DNA of 64,000 bases, taken from assembly GCF_027921845.1 (NCBI RefSeq), contig NZ_BSEN01000015.1:382636-446635 (forward strand), in the 5' to 3' direction. The first letter of the stretch is position 1, and every line of letters begins with the position of its first letter. The DNA comes from Leifsonia poae (GTDB lineage: Bacteria > Actinomycetota > Actinomycetes > Actinomycetales > Microbacteriaceae). A model generated the notes under the pieces. The model saw only the letters and a list, made by a program, of their open reading frames with translations. It was not told the origin of the DNA and did not search any database. The position numbers and the translations under genes were made by a program. Positions 1-64,000 of the stretch are shown one piece after another.

Positions 1-1040
1 ATTCGATCAGCTGCGCGACGGCGGCGGGAGTGCTCGCCGCGATTGACCGCGAGAAGTACGACGTCATCCCGGTCGGCATCACCGCCGACGGAGTGTTCAC
101 CCTCCAGCCCGACGACGCCGCACTGTTCGCGTTGAACGCCGACGATCTGCCGACGGTGCACGACAACGGCACCCGCATCCACTGGCCGGAGAGCGCCACG
201 ACGCGCGAGCTGACGGTGACGGAGCACGGCGAGACGCGCTCGCTCGGCGACGTCGACATCGTGTTCCCGATCCTGCACGGTCCATGGGGAGAGGACGGGA
301 CCATCCAGGGGATGCTCGAGCTCGTCGACCTGCCGTACGTCGGCAGCGGCGTGCTGGCGAGCTCACTCGGGATGGACAAGCACTTCACCAAGACCGTGCT
401 GCAGCAGGCGGGCATCCCGGTCGCGCCGTGGCGCACCGTCACCGCCTACGAGTGGCGGACCGATCCGGCTGCCGTGCGTTCGGCGGCCTCCGCAGAGCTC
501 AGGCTGCCGGCGTTCGTGAAGCCGGCGCGTGCCGGCTCCAGCGTCGGCGTCAGCAAGATCACCGACTGGGCCGAGCTCGACGCAGCGGTCGAGACCGCGC
601 TGGCCGAAGACGACCGCGTGCTCATCGAGACCGGCGTCGTCGGTCGCGAGGTCGAGATCGCCGTGCTCGGCGGACGGCCGGGCGAGGCGACCAGGGCATC
701 GGTCGCGGGCGAGATCGTCATCTCGGGCCGGGACTTCTACGACTTCGCCGCCAAATACCTCGACGCACCGGGCATCGACCTGGTCTGCCCGGCCGACCTG
801 TCGCCGGAGGAGCTCGCCACCATGCAGCGGCTCGCCGTGACGGCGTTCGACGCGATCGGCGGCGAGGGGCTTGCGCGGGTCGACTTCTTCCTCACAGCCG
901 ACGGTTTCGTCATCAATGAGATCAACACGATGCCGGGCTTCACCCCGATCTCGATGTTCCCGCGCTGCTGGCAGGAGTCGGGCCTCAGCTACCCCGCCCT
1001 CATCGATGAGCTGATCACCGTCGCCCTGGCCCGCGCCTGA
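1..1040 (+). CDS. ddl: D-alanine--D-alanine ligase, 5' partial
   Basis: ATP-grasp ligase that makes the D-Ala-D-Ala dipeptide for peptidoglycan in the cytoplasm. The frame is open from base 3 to the stop at 1038-1040, and the residues before any possible internal start (SISCATAAGVLAAIDREKYD) match the N-terminal family motif, so the true start lies upstream of the window. Visible motifs are FPILHGPWGEDGTIQG, the ATP-grasp VKPARAGSSVGVSK, GREVEIAVLGG and the metal/phosphate motif INEINTMPGFTPISMFP at the C-terminus. The AKY motif (in FYDFAAKY) keeps the Tyr typical of D-Ala-D-Ala rather than D-Ala-D-Lac ligases; that specificity is an inference. It is convergent with the DUF3515 gene across a shared hairpin. 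Confidence 0.95.
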   Translation, partial: SISCATAAGVLAAIDREKYDVIPVGITADGVFTLQPDDAALFALNADDLPTVHDNGTRIHWPESATTRELTVTEHGETRSLGDVDIVFPILHGPWGEDGTIQGMLELVDLPYVGSGVLASSLGMDKHFTKTVLQQAGIPVAPWRTVTAYEWRTDPAAVRSAASAELRLPAFVKPARAGSSVGVSKITDWAELDAAVETALAEDDRVLIETGVVGREVEIAVLGGRPGEATRASVAGEIVISGRDFYDFAAKYLDAPGIDLVCPADLSPEELATMQRLAVTAFDAIGGEGLARVDFFLTADGFVINEINTMPGFTPISMFPRCWQESGLSYPALIDELITVALARA

Positions 1041-1054
1041 CGCTCTCGTTCTTC

Positions 1055-1108
1055 GAGGGGCGGCAAACGCATCCAAAAACTTCGTTTGAGGTGCGTTTGC
1101 CGCCCCTC
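1055..1108. terminator. Bidirectional hairpin between ddl and DUF3515 gene
   Basis: Perfect 17-nt inverted arms at 1055-1071 and 1092-1108 around a 20-nt loop, lying exactly between two convergent genes. No long T-run follows on either side. The position suits a bidirectional terminator, but the arm length is unusual and it may instead be a dispersed palindromic repeat. Confidence 0.7.
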
Positions 1109-1116
1109 AACGGGAG

Positions 1117-1644
1117 CTACTTCGTGGGCGCCGGGGTCGGCGTCGCGCCTGTGTCGAGGGTCGAGAGGCACTTGCGGGTCTGGGGGATGGTGGCGATCGC
1201 GCTCGCGAACTCGGGCAGTACCGCCGCATCCGACGCACCGGACACGTGGTCGATGACCACCTGGGTCGCCGGGGTGCGGCCGAACGTCTGGTAGACGAGG
1301 GTCTTCGCCGTCGGGTCCTTGTCGAGGTCGGTCATCAGCACCCAGTCGATGCCGTTGACGGTGATGCACGGCTTCGTGGTGGCGCCGATCGGAGGCACGC
1401 CGCAGCGCAGCAGCACGGCCGCCGGATCGCCCCACGCGCCGGTCGCCTGCGCGTTCGTCTCCCGCTCCGCCTTGTCGGCGACGGTGTCGGGGAGCCGCAC
1501 GGAGATCTCGGCGCAACCGGGGTCGTTCGAGTCGGCAGCCGCGTCCAGCGAGACGGTCGGCGCGCATCCGGTGAGCGTCAGGAGGGTTGCGGTCAGCACG
1601 GGTACGGCGAGGAGCGTCGCGAGGGCGGCGTGGCGTCTGGGCAT
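1117..1644 (-). CDS. DUF3515 family lipoprotein
   Basis: Exported 175-residue protein of unknown function. The start was set at ATG 1644 because it gives a classic lipoprotein signal: PRRH, a hydrophobic stretch, then the lipobox LTGC with the acylated Cys at residue 27. A longer upstream reading would bury this signal. It also has a -10-like TAGCCT ending 7 nt before the start, fitting a leaderless transcript. The mature part carries two further cysteines (DPGCAEISV and LLRCGV) plus C-terminal Cys/Pro-Thr residues. DUF3515 genes commonly sit beside thiL and ddl in actinobacteria. The substrate is unknown. Confidence 0.85.
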   Translation of the reverse strand: MPRRHAALATLLAVPVLTATLLTLTGCAPTVSLDAAADSNDPGCAEISVRLPDTVADKAERETNAQATGAWGDPAAVLLRCGVPPIGATTKPCITVNGIDWVLMTDLDKDPTAKTLVYQTFGRTPATQVVIDHVSGASDAAVLPEFASAIATIPQTRKCLSTLDTGATPTPAPTK

Positions 1645-1651
1645 CGCTTTC

Positions 1652-1661
1652 AGGCTACCGT
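1652..1661. promoter_or_regulatory. Overlapping divergent -10 elements for DUF3515 gene and thiL
   Basis: TAGCCT on the minus strand (1657-1652) and TACCGT on the plus strand (1656-1661) share two bases. Each lies 7 nt from its start codon (1644 and 1669). Only 24 bases separate the two starts, so transcription in both directions must begin here, probably with leaderless mRNAs. Confidence 0.5.
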
Positions 1662-1668
1662 TTGATGC

Positions 1669-2670
1669 ATGACGATGTCTGGGAGCGACGCCTCCGCGAC
1701 CACCCTCGGCGAGGCCTCGGAGCGCGAGACGCTCAAGCGCATCTTCCCGCGTCTCCCCGAGTCCCGCTCGACCATCGTCGGCCCCGGTGACGATGCCGCC
1801 GTGCTCGCGGCTCCGGATGGCCGGTACGTCGTGACCACCGACATGATGGTGCACGGTCCCGACTTCCGCTGGGCGTGGTCCGCACCGTACGACCTGGGCT
1901 GGAAGGCGGCGGCCACGAACCTCTCGGATGTGGCCGCGATGGGCGCCGTGCCGACCGCCCTGGTGGTCGCGATCGCCGCGCCCGCCTCCACCCCTGTCAG
2001 CGACCTCGAGGAGCTGGCGGACGGGCTGCGCGATGGCTGTGCCGCGCTCGCCCCCGGCTGCGGCGTCGTGGGTGGTGATCTCTCCGTGTCGGACACGTTC
2101 ACCATCGCTGTCACGGCGTTCGGCGACCTGGAGGGCCGCGCACCCGTGCTGCGCAGCGGTGCCCGGGTCGGCGATGTCGTCGCCGTGTCCGGGATGCTCG
2201 GCGCGGCGGCGACCGGACTCCGGCTGCTCTTCTCAGAAGCCGTCGACGCCGCCGGGGAACCGGATCGCGCGCGCTTCGAGCGGGTGCTCGCCGCACATCC
2301 GGAGACCGTGACCGCGCAACTGCGGCCGCGGCCGCCGATCGCCGACGGCCCGCTCGCGGCGCAGGCGGGCGCGACGGCGATGCTGGACCTCTCCGACGGT
2401 CTGGCCCTGGATGCGCGCCGGGTCGCCGAGGCGAGCGGCGTCGGCATCGATCTCGACCCCGGCCTGCTCGGCGACGACGTCGAGATCGCACTCACCGGGG
2501 GAGAGGATCACGGCCTGTTCGCGGCGTTCCCCGCGGGAGCCGGACTGCCGGGCGGCTTCCGTGCCATCGGCGTCGTCGTGCCGGGGGCCGGGGTGCTCGT
2601 CGGAGGGCGGCCGTTCGACGAGCGCGGGGGATGGGACCCCTACATCGGCTGGGACGGCCACGGCGGCTGA
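1669..2670 (+). CDS. thiL: Thiamine-monophosphate kinase
   Basis: Phosphorylates thiamine monophosphate to thiamine pyrophosphate, the last step of cofactor synthesis in the cytoplasm. 333 residues, normal for the PurM/ThiL fold. Motifs seen are GPGDDAAVL near residue 40, TDMMVHGPDFR, NLSDVAAMGA, GGDLSVSD, DLSDGLALDARR and the late GGEDHGLFA. The start is ATG 1669 (an in-frame ATG follows two codons later); a -10-like hexamer 7 nt upstream leaves no room for a ribosome-binding site. No TPP riboswitch can fit in the 24-base gap upstream. It is convergent with rsmD, 20 bases away. Confidence 0.95.
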   Translation: MTMSGSDASATTLGEASERETLKRIFPRLPESRSTIVGPGDDAAVLAAPDGRYVVTTDMMVHGPDFRWAWSAPYDLGWKAAATNLSDVAAMGAVPTALVVAIAAPASTPVSDLEELADGLRDGCAALAPGCGVVGGDLSVSDTFTIAVTAFGDLEGRAPVLRSGARVGDVVAVSGMLGAAATGLRLLFSEAVDAAGEPDRARFERVLAAHPETVTAQLRPRPPIADGPLAAQAGATAMLDLSDGLALDARRVAEASGVGIDLDPGLLGDDVEIALTGGEDHGLFAAFPAGAGLPGGFRAIGVVVPGAGVLVGGRPFDERGGWDPYIGWDGHGG

Positions 2671-2690
2671 ACGCGCCCGGCCCGGGTCTG

Positions 2691-3266
2691 CTACTGCTCG
2701 GGCTCCAGCCACCAGAGCGTCGTGTCGCCGTACGCCGTGCTGCGATCGAGATCGAGGCGCGGCGGAAGCGACGGCGCTCCCGAGCGCGTGCTGCGCTCGA
2801 CGCAGACGATGGCGTGCGGCGACAGGCGCGGCACGAGCGCGGTCAGCACCGCGAGCAGTTCGTCGTCATCCACCTCGTACGGAGGATCGATGAACACCAG
2901 GTCGTAGGTGGACCCGGAGCCGGTGAGGAAGGTCTGCACCGCGGTCGCCCGCACCTCGATCGACGGCGCACCCGAACGCGGTGCCGCCTTCATGACCGCC
3001 GACGCATTCGACCGGCAGACCGCCGCGGCCTGCGCGTTGCGCTCGACCAGCATCACGCGCGACGCTCCCCGGCTGGCCGCCTCGAGACCGAGGGCCCCCG
3101 AGCCGGCGTACAGGTCGAGCACGCGCTCGCCCTGCAGGGCGTCCCTGGCCTCGAGCGCGGAGAAGATCGCCTCCCGCACCCGATCGCTCGTCGGCCTCGT
3201 ACCGCTCTTCGGAACCTGCAGGCTGAGCGATCCGGCGAACCCGGCGACGATACGAGTCATGGTCAT
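2691..3266 (-). CDS. rsmD: 16S rRNA (guanine-966-N2)-methyltransferase
   Basis: SAM-dependent methyltransferase acting on 16S rRNA G966 (E. coli numbering). 191 residues, the usual length. The N-terminal RPTSDRVREAIFSAL motif, the SAM-binding VLDLYAGSGALGLEAASRG and the catalytic FIDPPYE are all present. ATG 3266 and ATG 3260 (MTMTR) are both possible starts; a TAGGCT at 3275-3270 lies 3 and 9 nt away, so the transcript has little or no leader. In many actinobacteria rsmD is next to recG and coaD, as here, but here it is read from the opposite strand. Confidence 0.95.
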   Translation of the reverse strand: MTMTRIVAGFAGSLSLQVPKSGTRPTSDRVREAIFSALEARDALQGERVLDLYAGSGALGLEAASRGASRVMLVERNAQAAAVCRSNASAVMKAAPRSGAPSIEVRATAVQTFLTGSGSTYDLVFIDPPYEVDDDELLAVLTALVPRLSPHAIVCVERSTRSGAPSLPPRLDLDRSTAYGDTTLWWLEPEQ

Positions 3267-3302
3267 CCGAGCCTAGCGGCGGGGCGCTCCGACAACGAAG
3301 AT

Positions 3303-4049
3303 ATGAAGATGGACGCACGACTCGACCAGAGCGAGCTCGACGCCCTGTGGAACTTCGACGACCCGATCGCCTCAGCGGAACGTTTCGCCCAGGCGGCAGC
3401 CGAACCCGACAGACCCGAGCTGGTTCGCGCGGAACTCGAGACACAGCGCGCCAGAGCGCTGGGCCTGCAGCAGCGCTTCGACGAGGCGGAGGCCCTGCTC
3501 GACTCCCTCGAGCCCGGAATCGGGCCGCTGGGGATCCGCATCCCCCTGGAGCGCGGACGGCTCCGGCGCTCCGCCGACCACCCGGCGGAGGCCGCGCCCT
3601 TCCTCGAGGAGGCCCTGTCGGCGGCCAGACGCGACGGTGAGGTGTTCCTCGCGGTCGACGCGCTGCACATGCTGGCGCTGGCGGATCCGGCGCACGGTGA
3701 GGAGTGGACGGCGCAGGGGCTCGCCGAACTGGAGGACGTGCGCGATGCCCGCACGCTGCGCTGGGGCGTCACTCTCCACAACAACCGCGGCTGGCAGCTC
3801 TTCGAGGCGGCGCGACCGGATGCGGCGCTGATCGAGTTCGCCGAGGCGTTGCGCGCGTCCCGTTCTGTGGGCACCGACGACCAGGTGTTCTGGGCTGAGT
3901 GGGCGCTGGCGCGCTGTCTGCGCGAACTGGGACGCACCGATGAGGCCTTCGAGCTCCAGACCAGGCTGGCCGCGGCCCGGCCGGAGGATCCCTTCGTGGC
4001 GGACGAGCTCGCCGCGCTGACGGTCGTGCCGCATACGATCGAACCATGA
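3303..4049 (+). CDS. TPR-repeat protein of unknown function
   Basis: 248 residues built largely of helical TPR-like hairpins, for example the stretches around FDEAEALLDSL, AAPFLEEALSAARRDG, DAALIEFAEALRASR and RTDEAFELQTRLAA. There is no signal peptide or membrane segment, so it should be cytoplasmic. The start is ATG 3303; the frame stays open well upstream but only as a shadow of thiL and rsmD. It overlaps recG by four bases (ATGA), implying translational coupling. The partner protein is unknown. Confidence 0.75.
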   Translation: MKMDARLDQSELDALWNFDDPIASAERFAQAAAEPDRPELVRAELETQRARALGLQQRFDEAEALLDSLEPGIGPLGIRIPLERGRLRRSADHPAEAAPFLEEALSAARRDGEVFLAVDALHMLALADPAHGEEWTAQGLAELEDVRDARTLRWGVTLHNNRGWQLFEAARPDAALIEFAEALRASRSVGTDDQVFWAEWALARCLRELGRTDEAFELQTRLAAARPEDPFVADELAALTVVPHTIEP

Positions 4050-6247
4050 GTTCCGTCCCCGCCCCGGCCGTCGAGGGCGCTGTCACCCTTGATTCCAAGC
4101 TGAGCGGCGTGCTGGGCGGCCGCACGGCCACCGCCTTCGAGAAGGCGTTCGGGATGCGCACCGTCGCCGACCTGCTCAGCCACTACCCGCGCCGCTACGC
4201 CCGTCGCGGAGAGCTCACCGCCCTCGCGAACCTGCCGATCGACGAGAACGTCACGATCGTCGCCGAGGTGCTCCGCGTACAGGAGCGCCCGATGCGCGCA
4301 CGTCGCGGCTCGATCCTCGAGGTCAAGATCTCCGACGGCGAGGGCATCCTCACGCTGACCTTCTTCAACCAGGCCTGGCGCGCGAAAGACCTGGTGCCCG
4401 GAGTGCGCGGCATCTTCGCCGGCAAGGTCTCCGACTATCGCGGCGCGCTCCAGCTGGCGCATCCGGACTACGAGCTCTTCGAGGCCGACGACAGCGCCGC
4501 GCTGGCCGCCGGCACCGCCGCCGCACAGAACTGGGCGCAGATGCCCATCCCGATCTACCCGGCGACCGGAACGGTGGCGAGCTGGCAGGTGCAGAAGGCC
4601 GTCGCACTGGCGCTCGGCGCCCTCGGCGCGGTGGCCGATCCCGTGCCCGACGAGGTGGCGAGGGAGCGCGGGCTGCTGACGTTCCGGGATGCCCTGGAGC
4701 GCATCCACCGCCCCGAGAAGGATGCGCACTGGCAGCGCGCCCGCGACGCGCTGCGGTTCCAGGAGGCCTTCGTGCTGCAGGCGGCCCTCCTTCAGCAGCG
4801 GGCCGCGTCGCGCGCCACGGCGGCGACACCTCGTTCGGCGACCCCTGGCGGTTTCCTCGAGCGCTTCGACGCCGCCCTTCCCTTCGAGCTGACCGACGAC
4901 CAGGCCACCGTGGGCGGCGAGATCTCCCGCGACCTCGCCGACACCGCACCGATGAACCGACTGGTGCAGGGCGAGGTGGGCTCCGGAAAGACGCTCGTGG
5001 CGTTGCGGGCCATGCTCGCCGTCGCCGACTCGGGCGGCCAGGCCGCGCTGCTTGCCCCGACCGAGGTGCTCGCCGGTCAGCATCTGCGGTCGATCGTGAA
5101 GGTCCTCGGCCCCGACCTCGCCGCACAGCTGATGCCGACCCTGCTCACCGGGCAGCTCTCGACCGCCGAGCGCAAGAAGGCCCTCCTGCGCACCGTCTCC
5201 GGCCAGGCCCGCATCGTGGTCGGCACGCACGCACTGCTCGGCGACGCCGTGACCTTCTACGACCTCGGGCTCGTCGTCGTCGACGAGCAGCACCGTTTCG
5301 GGGTGGATCAGCGCGAGGCCCTCCGGGCCAAGGGAGGGACGCCGCCGCATGTGCTGGTGCTGACGGCCACGCCCATCCCGCGCACCGTCGCCATGACGGT
5401 GTTCGGCGACCTGGACGTGTCGACGATCGCGCAGCTTCCCGCCGGCCGGCAGGGGATCGAGAGCTTCGTGGTGCCGCTCGCCGACCGGCCCGGCTGGGAG
5501 CGCCGCATCTGGGAGCGCGCCGCCGAGGAGATCGGCAAGGGGAGGCAGGTGTTCGTCGTCTGTCCCGCCATCACGGGTAAGGACGCGGAGGACGACGGTG
5601 AGGAGGCTGAGCCGGAGGAGGGGCCGGCGCGACCGATCGCCAACGTCGAGTCGGTGATCGCCCAGGTGCGCGCCGACCCCCTGTTCGCCGACGCCAGGAT
5701 CGGGATGCTGCACGGCAAGCTTCCCTCCGACGTCAAAGACGAGGTGATGCGCTCCTTCGCCGCCGGGCAGCTCGACCTGATCGTCGCGACCACCGTGATC
5801 GAGGTCGGTGTCGACGTTCCGAACGCCTCCGCCATGGTCATCCTCGACGCCGATCGCTTCGGCGTCTCGCAGCTCCACCAGCTGCGCGGCCGCGTCGGCC
5901 GTGGCGGTGTGCCCGGGCTGTGCCTGATGGTCACCAGCGCCGAGCAGGAGACCCTGGCGCGGGAGCGCGTCGAGGCCGTGGCCGGCACCATCGACGGCTT
6001 CGAGCTCGCCAACATCGACCTGGAACTGCGACGCGAGGGCGACGTGCTCGGCAGCAGGCAGTCCGGCGGGCGATCGTCGCTGCGGCTGCTCCGGGTGGCC
6101 AGCGACGGCGAGCTCATCGCGGAGGCTCGTGTGGCGGCGCAGGAGACGCTGGAGACGGACGGCGGGCTCGCGGCGCATCCGGCGCTGGCCGCCGCCCTCG
6201 CGCGCCGCCTCGACGAGAGCGAGCGCGCGTTCCTCGCCAAATCCTGA
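4046..6247 (+). CDS. recG: ATP-dependent DNA helicase RecG
   Basis: Branch-migrating helicase that remodels stalled replication forks and Holliday junctions. 733 residues. The N-terminal wedge/OB region is followed by the helicase core with Walker A GEVGSGKT near residue 310, the DEQH box VVDEQHRFG near 412, TATPIPRT, and the late QLRGRVGRGG motif VI. A short acidic insert (EDDGEEAEPEEG, about residues 514-526) interrupts the second RecA-like domain. Besides the ATGA coupling to the TPR gene, a TACGAT at 4034-4039 lies 6 nt before the start, so a separate leaderless transcript is possible. Confidence 0.96.
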   Translation: MSSVPAPAVEGAVTLDSKLSGVLGGRTATAFEKAFGMRTVADLLSHYPRRYARRGELTALANLPIDENVTIVAEVLRVQERPMRARRGSILEVKISDGEGILTLTFFNQAWRAKDLVPGVRGIFAGKVSDYRGALQLAHPDYELFEADDSAALAAGTAAAQNWAQMPIPIYPATGTVASWQVQKAVALALGALGAVADPVPDEVARERGLLTFRDALERIHRPEKDAHWQRARDALRFQEAFVLQAALLQQRAASRATAATPRSATPGGFLERFDAALPFELTDDQATVGGEISRDLADTAPMNRLVQGEVGSGKTLVALRAMLAVADSGGQAALLAPTEVLAGQHLRSIVKVLGPDLAAQLMPTLLTGQLSTAERKKALLRTVSGQARIVVGTHALLGDAVTFYDLGLVVVDEQHRFGVDQREALRAKGGTPPHVLVLTATPIPRTVAMTVFGDLDVSTIAQLPAGRQGIESFVVPLADRPGWERRIWERAAEEIGKGRQVFVVCPAITGKDAEDDGEEAEPEEGPARPIANVESVIAQVRADPLFADARIGMLHGKLPSDVKDEVMRSFAAGQLDLIVATTVIEVGVDVPNASAMVILDADRFGVSQLHQLRGRVGRGGVPGLCLMVTSAEQETLARERVEAVAGTIDGFELANIDLELRREGDVLGSRQSGGRSSLRLLRVASDGELIAEARVAAQETLETDGGLAAHPALAAALARRLDESERAFLAKS

Positions 6248-6332
6248 CGACCGGACGGCGTGACGTGCCCGCAACAATTCGGTAACGGATTCACAACGAA
6301 ATGCCGGGATCAGCGGGATAGTCTGAAGGTCT

Positions 6333-6815
6333 ATGAACAGGATCGCCGTTGTCCCTGGATCGTTCGACCCGGTCACCCTCGGGCACCTCGACGTGATCGA
6401 ACGTGCCGCGCGCCTGTTCGACGAGGTGCACGTGCTGGTGGTCCACAACCCCGACAAGTCCGCGCTGCTGCCCATCGCGCAGCGGGTCGCCCTGCTGGAG
6501 CGGTCCATCGAAGACGCCGGCATCGCCGGCAACATCGTGGTCGCCTCGTGGAGCGTCGGCCTCCTGGTCGACTACTGCACGGATGTCGGTGCGCACGTGC
6601 TCATCAAGGGCATCCGCTCCCAGATCGACGTGGCCTACGAGACCCCGATGGCCATCGTCAACCGAAACCTCGCGGCGGTCGAGACGATCTTCCTCCTCCC
6701 GAACCCCGCGAACGCCCACGTCTCCAGTTCGCTCGTGCGCCAGGTCTCGGCGCTCGGCGGCGACGTGAGCCCGTACGTCCCCACGGCCGTCTACGAATAC
6801 CTGCAGGAGACATGA
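6333..6815 (+). CDS. coaD: Phosphopantetheine adenylyltransferase
   Basis: Transfers AMP to 4'-phosphopantetheine to give dephospho-CoA. 160 residues, the normal size. It has the N-terminal [13 protein letters not shown] nucleotidyltransferase motif (TxGH at residues 15-18), [12 protein letters not shown], the NRNLA segment and the C-terminal VSSSLVRQV (ISSTxVR-type) motif. A TAGTCT at 6319-6324, 8 nt upstream of the ATG, suggests a short-leader or leaderless mRNA. The end overlaps the MoxR gene by four bases (ATGA). Confidence 0.96.
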
Positions 6816-7876
6816 ACAGTTACGCGACACGTCAGCCGACGGAGTCCTCCGTCGCCAGCGACGAGGAGACCGGCCAGGCATCGGTCGCAATGGATCTCGA
6901 GGAATTGCGCCGCGCCGCCGCGCAGATCACGGCGAACGTCGAGTCGGTGATCGACGGCAAGCACGATGCCGTGCAGACCGCCTTGACCGTGCTCCTGGCC
7001 GAGGGCCACCTGCTCATCGAGGACGTGCCGGGCGTCGGCAAGACGATGCTCGCGAAGTCGCTGGCCAAGTCGGTGGACTGCACGGTCAGCCGCATCCAGT
7101 TCACCCCAGACCTCCTACCGAGCGACGTGACCGGCGTCTCCGTGTACAACCAGGCGGAGCGGCGCTTCGAGTTCAAGCCCGGCGCGGTGTTCGCCAACAT
7201 CGTGATCGGCGACGAGATCAACCGCGCCAGCCCGAAGACGCAGTCGGCGCTGCTCGAGTGCATGGAGGAGCGTCAGGTGACGGTGGACGGGTCGACGTAC
7301 CCGCTGTCCGCTCCGTTCATCGTCGTGGCGACGCAGAACCCGGTGGAGATGGAGGGCACGTACGCGCTTCCGGAGGCCCAGCGCGACCGGTTCATGGCCC
7401 GCATCGCGATGGGCTATCCCGACGACGACTCCGAGCTCGCGATGCTGAACACCCGCGACACGTCGAGCCCGCTGTCGCGCATCGGGCCGGTGGTGACCTC
7501 GGAGGAGCTGCGGGCGATGATGACGACGGCCAGGAGCGTGTTCGCCTCGACGCCGGTGAAGCAGTACGCCGTCGACCTGGTGCGCGCCACCCGCGAGGAT
7601 CGCGACCTGCGCCTCGGCGCGAGCCCGCGGGCAACGCTCCAGTTGGTGCGGGCGGCCAAAGCGAAGGCCGTGCTCGACGGCCGTGACTTCGTGCTCCCCG
7701 ACGACATCGACGCCCTCGCCGTGCCCGTGCTCGGCCACCGTCTGCTGCCGACCAGCCGCGCTCTCGGCCACCATCACGAGAGCGCTCCCGTCATCGCGGA
7801 CATCGTGCGCCGCATCGTGGCGGCCACCCCCGTGCCGGTCGGCTCGGGCGCGATCGGTTCCGGCCGGGCGGACTGA
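6812..7876 (+). CDS. MoxR family AAA+ ATPase
   Basis: 354-residue AAA+ ATPase of the MoxR/RavA group, thought to act as a chaperone-like remodelling factor. Walker A is [12 protein letters not shown] near residue 73 and Walker B is [14 protein letters not shown] near residue 132, followed by [20 protein letters not shown] (sensor region) and the C-terminal lid. The start ATG 6812 overlaps coaD. It heads the conserved trio MoxR - DUF58 - transglutaminase membrane protein, with a 3-base gap to DUF58. The client of this particular trio is not known. Confidence 0.92.
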
Positions 7877-7879
7877 CCC

Positions 7880-9193
7880 ATGGCCCGGCGACAGCGCTCA
7901 TCGTCGCCGCTGCGCAAGCCGCGGCCGACGTCTCGGGGCTGGGCGCTGTTCGGCGTCGGGGTCGTCGCGCTGATCGCCTCCGCGACGCTCGGCCGCACCG
8001 ACGTGCTCTTCGTCGGGCTGTTCCTCACGGTGCTGCCGCTGGCGGCGATGATCTCGGTGACCGTCGATCGTCCCCGGCTGACGGTCACGCGCAGTTTCCA
8101 TCCGGACATCGTCGGGGTGGGGGAGACGGCGACGGTGGTGACCACCGCGCGCAACGAGTCGGCCAGGCCGAGTCCTGCCGCCCTCTGGCGCGAGTTCGCC
8201 CCTCCGGCGGTCGGGGTGCAGGAGGCGGCGCCGTTCCCGCGGCTCGGCGGCCATCAGGCCAACGTCACGCACGGCCGGGACACGGTGGTGCTACGCCAGG
8301 ACGTGCGCGCGCGTCACCGCGGTTCGCACGCCGTCGGGCCGCTCATCGTCAGCCGTACGGACCCGTTCGGGCTCGCGTACGCCGAGTACGCGCTCGGGCA
8401 GCCCCGGCAGTTCGTGGTGACACCGCGCGTCACGGCCCTCCCGGGAGGGGATCTCGACGTCGCACGCAGTGAGGGCACGGAGCACGAACTGCTGCGGCAT
8501 AGCATCCCGAGCGCCGACGAGCTGATCGCGCGCGAATACCGGCCGGGCGACCCGCTGCGGCGGGTCCATTGGCGGGCGACGGCGCGCCACGACAAGCTGA
8601 TGGTGCGTCAGGAGGAGCGACGCAGCAACCCGGAGGCGTGGATGCTCTTCGACAGCCACACGGGCGCGGGCGATGACGCGGAGTTCGAGACCCTCGTCGA
8701 ACTCGTCGCGTCGGTCGGCGTGCATCTGCTCGACGCGGGCTTCGTGGTGAGCGTGGTCGAGACGGGTCCGCGTCAGCTGTCGGGTCGCTCGGGTGCAGGA
8801 CGCACGGGCACCCTCGGCTCGGCGACGCCCACCTACGACGTCGGCAGCGCCGATCGGCTGCTGCTGGCCGACCTGGCCGCGGTCGAACAGAGCGCGGAAG
8901 GGCGTGACGACGCCGTCGCGGAGCTCGCCGCGGGCCTCCGCCGGTCCGGCCGCGCCGTTCCCGTCTTCGCGATGCTGCTCGGCGGCTCGCTCGAGGAGCT
9001 CGGGGCCCTGGCGGCGGTGCGTTCCATGTGCGACCCGGCGGTGGCGTTCATCGCCGCGTCCTCGCCGCCTGCGGTGGGCGACGTGCTCGCCGACGCCGGA
9101 TGGCTCTGCGTTCCGTTCCGCGCCGGCGACGACCCGGCCGACGTGTGGCAGCAGGCGCTGGCGCGTCAGCGGGCGGGAGCGCAGCGTGGTTAG
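7880..9193 (+). CDS. DUF58 domain protein, membrane-anchored
   Basis: 437 residues. Two adjacent hydrophobic segments (about residues 20-60, GWALFGVGVVALIA and LFVGLFLTVLPLAAMIS) anchor it. The DUF58 signature REYRPGDPLRRVHWRATAR lies near residue 218-236 and a von Willebrand-A-like segment follows (AWMLFDSHTG). It probably acts as the substrate- or partner-binding factor of the upstream MoxR ATPase; this follows from the recurring gene trio and is an inference. The stop overlaps the next start by eight bases. Confidence 0.88.
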   Translation: MARRQRSSSPLRKPRPTSRGWALFGVGVVALIASATLGRTDVLFVGLFLTVLPLAAMISVTVDRPRLTVTRSFHPDIVGVGETATVVTTARNESARPSPAALWREFAPPAVGVQEAAPFPRLGGHQANVTHGRDTVVLRQDVRARHRGSHAVGPLIVSRTDPFGLAYAEYALGQPRQFVVTPRVTALPGGDLDVARSEGTEHELLRHSIPSADELIAREYRPGDPLRRVHWRATARHDKLMVRQEERRSNPEAWMLFDSHTGAGDDAEFETLVELVASVGVHLLDAGFVVSVVETGPRQLSGRSGAGRTGTLGSATPTYDVGSADRLLLADLAAVEQSAEGRDDAVAELAAGLRRSGRAVPVFAMLLGGSLEELGALAAVRSMCDPAVAFIAASSPPAVGDVLADAGWLCVPFRAGDDPADVWQQALARQRAGAQRG

Positions 9194-11456
9194 CGAGAGC
9201 GCGATCGGAGCGGCCGTCCTCCCGCGCGAGCGAGCGAGGCGCATGGGGTACTGGAGGCTCACCGGTGCGCTCCTGCTCCAGGTGCTCGCCGTGAGCTTCG
9301 CGCTGATCGGGCTGATCGAGGGCGCCGGCTGGTGGTTCCTGCTCATTTTCTCGTCGGCGCTGATCCTCGTCGCCGGCGCGGGCCTGCGCATGCTCGGAGT
9401 ACCGCGCCGCCTCGTGCCGCTGCTGCAGCTCGTCGAGTTCGCGATCATCATGACGGTGGGCTTCGGCAAAGGCACCGGTCTGCTCGGGCTCTTCCCGACA
9501 CCGGCGACCTTCGTGCACTTCGGGGACTTCGCGCAGCAGGCGATGCTCTCCATCTACCAGCAGGGAACGCCGTCACCGGCACTGCCGGAGTTCATGTTCC
9601 TCGTGGTGGGCGGCGGCTGCCTCCTCGCCCTCGTGATCGACACCCTGGCGATCGCCTTCCGCATCCCTGCTTTCACTGCCCTCGGCGTCGGCCTGGTGCT
9701 TGTCGTGCCCGGCGCGCTGCTCGGCGACGGCCTGGACCCCTTCGCGCTGGCGACGAGCGCAGCCGCCTTCCTCTGGCTGCTGCGCTGCGACGTGCGAACC
9801 CGACGCCCGGCGACGCCGCGCCCGACCGCATCGCTGTCGATCGCAGCGTCGTCGGTGGCGGTCGCACTGATCCTCGCGGGCACCGCCCCCGGCTTCGACC
9901 GCGGCGGAGCGACCTCGTTCACGGCCGGCGGCATCTCGATCGGCGGCACGGTCACGCCGCTGATCGACCTCGGCCGCGATCTGCGGCGTCCTGCCGCCGT
10001 GCGCGCGTTGACCTACACGACCACGGCGACGACCGGCCAGTACCTCAAGCTCGCGTCCCTCGATCAGTTCACCGGGTCCGTCTGGAAGCACAGGGAGCGG
10101 GACACGAAGCGGCTGCCGGCCGGCAACACGATCGGTCCCGTGTTCGGGCTCTCCGACACCGTGAAGACGACCAAGATCACCACGAGCGTCCAGATCGACA
10201 ACATGCAGAGCCGCTGGCTGCCCGTGCCGTATCCGGTGCAGGGCATCAAGGGTCTCAACGGCACGTGGTCGTGGGACCCCGACGATCTCACCATCGGCGG
10301 CGTGAACACGAGCACGCAGGGGCAGAACTACACCGCGACCAGCCTGGTGCTGCAGCCGACCGCGGCGCAGCTGCAGGCCGCGGGCGGCTTCGTGCCGGCC
10401 AGTGTGCAGCGGGATCTGTTCCTGCCCCCGAATCTGCCGTCGATCATCACCACGTCGGCCCTCGCCGCCACGAAGGGCTCGGTCTCGGAATACGACAAGG
10501 CGGTCGCGCTGCAGGACTATTTCCGCGACAACGACTTCGTGTACTCGACACAGACCCCGCTGAAGCAGGGCTACGACGGCGACGGCGCGCGGGTGATCGC
10601 CCGTTTCCTCGAGGTGAAGTCCGGATACTGCGTGCACTTCGCTTCGGCGATGGCACTGATGGCGCGCACCATCGGCATCCCGTCGCGCGTCGCTGAAGGC
10701 TACCTGCCGGGGGCGACGAACGGCGGAACCGCCAACAACCCCGGACAGTACACGGTGACGAGCGACGACCTGCACGCCTGGCCCGAGCTGTACTTCGCCG
10801 GAGTCGGCTGGGTGGCCTTCGAGCCGACGGTGGGGCGCGGGACCATCCCGAGCTACACGCGACCGGAGTCCCAGATCGCACCGAACGCGCCGGTGCCGCA
10901 ATCGTCGTCGTCCTCGCAGGCGCAGCGTCTGGTGCCGACCGATCCCGCCAACCAGCGCGGCGCGACCGGGGTGACGGCGACCGCGCCGCTCCAGCCGGTG
11001 CTCTCGGGCGTCGGTGTCGCCCTGCTGGTCGTGGCGCTCCTCCTCACGCCGGCCGTTCTGCGCCGCATTCGGCGCCGCAATCGACTGAGACGGCTCACGG
11101 ACGAATGGGGCGGGGCGTCCGTCGCGTGGGACGAGTTGCGCGACACGGCCCGTGATCTGGGCTGGGCCGTGCCGGACACCGAGACACCGCGCGTCTTCGC
11201 GGGACGGATCGCCGAGGCGGTGTCCGGTACGCCGGGCCACGATGCCGTGCTCCGACTGCTGGCGGTGCGCGAGCGGGACGCCTTCGGGCCGCCGACACGC
11301 GCGACGGCGGTCGGGCTCGCCGACGATCTGGAGCGGGTCCTGACGGCCCTCGAGGCGCAGGCGGGGCGGGCGCTCCGGTTGAAAGCCGCCCTGATTCCGG
11401 TCTCGCTCATCCCGCCCACCTGGACGCCAGCCCAGAGTGCGCGCGGATCTGCCTGA
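9186..11456 (+). CDS. Transglutaminase-like membrane protein
   Basis: 756 residues from GTG 9186, which overlaps the DUF58 gene; ATG 9243 is an alternative. The N-terminal third is hydrophobic with about six to seven membrane segments (DUF3488-like). The extracellular transglutaminase core has the catalytic Cys at about residue 482 (KSGYCVHFASAMALMAR) and His at about 530 (DDLHAWPELYF). A last membrane helix (GVGVALLVVALLLTPAVL, about 604) precedes a cytoplasmic DUF4129-like tail. It may crosslink or cleave envelope proteins or peptides; the reaction is not established for this group. Confidence 0.88.
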   Translation: MVSESAIGAAVLPRERARRMGYWRLTGALLLQVLAVSFALIGLIEGAGWWFLLIFSSALILVAGAGLRMLGVPRRLVPLLQLVEFAIIMTVGFGKGTGLLGLFPTPATFVHFGDFAQQAMLSIYQQGTPSPALPEFMFLVVGGGCLLALVIDTLAIAFRIPAFTALGVGLVLVVPGALLGDGLDPFALATSAAAFLWLLRCDVRTRRPATPRPTASLSIAASSVAVALILAGTAPGFDRGGATSFTAGGISIGGTVTPLIDLGRDLRRPAAVRALTYTTTATTGQYLKLASLDQFTGSVWKHRERDTKRLPAGNTIGPVFGLSDTVKTTKITTSVQIDNMQSRWLPVPYPVQGIKGLNGTWSWDPDDLTIGGVNTSTQGQNYTATSLVLQPTAAQLQAAGGFVPASVQRDLFLPPNLPSIITTSALAATKGSVSEYDKAVALQDYFRDNDFVYSTQTPLKQGYDGDGARVIARFLEVKSGYCVHFASAMALMARTIGIPSRVAEGYLPGATNGGTANNPGQYTVTSDDLHAWPELYFAGVGWVAFEPTVGRGTIPSYTRPESQIAPNAPVPQSSSSSQAQRLVPTDPANQRGATGVTATAPLQPVLSGVGVALLVVALLLTPAVLRRIRRRNRLRRLTDEWGGASVAWDELRDTARDLGWAVPDTETPRVFAGRIAEAVSGTPGHDAVLRLLAVRERDAFGPPTRATAVGLADDLERVLTALEAQAGRALRLKAALIPVSLIPPTWTPAQSARGSA

Positions 11457-11481
11457 GAACCGGTTCCGATCCGCGTAAAAT
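11453..11481 (+). promoter_or_regulatory. Promoter of the yceD-rpmF-rnc-mutM operon
   Basis: A -10 hexamer TAAAAT (11476-11481) lies 17 bases below a weak -35 CTGAGA (11453-11458). The GTG at 11490 is 8 nt after the -10, so the transcript would start at or next to the start codon. Confidence 0.5.
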
Positions 11482-11489
11482 GGTTGACC

Positions 11490-12083
11490 GTGACCAAGTT
11501 CAAGACCACCCCGTACACGGTCAATGTGTACGATCTCATCCACCGCCCGGGGGAGATGCGCGAGCAGACCATCGTGCTGCCCGTGGCCGACAAGCTGGGC
11601 GAGGGGCTGCTGAGCGTTCCCGAGGGTGCGACCATCGATCTCGACCTCCGGCTGGAGTCGATGCACGAGGGCATCCTGGTCTCCGGCGAGCTCACGAGTG
11701 AGGCCGTCGGGGTGTGCGGACGCTGCCTGATCGACATCGCTCAGCCTGTCGAAGTCGATTTCCAGGAGCTTTTCGCGTATTCTTCTGACGAAGCTTTTGA
11801 TTTTGAGGTTCACGACGACCACGTGGATCTTGAACCTCTGATCAGGGACGCGGTAGTGCTGGCACTGCCGTTTCAGCCGGTGTGCCGGCCAGATTGCCCC
11901 GGACTCGACCCCGAGACCGGAGAACGGCTGGCGGATGTACCGGACCGCAAACCCCAGGAAACCACCGATACGCGGTGGTCTGCGCTTGCGGCTTTCCAGG
12001 CTTCCGACACCGGTGCTGGTCCCGCCAGTACCTTGACGCAGGATGTTCCTGCCGACATCGACAGAAACAGAGAAGAGAGATAG
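11490..12083 (+). CDS. YceD family (DUF177) protein
   Basis: Conserved partner of ribosomal protein L32; in other bacteria YceD-family members are linked to rRNA processing. 197 residues from GTG 11490 (TTG 11484 is also possible). The N-terminal half has the family start (YDLIHRPGEMREQ). Two cysteine pairs, VCGRC and VCRPDCPG, could bind a metal. It ends three bases before rpmF, the conserved yceD-rpmF arrangement. GTG 11490 was chosen because it lies closest to the predicted transcription start. Confidence 0.88.
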   Translation: MTKFKTTPYTVNVYDLIHRPGEMREQTIVLPVADKLGEGLLSVPEGATIDLDLRLESMHEGILVSGELTSEAVGVCGRCLIDIAQPVEVDFQELFAYSSDEAFDFEVHDDHVDLEPLIRDAVVLALPFQPVCRPDCPGLDPETGERLADVPDRKPQETTDTRWSALAAFQASDTGAGPASTLTQDVPADIDRNREER

Positions 12084-12085
12084 TC

Positions 12086-12289
12086 ATGGCTGTTCCGAAG
12101 CGGAAGAAGTCACGCGCCAACACGCACGCTCGTCGTTCGCAGTGGAAGGCCGAGGTCCCCACGCTCGTCAAGACCATCGAGGGTGGCAAGGTCACCTACA
12201 GCCTGCCGCACCGCGCCAAGGTCGTCGAGGACTCCGCAGGCACCGCCCTGTTCCTCGAGTACAAGGGCCGCAAGGTCGCCGACGTCTGA
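12086..12289 (+). CDS. rpmF: 50S ribosomal protein L32
   Basis: 67-residue structural protein of the large subunit. The basic N-terminus MAVPKRKKSRANTHARRSQW is diagnostic. The four zinc-ribbon cysteines found in many L32 proteins are absent (no Cys at all), so this is the zinc-independent form. A purine-rich stretch (AGAAGAGAGATAG) just upstream may serve as ribosome-binding site. It sits between yceD and rnc in one operon. Confidence 0.96.
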   Translation: MAVPKRKKSRANTHARRSQWKAEVPTLVKTIEGGKVTYSLPHRAKVVEDSAGTALFLEYKGRKVADV

Positions 12290-12299
12290 TTTCGGCACG

Positions 12300-13031
12300 A
12301 TGGCCGGAACGACGTCTCTGAACAAGGGCAGTACCGACCGCACCGCACTCACCGAGAAGCTCGGAGTCGATATCGACCCCGAGCTTCTCGAGTTGGCGCT
12401 GACCCACCGTTCCTACGCGTACGAGCACGGCGGCATCCCGAACAACGAGCGCCTGGAATTCCTCGGCGACTCGATTCTGGGTCAGGCGGTGACGGTCAAG
12501 CTGTTCCGGGAGAACCCGGGACTCGACGAGGGCGACCTCGCGAAGCGCCGCGCCAGCCTGGTGAGTTCGGTCGCGCTTGCCCAGGTCGCGCGCAGCATCG
12601 GGCTGGGGGAGTACCTCCTGCTCGGCCGCGGCGAGAACCAGAGCGGCGGCCGAGACAAGGCCTCGATCCTCGCCGACACGGTCGAGGCGATCATCGGTGC
12701 GGCGTACTTGGATCTCGGCGGTGATGAGGCGACGGCGCTCGTGCTGCGTCTCGTCGAGCCGCTGCTCGACGATCCGGCGCGCTTCGGCGCGGCCATGGAT
12801 CCCAAGACGAGCCTGCAGGAGGCCGCAGCGCACCGCGGAGCCGGCCTTCCCGTCTACACGGTCACCAACAGCGGCCCCGACCACAGCAAGACCTTCCACG
12901 CCACGGTCGAGGTCGGTGACCTCGTGACGGCGACGGGCGAGGGCACGAGCAAGAAGCAGGCCGAGATGTCCGCCGCGCTCACCGCGTGGACCGAACTCAC
13001 CAAGCGACGTGCCCGAGCTCCCCGAGGTTGA
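12300..13031 (+). CDS. rnc: Ribonuclease III
   Basis: Double-strand-specific endoribonuclease for rRNA and mRNA processing. 243 residues. The signature NNERLEFLGDSILG (about residues 47-60) contains the catalytic acidic cluster, and DTVEAIIGAAYLDLGG carries the second metal-binding pair. A C-terminal dsRNA-binding domain (about 165-235) ends with GEGTSKKQAEMSAA. The start is ATG 12300, ten bases after rpmF. Its end overlaps mutM by 23 bases. Confidence 0.96.
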   Translation: MAGTTSLNKGSTDRTALTEKLGVDIDPELLELALTHRSYAYEHGGIPNNERLEFLGDSILGQAVTVKLFRENPGLDEGDLAKRRASLVSSVALAQVARSIGLGEYLLLGRGENQSGGRDKASILADTVEAIIGAAYLDLGGDEATALVLRLVEPLLDDPARFGAAMDPKTSLQEAAAHRGAGLPVYTVTNSGPDHSKTFHATVEVGDLVTATGEGTSKKQAEMSAALTAWTELTKRRARAPRG

Positions 13032-14181
13032 GGTCGTCCGGGCCGGGCTCGCTCCGGCCGTCACGGGGGCGACGATCCTCGGCGTCGAGGTGTTCGAGCC
13101 CCGTTCGCTGCGCCGTCACGACACGTCCGCCGGCGACTTCGAGTCGCTGCTCACCGGGCGCACCATGTCCACGCCCGTTCGGCGCGGCAAGTTCCTCTGG
13201 ATCCCGCTCGACGGTCGCACCCAGGCCATCGTCGCGCACCTCGGGATGAGCGGCCAGATCCTGCTGCGCGAGCCCGGCGTCGTCGAGACCGGACTCCTGC
13301 GCATCCGGCTGCACATCGAGCATCCGCTGCACGGCGAGTTCTGGGTGAACTTCGTCGACCAGCGGATCTTCGGCTCCATGGCGGTCGACAAGCTGGTGCC
13401 GACAGCGGATGGCGCGCCAGGGGGCCTCGGCACCGACGACGCGCTCGTCCCGGCCCAGGTCGCGCACATCGCCCGCGATCCGTTGGACCCGGCGTTCGAC
13501 GACGCCTCCTTCGCCGCCGCTCTCGGCCGCAAGAACACCGGCATCAAGCGTGCGCTGCTCGATCAGTCGCTGATCAGCGGCATCGGCAACATCTACGCCG
13601 ATGAGGCCCTGTGGGCGGCGAAGCTGCACTACGAGCAGCCGGTGCGCAGCCTCAGCCGAGCGAAGATCCGCACACTGCTGAGCGAGGTGCGCCTGGTGCT
13701 CGCCAAGGCGCTGGCCGAGGGCGGCACGAGCTTCGACGCCCAGTACGTGAACGTCAACGGCGCCTCCGGCTACTTCTCGCACAGCCTCAACGCGTACGGA
13801 CAGGAGGGCAAGCCGTGCCCGCGGTGCGGCACGCTCATCGTGCGCGAGCAGTTCATGAACCGCTCGTCGCACTTCTGTCCCCACTGCCAGAAACTGCGTC
13901 GCCCGCGTGCCACCCCGGCCACGGCTGCTGACGCCTCCGCTGCTCCCGCCGCGCCCGCTGCTCCCGCCGCGCCCGCTGCTCCCGCCGCGTCCGTCCCGGG
14001 AGCCCGCAAACTCCGGAAGCCGGGGGACCTCACGGGTCGGACTTCCGGAGTAGTGCCGGATATCGCGGCGTGTCGGGCGGGAGTTCCGGAATTGTGGCCG
14101 GTCGCCCGGGTCGGCGTCAGTCCAACGATTTCTGCCAGTTGCCGGTCAGCCCGTGCAGTTCGAACCCGAACGCGTCGTTGA
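13009..14181 (+). CDS. mutM: Formamidopyrimidine-DNA glycosylase with unusual C-terminal extension
   Basis: Bifunctional glycosylase/AP lyase removing 8-oxoguanine and Fapy lesions. GTG start gives PELPEVE, whose Pro2 is the Schiff-base nucleophile and Glu3 the acid. Further motifs are RRGKFLW, GIGNIYADEALW and the zinc finger CPRCG...CPHC at about residues 270-294. The family normally ends there. Here the frame runs on for about 92 residues: an Ala/Pro repeat, then sequence overlapping a hairpin and the last 65 bases of the convergent GNAT gene. The tail therefore looks like lost termination rather than a domain. Total 390 residues against roughly 290 usual. Confidence 0.93.
   Translation: MPELPEVEVVRAGLAPAVTGATILGVEVFEPRSLRRHDTSAGDFESLLTGRTMSTPVRRGKFLWIPLDGRTQAIVAHLGMSGQILLREPGVVETGLLRIRLHIEHPLHGEFWVNFVDQRIFGSMAVDKLVPTADGAPGGLGTDDALVPAQVAHIARDPLDPAFDDASFAAALGRKNTGIKRALLDQSLISGIGNIYADEALWAAKLHYEQPVRSLSRAKIRTLLSEVRLVLAKALAEGGTSFDAQYVNVNGASGYFSHSLNAYGQEGKPCPRCGTLIVREQFMNRSSHFCPHCQKLRRPRATPATAADASAAPAAPAAPAAPAAPAASVPGARKLRKPGDLTGRTSGVVPDIAACRAGVPELWPVARVGVSPTISASCRSARAVRTRTRR
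13939..13992 (+). repeat. Three tandem 18-bp repeats in the mutM tail
   Basis: Units GCTGCTCCCGCCGCGCCC at 13939-13956 and 13957-13974 are identical and 13975-13992 differs at one base. They encode Ala-Ala-Pro repeats immediately after the zinc finger of MutM. Confidence 0.9.
14010..14051. terminator. Hairpin between mutM core and GNAT gene
   Basis: Perfect 10-nt arms ACTCCGGAAG (14010-14019) and CTTCCGGAGT (14042-14051) around a 22-nt GC-rich loop. It lies where the operon would be expected to end and inside the mutM C-terminal extension. No T-run follows. Confidence 0.5.
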
Positions 14182-15205
14182 CGCGCAGCATCGGCGCGTT
14201 CTCGTCGGCGTTCCAGGTGAGCAGGCGCCGGATGTGCGGCGCGCGCTCCGCGAGGCGCTCCAGATTCTCGAGCTTCACGAGCGTGCCGAGCCGGTGCCCC
14301 CGATGGTCGGTCGCGACCAGCGTGTCGTACTGCTCGGCCTTGTCTCCGTCGTCGGGCACGGCGATCTCGGTGTACGCCACCAACGCGCCCGACGGCACAT
14401 GCTCGGCGACCGTGACCAGCAGCGGCTCTCCCCGGGCGATCAGCTCGTCCTCGTGCTGCCGCACGCGGTCGGCCGTCCACTCCTCGTCGTCGAGCGCGAT
14501 GCCGCTCTGCGGCACGTCCACCGTCATGCGCTCCTTGAGCGCGGCGAAGGCGGCTACCCTGTCGCCGGGCGCGGACCTCCACCAGCTGACCGTGCGGTAG
14601 TCCCGCGAATGCGTGCGGACATCGGTAAGCAGGGCATCCCGTCGATCGGCGGTGAGCGGGAGCGCGAGACTGCTCGAGCGCTCGATCTGGCCGAGACGGT
14701 ACCCGTGCCGGAGGGCGAAGCGGACGTCGGGGGAGTCGGCCGGGAGAGCGGATGTTCCGACCTCGGCGCGGACGACCGGGCCGTCGTGCAGGGTGGCGGC
14801 CGGATGCTCGGTGTAGGCCGAGACGGCGGTGCGGCCGCCGTCGGCCGCGAACTCCTCACCGTGGGCCAGCAGCGCCGACCCGATGCCGCGCCCGCGCATC
14901 CCCGGCACGACGTCGACGAGGAGGGTGGCAGTCACGGCGTCCTCCTCCAGCGGGAAGTCGACCACCACCCGCCCGACGATCACACCGTCGACGACGGCGA
15001 CGAACACGATCTTGTCGTGGAACTCGCGCGCCTGGAACGACGCCAGCTCCGCCTCCGCCGTGTACACGAAGTCGTCGTTGTGCCAGAGGGCGACGGCGAC
15101 CCCGTTCATCACGGCGACCATCTCTTCGAACGCGGCGGACTCCGGCGTCCCGATCCGCGCCGGGATCGGGAGTTCGGCGATGGTCGGTGGAGCAGTCGGG
15201 CGCAT
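14117..15205 (-). CDS. Tandem GNAT N-acetyltransferase
   Basis: 362 residues with two GNAT folds. The first carries the acetyl-CoA loop VVPGMRGRGIGSALL (about residues 98-112). The second has VATDHRGHRLGTLVK followed by TWNADENAPMLRVNDAFGF near the end. The arrangement resembles mycothiol-synthase-like double acetyltransferases, but the substrate cannot be read from the sequence. A good GAGGAGG ribosome-binding site precedes ATG 15205, and a TAGGCT-like -10 lies further upstream. It overlaps the mutM tail convergently. Confidence 0.85.
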   Translation of the reverse strand: MRPTAPPTIAELPIPARIGTPESAAFEEMVAVMNGVAVALWHNDDFVYTAEAELASFQAREFHDKIVFVAVVDGVIVGRVVVDFPLEEDAVTATLLVDVVPGMRGRGIGSALLAHGEEFAADGGRTAVSAYTEHPAATLHDGPVVRAEVGTSALPADSPDVRFALRHGYRLGQIERSSSLALPLTADRRDALLTDVRTHSRDYRTVSWWRSAPGDRVAAFAALKERMTVDVPQSGIALDDEEWTADRVRQHEDELIARGEPLLVTVAEHVPSGALVAYTEIAVPDDGDKAEQYDTLVATDHRGHRLGTLVKLENLERLAERAPHIRRLLTWNADENAPMLRVNDAFGFELHGLTGNWQKSLD

Positions 15206-15316
15206 CCGCCGGCACCTCCTCGTGCACTGGGGATTCCCAGCCTATTCCGGTGCCCGAGCTGTGAACAGAGCGAATCGTTTTGGTTTCAATCGTGTAAATC
15301 TGCGCGCGAATGTTGG

Positions 15317-15344
15317 TTGCGATTAGTTGCATTGCATGTAGTCT
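15317..15344 (+). promoter_or_regulatory. Promoter of the liv operon
   Basis: -35 TTGCGA (15317-15322), 16-base spacer, -10 TAGTCT (15339-15344). Transcription would start near 15351, leaving a 65-nt leader before livJ. Confidence 0.55.
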
Positions 15345-15364
15345 CGGCACACATATTCGTGGTG

Positions 15365-15388
15365 CGAAGCGGCAACTACGCCGCTTCG
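15365..15388 (+). promoter_or_regulatory. Hairpin in the livJ leader
   Basis: Perfect 8-nt arms CGAAGCGG (15365-15372) and CCGCTTCG (15381-15388) with an 8-nt loop, inside the predicted leader and about 20 bases before the livJ ribosome-binding site GAGAGGCAG. It could stabilise the mRNA or be an operator. Confidence 0.45.
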
Positions 15389-15415
15389 TAACGGATTCAC
15401 GTCGAGAGGCAGAAG

Positions 15416-16636
15416 ATGTTACGAAAGAAAGTCATCACAGGTGCGGCCGTTGCAGCGGCGGTCGCGCTCTTCCTGGCGGGGTGTGCCAACCAGGCATCCA
15501 CCGGCGGGTCGACGTCGAGTTCCGGGAAGGTTGACATCCCGGCCATCACCTCGGTCGACACGCCCAAGGACGCGGTTCTGCCCGCCGGCGACGGCAAGGC
15601 CACCTGTCCTGCCGGCCTGACCATCGGTTATGTCGGAGCGGAGACGGGCCCGAACGCCCAGCTCGGCATCAACATCTACAACGGTGTCCAGCTCGCGATC
15701 GACCAGCACAACCAGGCCAACTCCGGTTGCCAGGTCGCATTCAAGAAGTTCGACACCGAGGGCGACCCGAACAAGGCGACCGGCCCGGTCACCCAGGCGG
15801 TCAATGAGAAGGACATCATCGGCGTCATCGGTCTCCCGTTCTCGGGCGAGTCGAAGGCGACGGGGAACATCTTCGAGCAGCAGGGCCTGGTTCACATCAC
15901 GCCGTCTGCGACCAACCCCGACCTGACGAAGAACGGGTGGACGACCTTCTTCCGCGGCCTCGGCAATGACGCCGTGCAGGGCCCGGCGGCGGCGAAGTTC
16001 CTCACCGACAAGCTGGAGGCCAAGAAGGTCTACCTGGTCCAGGACGACTCCGACTACGGCATCGGCCTGGCCACGACCACCTCGAAGGCTCTCGGCGACG
16101 CGCTCGTCGGAACCGACAAGGTGACGACCGGTCAGAAGGACTTCTCGGCGGTGGTCTCCAAGATCATCAACGCGAAGCCGGACGCGGTCTACTACTCGGG
16201 CTACTACGCCGAGGGTGCACCGTTCGACCAGCAGCTCGTGAGCAAGGGCTTCACCGGAACGTTCGTCGGACCGGATGGAGTGAAGGACGACCAGTTCATC
16301 AAGCTGGCCGGCGACGCGTCCAACAACGCGTACTTCACCTGCCCCTGCATCCCGGGTGAGCTGATCCCGGACTTCGAGAAGGACTACAAGACGCTCGCCA
16401 GCGCCGAGCCCGGCACGTACTCCATCGAGGGTTACGACGCCGCGACCGTGCTGCTCTCGGGCATCGACCAGGGCAAGACGACCCGCGCCGACCTGAAGGA
16501 CTTCGTGAAGTCCTACGACAAGGACGGACTGAGCAAGCACTACAAGTGGGACTCCACGGGTGAGCTGCAGGCTCCGACGGTCTACGGCTACAAGGTCGAG
16601 AACGGCAAGATCGTTCCGATCGGCACCATCGGATAG
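15416..16636 (+). CDS. livJ: Branched-chain amino-acid ABC transporter, substrate-binding lipoprotein
   Basis: Captures leucine/isoleucine/valine-type substrates outside the membrane. 406 residues. The signal peptide ends in the lipobox LAGC with the lipidated Cys at residue 23, followed by a Ser/Thr/Gly linker. The periplasmic-binding-protein type I fold is shown by IGYVGAETGPNAQLGINIYNG, IGVIGLPFSGESKATGNIFEQ and VHITPSATNPDLT. It is first of five genes and is separated from the permease genes by a strong hairpin, which fits the higher dose usually needed for the binding protein. The exact ligand is inferred from the family. Confidence 0.92.
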   Translation: MLRKKVITGAAVAAAVALFLAGCANQASTGGSTSSSGKVDIPAITSVDTPKDAVLPAGDGKATCPAGLTIGYVGAETGPNAQLGINIYNGVQLAIDQHNQANSGCQVAFKKFDTEGDPNKATGPVTQAVNEKDIIGVIGLPFSGESKATGNIFEQQGLVHITPSATNPDLTKNGWTTFFRGLGNDAVQGPAAAKFLTDKLEAKKVYLVQDDSDYGIGLATTTSKALGDALVGTDKVTTGQKDFSAVVSKIINAKPDAVYYSGYYAEGAPFDQQLVSKGFTGTFVGPDGVKDDQFIKLAGDASNNAYFTCPCIPGELIPDFEKDYKTLASAEPGTYSIEGYDAATVLLSGIDQGKTTRADLKDFVKSYDKDGLSKHYKWDSTGELQAPTVYGYKVENGKIVPIGTIG

Positions 16637-16648
16637 CGCACGACACTG

Positions 16649-16688
16649 AGGATGCCGCGGGTCGCCGACTCGCGACCCGCGGCATCCT
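16649..16688 (+). terminator. Intra-operon hairpin after livJ
   Basis: Perfect 17-nt arms (16649-16665 and 16672-16688) with a 6-nt loop. There is almost no T-run, so it may be a partial terminator or a 3' stabiliser separating livJ from livHMGF. Confidence 0.75.
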
Positions 16689-16755
16689 GCGTTCCACCTG
16701 TCCGCAATCCGATCGGATCAACGTCGATCCCTTCCCACTCGATCTGGATGCCTGA

Positions 16756-17763
16756 ATGCTCGAACTGCTCGCAATCCACCCCGTCCTAGACAATTCGTGG
16801 ATCAACTTCGATGTCCAATCCCTCGTACAGAACTTCTGGAGCGCGACCTTCGACGGCCTCACCTTCGGGGCCATCTATGGTCTGATCGCCGTCGGGTACA
16901 CCCTCGTGTACGGCGTGCTCAACCTGATCAACTTCGCGCACTCCGAGGTGTTCATCATCGGCGCGTACGGCGTCGTGATCACTCTCACCTCGCTGGGCTT
17001 CGGCCCCTCCATCCCGAACCTCGGGATAGCCGCGATCATCGGCGACATCCTGCTCGCCCTCATCGTCGGCATGCTGGCATCGGCCGTCACCGCGTTCCTC
17101 CTCGAACGCGTGGCCTATCGGCCATTACGCCGGAGGAACGCGCCACGATTGGCGTTCCTCATCACGGCCATCGGCGCTTCGTTCGCCATCCAGTCCGCGA
17201 TCTTCGTGATCCGCGGTGCGAACGCCGAGCCGGCCGTGACGATGTTCCGTCCGGTGGCGGTGTTCGACGTGTTCGGCACGATCATCAACAGCCAGTCGCT
17301 GATCATCGTGATCGCCGCTGTGGTGCTCATGGTGCTGACGGACATGTTCGTGCGCCGCAGCCGCACCGGCCGCGGCATCCGGGCCGTCGCGCAGGATCCC
17401 GACACCGCGACACTGATGGGCGTCAACAAGGAACGCATCATCGTGATCACCTTCGTGCTCGGCGGTCTCCTGGCCGGCGCCGCCGCCCTCTTCTACGTGA
17501 TGCTCGTTCCCTCCGGTGTGATCTACACCGGCGGCTTCGTGCTCGGCATCAAGGCCTTCGCGGCCGCGGTGCTCGGCGGCATCGGCAACATCCGGGGCGC
17601 GCTCCTGGGTGGACTGCTGCTCGGATTGATAGGAAACTACGGACAGATCCTGCTCGGTGACTCCCAGTGGACGGACGTGATCGCCTTCGTGGTGCTCGTC
17701 CTCGTGCTGCTGGTGCGGCCGACGGGAATCCTCGGTACCTCACTGGGGAGGAGCAGAGCATGA
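16756..17763 (+). CDS. livH: Branched-chain amino-acid ABC transporter permease LivH
   Basis: Inner-membrane permease subunit. 335 residues with about eight membrane segments; family motifs are YGLIAVGYTLVYGVLNLINFAH near residue 40 and ARD-like segment RRSRTGRGIRAVAQDPDTATLMGVN (the cytoplasmic loop contacting the ATPases) at about residue 197. The C-terminal GAVLGGIGNIRGALLGG-type motif is present. The stop overlaps livM by four bases (ATGA). Confidence 0.93.
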   Translation: MLELLAIHPVLDNSWINFDVQSLVQNFWSATFDGLTFGAIYGLIAVGYTLVYGVLNLINFAHSEVFIIGAYGVVITLTSLGFGPSIPNLGIAAIIGDILLALIVGMLASAVTAFLLERVAYRPLRRRNAPRLAFLITAIGASFAIQSAIFVIRGANAEPAVTMFRPVAVFDVFGTIINSQSLIIVIAAVVLMVLTDMFVRRSRTGRGIRAVAQDPDTATLMGVNKERIIVITFVLGGLLAGAAALFYVMLVPSGVIYTGGFVLGIKAFAAAVLGGIGNIRGALLGGLLLGLIGNYGQILLGDSQWTDVIAFVVLVLVLLVRPTGILGTSLGRSRA

Positions 17764-19073
17764 GCACCACAGACGGACCCCGCGTCCTGCCGGACGCCAG
17801 AAGCGAACAGGCGGAGGACGCCACAGAGGCGCGCGCCCGCAGGGGAGGCCCCTTCCAGGGCTTCCGCGACCGCTGGAACGGTCTGCCACGGCAGATCCAG
17901 TGGCTGTGGATGCTCATCGTGGTCGCCATCGCCTTCGCGCTCCCGTACCTCAACTTCTTCCCGCTCACGACCGAGCCGGGCAACGACTGGGCGCTCGCCT
18001 GCTTCAGCATGGCGGTCTACGCGCTCATCGCGGTCGGCCTGAACGTCGTCGTCGGTTACGCCGGTCTGCTCGACCTCGGCTACGTCGCCTTCTTCGCGGT
18101 CGGCTCGTACACCGCGGCCATGCTGACCAGCCCCGACTCGCCGTTCGTCAAGATCCCGTATCTGTGGACCATCCCGGTCGCCATGGCGGTCGCGATGCTC
18201 TTCGGCGTCGTGCTCGGCGTGCCGACCCTGCGTCTGCGCGGCGACTACCTGGCCATCGTCACGCTCGGCTTCGGTGAGATCGTGCGCATCCTGGCGACGA
18301 TCATCCCGGCGCTGAAGGGGCAGGTCGGCTTCCAGAACGTCGGGCACCCGCCCGGCGAGAACGCGGACGGCATCCCGATCTTCGCCAACTCCAATGGCGT
18401 GCCCTGGTACTGGCTGACGCTCGGCGTGATCATCATCGTGCTGCTGCTGGTCGGCAACATGGAGCGCAGCCGCGTCGGCCGCGCCTGGATCGCCATCCGG
18501 GAGGACGAGGACGCCGCCGAGATCATGGGCGTGCCCACGTTCAAGTACAAGGTGTGGGCGTTCGCGATCGGTGCGGCGGTGGGCGGTCTCTCCGGAGCGC
18601 TGTTCGCCGGGCAGGTCGGCTTCGTGAACAACCAGAAGTTCGACGTTCAGACCTCGATCCTCTTCCTCGCCGCAGTGGTGCTCGGTGGAACCGGCAACAA
18701 GGTGGGCGCGCTGCTCGGTGGCGCGATCGTCGCCTACCTGCCGCTGCGGTTCACCGCGATCGCCGACTACAAGTACCTGATCTTCGGCGTCGCGCTCGTG
18801 GTGCTGATGATCTTCCGGGCGAAGGGCCTTGTGCCGGCCAAGCAGCGACTGCTGGCCTACGGTCGCCATGCGTACGAGTACCTGGTGAACAAACCGGATG
18901 CGCCGGCGCCGGCGGTTGCGACGGCGGCTGGAGCGTCTCCTGAGGCACCCGCCCCGGCCGCCCCGGCCGCACCGACCGCACCGACTGATGGGAACGGTCC
19001 GACCGACCCGACCGACCCGACCGACCCGACCGATCCGACCGATCCGACCACACCGAAGGGAGGCGCATCATGA
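17760..19073 (+). CDS. livM: Branched-chain amino-acid ABC transporter permease LivM
   Basis: Second permease subunit, 437 residues from ATG 17760. A charged N-terminal tail of about 45 residues precedes the first membrane helix. Family motifs are [45 protein letters not shown] and the ATPase-contact loop [19 protein letters not shown]. After the last helix there is a 60-residue low-complexity tail, first Ala/Pro and then repeated Pro-Thr-Asp triplets, not expected in the family. It overlaps livG by four bases. Confidence 0.92.
19001..19049 (+). repeat. Five tandem 9-bp repeats in livM tail
   Basis: Units GACCGACCC (three copies) and GACCGATCC (two copies) plus a partial copy, encoding the Pro-Thr-Asp run at the C-terminus of LivM. 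Such an array is prone to copy-number change in steps of three codons without frameshift. Confidence 0.92.
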
Positions 19074-19978
19074 CCGCCGACGACGAAGCCGCACGCGACG
19101 CGCTCGCCCCCGGAGCCGACGCCGAACTGCTGACCGATGCGGGCATCGACCTGGAGGTCGCCGCTGCGGCCGCCCCCGACCGCGAGATCGCGGTCGAGGT
19201 GGGCGACAGCATCGTCGAGGTGAAGAACCTGACCGTCAAGTTCGGCGGGCTGCTGGCCCTCGACAACGTCAGCTTCGACATCAAGCGCGGCGAGATCCTG
19301 GGCCTGATCGGGCCGAACGGCGCGGGCAAGACCACCTGCTTCAACGCCATGACCGGCGTCTACAAGCCGACCAGCGGCGACGTGCTGCTGGAAGGCAAGT
19401 CGATCAAGGGTCAGAAGCAGCACCGGATCACCCGGCTCGGTCTCGCGCGCACGTTCCAGAACATCCGCCTGTTCGGCGAGATGTCCGCGCTCGAGAACGT
19501 CGTGGTCGGGCTGGATGCGCGGCACCGCACGAGCGTGCCCGGCGCGCTCATCCGGAGCCCGCGCCACATCCGCGAGGAGAAGAGCGCGATCGAGCGCGGG
19601 ATGGCGCTGCTGGAGTTCGTCGGCATCGCCGACCTGGCCAACACCGCATCCCGGCAGCTCCCGTACGGCTACCAGCGCCGCCTCGAGATCGCTCGCGCCC
19701 TTGCGACCGACCCCAAGGTGCTCTGCCTGGACGAGCCGGCGGCCGGCTTCAACCCGGCGGAGAAAGAGGACCTGATGGACCTCATCCGCACCATCCGGGC
19801 CGATGGGTACACCGTGCTCCTGATCGAGCACGACATGCGCCTGGTGATGGGCGTCACCGACCGCATCGTGGTGCTCGAGTTCGGCCGCAAGCTGGCCGAC
19901 GATGTTCCGACCGCGATCCGCAACGATCCGCGCGTGATCGCCGCCTACCTGGGAGAGCCTGAAGATGACGTTGCTTGA
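19070..19978 (+). CDS. livG: Branched-chain amino-acid ABC transporter ATPase LivG
   Basis: Cytoplasmic ATPase subunit. 302 residues; an acidic, Ala-rich N-terminal extension of about 45 residues precedes the ABC domain. Walker A is [16 protein letters not shown], the signature is the LivG-type [15 protein letters not shown], Walker B is [13 protein letters not shown] and the switch His is in [11 protein letters not shown]. It overlaps both neighbours (4 bases with livM, 14 with livF). The Glu/Ala extension is not typical of the E. coli protein. Confidence 0.93.
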
Positions 19979-20678
19979 GCTGAAGAACGTGAGCGTCGCG
20001 TACGGGCGCATCGAGGCCATCCACGACATGTCGTTCTCCGTCGACGAGGGCGAGATCGTCAGCCTCATCGGGGCGAACGGAGCCGGCAAGTCGACCACGA
20101 TGAAGACGATCTCGGGCCTGCTGAACCCGTCGAAGGGCACGATCACCTTCGACGGCACCGACATCACCAAGATGAAGGCGCACATCCGGGTGGTCCAGGG
20201 CATCTCGCAGGCGCCCGAGGGCCGGGGCATCTTCCCGGGCATGACGGTGCTCGAGAACCTCGACATGGGCGCGTTCGGCCGCAAGGACCGCAGCGGGATG
20301 TCCGCCGACTTCGACCGGGTCTTCTCGCTGTTCCCGCGACTCGCGGAGCGCAAGACGCAGGTCGGCGGCACGATGTCCGGAGGCGAGCAGCAGATGCTCG
20401 CCATCGGCCGCGCGCTGATGTCGGCGCCGCGCCTGCTGCTGCTCGACGAACCGTCGATGGGGCTCGCCCCGCAGTTCATCAAGCAGATCTTCTCGATCAT
20501 CAGCGAGATCAACGCGCAGGGCACGACCATCCTGCTCGTCGAGCAGAACGCCAACCAGGCGCTCGCTCGCGCGAACCGGGGCTTCGTGCTGGAGACGGGC
20601 TCGATCACCCATTCCGGCACGGGCCGCGAGCTGCTCGCCAACCCCGCCATCAAGGAGGCGTACCTCGGCGTCGGCTGA
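19965..20678 (+). CDS. livF: Branched-chain amino-acid ABC transporter ATPase LivF
   Basis: Second ATPase, 237 residues, the family norm. Walker A GANGAGKSTTMKTISG, signature MSGGEQQMLAIGRAL, Walker B LLLLDEPSMGLAP and LLVEQNANQAL are complete. It is the last gene of the liv operon and is followed by a long palindrome. Confidence 0.94.
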   Translation: MTLLELKNVSVAYGRIEAIHDMSFSVDEGEIVSLIGANGAGKSTTMKTISGLLNPSKGTITFDGTDITKMKAHIRVVQGISQAPEGRGIFPGMTVLENLDMGAFGRKDRSGMSADFDRVFSLFPRLAERKTQVGGTMSGGEQQMLAIGRALMSAPRLLLLDEPSMGLAPQFIKQIFSIISEINAQGTTILLVEQNANQALARANRGFVLETGSITHSGTGRELLANPAIKEAYLGVG

Positions 20679-20691
20679 CCCCGCCGCCATC

Positions 20692-20746
20692 GAGTCCGGG
20701 AGAAATCGCGCCTCCGCACATCGGAGCGCCGATTTCTCCCGGACTC
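20692..20746. terminator. Long palindrome after livF
   Basis: Perfect 17-nt outer arms (20692-20708 and 20730-20746) with a second, imperfect inner stem (CCTCCG / CGGAG). It is followed by GTTT only. It sits at the end of the liv operon, so a terminator role is likely, but its size and layout resemble the 1055-1108 element. Confidence 0.65.
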
Positions 20747-20843
20747 GTTTGCGTGTGCGAGCGGGGCGCGGCGGGCGAACGGCACGCGGTCGGGTAAATT
20801 TGGCGCAGGCAAGCTGCTGGACGCGAGAAGGGACGGGCGGCGG

Positions 20844-23800
20844 GTGTATCTCAAGAGCCTGACGCTCAAGGGCTTCAAGTCGTTCGCTCAACCGACGACC
20901 TTCGCCTTCGAACAAGGCGTCACGTGCGTCGTCGGGCCCAACGGCTCCGGCAAGTCCAACGTGGTCGACGCCCTGGCCTGGGTGATGGGCGAGCAGGGGG
21001 CGAAGACCCTCCGCGGCGGCAAGATGGAGGACGTCATCTTCGCCGGCACGTCCACCCGCGGGCCCCTCGGCCGTGCCGAGGTGACGCTCACCATCGACAA
21101 CTCCGACGGCGCGCTGCCCATCGAGTACTCCGAGGTGACGATCTCGCGCACCCTGTTCCGCAACGGCGGCAGCGAGTACGCGATCAACGGCTCGACCTGC
21201 CGCCTGCTCGACGTGCAGGAACTGCTCAGCGACTCCGGTCTCGGCCGCGAGATGCACGTGATCGTCGGGCAGGGCCAGCTCGACGCCGTCCTTCACGCGA
21301 GCCCGGAGGATCGCCGCGGGTTCATCGAAGAGGCCGCCGGCATCCTGAAGCACCGCCGCCGCAAAGAGAAGACGCTCCGCAAGCTCGAGGCGATGCAGAC
21401 CAACCTCACCCGCCTGAGCGACCTCGCCGGGGAGATCCGGCGCCAGCTCAAGCCGCTCGGGCACCAGGCAGAGATCGCACGCGAGGCCCAGTCCATCGCC
21501 GCCATCGTCCGGGATGCCAGGGCGCGCCTGCTGGCCGACGAGGTGGTCGCGCTGCGCACCGCTCTCGACGACCACGGCCGCACCGAGTCGGAGCGGCACA
21601 GCGAGCGCATCGTGCTGCAGGAGCAGCTCGAGCAGAAGCAGCTGCGCGTCGCCCGGCTCGAGCAGGCCCAGGTGGGCGACGAGGTCGATGTCGCCCGGCG
21701 CACCGCGTTCGGTCTCGAGTCGGTGCAGGAGCGCCTGCGCAACCTCTACACGATGGCCAACCAGCGTCTCGCCCTGCTGGGCAGCCAGGCCGACGCACCG
21801 GATGCCGGACCGAGCGTGAGCCCGCAGATGGTCCAGGATGCCCGTGACGAGGTCGCCCGGCTGCGAACGGTCGTCACCGAATCCGAGGCCGCGTGGGTGG
21901 CGTCGCAGGCCGCGACCAGGAGTGCGCGTTCCCGACTGGACTCCGTCGATGAGGAGATCGCCGCGCAGAGCGCGCTCGTCTCCCGGCACGATCTCGAGAT
22001 CTCCAAGCTGAGCGGCCAGGCCGACGCTGCCGCGCAGCGGCTCGCTGCGGTGCGCGGCGAGGTGCTCCGCCAGCAGAACGCGCTCGACGCCGCGACGGAG
22101 CGCCGGGAGAAGGCACGCGCCGACTTCGCCGCCCGCGAGGCCGATGCCGCGACGGCGGATGCGGGGGAGAGCAACCTCGACGAGGCCTACGAGCTCGCCC
22201 AGGCCGACGTGTTCGAGGCCGAGGGCGAGATCGAACGGCTCCGCGAGGAGCTGCACACCCTCGAGCGGGAGCGCGACGCCCTCGCCGCCCGCACCAGCGC
22301 ACTCTCCCAGGCCCTCGACCAGAAGGACGGCTCCGCCGCCCTGGTCGCCGCTCGGCTTCCCGGCGTGCGCGGTCTCGTCGCCGAGCACATCCGCGTGCAT
22401 CCCGGCTACGAGGCCTCGATCGCCGCGGCGTTGGGGTCCCTGGCGGATGCGGTGCTCGCCGACGACAGCGAGCGCGCCTTCGAGGCGGTCGCCCGCGCGT
22501 CCGCCGACGACCTGGGCCGCGTCGAGGTCATCATGGCGGACGCGTCGGCGCCAGAGGTCGACCTGAGCGGCGTGCACGGCGTGGTCGCCGCCCGTTCGGT
22601 CGTCGACGCGCCAGGTGGCGTGCTCGGCATCCTCGCGTTCACCGCGATCGCGGACGATCTCGATGCGGCACGTGCTGCGAGTGCCGCCTATGCGGCGCGC
22701 GGGCTCGGCGGTCCGGTCACCATCATCACCAAGACCGGTGAGGTGCTCACCGACTACGTTCTGCGCGGTGGCTCCGGCGCGAAGCAGAGCCGCATCGAAC
22801 TGATCGCCGACCGGGATGCGGCCGACGACCGGCTGGGCGAGGTCACCTCGCTCATCGACCGGGCACGGTTCGCCCTCGCCGAGCAGCGCGGCGTGCTGCA
22901 GGTGGCCAAGGAGCAGTCGCAGGCCGCACTCGGTGCGCTTCGCGAGTTCGACGCCCGGCTCGCGGCGCAGACCGAGCAGCTCAACCGGCTGAAGGTGCAG
23001 CTCGAGGCCTCGCAGGCCGAGTTCGAGCGCCTCTCGTCGGCGCTGGCGCTGGCCGGTGAGCGCGTTGCGGAGGCCGAGGCCGCCGCAGAGAAGGCGAAGT
23101 CCGAACTCGAGACCGCACGCTCACGCCCGCGACCGATCCTCGACGTCAGTGCACGGGATGCGCTCTCGGCGGAGCTCGACGCGGTTCGCGAGGCCGAGGT
23201 CGAGGCGCGGCTGTCCGTCGAGACCGCCAAGGAGCGCGTGCGCGCGGAGCAGGCCAGGGGAGAGGCCATCGCCCGGCAGCTCGAGGCCGAACGTGCCGCA
23301 GCGGAGGAGGCCGCCCGCCGCGCCGTCATCCGTCGACGGCAGACCGATGCCGCCACCCGCGTGCTCGAGGCGCTCCCCGCGGTGCTCGACTCCGCCGACC
23401 GCTCGGTCGCTCAGGCGCGGGTCGAGCTCGCGACGGCCGAGGCCCGGCGTGCCAGCCAGAACGAGGAGCTCGCAGGGCTGCGGCGTGAGGAGAACGCGCT
23501 GCGCGAGCGGTTGCAGACCATCTCCGAGAGCGTGCACGGCCTCGAACTGCAGATCTACGAGAAGAAGCTGCATCTCTCCGGTCTGCTCGAGCGGGCGGGC
23601 AGCGAACTGGGGCTCGTCGAGGATGTGCTCGTCGCGGAGTACGGCCCGGAGGTGCCGATTCCGGTCGCGGCCGCCCCGACAGCAGACGATGCTGCCGAGG
23701 CCGATGCTGCCGGAAATGACGACGCAGCGGACCAGCTGTACGGCGACGAGCCGGCCGCCGAGGTCGAGACCATGCCGTTCAACCGTGAGCAGCAGCAGAA

Positions 23801-24443
23801 GCGGCTGGCCTCCGCCGAGCGCAAGCTCGCCCAGCTCGGACGCGTCAATCCGCTCGCCCTCGAAGAATTCGCCGCCCTGGAGCAGCGTCACAAGTTCTTG
23901 ACGGAGCAGCTCACCGACCTCACGAACACCCGCAAGGACCTCCTCACGATCATCGAGGAGATCGACGAGAAGATGCAGATCATCTTCGAGTCGGCCTTCG
24001 AGGACACGCGCGAGGCGTTCGCCTACGTGTTCCCGATCCTCTTCCCGGGCGGTACCGGCAGCATCACCCTCACCGATCCGGAGAACCTGCTGACCACCGG
24101 CATCGAGGTGTCGGTGAAGCCGGCAGGCAAGAAGATCGAGCGGCTCTCGCTGCTGTCGGGCGGTGAGCGGTCGCTCGCCGCCGTCGCGCTGCTGATCGCC
24201 ATCTTCAAGGCGCGCCCCAGCCCGTTCTACATCATGGACGAGGTCGAGGCCGCGCTCGATGACGCGAACCTCGGCCGGCTGTTGACGATCTTCGAGGATC
24301 TGCGCGAGTCGAGCCAGCTGATCGTGATCACGCACCAGAAGCGCACGATGGAGATCGCGGACGCCCTCTACGGCGTCTCCATGCGGCAGGACGGCGTGTC
24401 GGCGGTCGTCGGCCAGCGCGTCGCGCAGGAGAAGGCCTCCTAA
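20844..24443 (+). CDS. smc: Chromosome segregation protein SMC
   Basis: Condensin ATPase that compacts and helps segregate the chromosome. 1199 residues from GTG 20844. Walker A GPNGSGKSNVVDALAW lies at about 32-47, long coiled coils flank a hinge at about 505-650 (LPGVRGLVAEHI to LRGGSGAKQSRIE), and the C-terminal head has LSGGERSLAAVALL near 1105 and Walker B IMDEVEAALDD near 1130. An Asp/Ala-rich insert (around 950-975) interrupts the C-terminal coil. A TAAATT at 20795-20800 could be the -10. It is convergent with the CHAD gene. Confidence 0.96.
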   Translation: MYLKSLTLKGFKSFAQPTTFAFEQGVTCVVGPNGSGKSNVVDALAWVMGEQGAKTLRGGKMEDVIFAGTSTRGPLGRAEVTLTIDNSDGALPIEYSEVTISRTLFRNGGSEYAINGSTCRLLDVQELLSDSGLGREMHVIVGQGQLDAVLHASPEDRRGFIEEAAGILKHRRRKEKTLRKLEAMQTNLTRLSDLAGEIRRQLKPLGHQAEIAREAQSIAAIVRDARARLLADEVVALRTALDDHGRTESERHSERIVLQEQLEQKQLRVARLEQAQVGDEVDVARRTAFGLESVQERLRNLYTMANQRLALLGSQADAPDAGPSVSPQMVQDARDEVARLRTVVTESEAAWVASQAATRSARSRLDSVDEEIAAQSALVSRHDLEISKLSGQADAAAQRLAAVRGEVLRQQNALDAATERREKARADFAAREADAATADAGESNLDEAYELAQADVFEAEGEIERLREELHTLERERDALAARTSALSQALDQKDGSAALVAARLPGVRGLVAEHIRVHPGYEASIAAALGSLADAVLADDSERAFEAVARASADDLGRVEVIMADASAPEVDLSGVHGVVAARSVVDAPGGVLGILAFTAIADDLDAARAASAAYAARGLGGPVTIITKTGEVLTDYVLRGGSGAKQSRIELIADRDAADDRLGEVTSLIDRARFALAEQRGVLQVAKEQSQAALGALREFDARLAAQTEQLNRLKVQLEASQAEFERLSSALALAGERVAEAEAAAEKAKSELETARSRPRPILDVSARDALSAELDAVREAEVEARLSVETAKERVRAEQARGEAIARQLEAERAAAEEAARRAVIRRRQTDAATRVLEALPAVLDSADRSVAQARVELATAEARRASQNEELAGLRREENALRERLQTISESVHGLELQIYEKKLHLSGLLERAGSELGLVEDVLVAEYGPEVPIPVAAAPTADDAAEADAAGNDDAADQLYGDEPAAEVETMPFNREQQQKRLASAERKLAQLGRVNPLALEEFAALEQRHKFLTEQLTDLTNTRKDLLTIIEEIDEKMQIIFESAFEDTREAFAYVFPILFPGGTGSITLTDPENLLTTGIEVSVKPAGKKIERLSLLSGGERSLAAVALLIAIFKARPSPFYIMDEVEAALDDANLGRLLTIFEDLRESSQLIVITHQKRTMEIADALYGVSMRQDGVSAVVGQRVAQEKAS

Positions 24444-24495
24444 GCCGGTCGGCGTTCCGCGATCGGCGATCCGCGGTCCGCGGTCGCCGGTCCGC

Positions 24496-25317
24496 TCAGA
24501 CCGCGTCGACGGCGGCAGCGACGGCGTCGACCAGCGAGGGGACCGGCTCGAGCATCGTCTCCGCACGCGCATCGCTGTCGGAGGCGAGCCGGGCGATCCC
24601 GGCGGCCGCGGATGCGCTGAGCTCTGTCTCCGCCGCCCGCGCCCGCAGATGGCTCGCCAGCAGCACCAGGTCGCGGTGGTCGCCCAGGGCATCCTGCAGG
24701 GTCTCGGCGGCCGAGGAGATGCGCACCGCGTCCCGCCCGAGCGTGTCCGAGACGGCGTCGGCGGCGTAGCGGAGCCGGCGCGCCGACTTGCGCAGCTCGT
24801 GGAGCTTCTCGAGCGAGTCGAGGTCCCCACGCGCCACGCGGCGTGCCGCCTTCTCCATTCCGTTCCTGGCGACACGGTTCGGATGCTTCCTGCCGCGTTT
24901 GCGCAGCGGCGGTCGGGCGGCGAACGCCTGGAGGTCGGCAAGCAGTCGGCGGTGCGCGCGACCGTTCAGCCGCCGGATGAGGCCGGCGAGCGACGCGTCG
25001 TATGCCCGCCTGGCGTCCTGGGCGAAGCCGAGCACGGCATCCACCACATCGGGTGCGGTCTCCGCCGCGAGCAGGTCTTCGAGGTCTTTCGCGCGTACCT
25101 CGAGATCCCGCGTCTCTCCGAGCGCGCTGCCGAGCCGACGGAGGCGGGCGCGCATCACCTGCGCGTCCTCCTCCACGAAGGCGCGGCGGTAGACGCTGAG
25201 CACGCTGCGGATGCGCCGCACCCGCGTGCGTGCCTGATGCACGGCGTCGTCTCCTCCCGTCTCGACGGCGACGAGCTGTTCCGCGAGCTCAGCGGAGAGG
25301 GAGACGAGAGCGAACAT
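24496..25317 (-). CDS. CHAD domain protein
   Basis: 273-residue cytoplasmic helical protein. CHAD domains are His/Arg/Lys-rich bundles that bind polyphosphate in studied cases. Conserved elements seen are AVHQARTRVRRIRSVLSVYRR (about residue 25), LGETRDLEV, and the second-half LEKLHELRKSARRLRYAADAV. ATG 25317 was chosen because a TACGGT (25329-25324) sits 6 nt upstream, giving a leaderless transcript; GTG 25323 is an alternative. The frame upstream of this is only a shadow of ftsY. Confidence 0.85.
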   Translation of the reverse strand: MFALVSLSAELAEQLVAVETGGDDAVHQARTRVRRIRSVLSVYRRAFVEEDAQVMRARLRRLGSALGETRDLEVRAKDLEDLLAAETAPDVVDAVLGFAQDARRAYDASLAGLIRRLNGRAHRRLLADLQAFAARPPLRKRGRKHPNRVARNGMEKAARRVARGDLDSLEKLHELRKSARRLRYAADAVSDTLGRDAVRISSAAETLQDALGDHRDLVLLASHLRARAAETELSASAAAGIARLASDSDARAETMLEPVPSLVDAVAAAVDAV

Positions 25318-25323
25318 GGTCAC

Positions 25324-25340
25324 ACCGTAACAACTAGGGT
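25324..25340. promoter_or_regulatory. Divergent -10 elements for CHAD gene and ftsY
   Basis: TACGGT on the minus strand (25329-25324) and TAGGGT on the plus strand (25335-25340) lie 6 and 7 nt from ATG 25317 and ATG 25348. Only 30 bases separate the two genes, so both mRNAs should be leaderless. Confidence 0.5.
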
Positions 25341-25347
25341 GATTCCT

Positions 25348-26223
25348 ATGGCAGAACGCACCCCCTGGTCTTTGTCGAGCGCCCTCCGCGGCATGTTCTC
25401 GAAGAAGACGATCGATGAGACCACCTGGGACGATCTCGAGACGGCGTTGATCACCGCGGACTTCGGCCCGGACGTCACCGAGGCCATCGTCGACGACCTG
25501 CGCGCCAAGGTCGACCGCTATCACACCACCGACCCGGCGGACCTCCAGCGCATGTTGCGCGAGAGCCTGGAGGAGCGCCTCTCGAAGCTCGACACCACGC
25601 TCAAGCTCTCCGAGCGTCCGGCCATCGTGCTGGTCGTCGGTGTCAACGGCGTCGGCAAGACGACGACCATCGGCAAGTTCGCGAAGTTCCTGCGCACTTA
25701 CGACCGCACCGTCGTGGTCGGTGCGGCCGACACCTTCCGCGCCGCCGCGGTCGAGCAGCTCGCGACCTGGGCGGAGCGGGCCGGGGCCGACATCGTGCGT
25801 CCCCAGCAGCAGGGCCAGGATCCGGCGTCCGTCGCCTTCCAGACCGTCGAGCACGCCAAGCAGCACGGCACCGAGATCGTCATCATCGACACCGCCGGCC
25901 GGCTGCAGACCAAGGGCGGCCTGATGGACGAGCTCTCCAAGATCAAGCGCGTCGTCGAGAAGCAGGCTCCGATCGCCGAGGTGCTGCTGGTGCTCGACGC
26001 GACGACGGGGCAGAACGGCCTCGCGCAGGCAGAAGCCTTCATCGAGCACGCCGGCGTGACCGGGCTCGTGCTCACCAAGCTGGACGGCTCGGCGAAGGGC
26101 GGCTTCGTGCTCGCGGTGCAGGAGAAGACAGGCATCCCGATCAAGCTGGTGGGCCAGGGCGAGGGCATCAACGACCTCACCGGCTTCACCCCGCACGTCT
26201 TCGCTCAGCAGCTGGTGGGATAG
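25348..26223 (+). CDS. ftsY: Signal recognition particle receptor FtsY
   Basis: GTPase that docks SRP-ribosome complexes at the membrane. 291 residues, i.e. the NG core only: the acidic A domain of E. coli FtsY is missing, as in many Gram-positives. Motifs: G1 GVNGVGKTTTIGKFA near residue 97, DTFRAAAVEQL, DTAGRLQTKGGLMDEL and TKLDGSAKGG. ATG 25348 is preceded by a -10-like TAGGGT at 7 nt. Its partner ffh is 570 bases downstream. Confidence 0.96.
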   Translation: MAERTPWSLSSALRGMFSKKTIDETTWDDLETALITADFGPDVTEAIVDDLRAKVDRYHTTDPADLQRMLRESLEERLSKLDTTLKLSERPAIVLVVGVNGVGKTTTIGKFAKFLRTYDRTVVVGAADTFRAAAVEQLATWAERAGADIVRPQQQGQDPASVAFQTVEHAKQHGTEIVIIDTAGRLQTKGGLMDELSKIKRVVEKQAPIAEVLLVLDATTGQNGLAQAEAFIEHAGVTGLVLTKLDGSAKGGFVLAVQEKTGIPIKLVGQGEGINDLTGFTPHVFAQQLVG

Positions 26224-26232
26224 GGGCGCGAC

Positions 26233-26736
26233 ATGGCGATCGAACACGAGTACTTCGGCATCATCGACGAGACCGCGAGCGGCGGACTCGCCTGGGGCGA
26301 TTCCACCGACCTCTCCGAGCAGATCGTCGAGGTCGAGCTGCAGGCCGACGACGAGTCGGCGGTCACGGAGTTCGCGCTCGACTCCGCCGCCGCCTTGATC
26401 CAGGCGATGGAGGGGTTCGACGCCCGCGCACGCGATGCGCTCGTCGCCGAGCTGAGCTCCCGCCAGTCGGCCACCACCACCTATATCGACGACCACGTCG
26501 AGAAGCTCGGCGACGATCTGCTCGACATCCTCGTGTACAACTCGGGCGACATCGCGATCGACGTGCTGCGGTCGCTGCAGCTGCTGCGCGTGGTCATCCA
26601 GCCCGATCACCCCGAGGAGGACGAGGTCTTCGCGACCTTCGACTACTCGATCGCGCCCGACGAGACGGATGCCCTGCTCACCGTGAGCTTCGACATCCGC
26701 GGCGACGTGGTGAACATCGACACGCACGACTCGTGA
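26233..26736 (+). CDS. DUF2004-like acidic protein
   Basis: 167-residue, strongly acidic soluble protein. I recognise the C-terminal block (YSIAPDETDALLTVSFDIRGDV) as resembling DUF2004 proteins, whose function is unknown. It has no signal peptide, membrane segment or cysteines. It starts ten bases after ftsY and is probably co-transcribed with it, which places it between the SRP receptor and SRP protein genes. Confidence 0.7.
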   Translation: MAIEHEYFGIIDETASGGLAWGDSTDLSEQIVEVELQADDESAVTEFALDSAAALIQAMEGFDARARDALVAELSSRQSATTTYIDDHVEKLGDDLLDILVYNSGDIAIDVLRSLQLLRVVIQPDHPEEDEVFATFDYSIAPDETDALLTVSFDIRGDVVNIDTHDS

Positions 26737-26746
26737 CGCTCGGCGC

Positions 26747-26783
26747 GAAATCGCGCGAGCTCACAGATTCCTCCCGTTAAACT
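26747..26783 (+). promoter_or_regulatory. ffh promoter with a partial palindrome copy
   Basis: TAAACT (26778-26783) is a -10 candidate 9 nt before the ffh start. Just upstream, GAAATCGCGC (26747-26756) and GATTCCTCCCG (26766-26776) resemble the two arms of the palindrome at 20692-20746 with the centre deleted. Confidence 0.4.
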
Positions 26784-26792
26784 GGCTGGATC

Positions 26793-28373
26793 ATGGCTAC
26801 TTTCGGAACGCTGTCTGACCGCCTCGCAGACACCTTCAAAAACCTCCGCACCAAGGGCAAGCTGTCGCCGGCCGATGTCGATGGCACCGTGCGCGAGATC
26901 CGCCGCGCGCTGCTCGACGCCGACGTCGCGCTCGATGTCGTCAAGGACTTCACCGGCAAGGTGCGCGAACGCGCACTGAGCGACGAGGTCAACAAGGCGC
27001 TCAACCCCGCGCAGCAGGTCGTGCAGATCGTCAACGAGGAGCTCGTCGCGATCCTCGGTGGCGAGCAGCGCCGCCTGCAGTTCGCGAAGAAGCCGCCGAC
27101 GGTGATCATGCTCGCCGGCCTGCAGGGCGCCGGTAAGACGACGCTCGCCGGCAAGCTCGCGAAGTGGCTCGCGAAAGACGGCCACACTCCCGTCCTGGTC
27201 GCCGCCGACCTCCAGCGTCCCAATGCCGTGAACCAGCTCCAGATCGTGGGCGAGCAGGCCGGCGTCCCCGTCTACGCGCCCGAGCCGGGCAATGGCGTCG
27301 GCAACCCGGTCAGGGTCGCGAAGGACGCGCTGAAGTTCGCCGAGACCAAGCAGTACGACACGGTCATCGTCGACACCGCGGGCCGTCTCGGCGTCGATGC
27401 CGAGCTCATGAAGCAGGCCGCCGACATCCGCAAGGCCGTCGACCCCGACGAGGTGCTGTTCGTCATCGACGCGATGATCGGTCAAGACGCCGTCGCGACC
27501 GCCAAGGCGTTCCAGGACGGCGTCGACTTCACCGGTGTCGTCCTCTCCAAGCTCGACGGCGATGCGCGCGGTGGCGCGGCGCTGTCGGTCGCCTCGGTGA
27601 CCGGCCGGCCGATCATCTTCGCGTCGACCGGTGAGGGCCTCGACGACTTCGAGCCGTTCCACCCCGACCGCATGGCCAGCCGCATCCTCGACCTCGGTGA
27701 CATCCTCACCCTGATCGAGCAGGCGCAGGAGGCCTTCGACGAGGACGAGGCGCGCAAGGTCGCCGAGAAGTTCGCGACCGACACCTTCACGCTCGACGAC
27801 TTCCTCAAGCAGATGCAGCAGCTGCGCAACATGGGCTCCATCAAGAAGATGATGGGGATGCTCCCTGGCGCCGGCGCCATGAAGCAGCAGCTCGACAACT
27901 TCGACGAGAAGGAGATCGTGCGCACCGAGGCGATCATCCAGTCGATGACGACCGTCGAGCGCACGACGCCCAAGCTCCTCAACGGCTCGCGCCGCCTGCG
28001 CATCGCCAAGGGCTCCGGCACCACGGTCACCGAGGTCAACCAGCTGGTGAACCGCTTCGAGCAGGCCGCCAAGATGATGAAGACCGTGGCCAAGGGCGGC
28101 GTTCCGAACGTTCCCGGCATGGGTCCGATCCCGGGTGCAGGGTTCGGCGGCGGACGCGGCAAGCAGCAGCCGAAGAAGAAGGGCTCGAAGTCGGGCAACC
28201 CGGCCAAGCGCGCGGCGGAGAACGCAGCGATCGCGGCCGGTGCCAAGCCCACGACGGGTGCCGCGGCGGGCTCGGGCTTCGGACTCGGCGGAGGCGCCGG
28301 AGCCGGAGCGGGCAAGCCGGGCGGACCGAGCGAAGAAGAGCTCGCGTCGCTGCAGAAGTTCCTGGGCCGCTAG
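26793..28373 (+). CDS. ffh: Signal recognition particle protein Ffh
   Basis: GTPase that binds 4.5S RNA and signal sequences of nascent membrane proteins. 526 residues. NG domain with GLQGAGKTTLAGKLAKW (about 109-125), DTAGRLGVDAELM and SKLDGDARGGAALS; then the Met-rich M domain (MQQLRNMGSIKKMMGMLPG near 345). A Gly/Lys/Ala-rich tail of about 80 residues follows, longer than the family core. It is convergent with the SGNH gene, 13 bases apart. Confidence 0.96.
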   Translation: MATFGTLSDRLADTFKNLRTKGKLSPADVDGTVREIRRALLDADVALDVVKDFTGKVRERALSDEVNKALNPAQQVVQIVNEELVAILGGEQRRLQFAKKPPTVIMLAGLQGAGKTTLAGKLAKWLAKDGHTPVLVAADLQRPNAVNQLQIVGEQAGVPVYAPEPGNGVGNPVRVAKDALKFAETKQYDTVIVDTAGRLGVDAELMKQAADIRKAVDPDEVLFVIDAMIGQDAVATAKAFQDGVDFTGVVLSKLDGDARGGAALSVASVTGRPIIFASTGEGLDDFEPFHPDRMASRILDLGDILTLIEQAQEAFDEDEARKVAEKFATDTFTLDDFLKQMQQLRNMGSIKKMMGMLPGAGAMKQQLDNFDEKEIVRTEAIIQSMTTVERTTPKLLNGSRRLRIAKGSGTTVTEVNQLVNRFEQAAKMMKTVAKGGVPNVPGMGPIPGAGFGGGRGKQQPKKKGSKSGNPAKRAAENAAIAAGAKPTTGAAAGSGFGLGGGAGAGAGKPGGPSEEELASLQKFLGR

Positions 28374-28386
28374 CCGTCGAAGCCGG

Positions 28387-29088
28387 TCAGAGGGCCAGGT
28401 TCAGCGGTGCCAGCTTGGAGTCGATGACGTTCGCGACGGCCTTCTGACCGGCGCTGTTCGGGTGGATCTGATCGGCCTGCAACAGCTCGCGGTGCCCGAC
28501 GAGCGGGAACCCGACGTCGAGGAACGTTCCGTCGACGCCCTGAACGGCCTCTTTCATGATCGCGTCGACCCGCGTGATCGTAGCGGGCGGCGTGTCCGAC
28601 CCCCAGATCGCCGTCGTGCCGATGATGCGCACCTTCGGGAACTGCTGGCGGAGCGCATCCAGCATCGTCGAGGTCTTCTGCTCGACGAGCGCGGGGTTCT
28701 GGTCGCGGTCGTTGCGCGTGGCGGCGATCAGGATGAAGTCGGGGTGCAGGGTGAGCGCCGTGTCGACCTGGTCCTGGTAGGTCGTGCCGTTCCAGCCCTT
28801 CTTGACGAAGCCGGACCCCGAGACCGCGAGGTCTGTGAGGCGCCAGCCGTGGGCCGCGGCCACGCGAGCGGGCCACGCCTCGTCGCGGGCGACGCCCTTG
28901 CCGAACGCGATCGAGTCGCCGATCGCGACGAGCAGCGGCTCATGTGCGCCCTGAGGTGCGGCGACCGGCGTTCCGACGGCGGCGACGGGGCGCTGAACGG
29001 TCGCGGACGAGCATCCGGCGAGGACGATGGTGGCGGTTGCGGCGACGGCCAGAACGGCCAGGCGCAGGCTTCGGGTAGACAGACGCAC
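28387..29088 (-). CDS. SGNH/GDSL hydrolase lipoprotein
   Basis: Surface lipoprotein esterase or deacylase of the SGNH superfamily, 233 residues from GTG 29088. The signal ends in VLAGC with the lipidated Cys at residue 26. Catalytic blocks: GDSIAFG (Ser), DLAVSGSGF (Gly), ATRNDRD (Asn) and DQIHPNSAG (Asp/His). The frame is open further upstream, but GTG 29088 places the signal peptide correctly and lies 6 nt below a TACTCT -10 (29100-29095), a leaderless layout. The substrate is unknown; cell-wall or lipid ester is plausible. Confidence 0.85.
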   Translation of the reverse strand: MRLSTRSLRLAVLAVAATATIVLAGCSSATVQRPVAAVGTPVAAPQGAHEPLLVAIGDSIAFGKGVARDEAWPARVAAAHGWRLTDLAVSGSGFVKKGWNGTTYQDQVDTALTLHPDFILIAATRNDRDQNPALVEQKTSTMLDALRQQFPKVRIIGTTAIWGSDTPPATITRVDAIMKEAVQGVDGTFLDVGFPLVGHRELLQADQIHPNSAGQKAVANVIDSKLAPLNLAL

Positions 29089-29215
29089 GCGATGAGAGTA
29101 CGTCGCCGAAACTGAGTAAGTGCTGTGGATCCGACGGCGTGTCGGGCGGGGGAGGGTGAACCGGTCGGTCAACCGCCGTCTGTGCGGGTGTGGATGGGCG
29201 CTGTGCGCCGCTCCG

Positions 29216-30349
29216 TCAGCGGGGCAGGCCGTCCCTGAGTTCGTGGGTGAGCGAGCTCACGACCGCCTGCAGACTGCCGCCGTTCGCCTCGGCGACCGCC
29301 AGCTGCCGCTGATAGCTCGCGCCATCGCGCAGGATGACGTCCACCGTCTCGAGCTCGGCCAGGCATCCGAGCCGCTCGGCCACCGGAGCGAGGTCGACCA
29401 CCAGGTCGCGCAGCGCATCCGAGACCAGCCGCTCGCTGCCGTCGGGAGCGACAATGATCTCGGCGTCGAGGCCGTAGCGAGCCGCCCGCCACTTGTTCTC
29501 CCGCACGAACCAGGGCTGCAGGGTGACCGGCTCGACGCCGTCGTCGAGCTGCTGGGACATCCGGTCGGTGAGGCAGTGGATCAGAGCGGCGACCGCGCCC
29601 ACTTCGTCGGCGGTCGAGAGGCCGTCGCAGGCGCGCATCTCCACGGTGCCCCATTGCGGAGACGGCCGGATGTCCCAGCGCACCTCGCTGTGGTCGGTCA
29701 CGACGCCGGTGGTGACGAGATCCTGAACGTACTCCTCGTAGTTCGTCCAGCTGCCGAACTGCCAGGGGAGCCCCGCTGTCGGCAGCTGCTGGAACATGAG
29801 TGCACGATTGGAGGCGTAGCCGGTCTTGGCGCCGCCCCAGAACGGGCTGGATGCGCTCAGGGCCTGCAGGTGGGGATAATAGGTCAGCAGTCCGTTGACG
29901 ATCGGGAGCGCCTTGTCGCGGTCGTCGATGCCGACGTGCACGTGGATGCCCCAGATCATCATCTGGCGACCCCACCACTGGGTGCGGTCGAGGAGGCGGT
30001 CGTACCGCTCGTTCGGCGTGACCTTCTGGTCGTACCACTGCGCGAACGGGTGCGTGCCGGCGCACATCAGCTCGACGCCGAGCGGGTCGGTGACTGTTCG
30101 GACGAGCCCGATGAGCTCCTGGAGGTCGGTGATCGCATCCGGCACCGTGTGGTGCACGCGGCTCACCAGCTCGATGGTGTTGAGCAGCAGTTCGTGGGTG
30201 ATCTGCGGATGCTCCTCGCCATCGGTTCCGAGCTCCTGCAGCACCTCCTGGGCGATCTGCACGAGGTCTCCGGTCGAGGCGTCGACGAGCGCGAGCTCCC
30301 ACTCGATCCCCACCGTCGAGCGCTCGGATTCCGAGAATTCGATCTGCAT
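29216..30349 (-). CDS. YbdK-type carboxylate-amine ligase (glutamate--cysteine ligase family)
   Basis: 377 residues from ATG 30349; ATG 30367 and GTG 30388 are alternative starts. The N-terminal STVGIEWELALVD motif, IWGIHVHVGIDD, SSPFWGG, MFQQLPTAG and VEMRACDGLSTADE match the YbdK group of the GCS2 family. E. coli YbdK has only weak gamma-glutamyl-cysteine ligase activity, so the true amine and acid substrates here are uncertain. Actinobacteria of this kind normally rely on mycothiol rather than glutathione. Confidence 0.85.
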   Translation of the reverse strand: MQIEFSESERSTVGIEWELALVDASTGDLVQIAQEVLQELGTDGEEHPQITHELLLNTIELVSRVHHTVPDAITDLQELIGLVRTVTDPLGVELMCAGTHPFAQWYDQKVTPNERYDRLLDRTQWWGRQMMIWGIHVHVGIDDRDKALPIVNGLLTYYPHLQALSASSPFWGGAKTGYASNRALMFQQLPTAGLPWQFGSWTNYEEYVQDLVTTGVVTDHSEVRWDIRPSPQWGTVEMRACDGLSTADEVGAVAALIHCLTDRMSQQLDDGVEPVTLQPWFVRENKWRAARYGLDAEIIVAPDGSERLVSDALRDLVVDLAPVAERLGCLAELETVDVILRDGASYQRQLAVAEANGGSLQAVVSSLTHELRDGLPR

Positions 30350-30396
30350 GCTGGTCGTCCCGTTCATCCGATTGTTCAAAGGGCCCACGTTTCTGA

Positions 30397-30532
30397 CAGA
30401 ATAGCTAGTTGAGTTCCGTCGTACCCGACCCTCTAATCAGGTCCGGTGGAACACCATAGACCTCCTGCCGAGTGTGCCCCCACGCTCACGGCAGTCAGTT
30501 CGTCAAATTACCTCATACAACACAGGAGAATT
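30397..30532 (+). promoter_or_regulatory. Promoter and leader of the rpsP operon
   Basis: CAGAAT (30397-30402) is a -10 candidate with TTGTTC (30372-30377) at a long 19-base spacing. The leader of about 120 nt ends in a CAGGAGAA ribosome-binding site 5 bases before GTG 30533. A minus-strand TATTCT (30403-30398) overlaps the same hexamer and may serve the divergent ybdK-like gene. Confidence 0.4.
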
Positions 30533-31018
30533 GTGGCTGTCAAAATCCGTCTGAAGCGCCTCGGCAAGATCCGCGCTCCGTACTACCGCATCGTCGTCGC
30601 CGACTCGCGCACCAAGCGCGACGGTCGCGTGATCGAGGAGATCGGTCTGTACCACCCCACCGAGGAGCCGTCGGTCATCGAGGTCGACTCGGAGCGCGCT
30701 CAGTACTGGCTCGGCGTCGGCGCCCAGCCGTCCGAGCAGGTTCTGGCCCTTCTCAAGCTCACCGGCGACTGGGGCAAGTTCAAGGGCGACAAGAACGCCA
30801 AGAGCACCGTCAAGGTCAAGGAAGAGAAGGTCGCCTTCCAGGCCGACGAGAAGAAGAAGCCGGTCCTCAAGCCCAAGGCCGAGAAGCCGGCCGAGGTCGC
30901 TGCTGAGGCAGAGGCCGTCGTCGAGGCAGAGGTCGAGGCCGAAGAGGCCGCCGAGGCCGAGGTCGTGACCGAGGCTGAAGAGATCACCGAAGCCGCCGCC
31001 GACGGCGAGAAGGCGTAA
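30533..31018 (+). CDS. rpsP: 30S ribosomal protein S16 with acidic tail
   Basis: Small-subunit assembly protein. 161 residues from GTG 30533; the core ([21 protein letters not shown] to [10 protein letters not shown]) is about 90 residues. It is followed by a Lys-rich link and a 45-residue tail of Glu, Ala and Val with almost no other residues. The tail is absent from the E. coli protein. First gene of rpsP-khpA-rimM; 4 bases to the next start. Confidence 0.96.
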
Positions 31019-31022
31019 CACC

Positions 31023-31259
31023 TTGCTCGCACCCGCACTCGCGCACCTCGTCAAGGGGATCGTGGATCACCCCGACGACGTGCACGTCGTTGCAAAGAGT
31101 TCGCCCCGTGGCGAGGTCCTCGAGGTTCGTGTGAACCCCGAGGACCTCGGCCGGGTCATCGGCCGGAGCGGCCGCACCGCCAAGGCGCTGCGCACGCTCG
31201 TGGGCGCGCTGGCAGACGGTCGTCGCGTTCGCGTCGACGTCGTCGACACCGACAACTGA
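31023..31259 (+). CDS. khpA: KH domain RNA-binding protein KhpA
   Basis: 78 residues from TTG 31023. A single KH domain with the GxxG loop in VIGRSGRTAKALRTLV. It binds RNA and in other Gram-positives works with KhpB/Jag; it always sits between rpsP and rimM as here. It ends one base before rimM. Confidence 0.92.
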   Translation: MLAPALAHLVKGIVDHPDDVHVVAKSSPRGEVLEVRVNPEDLGRVIGRSGRTAKALRTLVGALADGRRVRVDVVDTDN

Positions 31260-31260
31260 G

Positions 31261-31890
31261 GTGGCCGACCACAAGCTGCCGCCGCAGAACGGGTCACCGC
31301 GTTCCGACCAGACCCAGCTGCGCGTCGGGCGTCTCAACAAAGCCCACGGGCTGAAGGGCGCCATCAAGGTCGAGCTCTACACGGACGAGCCGGAGAAGCG
31401 GTTCGTCCCCGGCGCGGTCTTCACCCTGCAGGTGCCGACCGCGTCGAAATGGCACGGCAAGACGCTGGAGCTCACCGAGCTCCGCTGGTACAACGGCCAC
31501 GCCGTCGGGTTCTTCAAGGGCGTCGACGACCGCACCGAGGCCGAGACGCTCATCAAAGCGATCCTCTGGGTGACGCAGGACCCGCGCGAGCTGCCGGATG
31601 AGGCCGACGCCTGGTACGACCACCAGCTGGTCGGGCTCGACGCCCTCCGCGACGGTGTCAAGGTCGGCATCGTCGCCCGGGTCGACCATCTGCCCGCGCA
31701 AGACCTGCTGGCGATCAAGACGGACAACGGCGAGGTTCTCGTCCCGTTCGTCTCGGCGATCGTCCCCGAGGTCGACCTCGCGGCAGGCACGCTGACGCTG
31801 ACGCCGCCGACGGGCCTCTTCGAAGAGGTGCCGGATGACGACCCGGAACCCGAGGCGGGCGCCCCCGGGACTCGCGAAACGACCGAGTAG
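31261..31890 (+). CDS. rimM: 16S rRNA processing protein RimM
   Basis: Assembly factor for the 30S head; binds S19. 209 residues from GTG 31261. The N-terminal barrel begins RVGRLNKAHGLKGAIKVELYTDEPEKRF and the PRC-barrel half has WYDHQLVGLDA and VPFVSAIVPEVDL. A short acidic Pro-rich tail follows. In most relatives trmD comes next; here a three-gene module and a terminator intervene. Confidence 0.95.
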   Translation: MADHKLPPQNGSPRSDQTQLRVGRLNKAHGLKGAIKVELYTDEPEKRFVPGAVFTLQVPTASKWHGKTLELTELRWYNGHAVGFFKGVDDRTEAETLIKAILWVTQDPRELPDEADAWYDHQLVGLDALRDGVKVGIVARVDHLPAQDLLAIKTDNGEVLVPFVSAIVPEVDLAAGTLTLTPPTGLFEEVPDDDPEPEAGAPGTRETTE

Positions 31891-31906
31891 CACCGAGCGA
31901 CTCACC

Positions 31907-31936
31907 GAGAGCCCCTGCCGGACGGCGGGGGCTCTC
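31907..31936 (+). terminator. Rho-independent-like terminator after rimM
   Basis: GAGAGCCCCTGCCG pairs with CGGCGGGGGCTCTC through one wobble, followed by TCGTTCTC. It ends the rpsP-khpA-rimM operon 17 bases past the rimM stop. Confidence 0.8.
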
Positions 31937-32079
31937 TCGTTCTCACTGCTGCCCCGAACGGGGGATGGACCCCGGTGTCTCGACCGATTGACATCGCGTT
32001 AGGCTGAGCGCGCTCCGGTACGGATCTCGCCGGAACTCCACTGAGACGTGCCGACGGGTTTCGGCAACAAGGGGACATC

Positions 32080-34035
32080 GTGCGCCGTCTACCCGGGCTC
32101 ATCGTCGTGCTCGCAATCGCTGCCACTCTGTTGGTCGCCGGCGTGCCGGCGCCGGTCTCCGCGGCGACAGCGCGTGGGACGACATACACGTTGCCGGCCG
32201 GCAACAACAACTACCGGATGGCGGCCGGGCCGGACGGGGACGTCTACGCCCTCAACGTGACCACCAGCGTCGTGAGCAGAATCCGCCCCGATGGCACGTG
32301 GAGCCCCGCCATCGCCACGGTGAAGGCGGCCGGCACTCAGGCGGCGGCTCCGTCATCCGCTCTGGCCGTCGCTCCAGACGGGTCCCTGTTCGTGCTGACC
32401 TCCAGCGGGGTGATCGAGCACCTCGGCGCCGACGGAACCGATCGGGGTGCCTTCGCGAATGGCGAGGCCTTTCCCGGATTCGCACTCGACGTGTCGCCGA
32501 GCGGGGACGTGCGCCTTGAGACGACCTCGTCTCCCGATCAGGCGCCGAACGGGTATCAACTGCTGCTCATCCACCCGGACGGCACCTGGTCGCGCCTGTA
32601 CACCGCACCGGCCGGAGCCGCCCTGGGGGCACCTCAGGCCACTCCGGACGGCGGCATTGCCATGACGGTCGCGGGGCGGTCGGTCGGAGCGGTCGTGCTT
32701 TCGTCTGCCGGAATCGTCGAGCGCTCGTTCACGATCCCGGGCGCGATCACCATCTGGGCAGCTGCGGTCGACAACGATGGCTCCGTCTACGTCGACTACA
32801 CACTGCAGTCGTCCGTCGACGACGACAGGCTCGGTCGCTTCGGTGCTGACAGCACAACGACCCTCAACATCGTCGACAAGGGTCTGGCCGCACCCGCAGC
32901 GCTGGTGTGGGGACCCGGCCACGAGCTGATGAGCGTGAACGATCAACTCGGCGATGTGACCACGGTCTCGAGTGCCGGTGTCGTCACCAAGCACGCATTC
33001 ACCTTCCAACGGTCGGGGAGCGGCGGCGAAGAGGCGATCGCAGACCGGTGGGGAAACGTCTGGATCTACTCGATGCCGGTGCTCGACTCGAAGGGTACGC
33101 GGGGCAACCAGATCACGCGTTACACGTCGACGTCGCGCATCGGTGGGGCGACGCGCTACGACGTGAGCGGGGCCGCGGCGAGCGCGGCGTTCGGCAGGGA
33201 CGTGCCCGTCGTGTTCGTGGCTTCGGGTGCGGTCTTCCCCGACGCGCTGTCCGGCGGCGCAGCAGCGGCCGCACTCGGCGGACCTGTGCTCCTCGTGCCG
33301 CCGTCGGGCGCCCTCGGGTCGTCCACCGTGCGTGCCCTGACGCGGCTCCGCCCGCACGCGATCGTGGTGCTCGGTGGCACCGCCTCGGTGTCGTCCGCCG
33401 TGCAATCGGCACTGAGGTCGTATGCGCCGTCGGTCACCCGCATCGGTGGCGCCGACCGTTACGAGGTCAGTGCTTCGCTCTCGGCATCCGTCTTCTCTCC
33501 CGGAGTCGCCAGAGTCTACGTCGCTACGGGGGCTACGTTCCCCGACGCCCTGAGCGGCGCCGCGGCCGCTGGGGCCTCCCACGCTCCTGTGCTGCTGGTA
33601 CCGGCATCCGGAGCCATCCCGAACGCGGTCTCGGCGGAGCTGGCGCGCCTGCACCCTGGGGTCATCACGGTTCTGGGCGGTACAGGCTCGGTCGGCGTCG
33701 ATGTCGCCGGTGATCTGGCCGCGATCGCCCCCGTGACGAGGATCGGGGGTGTGGACCGCTACACCGTGAGCGCAGCGCTCTCGTCGGCGACGTTCCGCCC
33801 GGGAGTCGCGAAGGTCTTCGTCGCGCGCGGCGATCTGTTCCCGGACGCTCTGTCGGGCGCGCCTGTCGCTGCGGTGTCCGGCGCCCCCGTGCTGCTTCTC
33901 CCGCCGACCGGCGCGATCCCCACCGCGGTGGCGGCGGAGCTGAAACGGCTTAAGCCGCACGGCATCATCGAGCTCGGAGGTGCATCCGGAGTGTCGGCGA
34001 CGACGGATAAGACGCTGCTGGCCTATATCCGCTGA
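32080..34035 (+). CDS. Cell wall-binding repeat 2 (CWB2) surface protein with propeller-like N-terminus
   Basis: Exported 651-residue protein from GTG 32080. Signal peptide ends at about residue 28 (APVSA). Residues about 35-345 hold repeated blades with PDGxVY-like turns (PDGDVYALN, PDGSLFVLT, NDGSVYVDY, WGNVWIYS), suggesting a beta-propeller. From about residue 352 three CWB2 repeats of about 98 residues start with RIGGATRYDVS, RIGGADRYEVS and RIGGVDRYTVS; each has the FPDALSG and VLLVP blocks. CWB2 repeats bind anionic cell-wall polymers non-covalently in clostridia. The ligand of the propeller is unknown. Confidence 0.88.
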   Translation: MRRLPGLIVVLAIAATLLVAGVPAPVSAATARGTTYTLPAGNNNYRMAAGPDGDVYALNVTTSVVSRIRPDGTWSPAIATVKAAGTQAAAPSSALAVAPDGSLFVLTSSGVIEHLGADGTDRGAFANGEAFPGFALDVSPSGDVRLETTSSPDQAPNGYQLLLIHPDGTWSRLYTAPAGAALGAPQATPDGGIAMTVAGRSVGAVVLSSAGIVERSFTIPGAITIWAAAVDNDGSVYVDYTLQSSVDDDRLGRFGADSTTTLNIVDKGLAAPAALVWGPGHELMSVNDQLGDVTTVSSAGVVTKHAFTFQRSGSGGEEAIADRWGNVWIYSMPVLDSKGTRGNQITRYTSTSRIGGATRYDVSGAAASAAFGRDVPVVFVASGAVFPDALSGGAAAAALGGPVLLVPPSGALGSSTVRALTRLRPHAIVVLGGTASVSSAVQSALRSYAPSVTRIGGADRYEVSASLSASVFSPGVARVYVATGATFPDALSGAAAAGASHAPVLLVPASGAIPNAVSAELARLHPGVITVLGGTGSVGVDVAGDLAAIAPVTRIGGVDRYTVSAALSSATFRPGVAKVFVARGDLFPDALSGAPVAAVSGAPVLLLPPTGAIPTAVAAELKRLKPHGIIELGGASGVSATTDKTLLAYIR

Positions 34036-34066
34036 TCACCGGCCGGGCGGCCGTTCGTAGCCGGGC

Positions 34067-34729
34067 TCAGCCGACGACGGCGAGGCCCCGGGCACGCAGG
34101 GTACGGGCATCCGCGTCGAGCGCGGCGAGCAGGCGCTCGTGCGTGCCGAGGATGTGGTGGTGGATGCGCTCCGCCGCGGCGTCCGCATCGCGGGCGGCCA
34201 CGAGGTCGACGATCTCGCGGTGCTCCTCCCACGAGCGGCGTCGGGCATCCTCCGTGCGCACCTCGAGCCAGCGGGTGCGGGCGAGGCGGGTCATCGCCGC
34301 GTCCACGGCGTCGCTGAAGTAGTCGTTGCCGCAGAGACCGGCGAGCTCGACGTGGAAGTGAGCGCCGGCGCGCACGCTCTGCTCGTTCGGCGTCTCGAGC
34401 GAGAACCGGCCGAGCCGCTCGGCGAGGGAAGCGATCGCCTCGTCGTCGGCGCGCATACAACTGAGCCGCACGGCCGCGGTCTCCAGGGCATCGCGCAGTT
34501 CGCTGAGCCGGGCGATCTCACCGAGGTCGATGGGGGAGACCTGCCATGCGCGGCCGTCGCGCTCCACCAGCCCGTCGGATTCGAGGCGCATCAGCGCCGC
34601 CCGGAGCGGGGTCCTGGATGCCCCCAGCTCGACCTCGAGGCCGCGTTCGGTCAGGCGTGCGCCCGGCGTGCGCTCGAGGTCGAGGATCTGCGCGCGGAGT
34701 CTGTCGTAGACGTGCGTCTGCTCGGGCAT
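34067..34729 (-). CDS. GntR family (FCD domain) transcriptional regulator
   Basis: 220 residues from ATG 34729, with a GGAAGG ribosome-binding site upstream. N-terminal winged helix (VYDRLRAQILDLERTPGARLTERGLEVELGASRTPLR...) and an all-helical FCD ligand domain with metal-binding His (HFHVELAGLCGND; HREIVDLVAARDADAA; HHHILGTHERLL). It is divergent from an MFS transporter over 52 bases that hold three GGTATACC palindromes, so it likely represses both genes until an organic acid or similar ligand appears (inference). Confidence 0.9.
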   Translation of the reverse strand: MPEQTHVYDRLRAQILDLERTPGARLTERGLEVELGASRTPLRAALMRLESDGLVERDGRAWQVSPIDLGEIARLSELRDALETAAVRLSCMRADDEAIASLAERLGRFSLETPNEQSVRAGAHFHVELAGLCGNDYFSDAVDAAMTRLARTRWLEVRTEDARRRSWEEHREIVDLVAARDADAAAERIHHHILGTHERLLAALDADARTLRARGLAVVG

Positions 34730-34745
34730 CCGATGCCTTCCATTT

Positions 34746-34779
34746 GGTATACCGGCTTGGTATACCAGTAGGGTATACC
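34746..34779. promoter_or_regulatory. Triple GGTATACC operator
   Basis: Three identical 8-bp palindromes at 34746-34753, 34759-34766 and 34772-34779, with centres exactly 13 bp apart. They fill the gap between the GntR and MFS start codons; the last ends two bases before the MFS ATG. The TGGTNNNACCA-like core of the first two sites (TTGGTATACC) suits the FCD subgroup of GntR proteins. Confidence 0.8.
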
Positions 34780-34781
34780 GC

Positions 34782-35993
34782 ATGACCACGATCATGACAC
34801 GAACACCCCGTCCGTGGCTGATGCTGGCGTTCGGCGTGACGGCTCAGGCGAGTTCGACGGTGTTCGTCAGCACGCCGGCGTTCCTCATCCCGCTGCTGCA
34901 CACCGAGCGTGGTCTCTCGCTCGGGGAGGCGGGTCTGCTCGCGTCGGCGCCGACCCTCGGGCTCGTGATCACCCTGATCGCGTGGGGAGCGCTGAGTGAC
35001 CGCATCGGGGAGCGGTGGGTCATCTCGGCCGGTCTCGCGATCACGGCGCTGGCCGCGTTCGCCGCGATGTTCGCGAGCGACTACGTGAGCCTGGGCGCGC
35101 TGTTCCTGATCGGCGGGATGGCGGCGGCGAGTCCCAACGCCGCCAGCGGGCGCGTGGTGATCGGCTGGTTCCCCAAGGAGCGTCGCGGACTGGCGATGGG
35201 CATCCGGCAGATGTGCCAGCCCCTCGGTGTCGCCGTCGCCGCGTTGACCATCCCGCAGCTCGCCGCGTCCGGTGGCATCGCGGCGGCCCTGGTCGTGCCC
35301 GCTGTGCTCTGCGCGGTCTCCGCGGTGCTGTGCGCCGTCGGGATCGTCGACCCGCCCCGTCCGCCGCGCGGCATCGCCGAGGACGGCTCGGCGCATCCAC
35401 TCGCCACCTGGAAGCCGTACCGGGAGACCTCGCTGCTCTGGCGCATCCACGTGGTGTCGATGCTGCTGGTCGTGCCGCAGTTCGCGATCTCGACCTTCGG
35501 CCTGGTCTGGCTGGTCACGGAGCTGCATTTCCCGTCGCTCGCGGCCGGAGTCGTGATCGGCGTGAGCCAGTTCGCCGGAGCGCTCGGCCGGATCGGCGTC
35601 GGCGTGCTGAGCGACCGTGTCGGAAGCCATCTGCGACCGTTGCGCTGGGTCTCGATCGCCGCCGTGGCTGTGATGCTGCTGATGGCCGTCGCGGCCTCTT
35701 TGGGCGCCGCCTGGGCCGCGGTGATCCTCATCGTCGCGGCGATCGTGACCGTCGCCGACAACGGTCTGGCGTACACCTCGGTGGCGGAGATCGCCGGGCC
35801 GTTCTGGTCGGGGCGTGCGCTCGGCGCGCAGAACACCGGACAGTTCCTGGCGGCTTCGGTCGTGGGTCCTGCGGTGGGCGGGCTCATCACGCTGGTGGGC
35901 TTCCCACTCGCCCTCGCCGCGGTCGCCCTGTGCCCGGTCGTCGCCGTTCCGCTCGTGCCGCGCGACCGCGAGCTGGCCGTCGTGCCGCAATAG
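34782..35993 (+). CDS. MFS transporter
   Basis: 403-residue membrane transporter with about twelve segments. The loop 2-3 motif [13 protein letters not shown] and the mirrored [13 protein letters not shown] mark the major facilitator superfamily. Layout and the neighbouring FCD regulator resemble organic-anion or drug importers/exporters; the substrate is not readable. The operator abuts the start codon, leaving no normal ribosome-binding site. Confidence 0.88.
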
Positions 35994-35996
35994 ACT
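35991..35996 (+). promoter_or_regulatory. -10 element of trmD
   Basis: TAGACT begins with the MFS stop codon (TAG 35991-35993) and lies 7 nt before the trmD ATG, giving a leaderless trmD transcript independent of the MFS gene. Confidence 0.5.
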
Positions 35997-36003
35997 TTCC
36001 GGC

Positions 36004-36690
36004 ATGCGCATCGACATCGTCACGATCTTCCCCGAGTTCTTCGATGTGCTCGACATCTCGCTGCTCGGCAAGGCGCGGCAGTCCGGCATCATCGACCTCG
36101 GCGTGCACAACCTGCGCGACCACACCCACGACCGGCACCGCACGGTCGACGACACTCCGTACGGCGGCGGGGCGGGCATGGTGATGAAGCCGGAGCCGTG
36201 GGGCGAGGCGCTCGACGGCATCCTGCCCGCTGGACCGGGCGACCCGCTCGTGATCTTCCCGTCGCCCGCCGGCGAGGTCTTCACCCAGGCGACGGCTCGC
36301 GAGCTCGCGCACGAGCAGCACCTCGTCTTCGGATGCGGCCGCTACGAGGGCATCGACCAGCGGGTCTTCGACGACACGGCGTCACGTGCCCGCGTGCGGC
36401 TGGTGAGCATCGGCGACTACGTGCTCAACGGCGGCGAGGTGGCGACCATGGCGATGATCGAGGCCATCGGCCGGTTGATCCCTGGCGTCGTCGGAAATCC
36501 GGAGAGCCTGGTGCAGGAGTCCCACGAAGACGGCCTGCTCGAGTACCCGAGCTACACGAAGCCGGCCGAGTGGCGAGGGCGGGACGTGCCGCCGGTGCTG
36601 CTGTCGGGCAACCACGGCGCGATCGCCGCCTGGCGACGCGAGCAGCAGCTCGAGCGCACGGCGCGCGTGCGGCCCGATCTGCTCGGCTGA
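36004..36690 (+). CDS. trmD: tRNA (guanine-37-N1)-methyltransferase
   Basis: SPOUT-fold enzyme that makes m1G37 in tRNA and prevents +1 frameshifts. 228 residues from ATG 36004. Motifs: [29 protein letters not shown], the knot [12 protein letters not shown], and [13 protein letters not shown]. The C-terminal [24 protein letters not shown] is complete. The promoter is inside the preceding gene's stop codon. Confidence 0.96.
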
Positions 36691-36719
36691 AGGCTTCCGC
36701 GGACATCAGTGCGCGCGCT

Positions 36720-36787
36720 CAGCCCTCGCGGGCGGTGAGCCCTTGCGGGCGGTCAGCCCTTGCGGGCGGTCAGCCCTCGCGGGCGGT
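36720..36787. repeat. Four tandem 17-bp repeats overlapping the end of map
   Basis: Units 36720-36736, 36737-36753, 36754-36770 and 36771-36787 share (C/G)AGCCCT(C/T)GCGGGCGGT. The fourth unit encodes the last residues of MAP (LTAREG), so the array looks like expansion of the gene's own 3' end into the gap to trmD. Each unit is partly self-complementary. Confidence 0.88.
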
Positions 36788-37540
36788 GAGCACGATCGGG
36801 TCTCCGTCTGTGATCGCGATGGTGTGCTCGGAGTGCGCGCCGCGTGAGCCGTCCGCGCTGCGCAGTGTCCAGCCGTCGCGGTCGGTGTAGATCTCGTCCG
36901 TCGTCTCGAGGAACCAGGGCTCGATCGCGATCACGAGTCCCGGTCGCAGGGGGAAGCCACGGCCGGCGCGGCCGTCGTTCGGCACGTGCGGGTCGCCGTG
37001 CATGGTGCGGCCGACGCCGTGGCCGCCGAACTGCGTGTTGATCGAGTAGCCCTCGGCGTGGGCGACGGCGGCGATCGCGGCCGAGATGTCGCCGACGCGA
37101 TTGCCGGGAAGTGCGGCGACAATCCCGGCCGTGAGCGCGCGACGGGTCGTGTCGATCAGCCGCAGGTCCTCATCGCGGGCATTCCCGACGACGAAGCTGA
37201 TCGCGGAGTCGGCGACCCAGCCGTCGACGGCGGCCGCGAAGTCGAGGGTCAGCAGGTCGCCGTCCTGCAGACGGTAGTCGTGGGGGAGACCGTGCAGCAC
37301 GGCATCGTTCACCGAGGTGCAGATGACCTTGCCGAACGGGCTCGCGCCGAACGACGGGTGGTAGTCGAGGTAGCTCGAGACGGCGCCGGCGCTCCTGATG
37401 AGGTCGTGGGCGATCCGGTCGAGCTCGAGCAGGTTGGTGCCCACGCGCGCCGCTGTGGCCGTGCGCGCCAGCACATCGGCGACGAATCGCCCTGCCGGGC
37501 GCATCTGCTCGATCTCGGCAGGGGTCCTCAACTCGATCAC
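36770..37540 (-). CDS. map: Methionine aminopeptidase, type I
   Basis: Removes the initiator Met from nascent proteins. 256 residues from GTG 37540 behind a GAGGAG ribosome-binding site. Metal ligands are visible in DFAAAVDGWVADSAISF (two Asp), GGHGVGRTMHGDPHVPN (His), AIEPWF (Glu) and HSEHTIAI (Glu). The stop lies in the tandem repeat array. Confidence 0.96.
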   Translation of the reverse strand: MIELRTPAEIEQMRPAGRFVADVLARTATAARVGTNLLELDRIAHDLIRSAGAVSSYLDYHPSFGASPFGKVICTSVNDAVLHGLPHDYRLQDGDLLTLDFAAAVDGWVADSAISFVVGNARDEDLRLIDTTRRALTAGIVAALPGNRVGDISAAIAAVAHAEGYSINTQFGGHGVGRTMHGDPHVPNDGRAGRGFPLRPGLVIAIEPWFLETTDEIYTDRDGWTLRSADGSRGAHSEHTIAITDGDPIVLTAREG

Positions 37541-37627
37541 ACGATCTCCTCACGTCGTGCGAACAGTTTTTCACGCCTTCGGCGAACCCGCAGCCACCGC
37601 ACAGCCTGGCACGGATACGCTGGTCGC

Positions 37628-38122
37628 GTGTTCATCCGCAAGGCGTTTTATTGGTGGCTCTTCCCGTCCGCCGTCGTCCTGCCCGTCTGGCTGCTGATCG
37701 GCTGGGCGATCTTCCACCCGAGCGGGTGGGCGTTCGTCGCTCTGCTGGTGATCTGCCCCATCCTGTTCATCGCCCAACTCGCCATCGGCGGCATCATCGC
37801 GGCGCGCAGGAGCGTGCGGGAATCCCGGGCGGTCTCCTGGTACGACGTGGGTCTCCTCACGGCCTGGCACGCCTCGATCGTGGTGTTCGGCTGCTTCATC
37901 GACGGGGTGTCCAGCTGGTTGCCCGTCGTCGGCATCCTGCTCGGACTGGCGACGTTCTGGATCGTGCTGTGGGAGCTGGTGACGGAGACCCGGACCCGGG
38001 TGCAGCAGACGTTCGAGGCCTACGAACGGGCCGCGCAGCCGCAGCAGGTGAACCGTCCGCCCGCCGCATCCGGTGACGCCGTCGAGTACATCGTCATCGA
38101 AGAGCGCCGCGACGAGAGCTGA
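37628..38122 (+). CDS. Small four-helix membrane protein of unknown function
   Basis: 164 residues from GTG 37628. Four hydrophobic segments: about 8-29 (WWLFPSAVVLPVWLLIGW), 33-58, 74-95 and 97-118. The soluble C-terminal tail (about 45 residues) ends in an acidic EYIVIEERRDES. TACGCT at 37616-37621 is 6 nt upstream of the start, again a leaderless layout. I do not recognise the family; homologues are likely limited to this group of actinobacteria. Divergent from map. Confidence 0.75.
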   Translation: MFIRKAFYWWLFPSAVVLPVWLLIGWAIFHPSGWAFVALLVICPILFIAQLAIGGIIAARRSVRESRAVSWYDVGLLTAWHASIVVFGCFIDGVSSWLPVVGILLGLATFWIVLWELVTETRTRVQQTFEAYERAAQPQQVNRPPAASGDAVEYIVIEERRDES

Positions 38123-38170
38123 GGCGCACGGTCCTGTGCGCTGAGCCTCTTCGGCCGGATCGGGCGCGCT

Positions 38171-38200
38171 TTGGCAAACCGGCCCCCTTCATGGCAGAAT
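38171..38200 (+). promoter_or_regulatory. Promoter of rplS
   Basis: -35 TTGGCA (38171-38176), 18-base spacer, -10 CAGAAT (38195-38200). It is the clearest two-box promoter near rplS. Confidence 0.5.
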
Positions 38201-38206
38201 TGTTGT

Positions 38207-38361
38207 TTGTGCCGCGGCCAGGCTCTGCCACAGGGGAGCCAGCAATCCTCGCGGACACCCCATAACCGATAATCCGGACGCAGCCGGCGCGGTCACCCGC
38301 GTTCGCTGCAGTCCCCAAGTCCGTCCTCGACCTGTGGCGGGTACAGAGAGCGAACCCAGCA
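38207..38361 (+). promoter_or_regulatory. Long leader of rplS
   Basis: About 155 nt of untranslated leader with several GC-rich complementary segments and no convincing ribosome-binding site next to ATG 38362. It may carry an L19 autoregulatory structure; no known leader motif could be verified by eye. Confidence 0.3.
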
Positions 38362-38709
38362 ATGCACATTCTCGATCAGGTGGATGCCGCTTCACTGAAG
38401 CAGGACATCCCGGCCTTCCGCGCCGGCGACAACGTCAAGGTCCACGTCAACATCGTCGAGGGTACCCGCTCTCGTATCCAGGTCTTCCAGGGCGTCGTCA
38501 TCGGCCGCTCCGGCGAAGGCGTCCGCGAGACCTTCACGGTCCGCAAGGTGAGCTTCCAGGTGGGCGTCGAGCGTACCTTCCCGGTGCACTCCCCGGTCAT
38601 CGACCACATCGAGGTCGTCACCCGCGGTGACGTGCGTCGCGCCAAGCTCTACTACCTGCGCGAGCTGCGCGGCAAGAAGGCGAAGATCAAGGAGAAGCGC
38701 GACAACTGA
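38362..38709 (+). CDS. rplS: 50S ribosomal protein L19
   Basis: Large-subunit protein at the 30S-50S interface. 115 residues, the usual length, with [40 protein letters not shown] and the C-terminal [20 protein letters not shown]. It is transcribed from its own promoter, apart from trmD. Confidence 0.97.
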
Positions 38710-38751
38710 GGCCCGACGCGCCTCGACTCGCGGTTCCCGTAGAACCTGCTC

Positions 38752-38787
38752 TGAGCTCCCGTTCCTTTACACTGGACCGGGAGCTCA
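38752..38787 (+). terminator. Hairpin between rplS and lepB
   Basis: Perfect 10-nt arms TGAGCTCCCG (38752-38761) and CGGGAGCTCA (38778-38787). The loop holds TACACT (38768-38773), a -10 candidate for lepB, so terminator and promoter overlap. Confidence 0.65.
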
Positions 38788-38796
38788 GGCGGTTAA

Positions 38797-39543
38797 ATGA
38801 CGGAAGAAGCAGTGCCCACCCGGTCGAACCGCGTGGCGACGGAACGGCGCGGCCGACGGCGCAGCACCGGTGCCTTCATCCGCGACATCCTCATCATCTT
38901 CGTCGTCGCGATCCTGGTCTCCTTCCTCATCAAGACGTTCATCGTGCGGTCGTTCTACATCCCGTCTGCGTCGATGGAGAACACGCTGCAGATCGACGAC
39001 CGCATCATCGTCAACGAGCTCGAGCCGGGCATGATCCCGATCAGCCACGGCGATGTCGTCGTCTTCCGTGATCCGGGCGGCTGGCTCGCCCCGCAGCCGC
39101 CTGTCCACCAGAACGGGTTCGGCGCCGCCGTCGACCAGGTGCTCACCGTCATCGGGCTCTCGGCGGCCGACAGCAACGACCATCTCATCAAGCGGGTCAT
39201 CGGGCTGCCGGGCGACCGGGTCGCGTGCTGCACGGCCGACGGACACGTCTCGGTGAACGGTCAGGCGCTCACCGAGCCGTACATCCTTGTGCCGCCCGGC
39301 AAGAAGGACGCCGCGACCAGGAGCTTCGACGTGACGGTTCCGAAGGGCGAGCTCTGGGTGATGGGCGACAACCGCTACAACTCCCAGGACTCCTCGCTGA
39401 ATCAGGACCTTCCCGGCCGCGGATTCGTGCCGATCGACCACGTCGTCGGGCGCGCCTTCGTGATCAGCTGGCCGACGAACCGCTGGACCTGGCTCGACGA
39501 CTATCCCGACGTCTTCCGCGGAGTGGAGGAGAATCAGAAGTGA
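38797..39543 (+). CDS. lepB: Signal peptidase I
   Basis: Membrane serine protease that cleaves exported preproteins. 248 residues. A cytoplasmic Arg-rich start, one membrane helix (about 29-46), the nucleophile Ser59 in PSASMENT and general base Lys132 in KRVIGLPGD, then the conserved VMGDNRYNSQDS. The stop overlaps rnhB by one base (TGATG). Confidence 0.95.
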   Translation: MTEEAVPTRSNRVATERRGRRRSTGAFIRDILIIFVVAILVSFLIKTFIVRSFYIPSASMENTLQIDDRIIVNELEPGMIPISHGDVVVFRDPGGWLAPQPPVHQNGFGAAVDQVLTVIGLSAADSNDHLIKRVIGLPGDRVACCTADGHVSVNGQALTEPYILVPPGKKDAATRSFDVTVPKGELWVMGDNRYNSQDSSLNQDLPGRGFVPIDHVVGRAFVISWPTNRWTWLDDYPDVFRGVEENQK

Positions 39544-40325
39544 TGACTCCGATCAGCCCGACCCTCCGTTTCGAGCGCTCGCTCTACCGTGACGGCGTCA
39601 CGTCGATCGTCGCGGTGGACGAGGTCGGCCGCGGGGCCCTCGCCGGCCCGGTCGCGGTCGGCATGGTCGTCATCGACAGCGCGGTCAAACGGATGCCCAC
39701 CGGATTGCGCGACTCCAAGCTGCTGCCCGAACCGGCGCGCGAGGCACTCGAGCCGCTCTGCCGGCGCTGGGTCCTGCACTCGGCGGTCGGAATGGCGACG
39801 GCCGCGGAGGTCGACTCGCTGGGCATCATGCGGTGCCTCGGGCTCGCGGGAGCGCGTGCGCTCGGTCTGCTCGAGGCGGGCGGCGCCGACGTGCGGGAGA
39901 GCACGCTGATCCTCGACGGCAACTACGACTACCTGAACCCGGCACTGATGCGCCCCGCTCGCGTCGTGACGCGGATCAAGGCCGACAGGGACTGCGCGTC
40001 CGTCGCCGCCGCATCGGTGATCGCCAAGGTGCACCGCGACCGGCTCATGATCGCCCATGACCGCGACTACCCCGGCTACGGCTGGGCGTCGAACAAGGGC
40101 TACTCGAGCCGGGAGCACTTCGCGGCCATCGCGGAGCTCGGGCCGAGCGCCCTGCACCGGCTCACCTGGCTGAAGGACCCGGCCACGCTGGACATGCCGC
40201 TGGACATGCCGGACGACCTTCCGGTCGGCCTGCCGGGCGAACCTCCTTCGGAGTTTCCGGTGGAGCTTTCGGCAGGGTCGTCTGCGAACGGCGCTTCGGC
40301 CCTTCGTGCCGACCTCCCGGCATAG
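39543..40325 (+). CDS. rnhB: Ribonuclease HII with Pro/Leu/Asp-rich tail
   Basis: Cleaves RNA in RNA:DNA hybrids and removes misincorporated ribonucleotides. 260 residues from ATG 39543. The acidic catalytic residues are in AVDEVGRGALAGPV, LILDGNYDYL and KADRDCASVAAASVIAKVHRD. After the core (about residue 215) comes a low-complexity tail beginning LDMPLDMPDDLPVGLPG, not part of the fold. Translationally coupled to lepB. Confidence 0.94.
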   Translation: MTPISPTLRFERSLYRDGVTSIVAVDEVGRGALAGPVAVGMVVIDSAVKRMPTGLRDSKLLPEPAREALEPLCRRWVLHSAVGMATAAEVDSLGIMRCLGLAGARALGLLEAGGADVRESTLILDGNYDYLNPALMRPARVVTRIKADRDCASVAAASVIAKVHRDRLMIAHDRDYPGYGWASNKGYSSREHFAAIAELGPSALHRLTWLKDPATLDMPLDMPDDLPVGLPGEPPSEFPVELSAGSSANGASALRADLPA

Positions 40326-40359
40326 ACGGGCCGATCATCCGGCATAGACTGGTCGGACG

Positions 40360-40683
40360 ATGGATGAAGACGAGTTCGACGACTACGACCGCGAGGTCGA
40401 GTTGGCTTTGTACCGCGAATACCGGGACGTCGTCTCGCAGTTCAAGTACGTGATCGAGACCGAGCGCCGGTTCTACCTTGCGAACGAGGTGGAGTTCGTG
40501 CGCCGGGACACCGAGCATGACTTCTACTTCGAGCTGACCATGAACGACGTGTGGGTGTGGGACGTGTACCGTTCCGACCGCTTCGTGAAGTCGGTGCGCG
40601 TGCTGACGTTCAAGGACGTCAACATCGAGGAGCTCTCGAGCAAGGAGTTCGAGCTCCCCAAGGAACTCGCCCTCGACGAGTAA
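40360..40683 (+). CDS. DUF2469 family protein
   Basis: 107-residue acidic soluble protein, highly conserved in actinobacteria between rnhB and yraN. The block EYRDVVSQFKYVIETERRFYLANEVE and the DVNIEEL segment are typical. Function unknown. TAGACT at 40345-40350, 9 nt before the ATG, is a promoter candidate. Confidence 0.92.
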   Translation: MDEDEFDDYDREVELALYREYRDVVSQFKYVIETERRFYLANEVEFVRRDTEHDFYFELTMNDVWVWDVYRSDRFVKSVRVLTFKDVNIEELSSKEFELPKELALDE

Positions 40684-40790
40684 CGGCTCGCCTCCTCCAC
40701 AGGCCCAGTCCTGCACGCCCTCTGCACAGATCGCGGGGCCCGCCGCCGAGCACGCACGATCCCTCCCAGGCTTGTCCCGGGAGGTTACGG

Positions 40791-41147
40791 ATGGCAGCGA
40801 AAGACGACCTGGGCCGGCGGGGCGAGGAGGTGGCCGCGCTCTGGCTGGAGCGGCACGGCTATCAAGTGCTGGATCGCAATTGGAGATGCCGCTCGGGGGA
40901 GCTCGACCTCGTGGTCCGGCGGGAACGGACGACCGTCTTCGTCGAGGTGAAGACACGGACCTCGGTGGCGTTCGGGCATCCGTTCGAGGCCATCACGGCG
41001 GTCAAGGCCAACCGGCTCCGGCGGCTGGCTGCGGAGTGGTGCACTACGAGGGATGAACCGCCGGGCGACGTGCGTATCGACGCCATCGCTGTGCTCGACG
41101 CCTGGAGCGCCGCGCCGGTGGTCGAGCATCTCGCCGGTGTCGCCTGA
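40791..41147 (+). CDS. UPF0102 (YraN) family nuclease-like protein
   Basis: 118 residues from ATG 40791, preceded by a GGGAGG ribosome-binding site. The endonuclease-like core GELDLVVRRERTTVFVEVKTRT has the PD-(D/E)xK-type acidic pair and Lys. It forms a unit with comM (one-base overlap) and dprA; a role in DNA uptake or recombination is inferred from that context. Confidence 0.9.
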   Translation: MAAKDDLGRRGEEVAALWLERHGYQVLDRNWRCRSGELDLVVRRERTTVFVEVKTRTSVAFGHPFEAITAVKANRLRRLAAEWCTTRDEPPGDVRIDAIAVLDAWSAAPVVEHLAGVA

Positions 41148-42703
41148 TGGCGCTCGCACGCACCTACGCCGTCGCGCTCACCGGAATGCACGGCGACGTG
41201 GTCGAGGTCGAGGCGGATATCGCTGCCGGCCTGCCGGCCTTCGTGCTGATCGGGCTGCCAGACTTGGCGCTCGGTGAATCGCGCAAGCGGGTCAGCTCCG
41301 CGGCGGTCAACGCCGGATGCCCGTTGACGCAGCGCAAGCTCACGATCAACCTGTCGCCCGCCGCACTGCGCAAGCAGGGATCGGCGTTCGACCTCGCCAT
41401 CGCGATCGCCGCCCTCGCGGCGGGAGGCGACCTCCGGCCGGAATCGGCGAGCCGCGTCGTGCACCTGGGTGAGCTCGGGCTCGACGGTCGGCTCCGGCCG
41501 GTGCCCGGCATCCTGCCCAGCGTGCGGGCGGCAAGGGCGGCCGGCTTCGAGCACGTGATGGTGCCGCATGCGAACGCCGACGAGGCCAGGCTCGTCGACG
41601 GCATCGAGGTCACCGGTGTCGTCTCGCTCCGCGATGCCGTGATCCAGCACGGAGGCGACCTGGCTCCCGACGACTCGCTCGAGCCGGCGGCTGTCGCCGC
41701 CGTGGTCGATGACATCGCCGCGGAGCCCGAGATGGCCGACGTGGTGGGCAATGACGAGATCGTCGAGGCCCTCGTCGTGGCCGCGGCCGGGGGACACCAC
41801 GTCTCGATGATCGGGCCGCCCGGCGCGGGCAAGACGATGCTCGCGGCGCGGTTGCCGAGCATCCTCCCCGACCTCACCGACGAGCAGGCCCTCGACGTGA
41901 CGTCGATCCGGTCTCTCCTCGGCGTCCGCATCGGTCACGAGCTCCTCCGCCGGCCGCCCTTCGAAGCACCGCACCACACCGCCTCGCAGGTCGCCCTCGT
42001 GGGAGGCGGGAGCGGGCGCATCGTGCCGGGCGCCATTGTTCGGGCCTCGCATGGGGTGCTGCTCCTCGACGAGGCCGCGGAGTTTCCGGCGAGCGTGCTC
42101 GATGCTCTCCGGCAGCCGCTGGAGTCGGGAGCCATCACCATCCACCGGGCCGGCGGGGTGGCAACATTCCCCGCGCGCTTCCAGCTGGTGCTCGCGTCGA
42201 ATCCGTGTCCATGCGGTCGCTACGGTTCGACCGACGACGAGTGCACGTGCACGCCGATCGCTCGTCGCCGCTACCTGGCCAAGATCTCGGGACCGCTGCT
42301 CGACCGGGTGGACATCCGGCTGAACGTCCGGCGACTCGGTCTGGCGGCGGTGCGCGAGGCGGATGCGGGCGGCCAGGAGAGCGCAGCGACCCGCCCGACG
42401 AGCGAGGCGCTGCGCCGTCGCGTTGCCGCCGCCCGAGCGGTCGCCGCCGAGCGGATGGCGGGCACTCCGTGGAACAGGAACGCGGATGCGTCCGGCACCT
42501 GGCTGCGCACGGGCCCGCGGCGACTGAATCGCGCAGCGCTGGGTGCTCTCGATCGTGCCCTGGAGCGAGGCAGCCTCACGATGCGCGGCTACGATCGATC
42601 TCTCCGCCTGGCGTGGACGATCGCCGACCTCGAGACCGGTGGTGCGCCGACGGCGGAGCACGTCGCCGCGGCGCTCTACCTGCGGCGGGGGACGACGATA
42701 TGA
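41147..42703 (+). CDS. comM: ComM/YifB family AAA+ ATPase
   Basis: 518 residues. N-terminal Lon-protease-like fold (GLPAFVLIGLPDLALGESRKRV), then AAA+ core with Walker A GPPGAGKTMLAARLPSI near residue 223 and Walker B GVLLLDEAAEF, and a zinc-like CPCGRYGSTDDECTC cluster before the arginine-rich lid. ComM is a branch-migration helicase in natural transformation; the older label Mg-chelatase is misleading. Overlaps yraN and dprA. Confidence 0.92.
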   Translation: MALARTYAVALTGMHGDVVEVEADIAAGLPAFVLIGLPDLALGESRKRVSSAAVNAGCPLTQRKLTINLSPAALRKQGSAFDLAIAIAALAAGGDLRPESASRVVHLGELGLDGRLRPVPGILPSVRAARAAGFEHVMVPHANADEARLVDGIEVTGVVSLRDAVIQHGGDLAPDDSLEPAAVAAVVDDIAAEPEMADVVGNDEIVEALVVAAAGGHHVSMIGPPGAGKTMLAARLPSILPDLTDEQALDVTSIRSLLGVRIGHELLRRPPFEAPHHTASQVALVGGGSGRIVPGAIVRASHGVLLLDEAAEFPASVLDALRQPLESGAITIHRAGGVATFPARFQLVLASNPCPCGRYGSTDDECTCTPIARRRYLAKISGPLLDRVDIRLNVRRLGLAAVREADAGGQESAATRPTSEALRRRVAAARAVAAERMAGTPWNRNADASGTWLRTGPRRLNRAALGALDRALERGSLTMRGYDRSLRLAWTIADLETGGAPTAEHVAAALYLRRGTTI

Positions 42704-44013
42704 CCTTCCTCCAGGTGCCGCACAGCGAGCTCGCCCGCCTGCTGCGACCGGTCGCCGCGAGATCCGGTGCCGCGGGATCGGGTGCCGACCAGGGGGATGT
42801 CCGCGCAGCGGATGTCGGCAGCGGTCCCGACGATCGTGAGGTGCTGGAGGACCGCTTCGCCACCGCAGTGTTCTCGACGCTGACCGAGCCGGGGGACACG
42901 GATGCCGGAGCGCTCGTCGGTGCGCTCGGTGCCGCGCGCGCCCTGGTGGGCCTCGTGGAGCGATGGCCGCCGGAGCGGCTGGCGGCCGAGGTGGCGGAGG
43001 CGGACCCGGGCGCCGCCGCGGTGCTCGCGCCACGCATCGCCGACGCGATCGACCGATGGACGCCGCGATTGTCGTTGGCTGGTGCGACCCGATCGCTCGA
43101 ATCCGCCGCCCGGGTCGGGGCTGTGCTCCTCACCCGGTCGCACGAGCTGTGGCCGGCGGGCTTCGGCGCACTGGGTGACGGCGCGCCTTTGGCGCTCTGG
43201 GTGCGGGGCGACGCCGGGGCGATGCGGACGCTCGGGCGGTCGCTCGCGCTGGTCGGAGCGCGCGCGGCCACCGGTTACGGCGAGCATGTCGCGATGGAGG
43301 CGGCGGCCGGCCTCTCCGATCGGGGGATCACCGTCGTCTCGGGCGGCGCCTATGGGATCGACGGTGCCGCACACCGCGCTGCGTTGGCGAGCGACCATCC
43401 GACGGTCGCCTTCCTGGCGGGCGGCGTCGACCGCCTCTATCCCGCCGGGCACACCGACCTGCTCACCAGGATCGCGCAGCGAGGTCTGCTCGTCGCCGAG
43501 CTCCCGTGCGGGTCCTCGCCGACGAAGTGGCGATTCCTGTTGCGCAACCGGCTCATCGCCGCTGCGAGTGCCGCAACGGTCGTGGTCGAGGCGGGTCGCC
43601 GGTCGGGGTCGTTGAACACGGCGGGCCACGCGGCGGCGATCGGGCGACCGCTGGGCGCCGTTCCCGGGCCGGTGACATCGCCGGCGTCGGCCGGCTGCCA
43701 CCGGCTCCTGCGCGAGTTCGACGCGGCCTGCGTGACCGATGCCGCCGAGATGGCCGAGCTCGCCGGGTTCGATGATCCCGTCTCGCCGGGGTCATCACGG
43801 GGCGAGGCAGCACGCCGCGTCGCCCTGGACGGCGTGGCCGTGGACGGGCATCCGGTGCGCGTGCTGGACGCCCTGGTGCGCACCCGTGGTCGCCCCGCTC
43901 ACGTGGTGGCATCGTCGTCCGGGCTGTCGGTTCGGGACGTGACCGCGACACTGGCCGAACTCGAACTCGAGGGGAGGGTGGCCGAGCACGCCGACGGGTG
44001 GGTGAAGGTGTGA
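42700..44013 (+). CDS. dprA: DNA-processing protein DprA
   Basis: Loads RecA onto incoming single-stranded DNA. 437 residues from ATG 42700 (ATGA overlap with comM). The Rossmann core has LALVGARAATGYGEHVA, SGGAYGIDGAAHRAAL near residue 214, AGGVDRLYPAGHTDL and ELPCGSSPTKWRFLLRNRLIA. A C-terminal winged helix follows (RVLDALVRTRGRPAHVVASSSG). The N-terminal ~130 residues are variable, rich in Asp/Ala. Confidence 0.93.
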   Translation: MTFLQVPHSELARLLRPVAARSGAAGSGADQGDVRAADVGSGPDDREVLEDRFATAVFSTLTEPGDTDAGALVGALGAARALVGLVERWPPERLAAEVAEADPGAAAVLAPRIADAIDRWTPRLSLAGATRSLESAARVGAVLLTRSHELWPAGFGALGDGAPLALWVRGDAGAMRTLGRSLALVGARAATGYGEHVAMEAAAGLSDRGITVVSGGAYGIDGAAHRAALASDHPTVAFLAGGVDRLYPAGHTDLLTRIAQRGLLVAELPCGSSPTKWRFLLRNRLIAAASAATVVVEAGRRSGSLNTAGHAAAIGRPLGAVPGPVTSPASAGCHRLLREFDAACVTDAAEMAELAGFDDPVSPGSSRGEAARRVALDGVAVDGHPVRVLDALVRTRGRPAHVVASSSGLSVRDVTATLAELELEGRVAEHADGWVKV

Positions 44014-44115
44014 GAGTCGCCGCGGGTCGCGGGACCTGTGTGGGGAGCGTGCGGATTCTGGAACGAGCCGCCTGAGCTCCGCGGGATCGGCGGCGCTCGG
44101 GGGGATGCTGAGGGA

Positions 44116-45021
44116 GTGGAGCTGCAGCGCGCGATCGAGAGGTACGTCGCGCACCTCACGGTGGAGCGCGGGTACTCCCCGCAGACGGTTCGCGCGTACC
44201 GGTCCGATCTCGCTGCGTTCACCACCTTCGCCGAGGCGCGTGCGGTCGCCGACACCGGGGCGATCACGCTCGACCTGTGGCGGGACTGGCTGTGGGATGC
44301 GTCGCAGCGGGGCCTCTCGACGGCGACGCTCGCACGCCGCTCGGCGACCGCGAAGGGGTTCAGCGCCTGGTTGGCGCGGGCCGGAGCGGAGAACGCCGAC
44401 CCTGCTGCACGGCTCAAGACACCCAAGGCCGGCAAGACCCTTCCGCGCGTGATCAACCGGGCGCAGATCGCGGAGGTGCTCGAACTACTCGCCGCGCGCG
44501 CCGCCGACGGGGACCCCGCCCGGCTCCGCGACGTCGCCGTGATCGAACTGCTCTACGCTTCGGGGCTGCGCGTCTCGGAGCTGGCGGGTCTCGACGTCGA
44601 CGACATCGACCTCGACCGGCTCACCGTGCGCGTTCTCGGCAAGGGCTCGAAGGAGCGGACCGTCCCGTTCGGTGTCCCCGCGCACCGTGCCATCGTCGAC
44701 TACCTCCGCCGGGGCCGTCCGCATCTCGCGTCGGAGCGTTCCGGCGCGGCCGTCTTCCTCGGTGCCCGAGGCGTTCGACTCGGAACCCGGTCGATCTACC
44801 GTCTCGTCGCCGGCCTGCTCGCCGATCTGCCCGGTACGGGACCGGCCGGACCGCACGCCCTCCGGCATACCGCCGCCACCCACCTGCTCGACGGCGGCGC
44901 CGACCTCCGTGCGGTGCAGGAACTGCTGGGCCACGCGAGCCTCGGCACCACGCAGATCTACACGCACGTTTCGACCGAGCGGCTCAAGGAGAGCTACCGG
45001 ATCGCGCACCCCCGGGCCTGA
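44116..45021 (+). CDS. xerC: Tyrosine recombinase XerC
   Basis: Resolves chromosome dimers at dif with XerD. 301 residues from GTG 44116, chosen because the N-terminal core-binding domain starts there (IERYVAHLTVERGYSPQTVRAYR) behind a GAGGGA site. Catalytic residues are visible: Arg in ASGLRVSEL, Lys in GKGSKERTV, HALRH near 250, LGHASL and the Tyr in TQIYTHV near 283. It follows dprA by about 100 bases. Confidence 0.94.
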   Translation: MELQRAIERYVAHLTVERGYSPQTVRAYRSDLAAFTTFAEARAVADTGAITLDLWRDWLWDASQRGLSTATLARRSATAKGFSAWLARAGAENADPAARLKTPKAGKTLPRVINRAQIAEVLELLAARAADGDPARLRDVAVIELLYASGLRVSELAGLDVDDIDLDRLTVRVLGKGSKERTVPFGVPAHRAIVDYLRRGRPHLASERSGAAVFLGARGVRLGTRSIYRLVAGLLADLPGTGPAGPHALRHTAATHLLDGGADLRAVQELLGHASLGTTQIYTHVSTERLKESYRIAHPRA

Positions 45022-45070
45022 ACCACGCGGCACCCGGGCCACGTTGTTCGTCCGCCGAGCCCCCCGCGTC

Positions 45071-45622
45071 TCACCTCCCGCTTCCGCTGCCGAGGGGGAG
45101 GAGCACCGCGCGCGGGACGCGATCGAAGTACAGAAGCGGCGAGACGTACTCGCCGTACACCCGCACCCCGACGTGCAGGCACGCCTCGTTGCAGTGTCCA
45201 CCCGTCGACACCACTCCGACCGAACCCCCGACCGCGACCGAGTCGCCCGCCTTCAACTCTGACCGCACCGGCTCGTAGCTCGAGAGAACACCGTCGCCGT
45301 GATCCAGCGTGAGCACCGGGCGATCCACCACGACCCCGGAGAAGTGCACGACCGCGTCCGAGGGTGCCGACACCGCAGCGCCGGGAGCCGCACGCAGATC
45401 CACCCCGCGGTGTCCGGCCGAGTACGGAGTCGCGGGCGCCTCGAACGGACGGGTCAGCGCTACCCCCTGCAGCGGCCAGCGCCAGGCGCCACGAGAGGTG
45501 CTGTCGATCGCAGCAGGACGCAATCCGGTCGCGCCTCCGTGATCCGTGCCGGCACCGAGACCTGCCGACACCGCCAGCGTTATCGCCACTGCAGGCCATC
45601 TCGCCCGCCGGATTCTCCGCAT
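45071..45622 (-). CDS. Exported M23 peptidase-like protein
   Basis: 183 residues from ATG 45622, with a GGGAGGACGGG ribosome-binding site and a signal peptide (RRIRRARWPAVAITLAVSAGLGAG). The LytM-like domain has GHRGVDLRA (metal His and Asp) but the second motif is ACLHVGVRV, with Cys instead of the first His of HxH. Such C-x-H forms are frequent in actinobacteria and may be non-catalytic, acting as amidase activators or binders. The position next to xerC and rpsB is common in relatives. Confidence 0.85.
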   Translation of the reverse strand: MRRIRRARWPAVAITLAVSAGLGAGTDHGGATGLRPAAIDSTSRGAWRWPLQGVALTRPFEAPATPYSAGHRGVDLRAAPGAAVSAPSDAVVHFSGVVVDRPVLTLDHGDGVLSSYEPVRSELKAGDSVAVGGSVGVVSTGGHCNEACLHVGVRVYGEYVSPLLYFDRVPRAVLLPLGSGSGR

Positions 45623-45930
45623 CCCGTCCTCCCTGTATCCGCCTGCGCATCGGCATGCGGGGGCCACAATCGCCCGGGATTCCGCCCGCTCAGCGAGCGC
45701 CCTCCGCTCGTGGTTCAACTGTGGTGGACGCATGCACCTGCGACGGCGGAGTCGGCTAATCCGTGGAGAACGGATCGCACGGCGCTGCGGTGGAGGGGCG
45801 CGACAGCGCGGCACGCCCGGCCGTATGCAGGTGTTTGCGAGTGTGAAGTACCGGAGTACCGTGTCATTCGCCGGTGATCCGAACACCTCCCGGTGTCCGA
45901 CGGACCCGCACTCGATCGCAAAGGTCTCAG
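45623..45930. other. Divergent intergenic region M23 / sugar porter
   Basis: 308 bases without a supported gene. It holds a possible promoter for the sugar porter, TTGCGA (45835-45840), 16 bases, TACCGT (45857-45862), and a nearby GTACCGGAGTAC dyad that overlaps it and could be an operator. Nothing else stands out. Confidence 0.4.
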
Positions 45931-47433
45931 ATGTCTGAACAGCAGAGAAACACCTCGTCCTCGGCGGACGACAACGCGCCCAAGCCGACGTCCGCGATGC
46001 GCCGCAAGGTCATCGGGCTCGCCGTCGCTGCGGCCGTCGGCGGCTTCCTCTTCGGATTCGACTCCTCCGTCGTGAACGGCGCGGTGGACTCCATCCAGAA
46101 GAACTTCGCGCTCAACGACTTCGTCAAGGGCTTCGTGGTGGCCATCGCCCTGCTCGGTTGCGCGGTCGGTGCGTACATCGCCGGTCGCCTCGCCGACCGG
46201 TGGGGCCGCATCAAGGTGATGCTGCTCGGCTCTATCCTGTTCCTCGCCAGCTCGATCGGCGCCGGCCTGGCCTTCTCGGTCTGGGATCTCGGCTTCTGGC
46301 GTGTGATCGGCGGTCTCGGTATCGGCATCGCCTCCGTCGTGGCCCCGGCCTACATCGCGGAGATCGCCCCGAAGCAGTCCCGCGGTAGCTTGGCATCGCT
46401 GCAGCAGCTCGCCATCACGATCGGTATCTTCGTCGCCCTGCTCTCCGACGCCCTTCTCGCCGGCGTCGCCGGCTCCGCATCGAACCAGCTGTGGTTCGGA
46501 CTCGAGGCGTGGCGGTGGATGTTCCTGGTCGGTGTCATCCCGTCGGTCGTCTACGGCATCCTGGCGCTGATCCTGCCCGAGTCGCCGCGCTACCTGCTCG
46601 CGACCGGAAAGCACGACGAAGCCCGCGCGATCTTCGCCACCCTCGTGCCGGAGAGCGACATCGACCGCCAGATCGGCGACATCGAGCACTCGATCGAGGA
46701 GGACAAGGAGGGCCTCAAGGCCACCCTGCGCGGCAACAGGTTCGGACTCAAACCGATCGTCTGGATCGGCATCATCCTGTCGGTGTTCCAGCAGTTCGTC
46801 GGCATCAACGTGATCTTCTACTACTCGACGACGCTCTGGCAGGCCGTGGGATTCACCGAGAAGAACTCTCTGCTGATCACGGTGATCACGTCGGTCACCA
46901 ACGTGGCTGTCACGGTCGTCGCCATCCTGCTCGTCGACCGCGTCGGACGACGTCCCATCCTGCTCACCGGCTCGATCGGGATGGCCGTCTCGCTCGGAGC
47001 GATGGCCCTGGCGTTCGCGTTCTCCGTGACGAACAGCAAGGGCGAGGTCAGCCTGCCCGGCGCCTGGGGGCCGATCGCACTGGTCGCGGCCAACGTCTTC
47101 GTCGTCTGTTTCGGCGCGTCGTGGGGCCCGCTGGTCTGGGTGCTGCTCGGCGAGATCTTCCCGACGAAGATCCGCGGCAAGGCGCTCGGTGTCGCGGCGG
47201 CTGCGCAGTGGATCGCCAACTTCCTGGTCACCGTCAGCTTCCCGCCGATGGCGGCCTTCTCGCTGCCGTTCACGTACGGCATGTACGCGGTGTTCGCTCT
47301 GCTGTCGTTCTTCTTCGTGTTCTGGAAGATCCCGGAGACCAACGGCATGGCGCTCGAGCACGCGGAGACGCTGTTCGCCAACGCGGGCAAGAACCGCGGG
47401 GTCCAGGTGCGCTCCAGCGGCGACACCGTCTAG
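45931..47433 (+). CDS. Sugar porter family MFS transporter
   Basis: 500 residues from ATG 45931, about twelve membrane helices. Sugar-porter marks are GFLFGFDSSVVNGA in helix 1, GRLADRWGRIK, LPESPRYLL after helix 6, QQFVGINVIFYYS in helix 7, VDRVGRRP and the C-terminal PETNG. The likely role is proton-coupled or facilitated hexose/pentose uptake; the substrate is not readable. It lies between the M23-like gene and rpsB, which are neighbours in many relatives, so it may be an insertion. Confidence 0.9.
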   Translation: MSEQQRNTSSSADDNAPKPTSAMRRKVIGLAVAAAVGGFLFGFDSSVVNGAVDSIQKNFALNDFVKGFVVAIALLGCAVGAYIAGRLADRWGRIKVMLLGSILFLASSIGAGLAFSVWDLGFWRVIGGLGIGIASVVAPAYIAEIAPKQSRGSLASLQQLAITIGIFVALLSDALLAGVAGSASNQLWFGLEAWRWMFLVGVIPSVVYGILALILPESPRYLLATGKHDEARAIFATLVPESDIDRQIGDIEHSIEEDKEGLKATLRGNRFGLKPIVWIGIILSVFQQFVGINVIFYYSTTLWQAVGFTEKNSLLITVITSVTNVAVTVVAILLVDRVGRRPILLTGSIGMAVSLGAMALAFAFSVTNSKGEVSLPGAWGPIALVAANVFVVCFGASWGPLVWVLLGEIFPTKIRGKALGVAAAAQWIANFLVTVSFPPMAAFSLPFTYGMYAVFALLSFFFVFWKIPETNGMALEHAETLFANAGKNRGVQVRSSGDTV

Positions 47434-47445
47434 GGCGCGTTCTGA

Positions 47446-47663
47446 TAAGATGACTGCAGCACCCCGCTCGTCGGGGTGACTACGCGTGCCCACTCGGGTT
47501 TACGCCACATCCACCGGTCTTCACGATCCACGGGTCATCCCGTCGGCCGAGGAGCGGATGTGCGCGCCGGGCACCAGGAGTGGCGGCCGTCCGGTCGCCG
47601 CAGTCAACCGCAAGAGCATCCGCGTGCCGCGCGCGCCCGGATGCGAGAAAAGGAGAACGGCAA
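47446..47663 (+). promoter_or_regulatory. rpsB promoter and structured leader
   Basis: TAAGAT (47446-47451) is a -10 candidate. The ~205-nt leader contains a 7-bp hairpin CACCCCG/CGGGGTG (47460-47478) and a 5-bp hairpin ACGGG/CCCGT (47530-47543), and ends in an AAAGGAGAA ribosome-binding site before ATG 47664. The first hairpin could also end the sugar-porter transcript. An S2 autoregulatory leader is possible but unproven. Confidence 0.45.
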
Positions 47664-48632
47664 ATGGCCGTTGTAACCATGCGCCAGCTGCTCGACAGCG
47701 GCGTCCACTTCGGACACCAGACCCGCCGCTGGAACCCGAAGATGAAGCGATTCATCCTGACGGAGCGCTCGGGCAGCTACATCATCGACCTGCAGCAGTC
47801 GCTCGCGTACATCGACAAGACGTACGAGTTCGTGCGCGAGACGGTCGCCCACGGCGGCACCATCCTCTTCGTCGGCACCAAGAAGCAGGCCCAGAACGCC
47901 ATCGCCGAGCAGGCGACGCGTGTCGGCCAGCCCTACGTCAACCAGCGCTGGCTCGGTGGCCTCCTCACCAACTTCCAGACGGTGTCGAAGCGCCTCGCCC
48001 GCATGAAGGAGCTCGAGGAGCTCGACTTCGAAGGCACCACGAGCGGCTTCACCAAGAAGGAGCTCCTCATCAAGAAGCGGGAGCTCGACAAGCTGCACAA
48101 GTCGCTCGGCGGCATCCGCAACCTGGCGAAGACCCCGAGCGCGCTCTGGGTGGTCGACACCAAGAAGGAGCACCTGGCGATCGACGAGGCCAAGAAGCTG
48201 GGCATCCCGGTCATCGGCATCCTCGACACCAACTGCGACCCCGACGAGGTCCAGTACCCGATCCCGGGTAACGACGACGCCATCCGCTCGGTCAGCCTGC
48301 TGACCCGCATCGTCGCCGACGCCGCGGCCGAGGGCCTCATCCAGCGTCACCAGAAGCCCGAAGAGGGTGCAGAGCCGGCCGAGCCGCTCGCCGAGTGGGA
48401 GCAGGAGCTCCTCACGTCGTCGGGTGACGAGGTCCAGTCCAGCGCCGAGACCGAGAAGGCAGCAGACGCCGACCTCGCCGAGGCCAAGGCGGACTCCGCC
48501 GAGGTCGTCGCCGAGGGCGAAGCCGTCGCCGAGGCTGTTGCGGAGACCGAAGCCGACGCGGGCGCCGAAGCCGCGGTCGCCACCGATGACGCCACCGAGG
48601 CTGTCGTCGAGGCCGAGACCGACGCCAAGTAA
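47664..48632 (+). CDS. rpsB: 30S ribosomal protein S2 with acidic tail
   Basis: 322 residues; the core ([56 protein letters not shown]) ends near residue 245. A tail of about 70 residues made of Ala, Glu, Asp, Val and Thr follows, absent in E. coli S2 and similar in style to the S16 tail. It forms an operon with tsf. Confidence 0.96.
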
Positions 48633-48677
48633 CCCGTCTCCCACTCCACATTTTCGACAGAAGGTTCTCAAAGGAAC

Positions 48678-49505
48678 ATGGCAAACATCAGCATCGCTGA
48701 CATCAAGGCCCTGCGCGAGCAGCTCGGCACGGGCATGGTCGACACCAAGAAGGCACTCGAGGAGGCCGATGGAGACATCGAGAAGGCCACCGAGATCCTG
48801 CGCCTGAAGGGTGCCAAGGGCAACGCGAAGCGTGCCGACCGCTCCACGAGCGAAGGCCTCGTCGCGGCCAAGGAGAACGGCACCAGCGCCACCATGATCG
48901 AGCTCGCGTGCGAGACCGACTTCGTGGCCAAGGGTGACAAGTTCATCGCCCTCTCCGACAAGGTGCTCGACGCGGTCGTCGCAGCGGGCGCCACCACGGT
49001 CGAGGAGGCCCTCGCGGCCCCCGCCGGCAGCCAGACCGTCGCCGAGCTCATCGGTGACGAGGCCGCCATCCTCGGCGAGAAGGTGGAGCTCCGCCGCCTC
49101 GCCGTCGTGACCGGCGAGCACTTCGCGATCTACCTGCACAAGACCTCCAAGGACCTGCCCCCGCAGGTCGGTGTCGTGCTCGGCTACACCGGCAACGACG
49201 CGGAGACCGCTCGCAGCATCGCGCAGCACATCTCGTTCGCCAACCCGGAGTACCTCACCCGTGAGGACGTCCCGGCGGAGGCCGTCGAGAACGAGCGCCG
49301 CATCGTCGAGGAGATCTCGCGCAACGAGGGCAAGCCCGAGGCCGCGCTCCCGAAGATCATCGAGGGTCGCCTCGGCGCCTACTTCAAGCAGGTCGCCCTG
49401 CTCGAGCAGGACTACGCGAAGGACAACAAGCTGAGCATCAGCCAGGTCGTCAAGGAGGCGGGAATCACCGTCACCGGCTTCGCGCGCTTCAAGGTCGGCG
49501 CCTAA
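48678..49505 (+). CDS. tsf: Elongation factor Ts
   Basis: Nucleotide exchange factor for EF-Tu. 275 residues behind an AAAGGAA site. The signature LREQLGTGMVDTKKALEEADGD and the second ELACETDFVAKGDKF are complete, as is the C-terminal EQDYAKDNKLSISQVVKEAG. Followed by a strong terminator. Confidence 0.97.
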   Translation: MANISIADIKALREQLGTGMVDTKKALEEADGDIEKATEILRLKGAKGNAKRADRSTSEGLVAAKENGTSATMIELACETDFVAKGDKFIALSDKVLDAVVAAGATTVEEALAAPAGSQTVAELIGDEAAILGEKVELRRLAVVTGEHFAIYLHKTSKDLPPQVGVVLGYTGNDAETARSIAQHISFANPEYLTREDVPAEAVENERRIVEEISRNEGKPEAALPKIIEGRLGAYFKQVALLEQDYAKDNKLSISQVVKEAGITVTGFARFKVGA

Positions 49506-49515
49506 CAGCCTCATG

Positions 49516-49551
49516 AAGGAGTCCGGATCGTTCTCACGATCCGGACTCCTT
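49516..49551 (+). terminator. Rho-independent terminator after tsf
   Basis: Perfect 15-nt arms (49516-49530 and 49537-49551) with a 6-nt loop, followed by TTTCTG. The best canonical terminator in the window; it ends rpsB-tsf. Confidence 0.92.
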
Positions 49552-49631
49552 TTCTGTGCGCTCGGTGGAGCGCTCGCGCTTCGCAACCACTACTTTTAAC
49601 GAGATCGCCCAACGGAAGGACTCATACACGC

Positions 49632-50345
49632 ATGTCGGAATCCAATAAGAGGCGCAGGGTCCTTCTCAAACTGTCCGGCGAGGCCTTCGGCGGCGGTCAG
49701 CTCGGAGTGAACCCCGATATCGTCAGCTCGATCGCCCGCGAGATCGCCCAGGCGGCCAGCGACGTCGAGGTCGCCATCGTCGTCGGAGGGGGCAACTTCT
49801 TCCGCGGCGCCGAGCTCTCGCAGCGCGGCATGGACCGCGGTCGTGCGGACTACATGGGCATGCTCGGCACGGTCATGAACGCGCTCGCCCTGCAGGACTT
49901 CCTCGAGCAGGCCGGCGCCGAGACGCGCGTGCAGTCCGCCATCGCGATGACCCAGGTGGCCGAGCCGTACATCCCGCGCCGCGCGGAGCGGCACCTCGAG
50001 AAGGGGCGGGTCGTCATCTTCGGTGCCGGCGCCGGCCTTCCGTACTTCTCGACCGACACGGTCGCCGCCCAGCGCGCGCTCGAGATCGAGGCCGACGTGG
50101 TGCTCGTGGCCAAGAACGGTGTCGACGGCATGTACGACGACGACCCCCGCACCAACCCGGATGCGCGCAAGATCGAGCAGATCAGCCACCAGGAGGCGCT
50201 GCAGCAGAACCTCAAGGCGGTGGACTCCACCGCGCTCAGCCTCTGCATGGACAACGGGATGCCCATGCGCATCTTCGGCATCGAGCCGGCCGGGAACGTC
50301 ACGGCCGCCATCCTCGGCGCCGAGATCGGCACTCTGCTCGGCTAG
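49632..50345 (+). CDS. pyrH: UMP kinase
   Basis: Amino-acid-kinase-fold enzyme making UDP from UMP. 237 residues. Motifs: [59 protein letters not shown] and [12 protein letters not shown]. It has its own promoter region after the tsf terminator and is followed by frr. Confidence 0.96.
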
Positions 50346-50373
50346 CCGGGCGGGCTGCGCAGCCACGCGGCTC

Positions 50374-50379
50374 TAGACT
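50374..50379 (+). promoter_or_regulatory. -10 element upstream of frr
   Basis: TAGACT 31 bases before the GTG start of frr, with a GGAGAG ribosome-binding site between. It would allow frr-cdsA expression apart from pyrH. Confidence 0.4.
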
Positions 50380-50410
50380 AGAAACCGATTCACCGACTGA
50401 AGGAGAGACC

Positions 50411-50965
50411 GTGATCGCGGATGTGATTTCCGACGCCACCCAGCGCATGAGCAAGACCGTGGAGGCGGCGAAGGACGACTTCAGCACGGTGAGCGCGGGC
50501 CGCGCGAACCCGGCCCTCTTCCAGAAGGTCCTGGTCGACTACTACGGCTCTCCGACGCCCCTCAACCAGCTCGCCGGTCTGCAGAACCCCGAGGCGCGCG
50601 TGCTGCTCGTCACGCCGTACGACAAGTCGGCGCTGAAGGAGATCGAGAAGGCGATCGTCAACATGCCGAACCTGTCGGCGAACGTCGGCAACGACGGTGA
50701 GATCGTGCGCGTCACCCTGCCCGAGCTCACCGAGGACCGCCGTAAGGACTTCGTCAAGCTCGTGCGCAGCAAGGGCGAGGACGCCAAGGTCGCGATCCGC
50801 AACATCCGCCGCAAGGCCAAAGACGACCTCGACGCGCTCAAGAGCGAGGTCGGCGACGACGACGTGGCCCGCGGCGAGAAAGAGCTGGAGAACGTCACGC
50901 GCACGCACGTCGAGGCTATCGACGAGGCTCTCAAGCGCAAGGAAGCCGAACTCCTCGAGGTTTAG
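50411..50965 (+). CDS. frr: Ribosome recycling factor
   Basis: Splits post-termination ribosomes with EF-G. 184 residues from GTG 50411, normal length. [38 protein letters not shown] and the C-terminal helix [17 protein letters not shown] are characteristic. cdsA starts 5 bases after the stop. Confidence 0.97.
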
Positions 50966-50970
50966 GCACC

Positions 50971-51963
50971 ATGACCAACGGCACCTCTGGCGAACCGGAC
51001 GACCCGGTCCAGCCGCGCCGCGGCAGGCCGGGATCGAAGGCGGAGTTCCGCGCTCAGGTTCAGGCCACCCGGGCCGATCTGGAACGACAGGTCCAGGCCC
51101 GCAAGGCTCAGCTCGATGCGACGAACGAGCGCATCGAAGCCCGCACCGGGCGCAACCTGATCCTCGCCATCCTGATCGGCGTCGGCGCCGGCGCGCTGCT
51201 GCTGATCAGCCTGATCTTCATCAAGCAGCTCTTCCTCGTGTTCGGCATCGGCATCGCGGCGTTCGCGTCGTTCGAACTCACGCAGGCGTTCCGCAGTGCA
51301 GGGCGGTTCGTGCCGCGCATCCCGACCATCGTCGCGGCGGTGGCCATCGCCCCTGCCGCGTACTACTTCCATGCGGGAGGCCAGCTCGTCTCGCTGTCGG
51401 CCGGCATCCTGCTGGTGTGGGTCTGGCGACTCATCGAGGAGGCTGCGCGCCCAGCGAAGGTGGGGCGCGCGCAGCTGGTGCGCGACCTGGGCTCGTCGGC
51501 CCTCGTGCAGCTCTACGTCGTGCTGCTCGCGAGCTTCGCGATGCTGCTGCTCGCCGAGGACCGCGGCGAGTGGTGGGTGCTGGCGTTCATCATCCTGGTG
51601 GTGGCCGTCGACACCGGCGCCTACGCGAGCGGACTGTCGTTCGGCAAGCATCCGATGGCGCCGACGATCAGCCCCAAGAAGACCTGGGAGGGCTTCGCCG
51701 GAGCGGCGGTCACCAGCGTGGTCGCCGGCATCCTGCTCTCGCTGTTCATGATCGAGCGTCCGTGGTGGTTCGGCATCGTCTTCGGCATCGTGATCCTGCT
51801 GAGCGCGACCCTCGGCGACCTCGCCGAGTCCCTCATCAAACGGGACCTGGGCATCAAGGATATGAGCTCGTGGCTGCCAGGGCACGGCGGCTTCCTCGAC
51901 CGGCTCGACTCGATTCTGCCGTCTGCGGCCGTCACCTACGCGCTCTTCCTCATCTTCGGATGA
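50971..51963 (+). CDS. cdsA: Phosphatidate cytidylyltransferase
   Basis: Makes CDP-diacylglycerol for phospholipid synthesis. 330 residues. A charged, coiled-coil-like cytoplasmic N-terminus (about 55 residues) precedes about eight membrane helices. The CTP-transferase signature near residues 279-315 is complete: SATLGDLAESLIKRDLGIKD followed by the PGHGGFLDRLDS end. Confidence 0.95.
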   Translation: MTNGTSGEPDDPVQPRRGRPGSKAEFRAQVQATRADLERQVQARKAQLDATNERIEARTGRNLILAILIGVGAGALLLISLIFIKQLFLVFGIGIAAFASFELTQAFRSAGRFVPRIPTIVAAVAIAPAAYYFHAGGQLVSLSAGILLVWVWRLIEEAARPAKVGRAQLVRDLGSSALVQLYVVLLASFAMLLLAEDRGEWWVLAFIILVVAVDTGAYASGLSFGKHPMAPTISPKKTWEGFAGAAVTSVVAGILLSLFMIERPWWFGIVFGIVILLSATLGDLAESLIKRDLGIKDMSSWLPGHGGFLDRLDSILPSAAVTYALFLIFG

Positions 51964-51975
51964 CAGAATGGGGGA

Positions 51976-52524
51976 GTGAGTACCTTCCCCCGTGCCCGGA
52001 AGTCGAAGCTCGGTTACGACACCGCGCAGGTCGACGAGTTCCTGCAGACCGCCCGCCTCGCCTATGACGGCGACGCCTCCGACAAGGATGCGCTGACCTC
52101 GGCGGACATCCGGCATACCGCGTTCGGCATGGAGAAGGGCGGCTACTCGACCACGCATGTCGACGCCGCCCTCGAGCGGCTGGAGGACGCCTTCGCGGCA
52201 CGCGAGCGCGAGGCCGCCCGCGCGGCTGCGGGCGAGGCCGCCTGGTTCGAGGAGGCGCGCACGACGGCCCAGGTCGTGCTGAACCGACTCGACCGGCCGA
52301 TCGGGCAGCGTTTCGACCGCGCGAGCGTCTTCACCTATGGCTACAACCGCACGGATGTCGACCGATTCTCGTCGCGCTTGGTGAAATATTTCCAGGACGG
52401 GAAGCCGATGAGCGTCGAAGAGGTGCGCACCGTGACGTTCCGCCCGCAGCGCGGCGGATACAAGGAGATCCAGGTCGATCTGCTGCTCGACAGCGTGACG
52501 GATGTGATGCTGGCTGTTCGCTGA
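51976..52524 (+). CDS. DivIVA-domain repeat protein
   Basis: 182 residues from GTG 51976. Four copies of the DivIVA hallmark GY-x(4,5)-VD-x-x-L/F occur: KLGYDTAQVDEFL, GGYSTTHVDAALERL, YGYNRTDVDRFSSRL and GGYKEIQVDLLLDSV, arranged as two pairs around a helical linker. This matches the actinobacterial DivIVA repeat family. It lacks the long coiled coil of true DivIVA. A CAGAAT at 51964-51969 lies 6 nt upstream of the start. A role in polar or septal localisation is an inference. Confidence 0.85.
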   Translation: MSTFPRARKSKLGYDTAQVDEFLQTARLAYDGDASDKDALTSADIRHTAFGMEKGGYSTTHVDAALERLEDAFAAREREAARAAAGEAAWFEEARTTAQVVLNRLDRPIGQRFDRASVFTYGYNRTDVDRFSSRLVKYFQDGKPMSVEEVRTVTFRPQRGGYKEIQVDLLLDSVTDVMLAVR

Positions 52525-52572
52525 AAGTGGGAGGCTCGTCTTGGCGATGCGTGATTTGTTCGTTATGGTCTT

Positions 52573-53301
52573 GTGATCGTGGGTAGACGAGTAGCAGAGT
52601 CAGAGATTGTTCCCCTGACTCCGGCCAACCCGGTCGGCGTCACGGTAAGGCGACCCCATGTGCGATCGCAGGCCGTGCTGTGGGGTTTCGCCTTCACAGC
52701 CGCCGTCGGATTCGCGCTGGTGAACGTCGTCGATCCCTACTCGGGTTCCGCGGCGACGCCGGCGTACGCCGACACGGTCCAGAGCACGTCGCGCTACGGC
52801 GACGCTCCCGTGCAGACGCTCGCTGCCACCGGCTCGTACACCACCTCGGTCACCCGCGAGGCGATCTCGGTGAAAGAGAAGCCGAAGCCCAAGCCGCCTC
52901 CGCCCCCGGCTCCCGCCGCGACCGATTCCGGCAGCAGCGACAGCTCGGACAGCGGCGACAGCTCCGGCAGCAGTGCTCCCGCCGCCGGCACTCCCGACCC
53001 CGGATCGGCCCAGGCGGCCGGCTATGCCGCGGTCAAGGCGCACGGTTGGGGCGACAGCGAGTACAACTGCCTCGTCTCCCTGTGGAACCGCGAGTCCGGC
53101 TGGAACGTCTACGCCTACAACGCCGGCAGCGGCGCCTACGGCATCCCGCAGGCACTGCCCGGAAGCAAGATGGCCTCCGCCGGCCCTGACTGGCAGACCA
53201 ACGCCGCTACGCAGATCGCGTGGGGTCTGGGCTACATCCAGGGTCGTTACGGCACTCCGTGCGGCGCCTGGGGGCACTCCGAGAGCGCCGGCTGGTACTG
53301 A
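52573..53301 (+). CDS. Exported lytic-transglycosylase-like protein
   Basis: 242 residues from GTG 52573 (GTG 52579 also possible, 9 nt after TATGGT 52564-52569). An N-terminal membrane anchor (QAVLWGFAFTAAVGFALVNV, about 34-53) is followed by a Lys-Pro-Pro and Ser/Asp-rich linker, then an SLT-type domain from about residue 150. The catalytic Glu is in LWNRESGWNVYAYN, and GAYGIPQALPGSKM and GLGYIQGRYGTPCGAW follow the Rpf/Slt-like pattern of actinobacteria. It likely cleaves peptidoglycan glycan strands. Confidence 0.85.
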   Translation: MIVGRRVAESEIVPLTPANPVGVTVRRPHVRSQAVLWGFAFTAAVGFALVNVVDPYSGSAATPAYADTVQSTSRYGDAPVQTLAATGSYTTSVTREAISVKEKPKPKPPPPPAPAATDSGSSDSSDSGDSSGSSAPAAGTPDPGSAQAAGYAAVKAHGWGDSEYNCLVSLWNRESGWNVYAYNAGSGAYGIPQALPGSKMASAGPDWQTNAATQIAWGLGYIQGRYGTPCGAWGHSESAGWY

Positions 53302-53388
53302 CGCCCACCCGAAGAGTCGGCTCTTGCTGACGCCGGCCTGAAATGCAACCCCCGCGTCCGGATCATCCGGCCGCGGTAGCGTGGTCGC

Positions 53389-55131
53389 ATGGAGTACGCA
53401 CTCATCGGAGTGATCGGCATCGTCGTGCTGGTCGGGGTGTCCGTGTTCTCCAAACAGCTCGGGATCGCGACACCGGTCGTGCTCGTCGTGGTCGGCGTTG
53501 CCATCTCGTTCCTGCCGATCCTTCCGACCTCGTTCGAGGTCCCTCCGTGGGTCATCCTGACGATCGTTCTGCCGCCGTTGCTCTATTCGGCGGCGATCCA
53601 AGTGCCGCTGATGGACTTCAGGCGCAACATCGGGCCGATCTCGGTCCTCTCAGTCGTCCTGGTCGTTGTCACCGCGTTCGTCATCGGCTTCATCCTGTAC
53701 GCGATCCTGCCGGACCTCGACCTCGCGGCCGGAATCGCCCTGGGGGCCGTGGTGAGCCCGACCGACGCGGTTGCGGCCACGGCCATCGCCAAGCGGCTCG
53801 GTCTGCCGACACGACTCGTGACCGTTCTCGAAGGCGAGAGCCTGGTCAATGACGCCTCCGCGCTCGTGCTGCTCAAGTCGGCCGTCGCCGCCACCGCCGC
53901 AACGGTGCACGTCGCCGCGGTCGCCGGTCAGTTCGCGCTGTCCGTGGTCATCGCCATCGCGATCGGCCTCGTGGTGGGCATCGTGACGGTCTTCCTCCGC
54001 TCGCGCCTCAACGACCCCGTGCTCGAGACAGCGATGTCGTTCGCCGTGCCGTTCATCGCCTACATCCCGGCGGAGAGTCTGGAGGCATCCGGGGTGCTCG
54101 CCGTCGTCGTCGCCGGCCTCTACACCGGCCACAACTCCGCACGGCGGTTCAGCGCCCAGGCGCGGATCGCCGAACGCCTGAACTGGCGCACCGTGCAGTT
54201 CCTCCTCGAGAACGGCGTCTTCCTCGTGATGGGCGTGCAGCTGAAGTCGATCATCAGCGGAGTGGAGACGCATCCGGCCGGTCTCGACGTCTGGGGCTGC
54301 CTGGCGCTCGGCCTGCTGATCTGCGTGCTGCTGCTGGTCATCCGGGGGCTCTTCATCGTGCCGATCGTGCTCGGACTGCGCGCCAGCCAGCGCCGGGCGG
54401 AGCAGATCGGCGACCGCGTCTCCGACGGCCTCGACAAGATGAACGACCGCCCGGAGCCGAGCACGGAGCGCGACAGGCGACGCTGGTCCCGTCTGCGGCG
54501 CTATCTCGAACGGCGCTCCGCCGACATCACCGAGATGCAGGATGCGTCGATCGGCTGGCGCGGAGGTGCGGTGCTGACCTGGGCGGGGATGCGCGGCGTC
54601 GTCACCCTCGCCGCCGCTCAGACGCTGCCGCGCGAGACCCCGTACTCGTTCCAGCTCATCCTGATCGCGTTCGTCGTCGCGCTCGTCACGCTCCTCGTCC
54701 AGGGCGGGACCCTTCCGTTGGTCATCCGGCTCTTGAAGGTGACGGGCTCGGATGCCGCGGCCGATCGCCGCGAGCTGGCCGGCCTGCTCGAAGAGATGAG
54801 CGAGGCTGGCCTCGGCGCGCTCGAGAACCCCGACGTCGGCCTCCCCGAGGGCGAGGTGCTCGACGAGGACGTCGTGGAGCGGGTGCGGCAAGACACGCTG
54901 CTGCGTGTCGAGGCCGAATGGGAGCGGGTGGAACGCGAGGAAGGCGAGAAGGAGAAGGCCGGCCCGCACGAGCAGTACCGGGCGCTGCGGTCGCTGGTGC
55001 TCGATGCCGAGCGCGACGCGCTGCTGGAGGCGCGCAGCCGCGGCAACTACCCGTCGCGCATCCTGACCAAGGCGCAGACGATGCTCGACTTCGACGAATC
55101 GCGGATGGCGCAGCGCGAGAACGATGCGTAG
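53389..55131 (+). CDS. Na+/H+ antiporter (CPA1/NhaP family)
   Basis: 580 residues. About twelve membrane helices with the ion-site motifs AVVSPTDAVAATAIAKRLG and EGESLVNDASALVL, and WAGMRGVVTLAAAQTLP near residue 405. A 150-residue Glu-rich cytoplasmic tail follows (EWERVEREEGEKEKAG), likely regulatory. TAGCGT at 53377-53382 lies 6 nt upstream, so the mRNA is probably leaderless. It would exchange Na+ for H+ at the plasma membrane. Confidence 0.9.
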   Translation: MEYALIGVIGIVVLVGVSVFSKQLGIATPVVLVVVGVAISFLPILPTSFEVPPWVILTIVLPPLLYSAAIQVPLMDFRRNIGPISVLSVVLVVVTAFVIGFILYAILPDLDLAAGIALGAVVSPTDAVAATAIAKRLGLPTRLVTVLEGESLVNDASALVLLKSAVAATAATVHVAAVAGQFALSVVIAIAIGLVVGIVTVFLRSRLNDPVLETAMSFAVPFIAYIPAESLEASGVLAVVVAGLYTGHNSARRFSAQARIAERLNWRTVQFLLENGVFLVMGVQLKSIISGVETHPAGLDVWGCLALGLLICVLLLVIRGLFIVPIVLGLRASQRRAEQIGDRVSDGLDKMNDRPEPSTERDRRRWSRLRRYLERRSADITEMQDASIGWRGGAVLTWAGMRGVVTLAAAQTLPRETPYSFQLILIAFVVALVTLLVQGGTLPLVIRLLKVTGSDAAADRRELAGLLEEMSEAGLGALENPDVGLPEGEVLDEDVVERVRQDTLLRVEAEWERVEREEGEKEKAGPHEQYRALRSLVLDAERDALLEARSRGNYPSRILTKAQTMLDFDESRMAQRENDA

Positions 55132-55196
55132 GCGGATGTCGCACGACGCGTAGCCGATGACGGATGAGTCACCACAGCCGTGTCTAGACTGGTGTG

Positions 55197-55499
55197 ATGC
55201 CGCGCAGCAATCGTCCCCGAGGCCGTCAGGGCCACGGCCGCGATGATGACGAGGCCCTCGACCTCTCGCGCATCATGACCGGCTGGCGCCGCACCGAGGT
55301 GCGCCGTGGCATCGCGTGGAACGTGCAGCCCGTGTCGACGGTGCAGGCGCAGAAGAGCTACGTGTGCCCCGGCTGCGGTCAGGACATCTCTCCCGGGGTC
55401 GCCCATCTCGTGGCCTGGCGCGCCGACGGGGTGATGGGCGACGCGGCCGACATCGCGGCACGCCGGCACTGGCACTCCCATTGCTGGAAGATCAGCTGA
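55197..55499 (+). CDS. Small zinc-finger-like protein
   Basis: 100 residues. A basic, Arg-rich N-terminus is followed by YVCPGCGQDISPGVAHLVAW and HWHSHCW, a CxxC plus His/Cys set that could bind zinc. ATG 55197 lies 6 nt and GTG 55194 3 nt below TAGACT (55185-55190). Relatives are often labelled ATP/GTP-binding, but no nucleotide motif is visible. The hydrolase gene follows after 14 bases. Confidence 0.75.
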   Translation: MPRSNRPRGRQGHGRDDDEALDLSRIMTGWRRTEVRRGIAWNVQPVSTVQAQKSYVCPGCGQDISPGVAHLVAWRADGVMGDAADIAARRHWHSHCWKIS

Positions 55500-55513
55500 G
55501 CAGAAGGACGCAC

Positions 55514-56251
55514 GTGACCACTGAGCCCATCGAGATCCGGGGGAGCGTCGAGCTGCCCGCACGGCGCGAAGACATCGAGCTGCACACCCGCGACGGTCTG
55601 ACGCTCGTCGGCGAACTGGCGTCGCCGCTCGACCGCGCGCCGGTCGCGACCCTGGTGACGCTGCACCCGCTGCCGACCGGCGGCGGCTTCATGGACTCGC
55701 ACATCCTGCGCAAGGCGGCGGCGCGTCTGCCCGCCCTCGCCGACATCGCCGTGCTCCGCTTCAACACGCGGGGGACGGCGTCGCCACGGGGGACGAGTGA
55801 AGGCCGGTTCTCCCACGGCATCGAGGAGCGCTACGACGTCGAGGCCGCCATGCAGTTCGTCGCGGAGCGCGGCCTGCCGCATCCGTGGCTCGTCGGGTGG
55901 TCGTTCGGCACCGAGCTCGCCCTGATGTACGGGCGCGGCTTCCCGGTCGACGGTGTCATCCTGCTGTCGCCCCCGCTGCATCGTGCGAAGCCCGAGCACC
56001 TGGCCGCCTGGGCGGGCGACCCCCGGCCGATCGTGGCGCTCATCCCCGAGCACGACGACTACCTGAAGCCGGATGCGGCAGCCGAGGCATTCGCGCCGCT
56101 CCCGCAGATCGAGCTCGTCGATGTCGAGGGCGGCAAGCACCTCTGGGTGGGGGAGAACCAGACCAGGCGCGTGCTGAGCGAGATCGTCGAACGCGTCAAT
56201 CCGTCGGCGCTGCCCCTTCCGGGCGAATGGCGTGACGGGACGGCGGTCTAG
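55514..56251 (+). CDS. Alpha/beta hydrolase
   Basis: 245 residues from GTG 55514. The nucleophile elbow is GWSFGTELAL (Ser near 130); TLHPLPTGGGFMDSH forms the oxyanion region and RFNTRGTASPRGTSEG a conserved loop. The acid and base are likely PEHDDYLKP and GKHLWVGE. It resembles the dienelactone-hydrolase-like/YsgN group; substrate unknown. Its TAG stop overlaps the stop of the convergent AI-2E gene within one CTAG. Confidence 0.85.
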   Translation: MTTEPIEIRGSVELPARREDIELHTRDGLTLVGELASPLDRAPVATLVTLHPLPTGGGFMDSHILRKAAARLPALADIAVLRFNTRGTASPRGTSEGRFSHGIEERYDVEAAMQFVAERGLPHPWLVGWSFGTELALMYGRGFPVDGVILLSPPLHRAKPEHLAAWAGDPRPIVALIPEHDDYLKPDAAAEAFAPLPQIELVDVEGGKHLWVGENQTRRVLSEIVERVNPSALPLPGEWRDGTAV

Positions 56252-57285
56252 AGCTCGTTCTGGCGGGGGATGACGACCTGCTTGATGATGAGCAGGATGC
56301 CCGCCGCGAACGGGATGGCGATCAGGGCGCCGAGGATGCCGAGGAGCGTGCCGCCGGCGAGGGCGGCGACCACGACCAGGGCACCCGGCACGGAGACCGC
56401 GCGGTTCATGATGCGCGGGCTCAGCACGTACGCCTCGACCTGCATGTAGATGATGTAGTAGATGCCGGCGGTGATGGCCGTCGCCGGCCCGGCGAGCAGG
56501 CAGACCGCGGTGATGATGACGGAGCCCGTGATGGTGCCCACCAGCGGGATCAGTGAGAAGAAGAAGGCAATCGACGCGAGCAGGATCGGGAACTTCGCGC
56601 CGATGATGGTGAGGAAGATCGCGCTCAGGATGCCGTTGATGAGAGCCAAGGAGACCTGGCCCATGACGTACTTGCCGACGGAGTCGGTGATCTGGTCGCC
56701 GAGGTCGGAGAACCGGGCACGCTTCGACGCGGGGACCAGCTGGTACGAAGCACGCTTGATGCTCGGCAGCGAAGCGGTGAAGTAGATCGTCAGGATGATC
56801 ACGATCAGGGCGCCGAACACGCCGCTGACGATGCCGACGCCGGTGGCCAGCACGGTCGAGGTGATGTTCGGCAGGTTCTTCTGCAGCCACTGCGTGACCG
56901 CGTCGAAGTTCTGCTGATTGACGATGCCGGGGAACTGATGCTGCAGATCGGTGTACCACTGCTGCGCCTTGCCCTCATTGACCCAGGTGACGATTCCGTT
57001 GATCAACTGGGTGAGCTGGTCGACGGCGACCGGCACGATCGCCCAGATCAGGCCGGCGAGCGCGCCGAGGATGACGACCAGCGTGATGACCAGGGCCGAC
57101 CAGCGCGGGAACTTGTGGCGCTCGAGGAACGAGATCAGCGGCTCGATGCCGAGCGCGATGAAGAGCGCTGCGCCGATGTAGGTGATGATCGTCGCCAGGT
57201 TCACGACGGAGGTGAGGATCAGAATCCCGACGCCGACGCCCAACGTTCCGATGAGGCCGACCCTGAACGGGTTCTGGATCTTCAT
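56248..57285 (-). CDS. AI-2E family transporter
   Basis: 345-residue membrane protein with about eight helices. The family pattern is seen in FIALGIEPLISFLERHKFPRWSA, the long polar loop (QFPGIVNQQNFDAVTQWLQ), PLVGTITGSVI and PALVV-type PGALVVVAALAGGTLLG. The AI-2E family includes the AI-2 exporter TqsA and Na+/H+ antiporters, so the substrate is open. It starts 21 bases after the stop of the coiled-coil gene on the same strand, so the two are probably co-transcribed. Confidence 0.88.
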   Translation of the reverse strand: MKIQNPFRVGLIGTLGVGVGILILTSVVNLATIITYIGAALFIALGIEPLISFLERHKFPRWSALVITLVVILGALAGLIWAIVPVAVDQLTQLINGIVTWVNEGKAQQWYTDLQHQFPGIVNQQNFDAVTQWLQKNLPNITSTVLATGVGIVSGVFGALIVIILTIYFTASLPSIKRASYQLVPASKRARFSDLGDQITDSVGKYVMGQVSLALINGILSAIFLTIIGAKFPILLASIAFFFSLIPLVGTITGSVIITAVCLLAGPATAITAGIYYIIYMQVEAYVLSPRIMNRAVSVPGALVVVAALAGGTLLGILGALIAIPFAAGILLIIKQVVIPRQNEL

Positions 57286-57306
57286 GCGGCCCCCTGGTGA
57301 CGAACG

Positions 57307-59943
57307 TCAGTTGCTATCGGCGGAGACCTTCTCCGCCTGCTGCAGCACTCCTCGAAGGTTCTCGAAGTATCCCGCAACGGCTTCGCGCTCAATCCTAATC
57401 TGCGCCAGGCGTTCTTCCGCGTCCGCCACGAGGCGTTCGGTGCGCTCCTCGGCCTCTGCGACGAGCCCGGCGGCGCGCTCCTCGGCGTCGGCGACGATCT
57501 TCGCCGCCGTGGCCTCGGCGTCTTTGCGGGCCGACTTGACCGTGTTGCGGGCCTCGGTCTCGAAGGTGTCCGCCTCGGTGCGCGCCTGCGTGGTGCGCTT
57601 GACCGCCTCGGCCAGCTGCTGGTTGGCCTCGTCGAGGTACTTCTGGGTCTGGGCCACCGCCTCCTGGTGGCGACTCAGGTAATCCTTCTCCGCCTCGTCG
57701 CGCCGTGCCTTGAGTTCGACGTCGAGGTCGATGCGGGCCTGCTCGATCTCGCGGGTCTTCGCCTCGACGGCCTCGAGGGTCTGCGTGCGCAGCGTCGAGA
57801 GTTCCGCGTCGAGCGCTGCTCGTGCCTGGGCCGCCTCCTGCTCGAAGGCGCTGCGGAGCTCCGCGAGCTCGGCCTCGAGCGCCGTCGTGGCTTCGGCCAC
57901 CTCTGCGGCGAGCTTCGCCCGTGCCTCGGTGGTTTCGCGCTCGAGGGCGATGCGGGCCCGCTCCGTGTCGTCGGCGAGGGCGACACGCGTCTCCTCCGCC
58001 TCTTTCTCGAGAGCGACGCGCTGCTGCTCAGCGTCGTTCGCGAGCGTGTCGGCGGTCGACTGCCGCTGGTCGGCGAGGTCGACGGCCGTGCGCCGCACGT
58101 CTTCGGCGAGTGTCGCCTGGGTGCGCTCGATCTCTTCGGCCAGCGACGACTTGGTCTGCTCGACCTCGGCGGCGAGGGCGGACTTGGTCTGCTCGACCTC
58201 GGCCTCCAGTGCCGAGCGGGTGCTCGTCACGTCGTTCTCGAGGGTCGACGTCGTCTGCTCGACCTCGGCGGCGAGGGCGGACTTGGTCTGCTCGACCTCG
58301 GTCGCGAGGGCGGACTTGGTCTGCTCGACCTCGGTCGCGAGGGCGGACTTGGTCTGCTCGACCTCGGTCGCGAGAGCGGACCTCGTCTGCTCGACCTCGG
58401 CGGCGAGCTGCGCCTTCGTGCTCTCCACCTCGGCCGCGAGGACGCTCCGTTCGCGGGCGACCTCGTCGGCGAGGCTGCTGCGGGTGCGGTCGACCTCCGC
58501 GGCGAGATCGGCACGCAGCTGCGCTGCCTCCGCGCTCAGGTCGCGGCTCTGTCGTTCGGCAGCAGCGGCGAGCTCCGCCCTGGTCTGCTCGACCTCGGCG
58601 GCCAGGCTGCTCGCGGTCTGCTCGCGGTCGGCGGCGAGGGACGCTGCGGTCGCGGTGCGCTCGGCCTCGAGCTCCGCGCGCGTGCGGGTCGCCTCGTCGC
58701 TGAGGGCGGTGCGGGTCTGGATCGCCTCGTCGGCCAGCGCCGTGCGGGTCTGGACCGCCTCGTCGGCGAGGGCGCTCGTGGTGGTGGCGACCTCGTCTGC
58801 GAGGGCGCTCTTGGTGCGGGTCACCTCGTCGGCGAGGGCGCTCTTGGTGGTGGCGACCTCGTCTGCGAGTTCGCTCTTGGTGCGCGTGACCTCGTCTGCG
58901 AGAGCGGACTGGGTCTGCTCCACATCGGCGGCGAGGCTGTTCCTGGTCTGCTCGACTTCGAAGGCGAGCGCCTTCTTCGTCTGCTCGACCTCGGTCTCGA
59001 GCGCCTGCCGGGCGGTCCTGGTCTCATTTTCGAGGTCGGCACGGGTCTGCGCCGCCTCGGACGCGAGTGCGACGCGCTGGCGCTCGACCTCGTCGGCGAG
59101 GTCGGCGCGGGCCTGCGCCGCTTCGGCCGCGAGCTCGTTGCGAGTGCGCACGCTCTCGGCCTCGAGGGAATCGTTCGTCTCCGCGACCTTCTTGGCCAGC
59201 TCGAGTCGCGTCTGCTCGGACTCGCGCTCGAACGCGGCGCGATCGTCGGCGAAGGCGTTGGCGAGCTCGGCCCGTCTTGTCTCGATCTCGCGGTCCAGCT
59301 GCGCGGCCTCGGCGCGGGCGGCTTCGGCCTCGCGCGTTGCCACGGCCTTGAGCTCCGCCGCCTCCCGGTCCGCCTCGGCGCGCACAGCGGCCGACTCGCG
59401 CTTGCTCGTCGCACGCACCTCCGCGGCCTCGGTGGCCACAGCACCGCGGATCGCAGCCGCTTCGCGCAGCGCATCCGTGACGAGGGTCTCTCTGTCGGTG
59501 TTCGCCTTCGCCAGTACCTCGGCCGCCTCGATCTGCGCGTCCTCGAGGGCCGTCGTCGCGCGGGCGCGGGCGTCGGCGAGCACCCGTTCGGCCTGCTGCG
59601 CGGCCGTCGACTTGATCTTGTCGACCTCCGCCGCGACGCCGTTGCGGAGCTTCTCGGCATCGATGTCGGCCTGGGCGATCAGGCGGGTCGACTGCTCCTC
59701 GGCCACCCGCAGGGTGTTCTCGAGCTTCGTTCCGAGACCGGAGAACGTGGGGCTCCCGACCTCTTCGATCTCGGCGTTGAGCTCCTCGACGCGCACCTGG
59801 AGCCGCTTGATCTCCTTGGCGGAATCGGCAGCCTGGGTGTTCGACTTGATCAGCTCGCGCCGCAGGTCTTGGACGGCCTTGTCGACCTCGTCCTTGTCGT
59901 ATCCGCGGAAGACCTGTGTGAAGTTCGAATCGTCGGTGGCCAC
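57307..59943 (-). CDS. Giant coiled-coil protein with DivIVA-like N-terminus and 11-residue repeats
   Basis: 878 residues from GTG 59943 behind an AGGAGA site. The first 60 residues (FTQVFRGYDKDEVDKAVQDL) carry a DivIVA-type GY-x-x-x-EVD membrane-curvature motif. Residues about 250-640 are hendecad repeats such as LAAEVEQTKSA and LADEVTRTKSA, giving an almost Pro-free, Gly-poor right-handed coil. The C-terminal 150 residues are a conventional coiled coil. The layout recalls Scy/FilP-type cytoskeletal coils of Streptomyces. It probably forms polar or filamentous scaffolds (inference). Confidence 0.85.
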   Translation of the reverse strand: MATDDSNFTQVFRGYDKDEVDKAVQDLRRELIKSNTQAADSAKEIKRLQVRVEELNAEIEEVGSPTFSGLGTKLENTLRVAEEQSTRLIAQADIDAEKLRNGVAAEVDKIKSTAAQQAERVLADARARATTALEDAQIEAAEVLAKANTDRETLVTDALREAAAIRGAVATEAAEVRATSKRESAAVRAEADREAAELKAVATREAEAARAEAAQLDREIETRRAELANAFADDRAAFERESEQTRLELAKKVAETNDSLEAESVRTRNELAAEAAQARADLADEVERQRVALASEAAQTRADLENETRTARQALETEVEQTKKALAFEVEQTRNSLAADVEQTQSALADEVTRTKSELADEVATTKSALADEVTRTKSALADEVATTTSALADEAVQTRTALADEAIQTRTALSDEATRTRAELEAERTATAASLAADREQTASSLAAEVEQTRAELAAAAERQSRDLSAEAAQLRADLAAEVDRTRSSLADEVARERSVLAAEVESTKAQLAAEVEQTRSALATEVEQTKSALATEVEQTKSALATEVEQTKSALAAEVEQTTSTLENDVTSTRSALEAEVEQTKSALAAEVEQTKSSLAEEIERTQATLAEDVRRTAVDLADQRQSTADTLANDAEQQRVALEKEAEETRVALADDTERARIALERETTEARAKLAAEVAEATTALEAELAELRSAFEQEAAQARAALDAELSTLRTQTLEAVEAKTREIEQARIDLDVELKARRDEAEKDYLSRHQEAVAQTQKYLDEANQQLAEAVKRTTQARTEADTFETEARNTVKSARKDAEATAAKIVADAEERAAGLVAEAEERTERLVADAEERLAQIRIEREAVAGYFENLRGVLQQAEKVSADSN
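58301..58399 (-). repeat. Near-perfect 33-bp tandem repeats in the coiled-coil gene
   Basis: Units at 58301-58333 and 58334-58366 are identical and 58367-58399 differs at a few bases; each encodes one 11-residue hendecad. More diverged units extend from roughly 58.1 to 59.1 kb. They keep frame, so copy number could vary without breaking the gene. Confidence 0.9.
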
Positions 59944-60146
59944 TGTTGTCTCTCCTGAAGTCCGAGGCGTGCACGCCACGTGGCTGCCGCACCGCCCCAA
60001 TCCTACATTTCGAGCCCGACAGCTGCATCGGGGCCCTGTCGGGACCGCGACTGTCCAGGCAATCGTTAGGAGCCTCCCAGGGTGGTCGACTATCGTGTAC
60101 TGACTGTGCCCGCCGGGCGTCCCGGGGCAACACAGAAGGAGCTTGT

Positions 60147-62018
60147 TTGCGTTTCGTACTCGCCATCGTCGCGTTCGTCGTGGCGGCCGTCATGATCGCT
60201 GTCGGCATCGCCCAGCGCACGGTGTTCGCACCACCCTCCCAGGTGGCCGTCTCCACGACCGTCTCGGGCGACCCCCGGTACATCGTCATCGACGGTACTG
60301 TGCTCAACGCGCATCCGGGCCAGCAGACGATGTCGGTCACCGGAGGCAGTGGTGGCAAGCAGGTCGTCGCGTACGGCCGCACCGCCGATGTGACGGCGTG
60401 GCTGGGCGATCAGGATTACACCCGGCTCACCCTGAACACCGCGAACGGCACCATCACGACCAAGAAGGTGACGCCGTCCGACCAGGGCGACGGCGGCTCG
60501 GGATCGACGAGCACCGCCACCCCCGCACCGACGGCGACACCGTCCGCGACGCCGAGCGCGTCCGCCGACACCTCGGCCAAGGCGGCGGTGACGCCAGGAC
60601 CCAACCCGGCCGGCTCCGATCTCTGGCTCGAGGAGTTCGACGGCGACGACGCGAAGCTGACCCGGATGAACGTGCCCGACAGCATCAGCGTCATCGTGGC
60701 CGCAGACGGCACGCAGCCGGCGCCGAACACCGTGCGCGTCGTCTGGCCGCTCGACACGAGCACCCCGTGGGCCGGTCCGCTGATCGTCGGCGGGCTCGGA
60801 CTGTTGGTCGTCGGCCTCGCCCTCTACCTCTGGGGGCTCTATTCGCTGCGCAAGTCGCGCGGCCCACGACGCAAGGGAGGAGGCGGCCCCAAGATGCCGA
60901 AGCTTCCCAAGGCGCCCCGATACAAGCCGTCCAAGGCCATCGAGGCCACCCCGAAGGGCCGGCGCTCGACCCGGCGCGCGCTCATCGCCGTTCCGGTCGT
61001 GCTCGTCGGCGCGCTCGGACTGACCGGCTGCACCTCCGAGTTCTGGTCGCAGTCCTCGGCATCGGCCGTACCGACGGCCAGCCCGATCACGACGGACCTG
61101 CCCAAGGCCAAAGACGTGATGCCCCCGAGCGTCACCGTGCCGCAGCTGGAGCGCATCATGAAGCGCATCTCCGCCACTACGACCCAGGCGGACGCGAAGC
61201 GCGACGCCACACTGCTCGCGACCCGCTTCTCGGGCCCGGCGCTCGAACTGCGCAAGGCCAACTACACGATCCGCACCAACAAGTCCGACGTCCCCGCGCT
61301 GCCAGCCATCTCGGCCGGGCCGCTCGCCGTGTCGTTGCCCCAGTCCACGGACACCTGGCCGCGCGTGGTGATGACCGTCGTGAAGCCGGCGCAGACGACG
61401 CAGGCGCCGATCGCGCTCACGCTCGTGCAGCAGACCGCTCGCAGCAACTACCAGGTGAGCTACGCGGTGTCGCTCGAGCCCAAGGCCAAGGTCCCGGACC
61501 TCGCGCCGGCCAGCATCGGCGCAGCGGTCGTGCCGCCGGACTCCAAGCTGCTCAAGCTGGCTCCCAACCAGGTGGCCGCTGCCTACGCCGACATCCTGGT
61601 GAACGGTGACAAGAGCAAGTACGCGCCCGATTTCGAGGCGACCGGCGACACCCTGCGCGGCGTGGTCGGCCAGGCGTACAAGGCCAAGGCGCTCGCGAAT
61701 CTCGAGAAGACGGCGTCGCTGAAGTTCTCGCACGCGGTGGGGTCGACCCCGCCGACGGCGATGGCCACCAACGACTCGGGCGCCATCGTCTGGACGAGCC
61801 TCACCGAGACGGAGTCGCTCCGCGTCGTGGAGGCAGGGGCCGAGGTCGGCGCCGGTCCCACGTCCGCGGCCCTCTCGGGCGTGACGATGTCGAAGACGGG
61901 TATCGACACCACCTACGGCTACCAGCTGGCGTTCTACGTACCGAAGGCCGGCTCCGACTCGAAGATCACCCTCCTGGGCTTCGCTCAGGGCCTCGTCGCA
62001 GCGAAGGAAGTCAAATGA
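60147..62018 (+). CDS. Membrane protein with an internal lipobox
   Basis: 623 residues from TTG 60147 behind an AGAAGGAG site. An N-terminal anchor (FVLAIVAFVVAAVMIAVGIA) leads to an exported beta-rich part (to about 205), a second helix (LIVGGLGLLVVGLALYLWGLYSL, about 210-232), a basic Lys/Arg/Pro linker, then a third hydrophobic stretch ending in the lipobox-like LTGC at residue 295, and a 330-residue exported domain. Relatives in this family are sometimes named glycosyltransferase, but no such motif is visible. Overlaps the next gene by four bases (ATGA). Confidence 0.8.
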   Translation: MRFVLAIVAFVVAAVMIAVGIAQRTVFAPPSQVAVSTTVSGDPRYIVIDGTVLNAHPGQQTMSVTGGSGGKQVVAYGRTADVTAWLGDQDYTRLTLNTANGTITTKKVTPSDQGDGGSGSTSTATPAPTATPSATPSASADTSAKAAVTPGPNPAGSDLWLEEFDGDDAKLTRMNVPDSISVIVAADGTQPAPNTVRVVWPLDTSTPWAGPLIVGGLGLLVVGLALYLWGLYSLRKSRGPRRKGGGGPKMPKLPKAPRYKPSKAIEATPKGRRSTRRALIAVPVVLVGALGLTGCTSEFWSQSSASAVPTASPITTDLPKAKDVMPPSVTVPQLERIMKRISATTTQADAKRDATLLATRFSGPALELRKANYTIRTNKSDVPALPAISAGPLAVSLPQSTDTWPRVVMTVVKPAQTTQAPIALTLVQQTARSNYQVSYAVSLEPKAKVPDLAPASIGAAVVPPDSKLLKLAPNQVAAAYADILVNGDKSKYAPDFEATGDTLRGVVGQAYKAKALANLEKTASLKFSHAVGSTPPTAMATNDSGAIVWTSLTETESLRVVEAGAEVGAGPTSAALSGVTMSKTGIDTTYGYQLAFYVPKAGSDSKITLLGFAQGLVAAKEVK

Positions 62019-62998
62019 GCCAGATTCCGCCGAACGCCGCCAGCCTGCGCGGTGCCGTCGACCTGACATCGCTCGTCAACCGGGCCATGACGTCGGGGCA
62101 GACACCCGCAGCGGGGGCGGCGGACGCCGGCGCTCCCGACGGGGTCGTCGCCCTGCCGAGCCTGTACTTCGAGGGCACCGACGCCAACTTCAACGACTTC
62201 CTCGACCTGTCGATGACGGTTCCTGTCGTCGTCGACCTCCGTGCTGACTGGGCGGAGCCGAGTGCGCAGCTGTCTGCGGTGCTCGACCGGGTCGTCAAGG
62301 ACTACGACGGCCGTTTGGTGCTCGTGCGTATCGACGTCGACGCGAACCCCCAGCTCGTCCAGGCGTTCCAGGCGCAGTCCGTGCCCGCGGTCGCGGCCGT
62401 CATCGGCGGCCGGCCCGTCCAGCTGTTCTCGGGCGCCGTGCCCGAGGCGCAGGTGCGCGACGTGTTCGAGCAGCTGCTGCAGCTCGCCGCCCAGAACGGC
62501 GTGACCGGACGTGCAGCGGTCGAGGGCGATCCCGCCGCCTCCGACGATCCGGATGCCGCTCCCGCCGAGCCCGTCGCCGAGCCGCTTCCCCCGCACCACG
62601 CGGAGGCGTACGAGGCCATCGAGCGCGGTGACTACGCGACCGCGATCGCCGAGTACAAGACCGCCATCGCGCAGGACCCGCGCGACACCATGGCCGTTGC
62701 CGGCCTCGCTCAGGTGAGCCTGCTCGACCGTCTCGACGGTAAGTCGATGGACGAGATCCGTTCCGCCGCGGCCGAAGGCCCGCGCGACGTCGATGCCCAG
62801 CTGCTCGTCGCCGACCTCGACCTCTCCGGCGGCCACGTGGAAGACGCATTCGACCGTCTGCTCACCCTGTTCCCGACGCTCGACGCTGCGGGCAGGGAAG
62901 TGGTGCGTACGCGCATCCTGGACTATTTCGAGATTGTCGGTGTGGACGACCCTCGCGTCGTGAAGGCGCGGGCTAGGCTGGCGTCGCTGCTGTACTGA
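62015..62998 (+). CDS. Cysteine-less thioredoxin / TPR protein (YbbN-CnoX type)
   Basis: 327 residues. A thioredoxin fold at about 50-160 has the strand VVVDLRADWAEPSAQL where WCGPC would be; both cysteines are gone, so it cannot do redox chemistry. Following TPR-like helices (EAYEAIERGDYATAIAEYKTAI; DVDAQLLVADLDL) fill 200-327. E. coli CnoX (YbbN) has the same architecture and acts as a holdase/co-chaperone. It is coupled to the membrane protein gene upstream. Confidence 0.85.
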   Translation: MSQIPPNAASLRGAVDLTSLVNRAMTSGQTPAAGAADAGAPDGVVALPSLYFEGTDANFNDFLDLSMTVPVVVDLRADWAEPSAQLSAVLDRVVKDYDGRLVLVRIDVDANPQLVQAFQAQSVPAVAAVIGGRPVQLFSGAVPEAQVRDVFEQLLQLAAQNGVTGRAAVEGDPAASDDPDAAPAEPVAEPLPPHHAEAYEAIERGDYATAIAEYKTAIAQDPRDTMAVAGLAQVSLLDRLDGKSMDEIRSAAAEGPRDVDAQLLVADLDLSGGHVEDAFDRLLTLFPTLDAAGREVVRTRILDYFEIVGVDDPRVVKARARLASLLY

Positions 62999-63058
62999 GC
63001 GGGCCTCCACCGGCCGCGCGGCGGCACTGTTCCCAACCGACCCGCCGGGAGGCTGCCA

Positions 63059-63847
63059 ATGCCGCGCGTTCTCGTCGTGGGTGGCACCGGGCTCGCGGGC
63101 CGGGCTGTCACCGCTGAGGCCATCGAACGAGGCCACGACGTCGTCGTGGCGAGCCGTCGTGTCCCCGATGACGACGCGCCCGCGTACGTTCCCGGCGCCG
63201 ACTACCGTTTCGCCGACCTCGTGACGGGCGACGGTCTCGAGGAGGTCCTCGAGGGCGCCGACGTGCTCGTCGACGCATCGAACGGCGGCGGTCGCGCCGC
63301 GAGCCACGTCTTCGCCTCCGGCTCGCAGAACCTGCTGCACACCGCTGCGCGGTTCGGCGTGCGGCAGGCGGTACTGCTCTCGATCGTCAATGTCGACCGG
63401 TCCGCCTACCCGTACTACCGTGCGAAGGCCGCCCAGGAGCGCAACTACCAGGAGTCGCCGATCGAGACGCGCATCGTGCGGGCGACCCAGTTCCACGATT
63501 TCATCACCGCATTCTTCGAACGCGGTTCCCGCCTCGGGGTCATCCCGGCGCCGACGAAGATCAGCTTCCAGCCCATCGCGGTCGGCGACGTCGCGCGCGT
63601 CCTCGTCGACGCGGCGGAAGGACACGGCGCTCCGAACGCGACCAGGAGCATCGGCGGCCCCGAGATCCGAACGGCCCGCGAGCTCGCGGGGGAGTGGAAG
63701 TCGGTGACGGGAGGGCGCGGCGCCATCGTCGGCCTCCGCGTCGGCGGACCGCTCGGCGCCACCTGGCGCGCCGGCGAGAACCTCGTCCCCGCCGACGCGC
63801 TCGACGGCGTCACCTACCGCGACTGGCTCAGTTCGTCCGTGGCTTGA
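63059..63847 (+). CDS. NAD(P)-binding NmrA/SDR-like protein
   Basis: 262 residues. Rossmann motif [14 protein letters not shown] at residues 4-17, VASRRV, and the late [15 protein letters not shown] region match the atypical SDR/NmrA group of NAD(P)H-binding oxidoreductases. The usual YxxxK has the form [11 protein letters not shown]. Substrate unknown. It overlaps the convergent glgB by 20 bases. Confidence 0.85.
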
Positions 63848-64000
63848 GCCACAGCGCGCCGAGCGGCGGCAGCGTCACGGTGGCCGATGCGGGGCGACCT
63901 GCCCAGGGCTCGTCCACGGCCGTCACCGCGCCGAAGTTGCCGACGCCCGACCCGCCGTACAGCTCGGCGTCGGTGTTGAGCAGCTCTTCCCACTCGCCGG
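63828..64000 (-). CDS. glgB: 1,4-alpha-glucan branching enzyme, 3' end
   Basis: Only the last 56 residues are in the window, read leftwards to the stop at 63830-63828. The translation [21 protein letters not shown] and the final [14 protein letters not shown] match the C-terminal beta-domain of GlgB, which makes the alpha-1,6 branches of glycogen. The upstream part lies beyond the window. Confidence 0.85.

Follow-up and report, generated by a model that had tools for sequence, protein, structure and literature searches.

What kind of protein is encoded by the long reading frame at 57307-59943 of the window (the whole stretch of 64,000 nucleotides of Leifsonia poae DNA that was analysed), and what governs the length of its rod? 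The original prediction, made from the sequence alone, saw a DivIVA-type head followed by a hendecad coiled coil and proposed a scaffold of the FilP/Scy type. The gene lies on contig 15 of a 4.07 Mb genome, and its host is an actinobacterium that is probably rod-shaped.

57307..59943, minus strand: filP-type gene, 878 aa (ORF call; GTG start at 59943-59941, stop codon at 57309-57307)
59951..59956, minus strand: ribosome binding site AGGAGA, 7 bases upstream of the GTG (sequence reading)

The predicted length of 878 residues was borne out: the minus-strand frame has 878 codons and a stop, with the ribosome binding site in place, and GC content by codon position across 57307-59943 is gene-like. 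An alternative frame from a TTG at 60000 is longer than the GTG frame; it is unnecessary, since conservation in the family starts at the GTG.

Judged by its sequence, the protein is most likely a FilP orthologue, and neither DivIVA nor Scy. The fuller reading that we prefer, at a probability of about 0.72, is that it is the FilP orthologue of Leifsonia-type Microbacteriaceae, a parallel dimeric rod in a DivIVA-recruited subpolar network, with its length kept in register.

Head, tail and relationship to FilP

In the passages of PMC9858780 available here, the FilP/Scy group is placed in the DivIVA-like superfamily, with micrococcales members of <200 to >1000 residues that contain hendecads. The DivIVA-like domain is described there as an N-terminal helix, RGYDxxEVD and then a heptad coiled coil, whilst Scy starts right before the motif and adjoins FilP, near methylmalonyl-CoA epimerase. 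The available part of PMC4255298 likewise reports FilP in simple actinobacteria, so that a FilP/Scy type outside filamentous forms is not new, a point on which the original prediction was overstated.

59881..59907, minus strand: RGYDKDEVD motif, residues 13-21, DivIVA-like domain (TIGR03544 23.3 bits, cut-off 22)
59761..59895, minus strand: predicted head helix, residues 17-61, heptad-like coiled coil (periodicity and AlphaFold)
59644..59757, minus strand: the family's most conserved block, residues 63-100 (GSPTFSGLGTKLENTLRVAEEQSTRLIAQADIDAEKLR), with a helix break at 62-69 (alignment and AlphaFold)
57310..57780, minus strand: conserved C-terminal part, residues 722-878, with ERLAQIRIEREAVAGYFENLRGVL near the end (family alignment)

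The GYDKDEVD head that had been predicted is present, in the form FRGYDKDEVD. Twelve residues precede the RGYD motif, and Phe8 is invariant in 16/16 aligned heads. The head passes the TIGR03544 cut-off, and scores 21.8 bits with Pfam DivIVA (cut-off 28) and 21.4 with the Wag31 model (cut-off 260). Heptad-like stretches are found in the head (~12-77) and in the tail (~738-814). Structure prediction was one of the checks proposed at the outset: in the AlphaFold model, short and long head helices (8-11 and 17-61) are followed by the break at 62-69 and then by one helix, 70-876, which at 0.15 nm per residue would be ~120 nm long. The model was made from 13 input sequences as a single chain, which has no bearing on oligomer state, and has a mean pLDDT of 69.7; residues 61-70, like residues 1-14, are below 50. 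Since residues 1-14 have such low values and the pTM is 0.30, neither the first helix nor the overall shape is reliable. The head thus follows the published order of N-terminal helix, motif and heptad coiled coil, with low confidence for helix 8-11.

An alignment of 16 heads (A1) was searched against the source genome and against family and phylum samples. It found one FilP-type gene in the source genome, where DivIVA appeared only at E 0.08, and matched 30 of 296 phylum genomes. Eight sampled genomes with a match, of 7-10 Mb, belong to group f5/g90; each has a single matching protein, in a frame of 322-333 aa, with E-values of 8.5e-11 to 7.1e-10. At one locus of this group (L101) a FilP-type protein of 312 aa adjoins a 1244-aa protein starting VRGYESQE, and a thiolase. 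On sequence these two proteins fit FilP and Scy as described in the available part of PMC9858780 and, from the Scy-like gene adjoining the FilP-type gene, we infer that the group is Streptomyces.

The reverse search used a profile of eight FilP rows from seven genomes (A3; L078 and L102 are the same gene) and returned the window's protein as its sole match in the source genome, weakly, at E 5.4e-5 and 23.8 bits. The two proteins are therefore reciprocal best matches, with one match in each direction and the reverse one weak. Between the heads there is 33% identity over 105 aa (E 3e-11), and comparison of the head profile of short relatives with that of FilP gave a probability of 96.3. The tail profile, with the window's protein included, matched that of FilP in hhalign with a probability of 92.6 (E 4.5e-7), which points to a homologous C-terminal end; it is soft evidence, since the ends of coiled coils can align through composition. 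The FilP/Scy-like architecture of the original prediction, a DivIVA-type head on a hendecad rod, therefore stood, and is refined here to an orthologue of FilP rather than of Scy.

Synteny with the scy-filP locus of Streptomyces was also considered and is rejected: the nearest thiolase, a marker taken from L101, is ~240 kb away on the same contig, and no methylmalonyl-CoA epimerase match above cut-off is present in the source genome.

The hendecad rod

57781..59298, minus strand: 46 hendecads without interruption, residues 216-721, the part varying in length among species (periodicity, register)
58276..58374, minus strand: three identical 33-base units in tandem, residues 524-556 (DNA comparison of units)

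The 11-residue period is far above chance, and the heptad-only pattern that would have spoken against the original prediction is not what was found. The spectral power of VILMFYW is 52.8 at period 3.66 (11/3), compared with at most 10.4 in 200 shuffles, for which a coarser period grid was used than for the real sequence. Residue identity at lag 11 is 0.36, against 0.07-0.12 at lags 1-10, and over residues 105-700 the power is 27.5 at 11/3 and only 0.7 at the heptad period of 3.5. A rod with hendecads, as in FilP, is thus present; the prediction was right about its nature but undercounted it, giving about 35 hendecads where 46 are contiguous.

Position a is Leu in 44 and Phe in 2 of these 46 units. 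In a register of 47 units from residue 183, e is mostly V/A, Thr occupies h in 31, Glu occupies d in 35 and Lys/Arg occupies i in 33. The resulting apolar L/V/T stripe has E along one side and K/R along the other, which is the pattern of a coiled coil. The rod has 4 aromatic residues in 506 and a net charge of -9.9 per 100 residues, and the net charge is negative in 160/160 family rods examined (1 of 161 was too short).

At the DNA level the units are mostly diverged, with a mean identity of 0.55 (0.40 for protein), and yet frame and register are kept. Tandem arrays of 33, 66 and 99 bases are also present in the gene. The three identical 33-base units must be a recent duplication or mis-assembled repeats.

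Rod length in eleven-residue steps

Rod length was compared as a span whose anchors are the G of the head's GLG and the V of the tail's VAGY, located with profiles of both ends only; profiles were chosen since pattern matching missed 19/120 family loci and L060. A head match was present in 213 loci, and the 36 of them that lacked a tail anchor were dropped: eight are 3.3-kb loci truncated within the gene (L063, L065-L071), and 28 come from the phylum search or its regions and were not recognised by the tail profile, including L086, of the same family (group g85). The 177 kept are 120 fetched places, 55/56 named loci, L072 and L073. The 120 places come mostly from the best-E-value end among the matches listed, so that diverged members are under-sampled; 202/249 family genomes matched, and 47/249 had no head match at E 0.001. 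In group g85 there were only weak head matches (E 1e-6 to 3e-5, two genomes) and none at 1e-6 in the 7 genomes listed; FilP is lost or strongly changed in this group.

The 177 loci represent 161 distinct proteins, whose spans run from 296 to 1011 and take 60 values. Modulo 11, 80 proteins fall in class 6, 80 in class 10 and one in class 5, so that 59/60 span values lie in two classes, whereas with other moduli (5-10 and 12-16) all classes are used. The exception, L224, is 5 residues shorter than its genus mate L198, the loss lying in the tail and not in the hendecad array. The window's protein, which is outside the set of 161, has a span of 787 and is in class 6. The two classes are 4 residues apart in one direction and 7 in the other, equivalent to a stutter and a heptad respectively, and shifts of either kind are tolerated in coiled coils. 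The spacing from RGY to GLG in the head is 56 in 155/156 loci and 63, one heptad longer, in L227.

Eleven named loci (L007-L017) are of the long type; they are Leifsonia or Diaminobutyricibacter, with 53-73% identity in the best segment. The strain Root4, also named Leifsonia, is of the short type. A tree built from head and tail columns requires at least 79 changes of span and at least two switches between classes 6 and 10; it was a quick search on at most 164 columns and its branch order is uncertain. Among 47 sister pairs, 22 differ in span, and 20 of these do so by an exact multiple of 11 (chance 2.9e-19 at a one-in-eleven rate); the other two involve L224 and L190.

The same behaviour is seen outside the family. 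Thirteen proteins of group f77, another family of the same taxonomic order, were read. Twelve are from genus g288 (L235-L246) and have 11 distinct spans of 706-1072, eight in class 2 and four in class 5; the thirteenth, L247 of another genus, is in class 3. The quantisation in g288 is an independent replication. Searches of the open-licence literature turned up nothing on rod length changing in steps, or on the FilP of Microbacteriaceae; the protein itself is of a described group, and the step-wise length appears to be its one unreported property.

The available text of PMC6599971 describes FilP of S. coelicolor as self-assembling into striated filaments, bundles and meshes with a 60-nm repeat, as interacting with and being recruited by DivIVA, and as having a mechanical role, with crooked hyphae on deletion. 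By analogy, the window's protein most likely serves as a dimeric rod in a subpolar network of filaments that DivIVA recruits, and its dimeric state, filament formation, polar position and mechanical role are each proposed on this basis. Two chains would pair in parallel through the DivIVA-like head, as known for relatives, and run on as a near-straight two-stranded hendecad coiled coil. With head and tail as sticky ends, the dimers could build a filament or mesh under the membrane beside the growing pole; the separate DivIVA would recruit this network, which would stiffen the new cell cylinder. In evolution the rod would gain or lose whole hendecads, because any other change would throw the paired chains out of register between the two conserved ends.

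Alternatively, the quantised length may be a functionless by-product, with 33-base units duplicating or dropping out whole by slippage. The three identical tandem units, the 33/66/99-base arrays and the very uneven differences between sisters (1 to 35 hendecads) speak for this. Most units, however, are so diverged (the mean DNA identity of 0.55 given above) that slippage by itself would sometimes break within a unit, and some groups have a fixed length: 446 in 46/161 proteins, and 487 in 6/7 loci read of group f86, the seventh being cut by a contig end. We rate this explanation at a little under even odds; it leaves the identity of the protein as FilP untouched.

A further step beyond the FilP reading, and one that we consider speculative and rather unlikely, is that the rod serves as an evolvable ruler with which Microbacteriaceae, and independently g288, tune the lattice spacing, a longer FilP sometimes replacing Scy. 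Each hendecad would then add ~1.6 nm to the subpolar lattice spacing, giving a more than threefold range in eleven-residue steps. That the lattice period should follow rod length is the prediction that separates such a ruler from neutral slippage. The family offers a natural length series for this, one gene with the same two ends, spans of 296-1011 and almost perfect quantisation at 11, which makes it testable, for bacterial intermediate-filament-like proteins, whether rod length sets the lattice period of the filament and the mechanics of the pole; the series could reveal whether the spacing of filaments depends on rod length. It is also a clear case of coiled-coil register being kept through dozens of length changes.

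Other readings, the gene neighbourhood and known systems

Could the protein instead work like Scy, as a polar scaffold that assembles at the tip DivIVA, the wall machinery and proteins for chromosome partition, its rod having lengthened by its own route so that one protein does both the FilP and the Scy jobs? The rod is long, and relatives reach 1011, still below Scy spans (six proteins with three distinct values, 1199, 1210 and 1283, measured from other anchors than in the FilP family). Further, there are at least 12 crossings of a 690-residue length threshold on the tree, and no second FilP/Scy-type head was found in the source genome, though a Scy head could escape the profile used. Against this, the paired scy-filP arrangement near an epimerase was not seen around the gene; the residues before the motif, with their invariant Phe8, are kept where Scy starts at the motif; the head profile gives no match to Scy (probability 9.8); and short relatives with spans from 296 have the same ends. 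The rod periods also differ. Scy heads were found in 7/8 loci read (none in L229), and 7/7 of their rods peak at 3.642-3.643, with a Scy rod power of 98.9 at 51/14 and 2.0 at 11/3; the window's protein has 0.2 at 51/14 against the 27.5 at 11/3, and since almost none of its power sits at 51/14 the long rod of the Leifsonia type is closer to a pure array of hendecads. Walshaw reportedly described in 2010 a 51-residue unit as the Scy repeat, and 51 is four hendecads and one heptad. A Scy-like role is thus distinctly improbable.

That the 11-residue repeats form a lipid-binding amphipathic helix, coating membrane or lipid droplets in the manner of apolipoproteins or perilipin, is suggested by Pfam Apolipoprotein (E-value 1.2e-24, and 13/13 matches in alignment A5 of the protein and 12 relatives, best 1.2e-29) and by phmmer hits among solved structures to ApoA-IV (two entries) and weakly ApoE, but it is very hard to credit and not supported, as the score of 87.6 bits is just below the curated cut-off of 90, the apolar stripe (a, e and Thr at h) is narrow with E and K/R directly beside it where Apolipoprotein A1/A4/E has a broad apolar face, the rods are poor in aromatics and net negative, and the head is of DivIVA type. 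The phmmer search also returned a tail fibre. Such rods could easily be misnamed from the Pfam matches, and automatic annotation may do so.

As to DivIVA, the proposed search for a separate divIVA gene succeeded. The true DivIVA of the genome, 277 aa long, is encoded in the order murC - ftsZ - sepF - yggT - divIVA - lspA - rluA-type, with a 361-aa frame between murC and ftsZ; it passes Pfam DivIVA (52.7 bits, cut-off 28) and misses Wag31 (111.8, cut-off 260). The window's gene, with its score below the same Pfam cut-off, is outside this ftsZ cluster.

56248..57285, minus strand: AI-2E-type transporter gene, 21 bases downstream of the filP-type gene (family search, locus comparison)
51976..52524, plus strand: PolyDIV-type gene, DivIVA domain repeat protein (TIGR03543 222.6 bits, cut-off 154.2)

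The transporter gene is probably co-transcribed with the filP-type gene. In the 56 named loci, some of which have short flanks, it is found in 55 (absent from L052), on the same strand in 55/55; cdsA is found in 55, an SCO2278-like lipoprotein in 55 and a thioredoxin/TPR gene in 54. The PolyDIV-type gene, placed after frr and cdsA, encodes three DivI1A stretches in 182 aa, and is the third DivIVA-like gene of the genome, 5 kb from the filP-type gene. It is present in 55/56 named loci (absent from L029), at a distance of 2.0-6.0 kb and in every case on the opposite strand, which suggests that FilP and PolyDIV, conserved neighbours of one superfamily, may work together. A Na+/H+ antiporter at 53389-55131 lies between PolyDIV and the FilP operon; it is found in 5/56 relatives within the fetched flanks.

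Compared with known systems, the protein shares with DivIVA/Wag31 the head motif and the helix behind it, but the genome's own DivIVA is another gene, that of the ftsZ-sepF-yggT cluster. PolyDIV (TIGR03543) is of the same superfamily and is a neighbour, but has several DivIVA-like domains and no long rod. Scy of Streptomyces likewise has a DivIVA-like motif followed by a very long rod that contains hendecads; it differs in starting at RGYE, in its period of 3.642 (51/14) and in adjoining filP. The closest likeness is to FilP of Streptomyces, which has the residues before the motif, RGYDxxEVD, the heptad-like helix, a P-S/T-Y/F-x-GLG block followed by L-R-x-AEE, a hendecad-rich rod, a similar C-terminal end and a single match per genome. 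The Streptomyces protein differs in its length (312 aa compared with 878 aa), gene neighbourhood and rod charge (-1.9 per 100 residues, compared with the more acidic rod here). Its rod period is 3.644, compared with 3.663 here, although the FilP rod is short and its peak broad (over its 211 residues the power is 13.8 at 51/14 and 8.9 at 11/3). Between the two lies a short relative, L033, with a rod period of 3.658 over 295 residues and powers of 10.4 at 11/3 and 8.2 at 51/14, its shortness limiting resolution. Since the period here lies above that of Streptomyces-type FilP and Scy (3.642-3.644), the geometry and assembly of the Leifsonia-type rod may differ from theirs.
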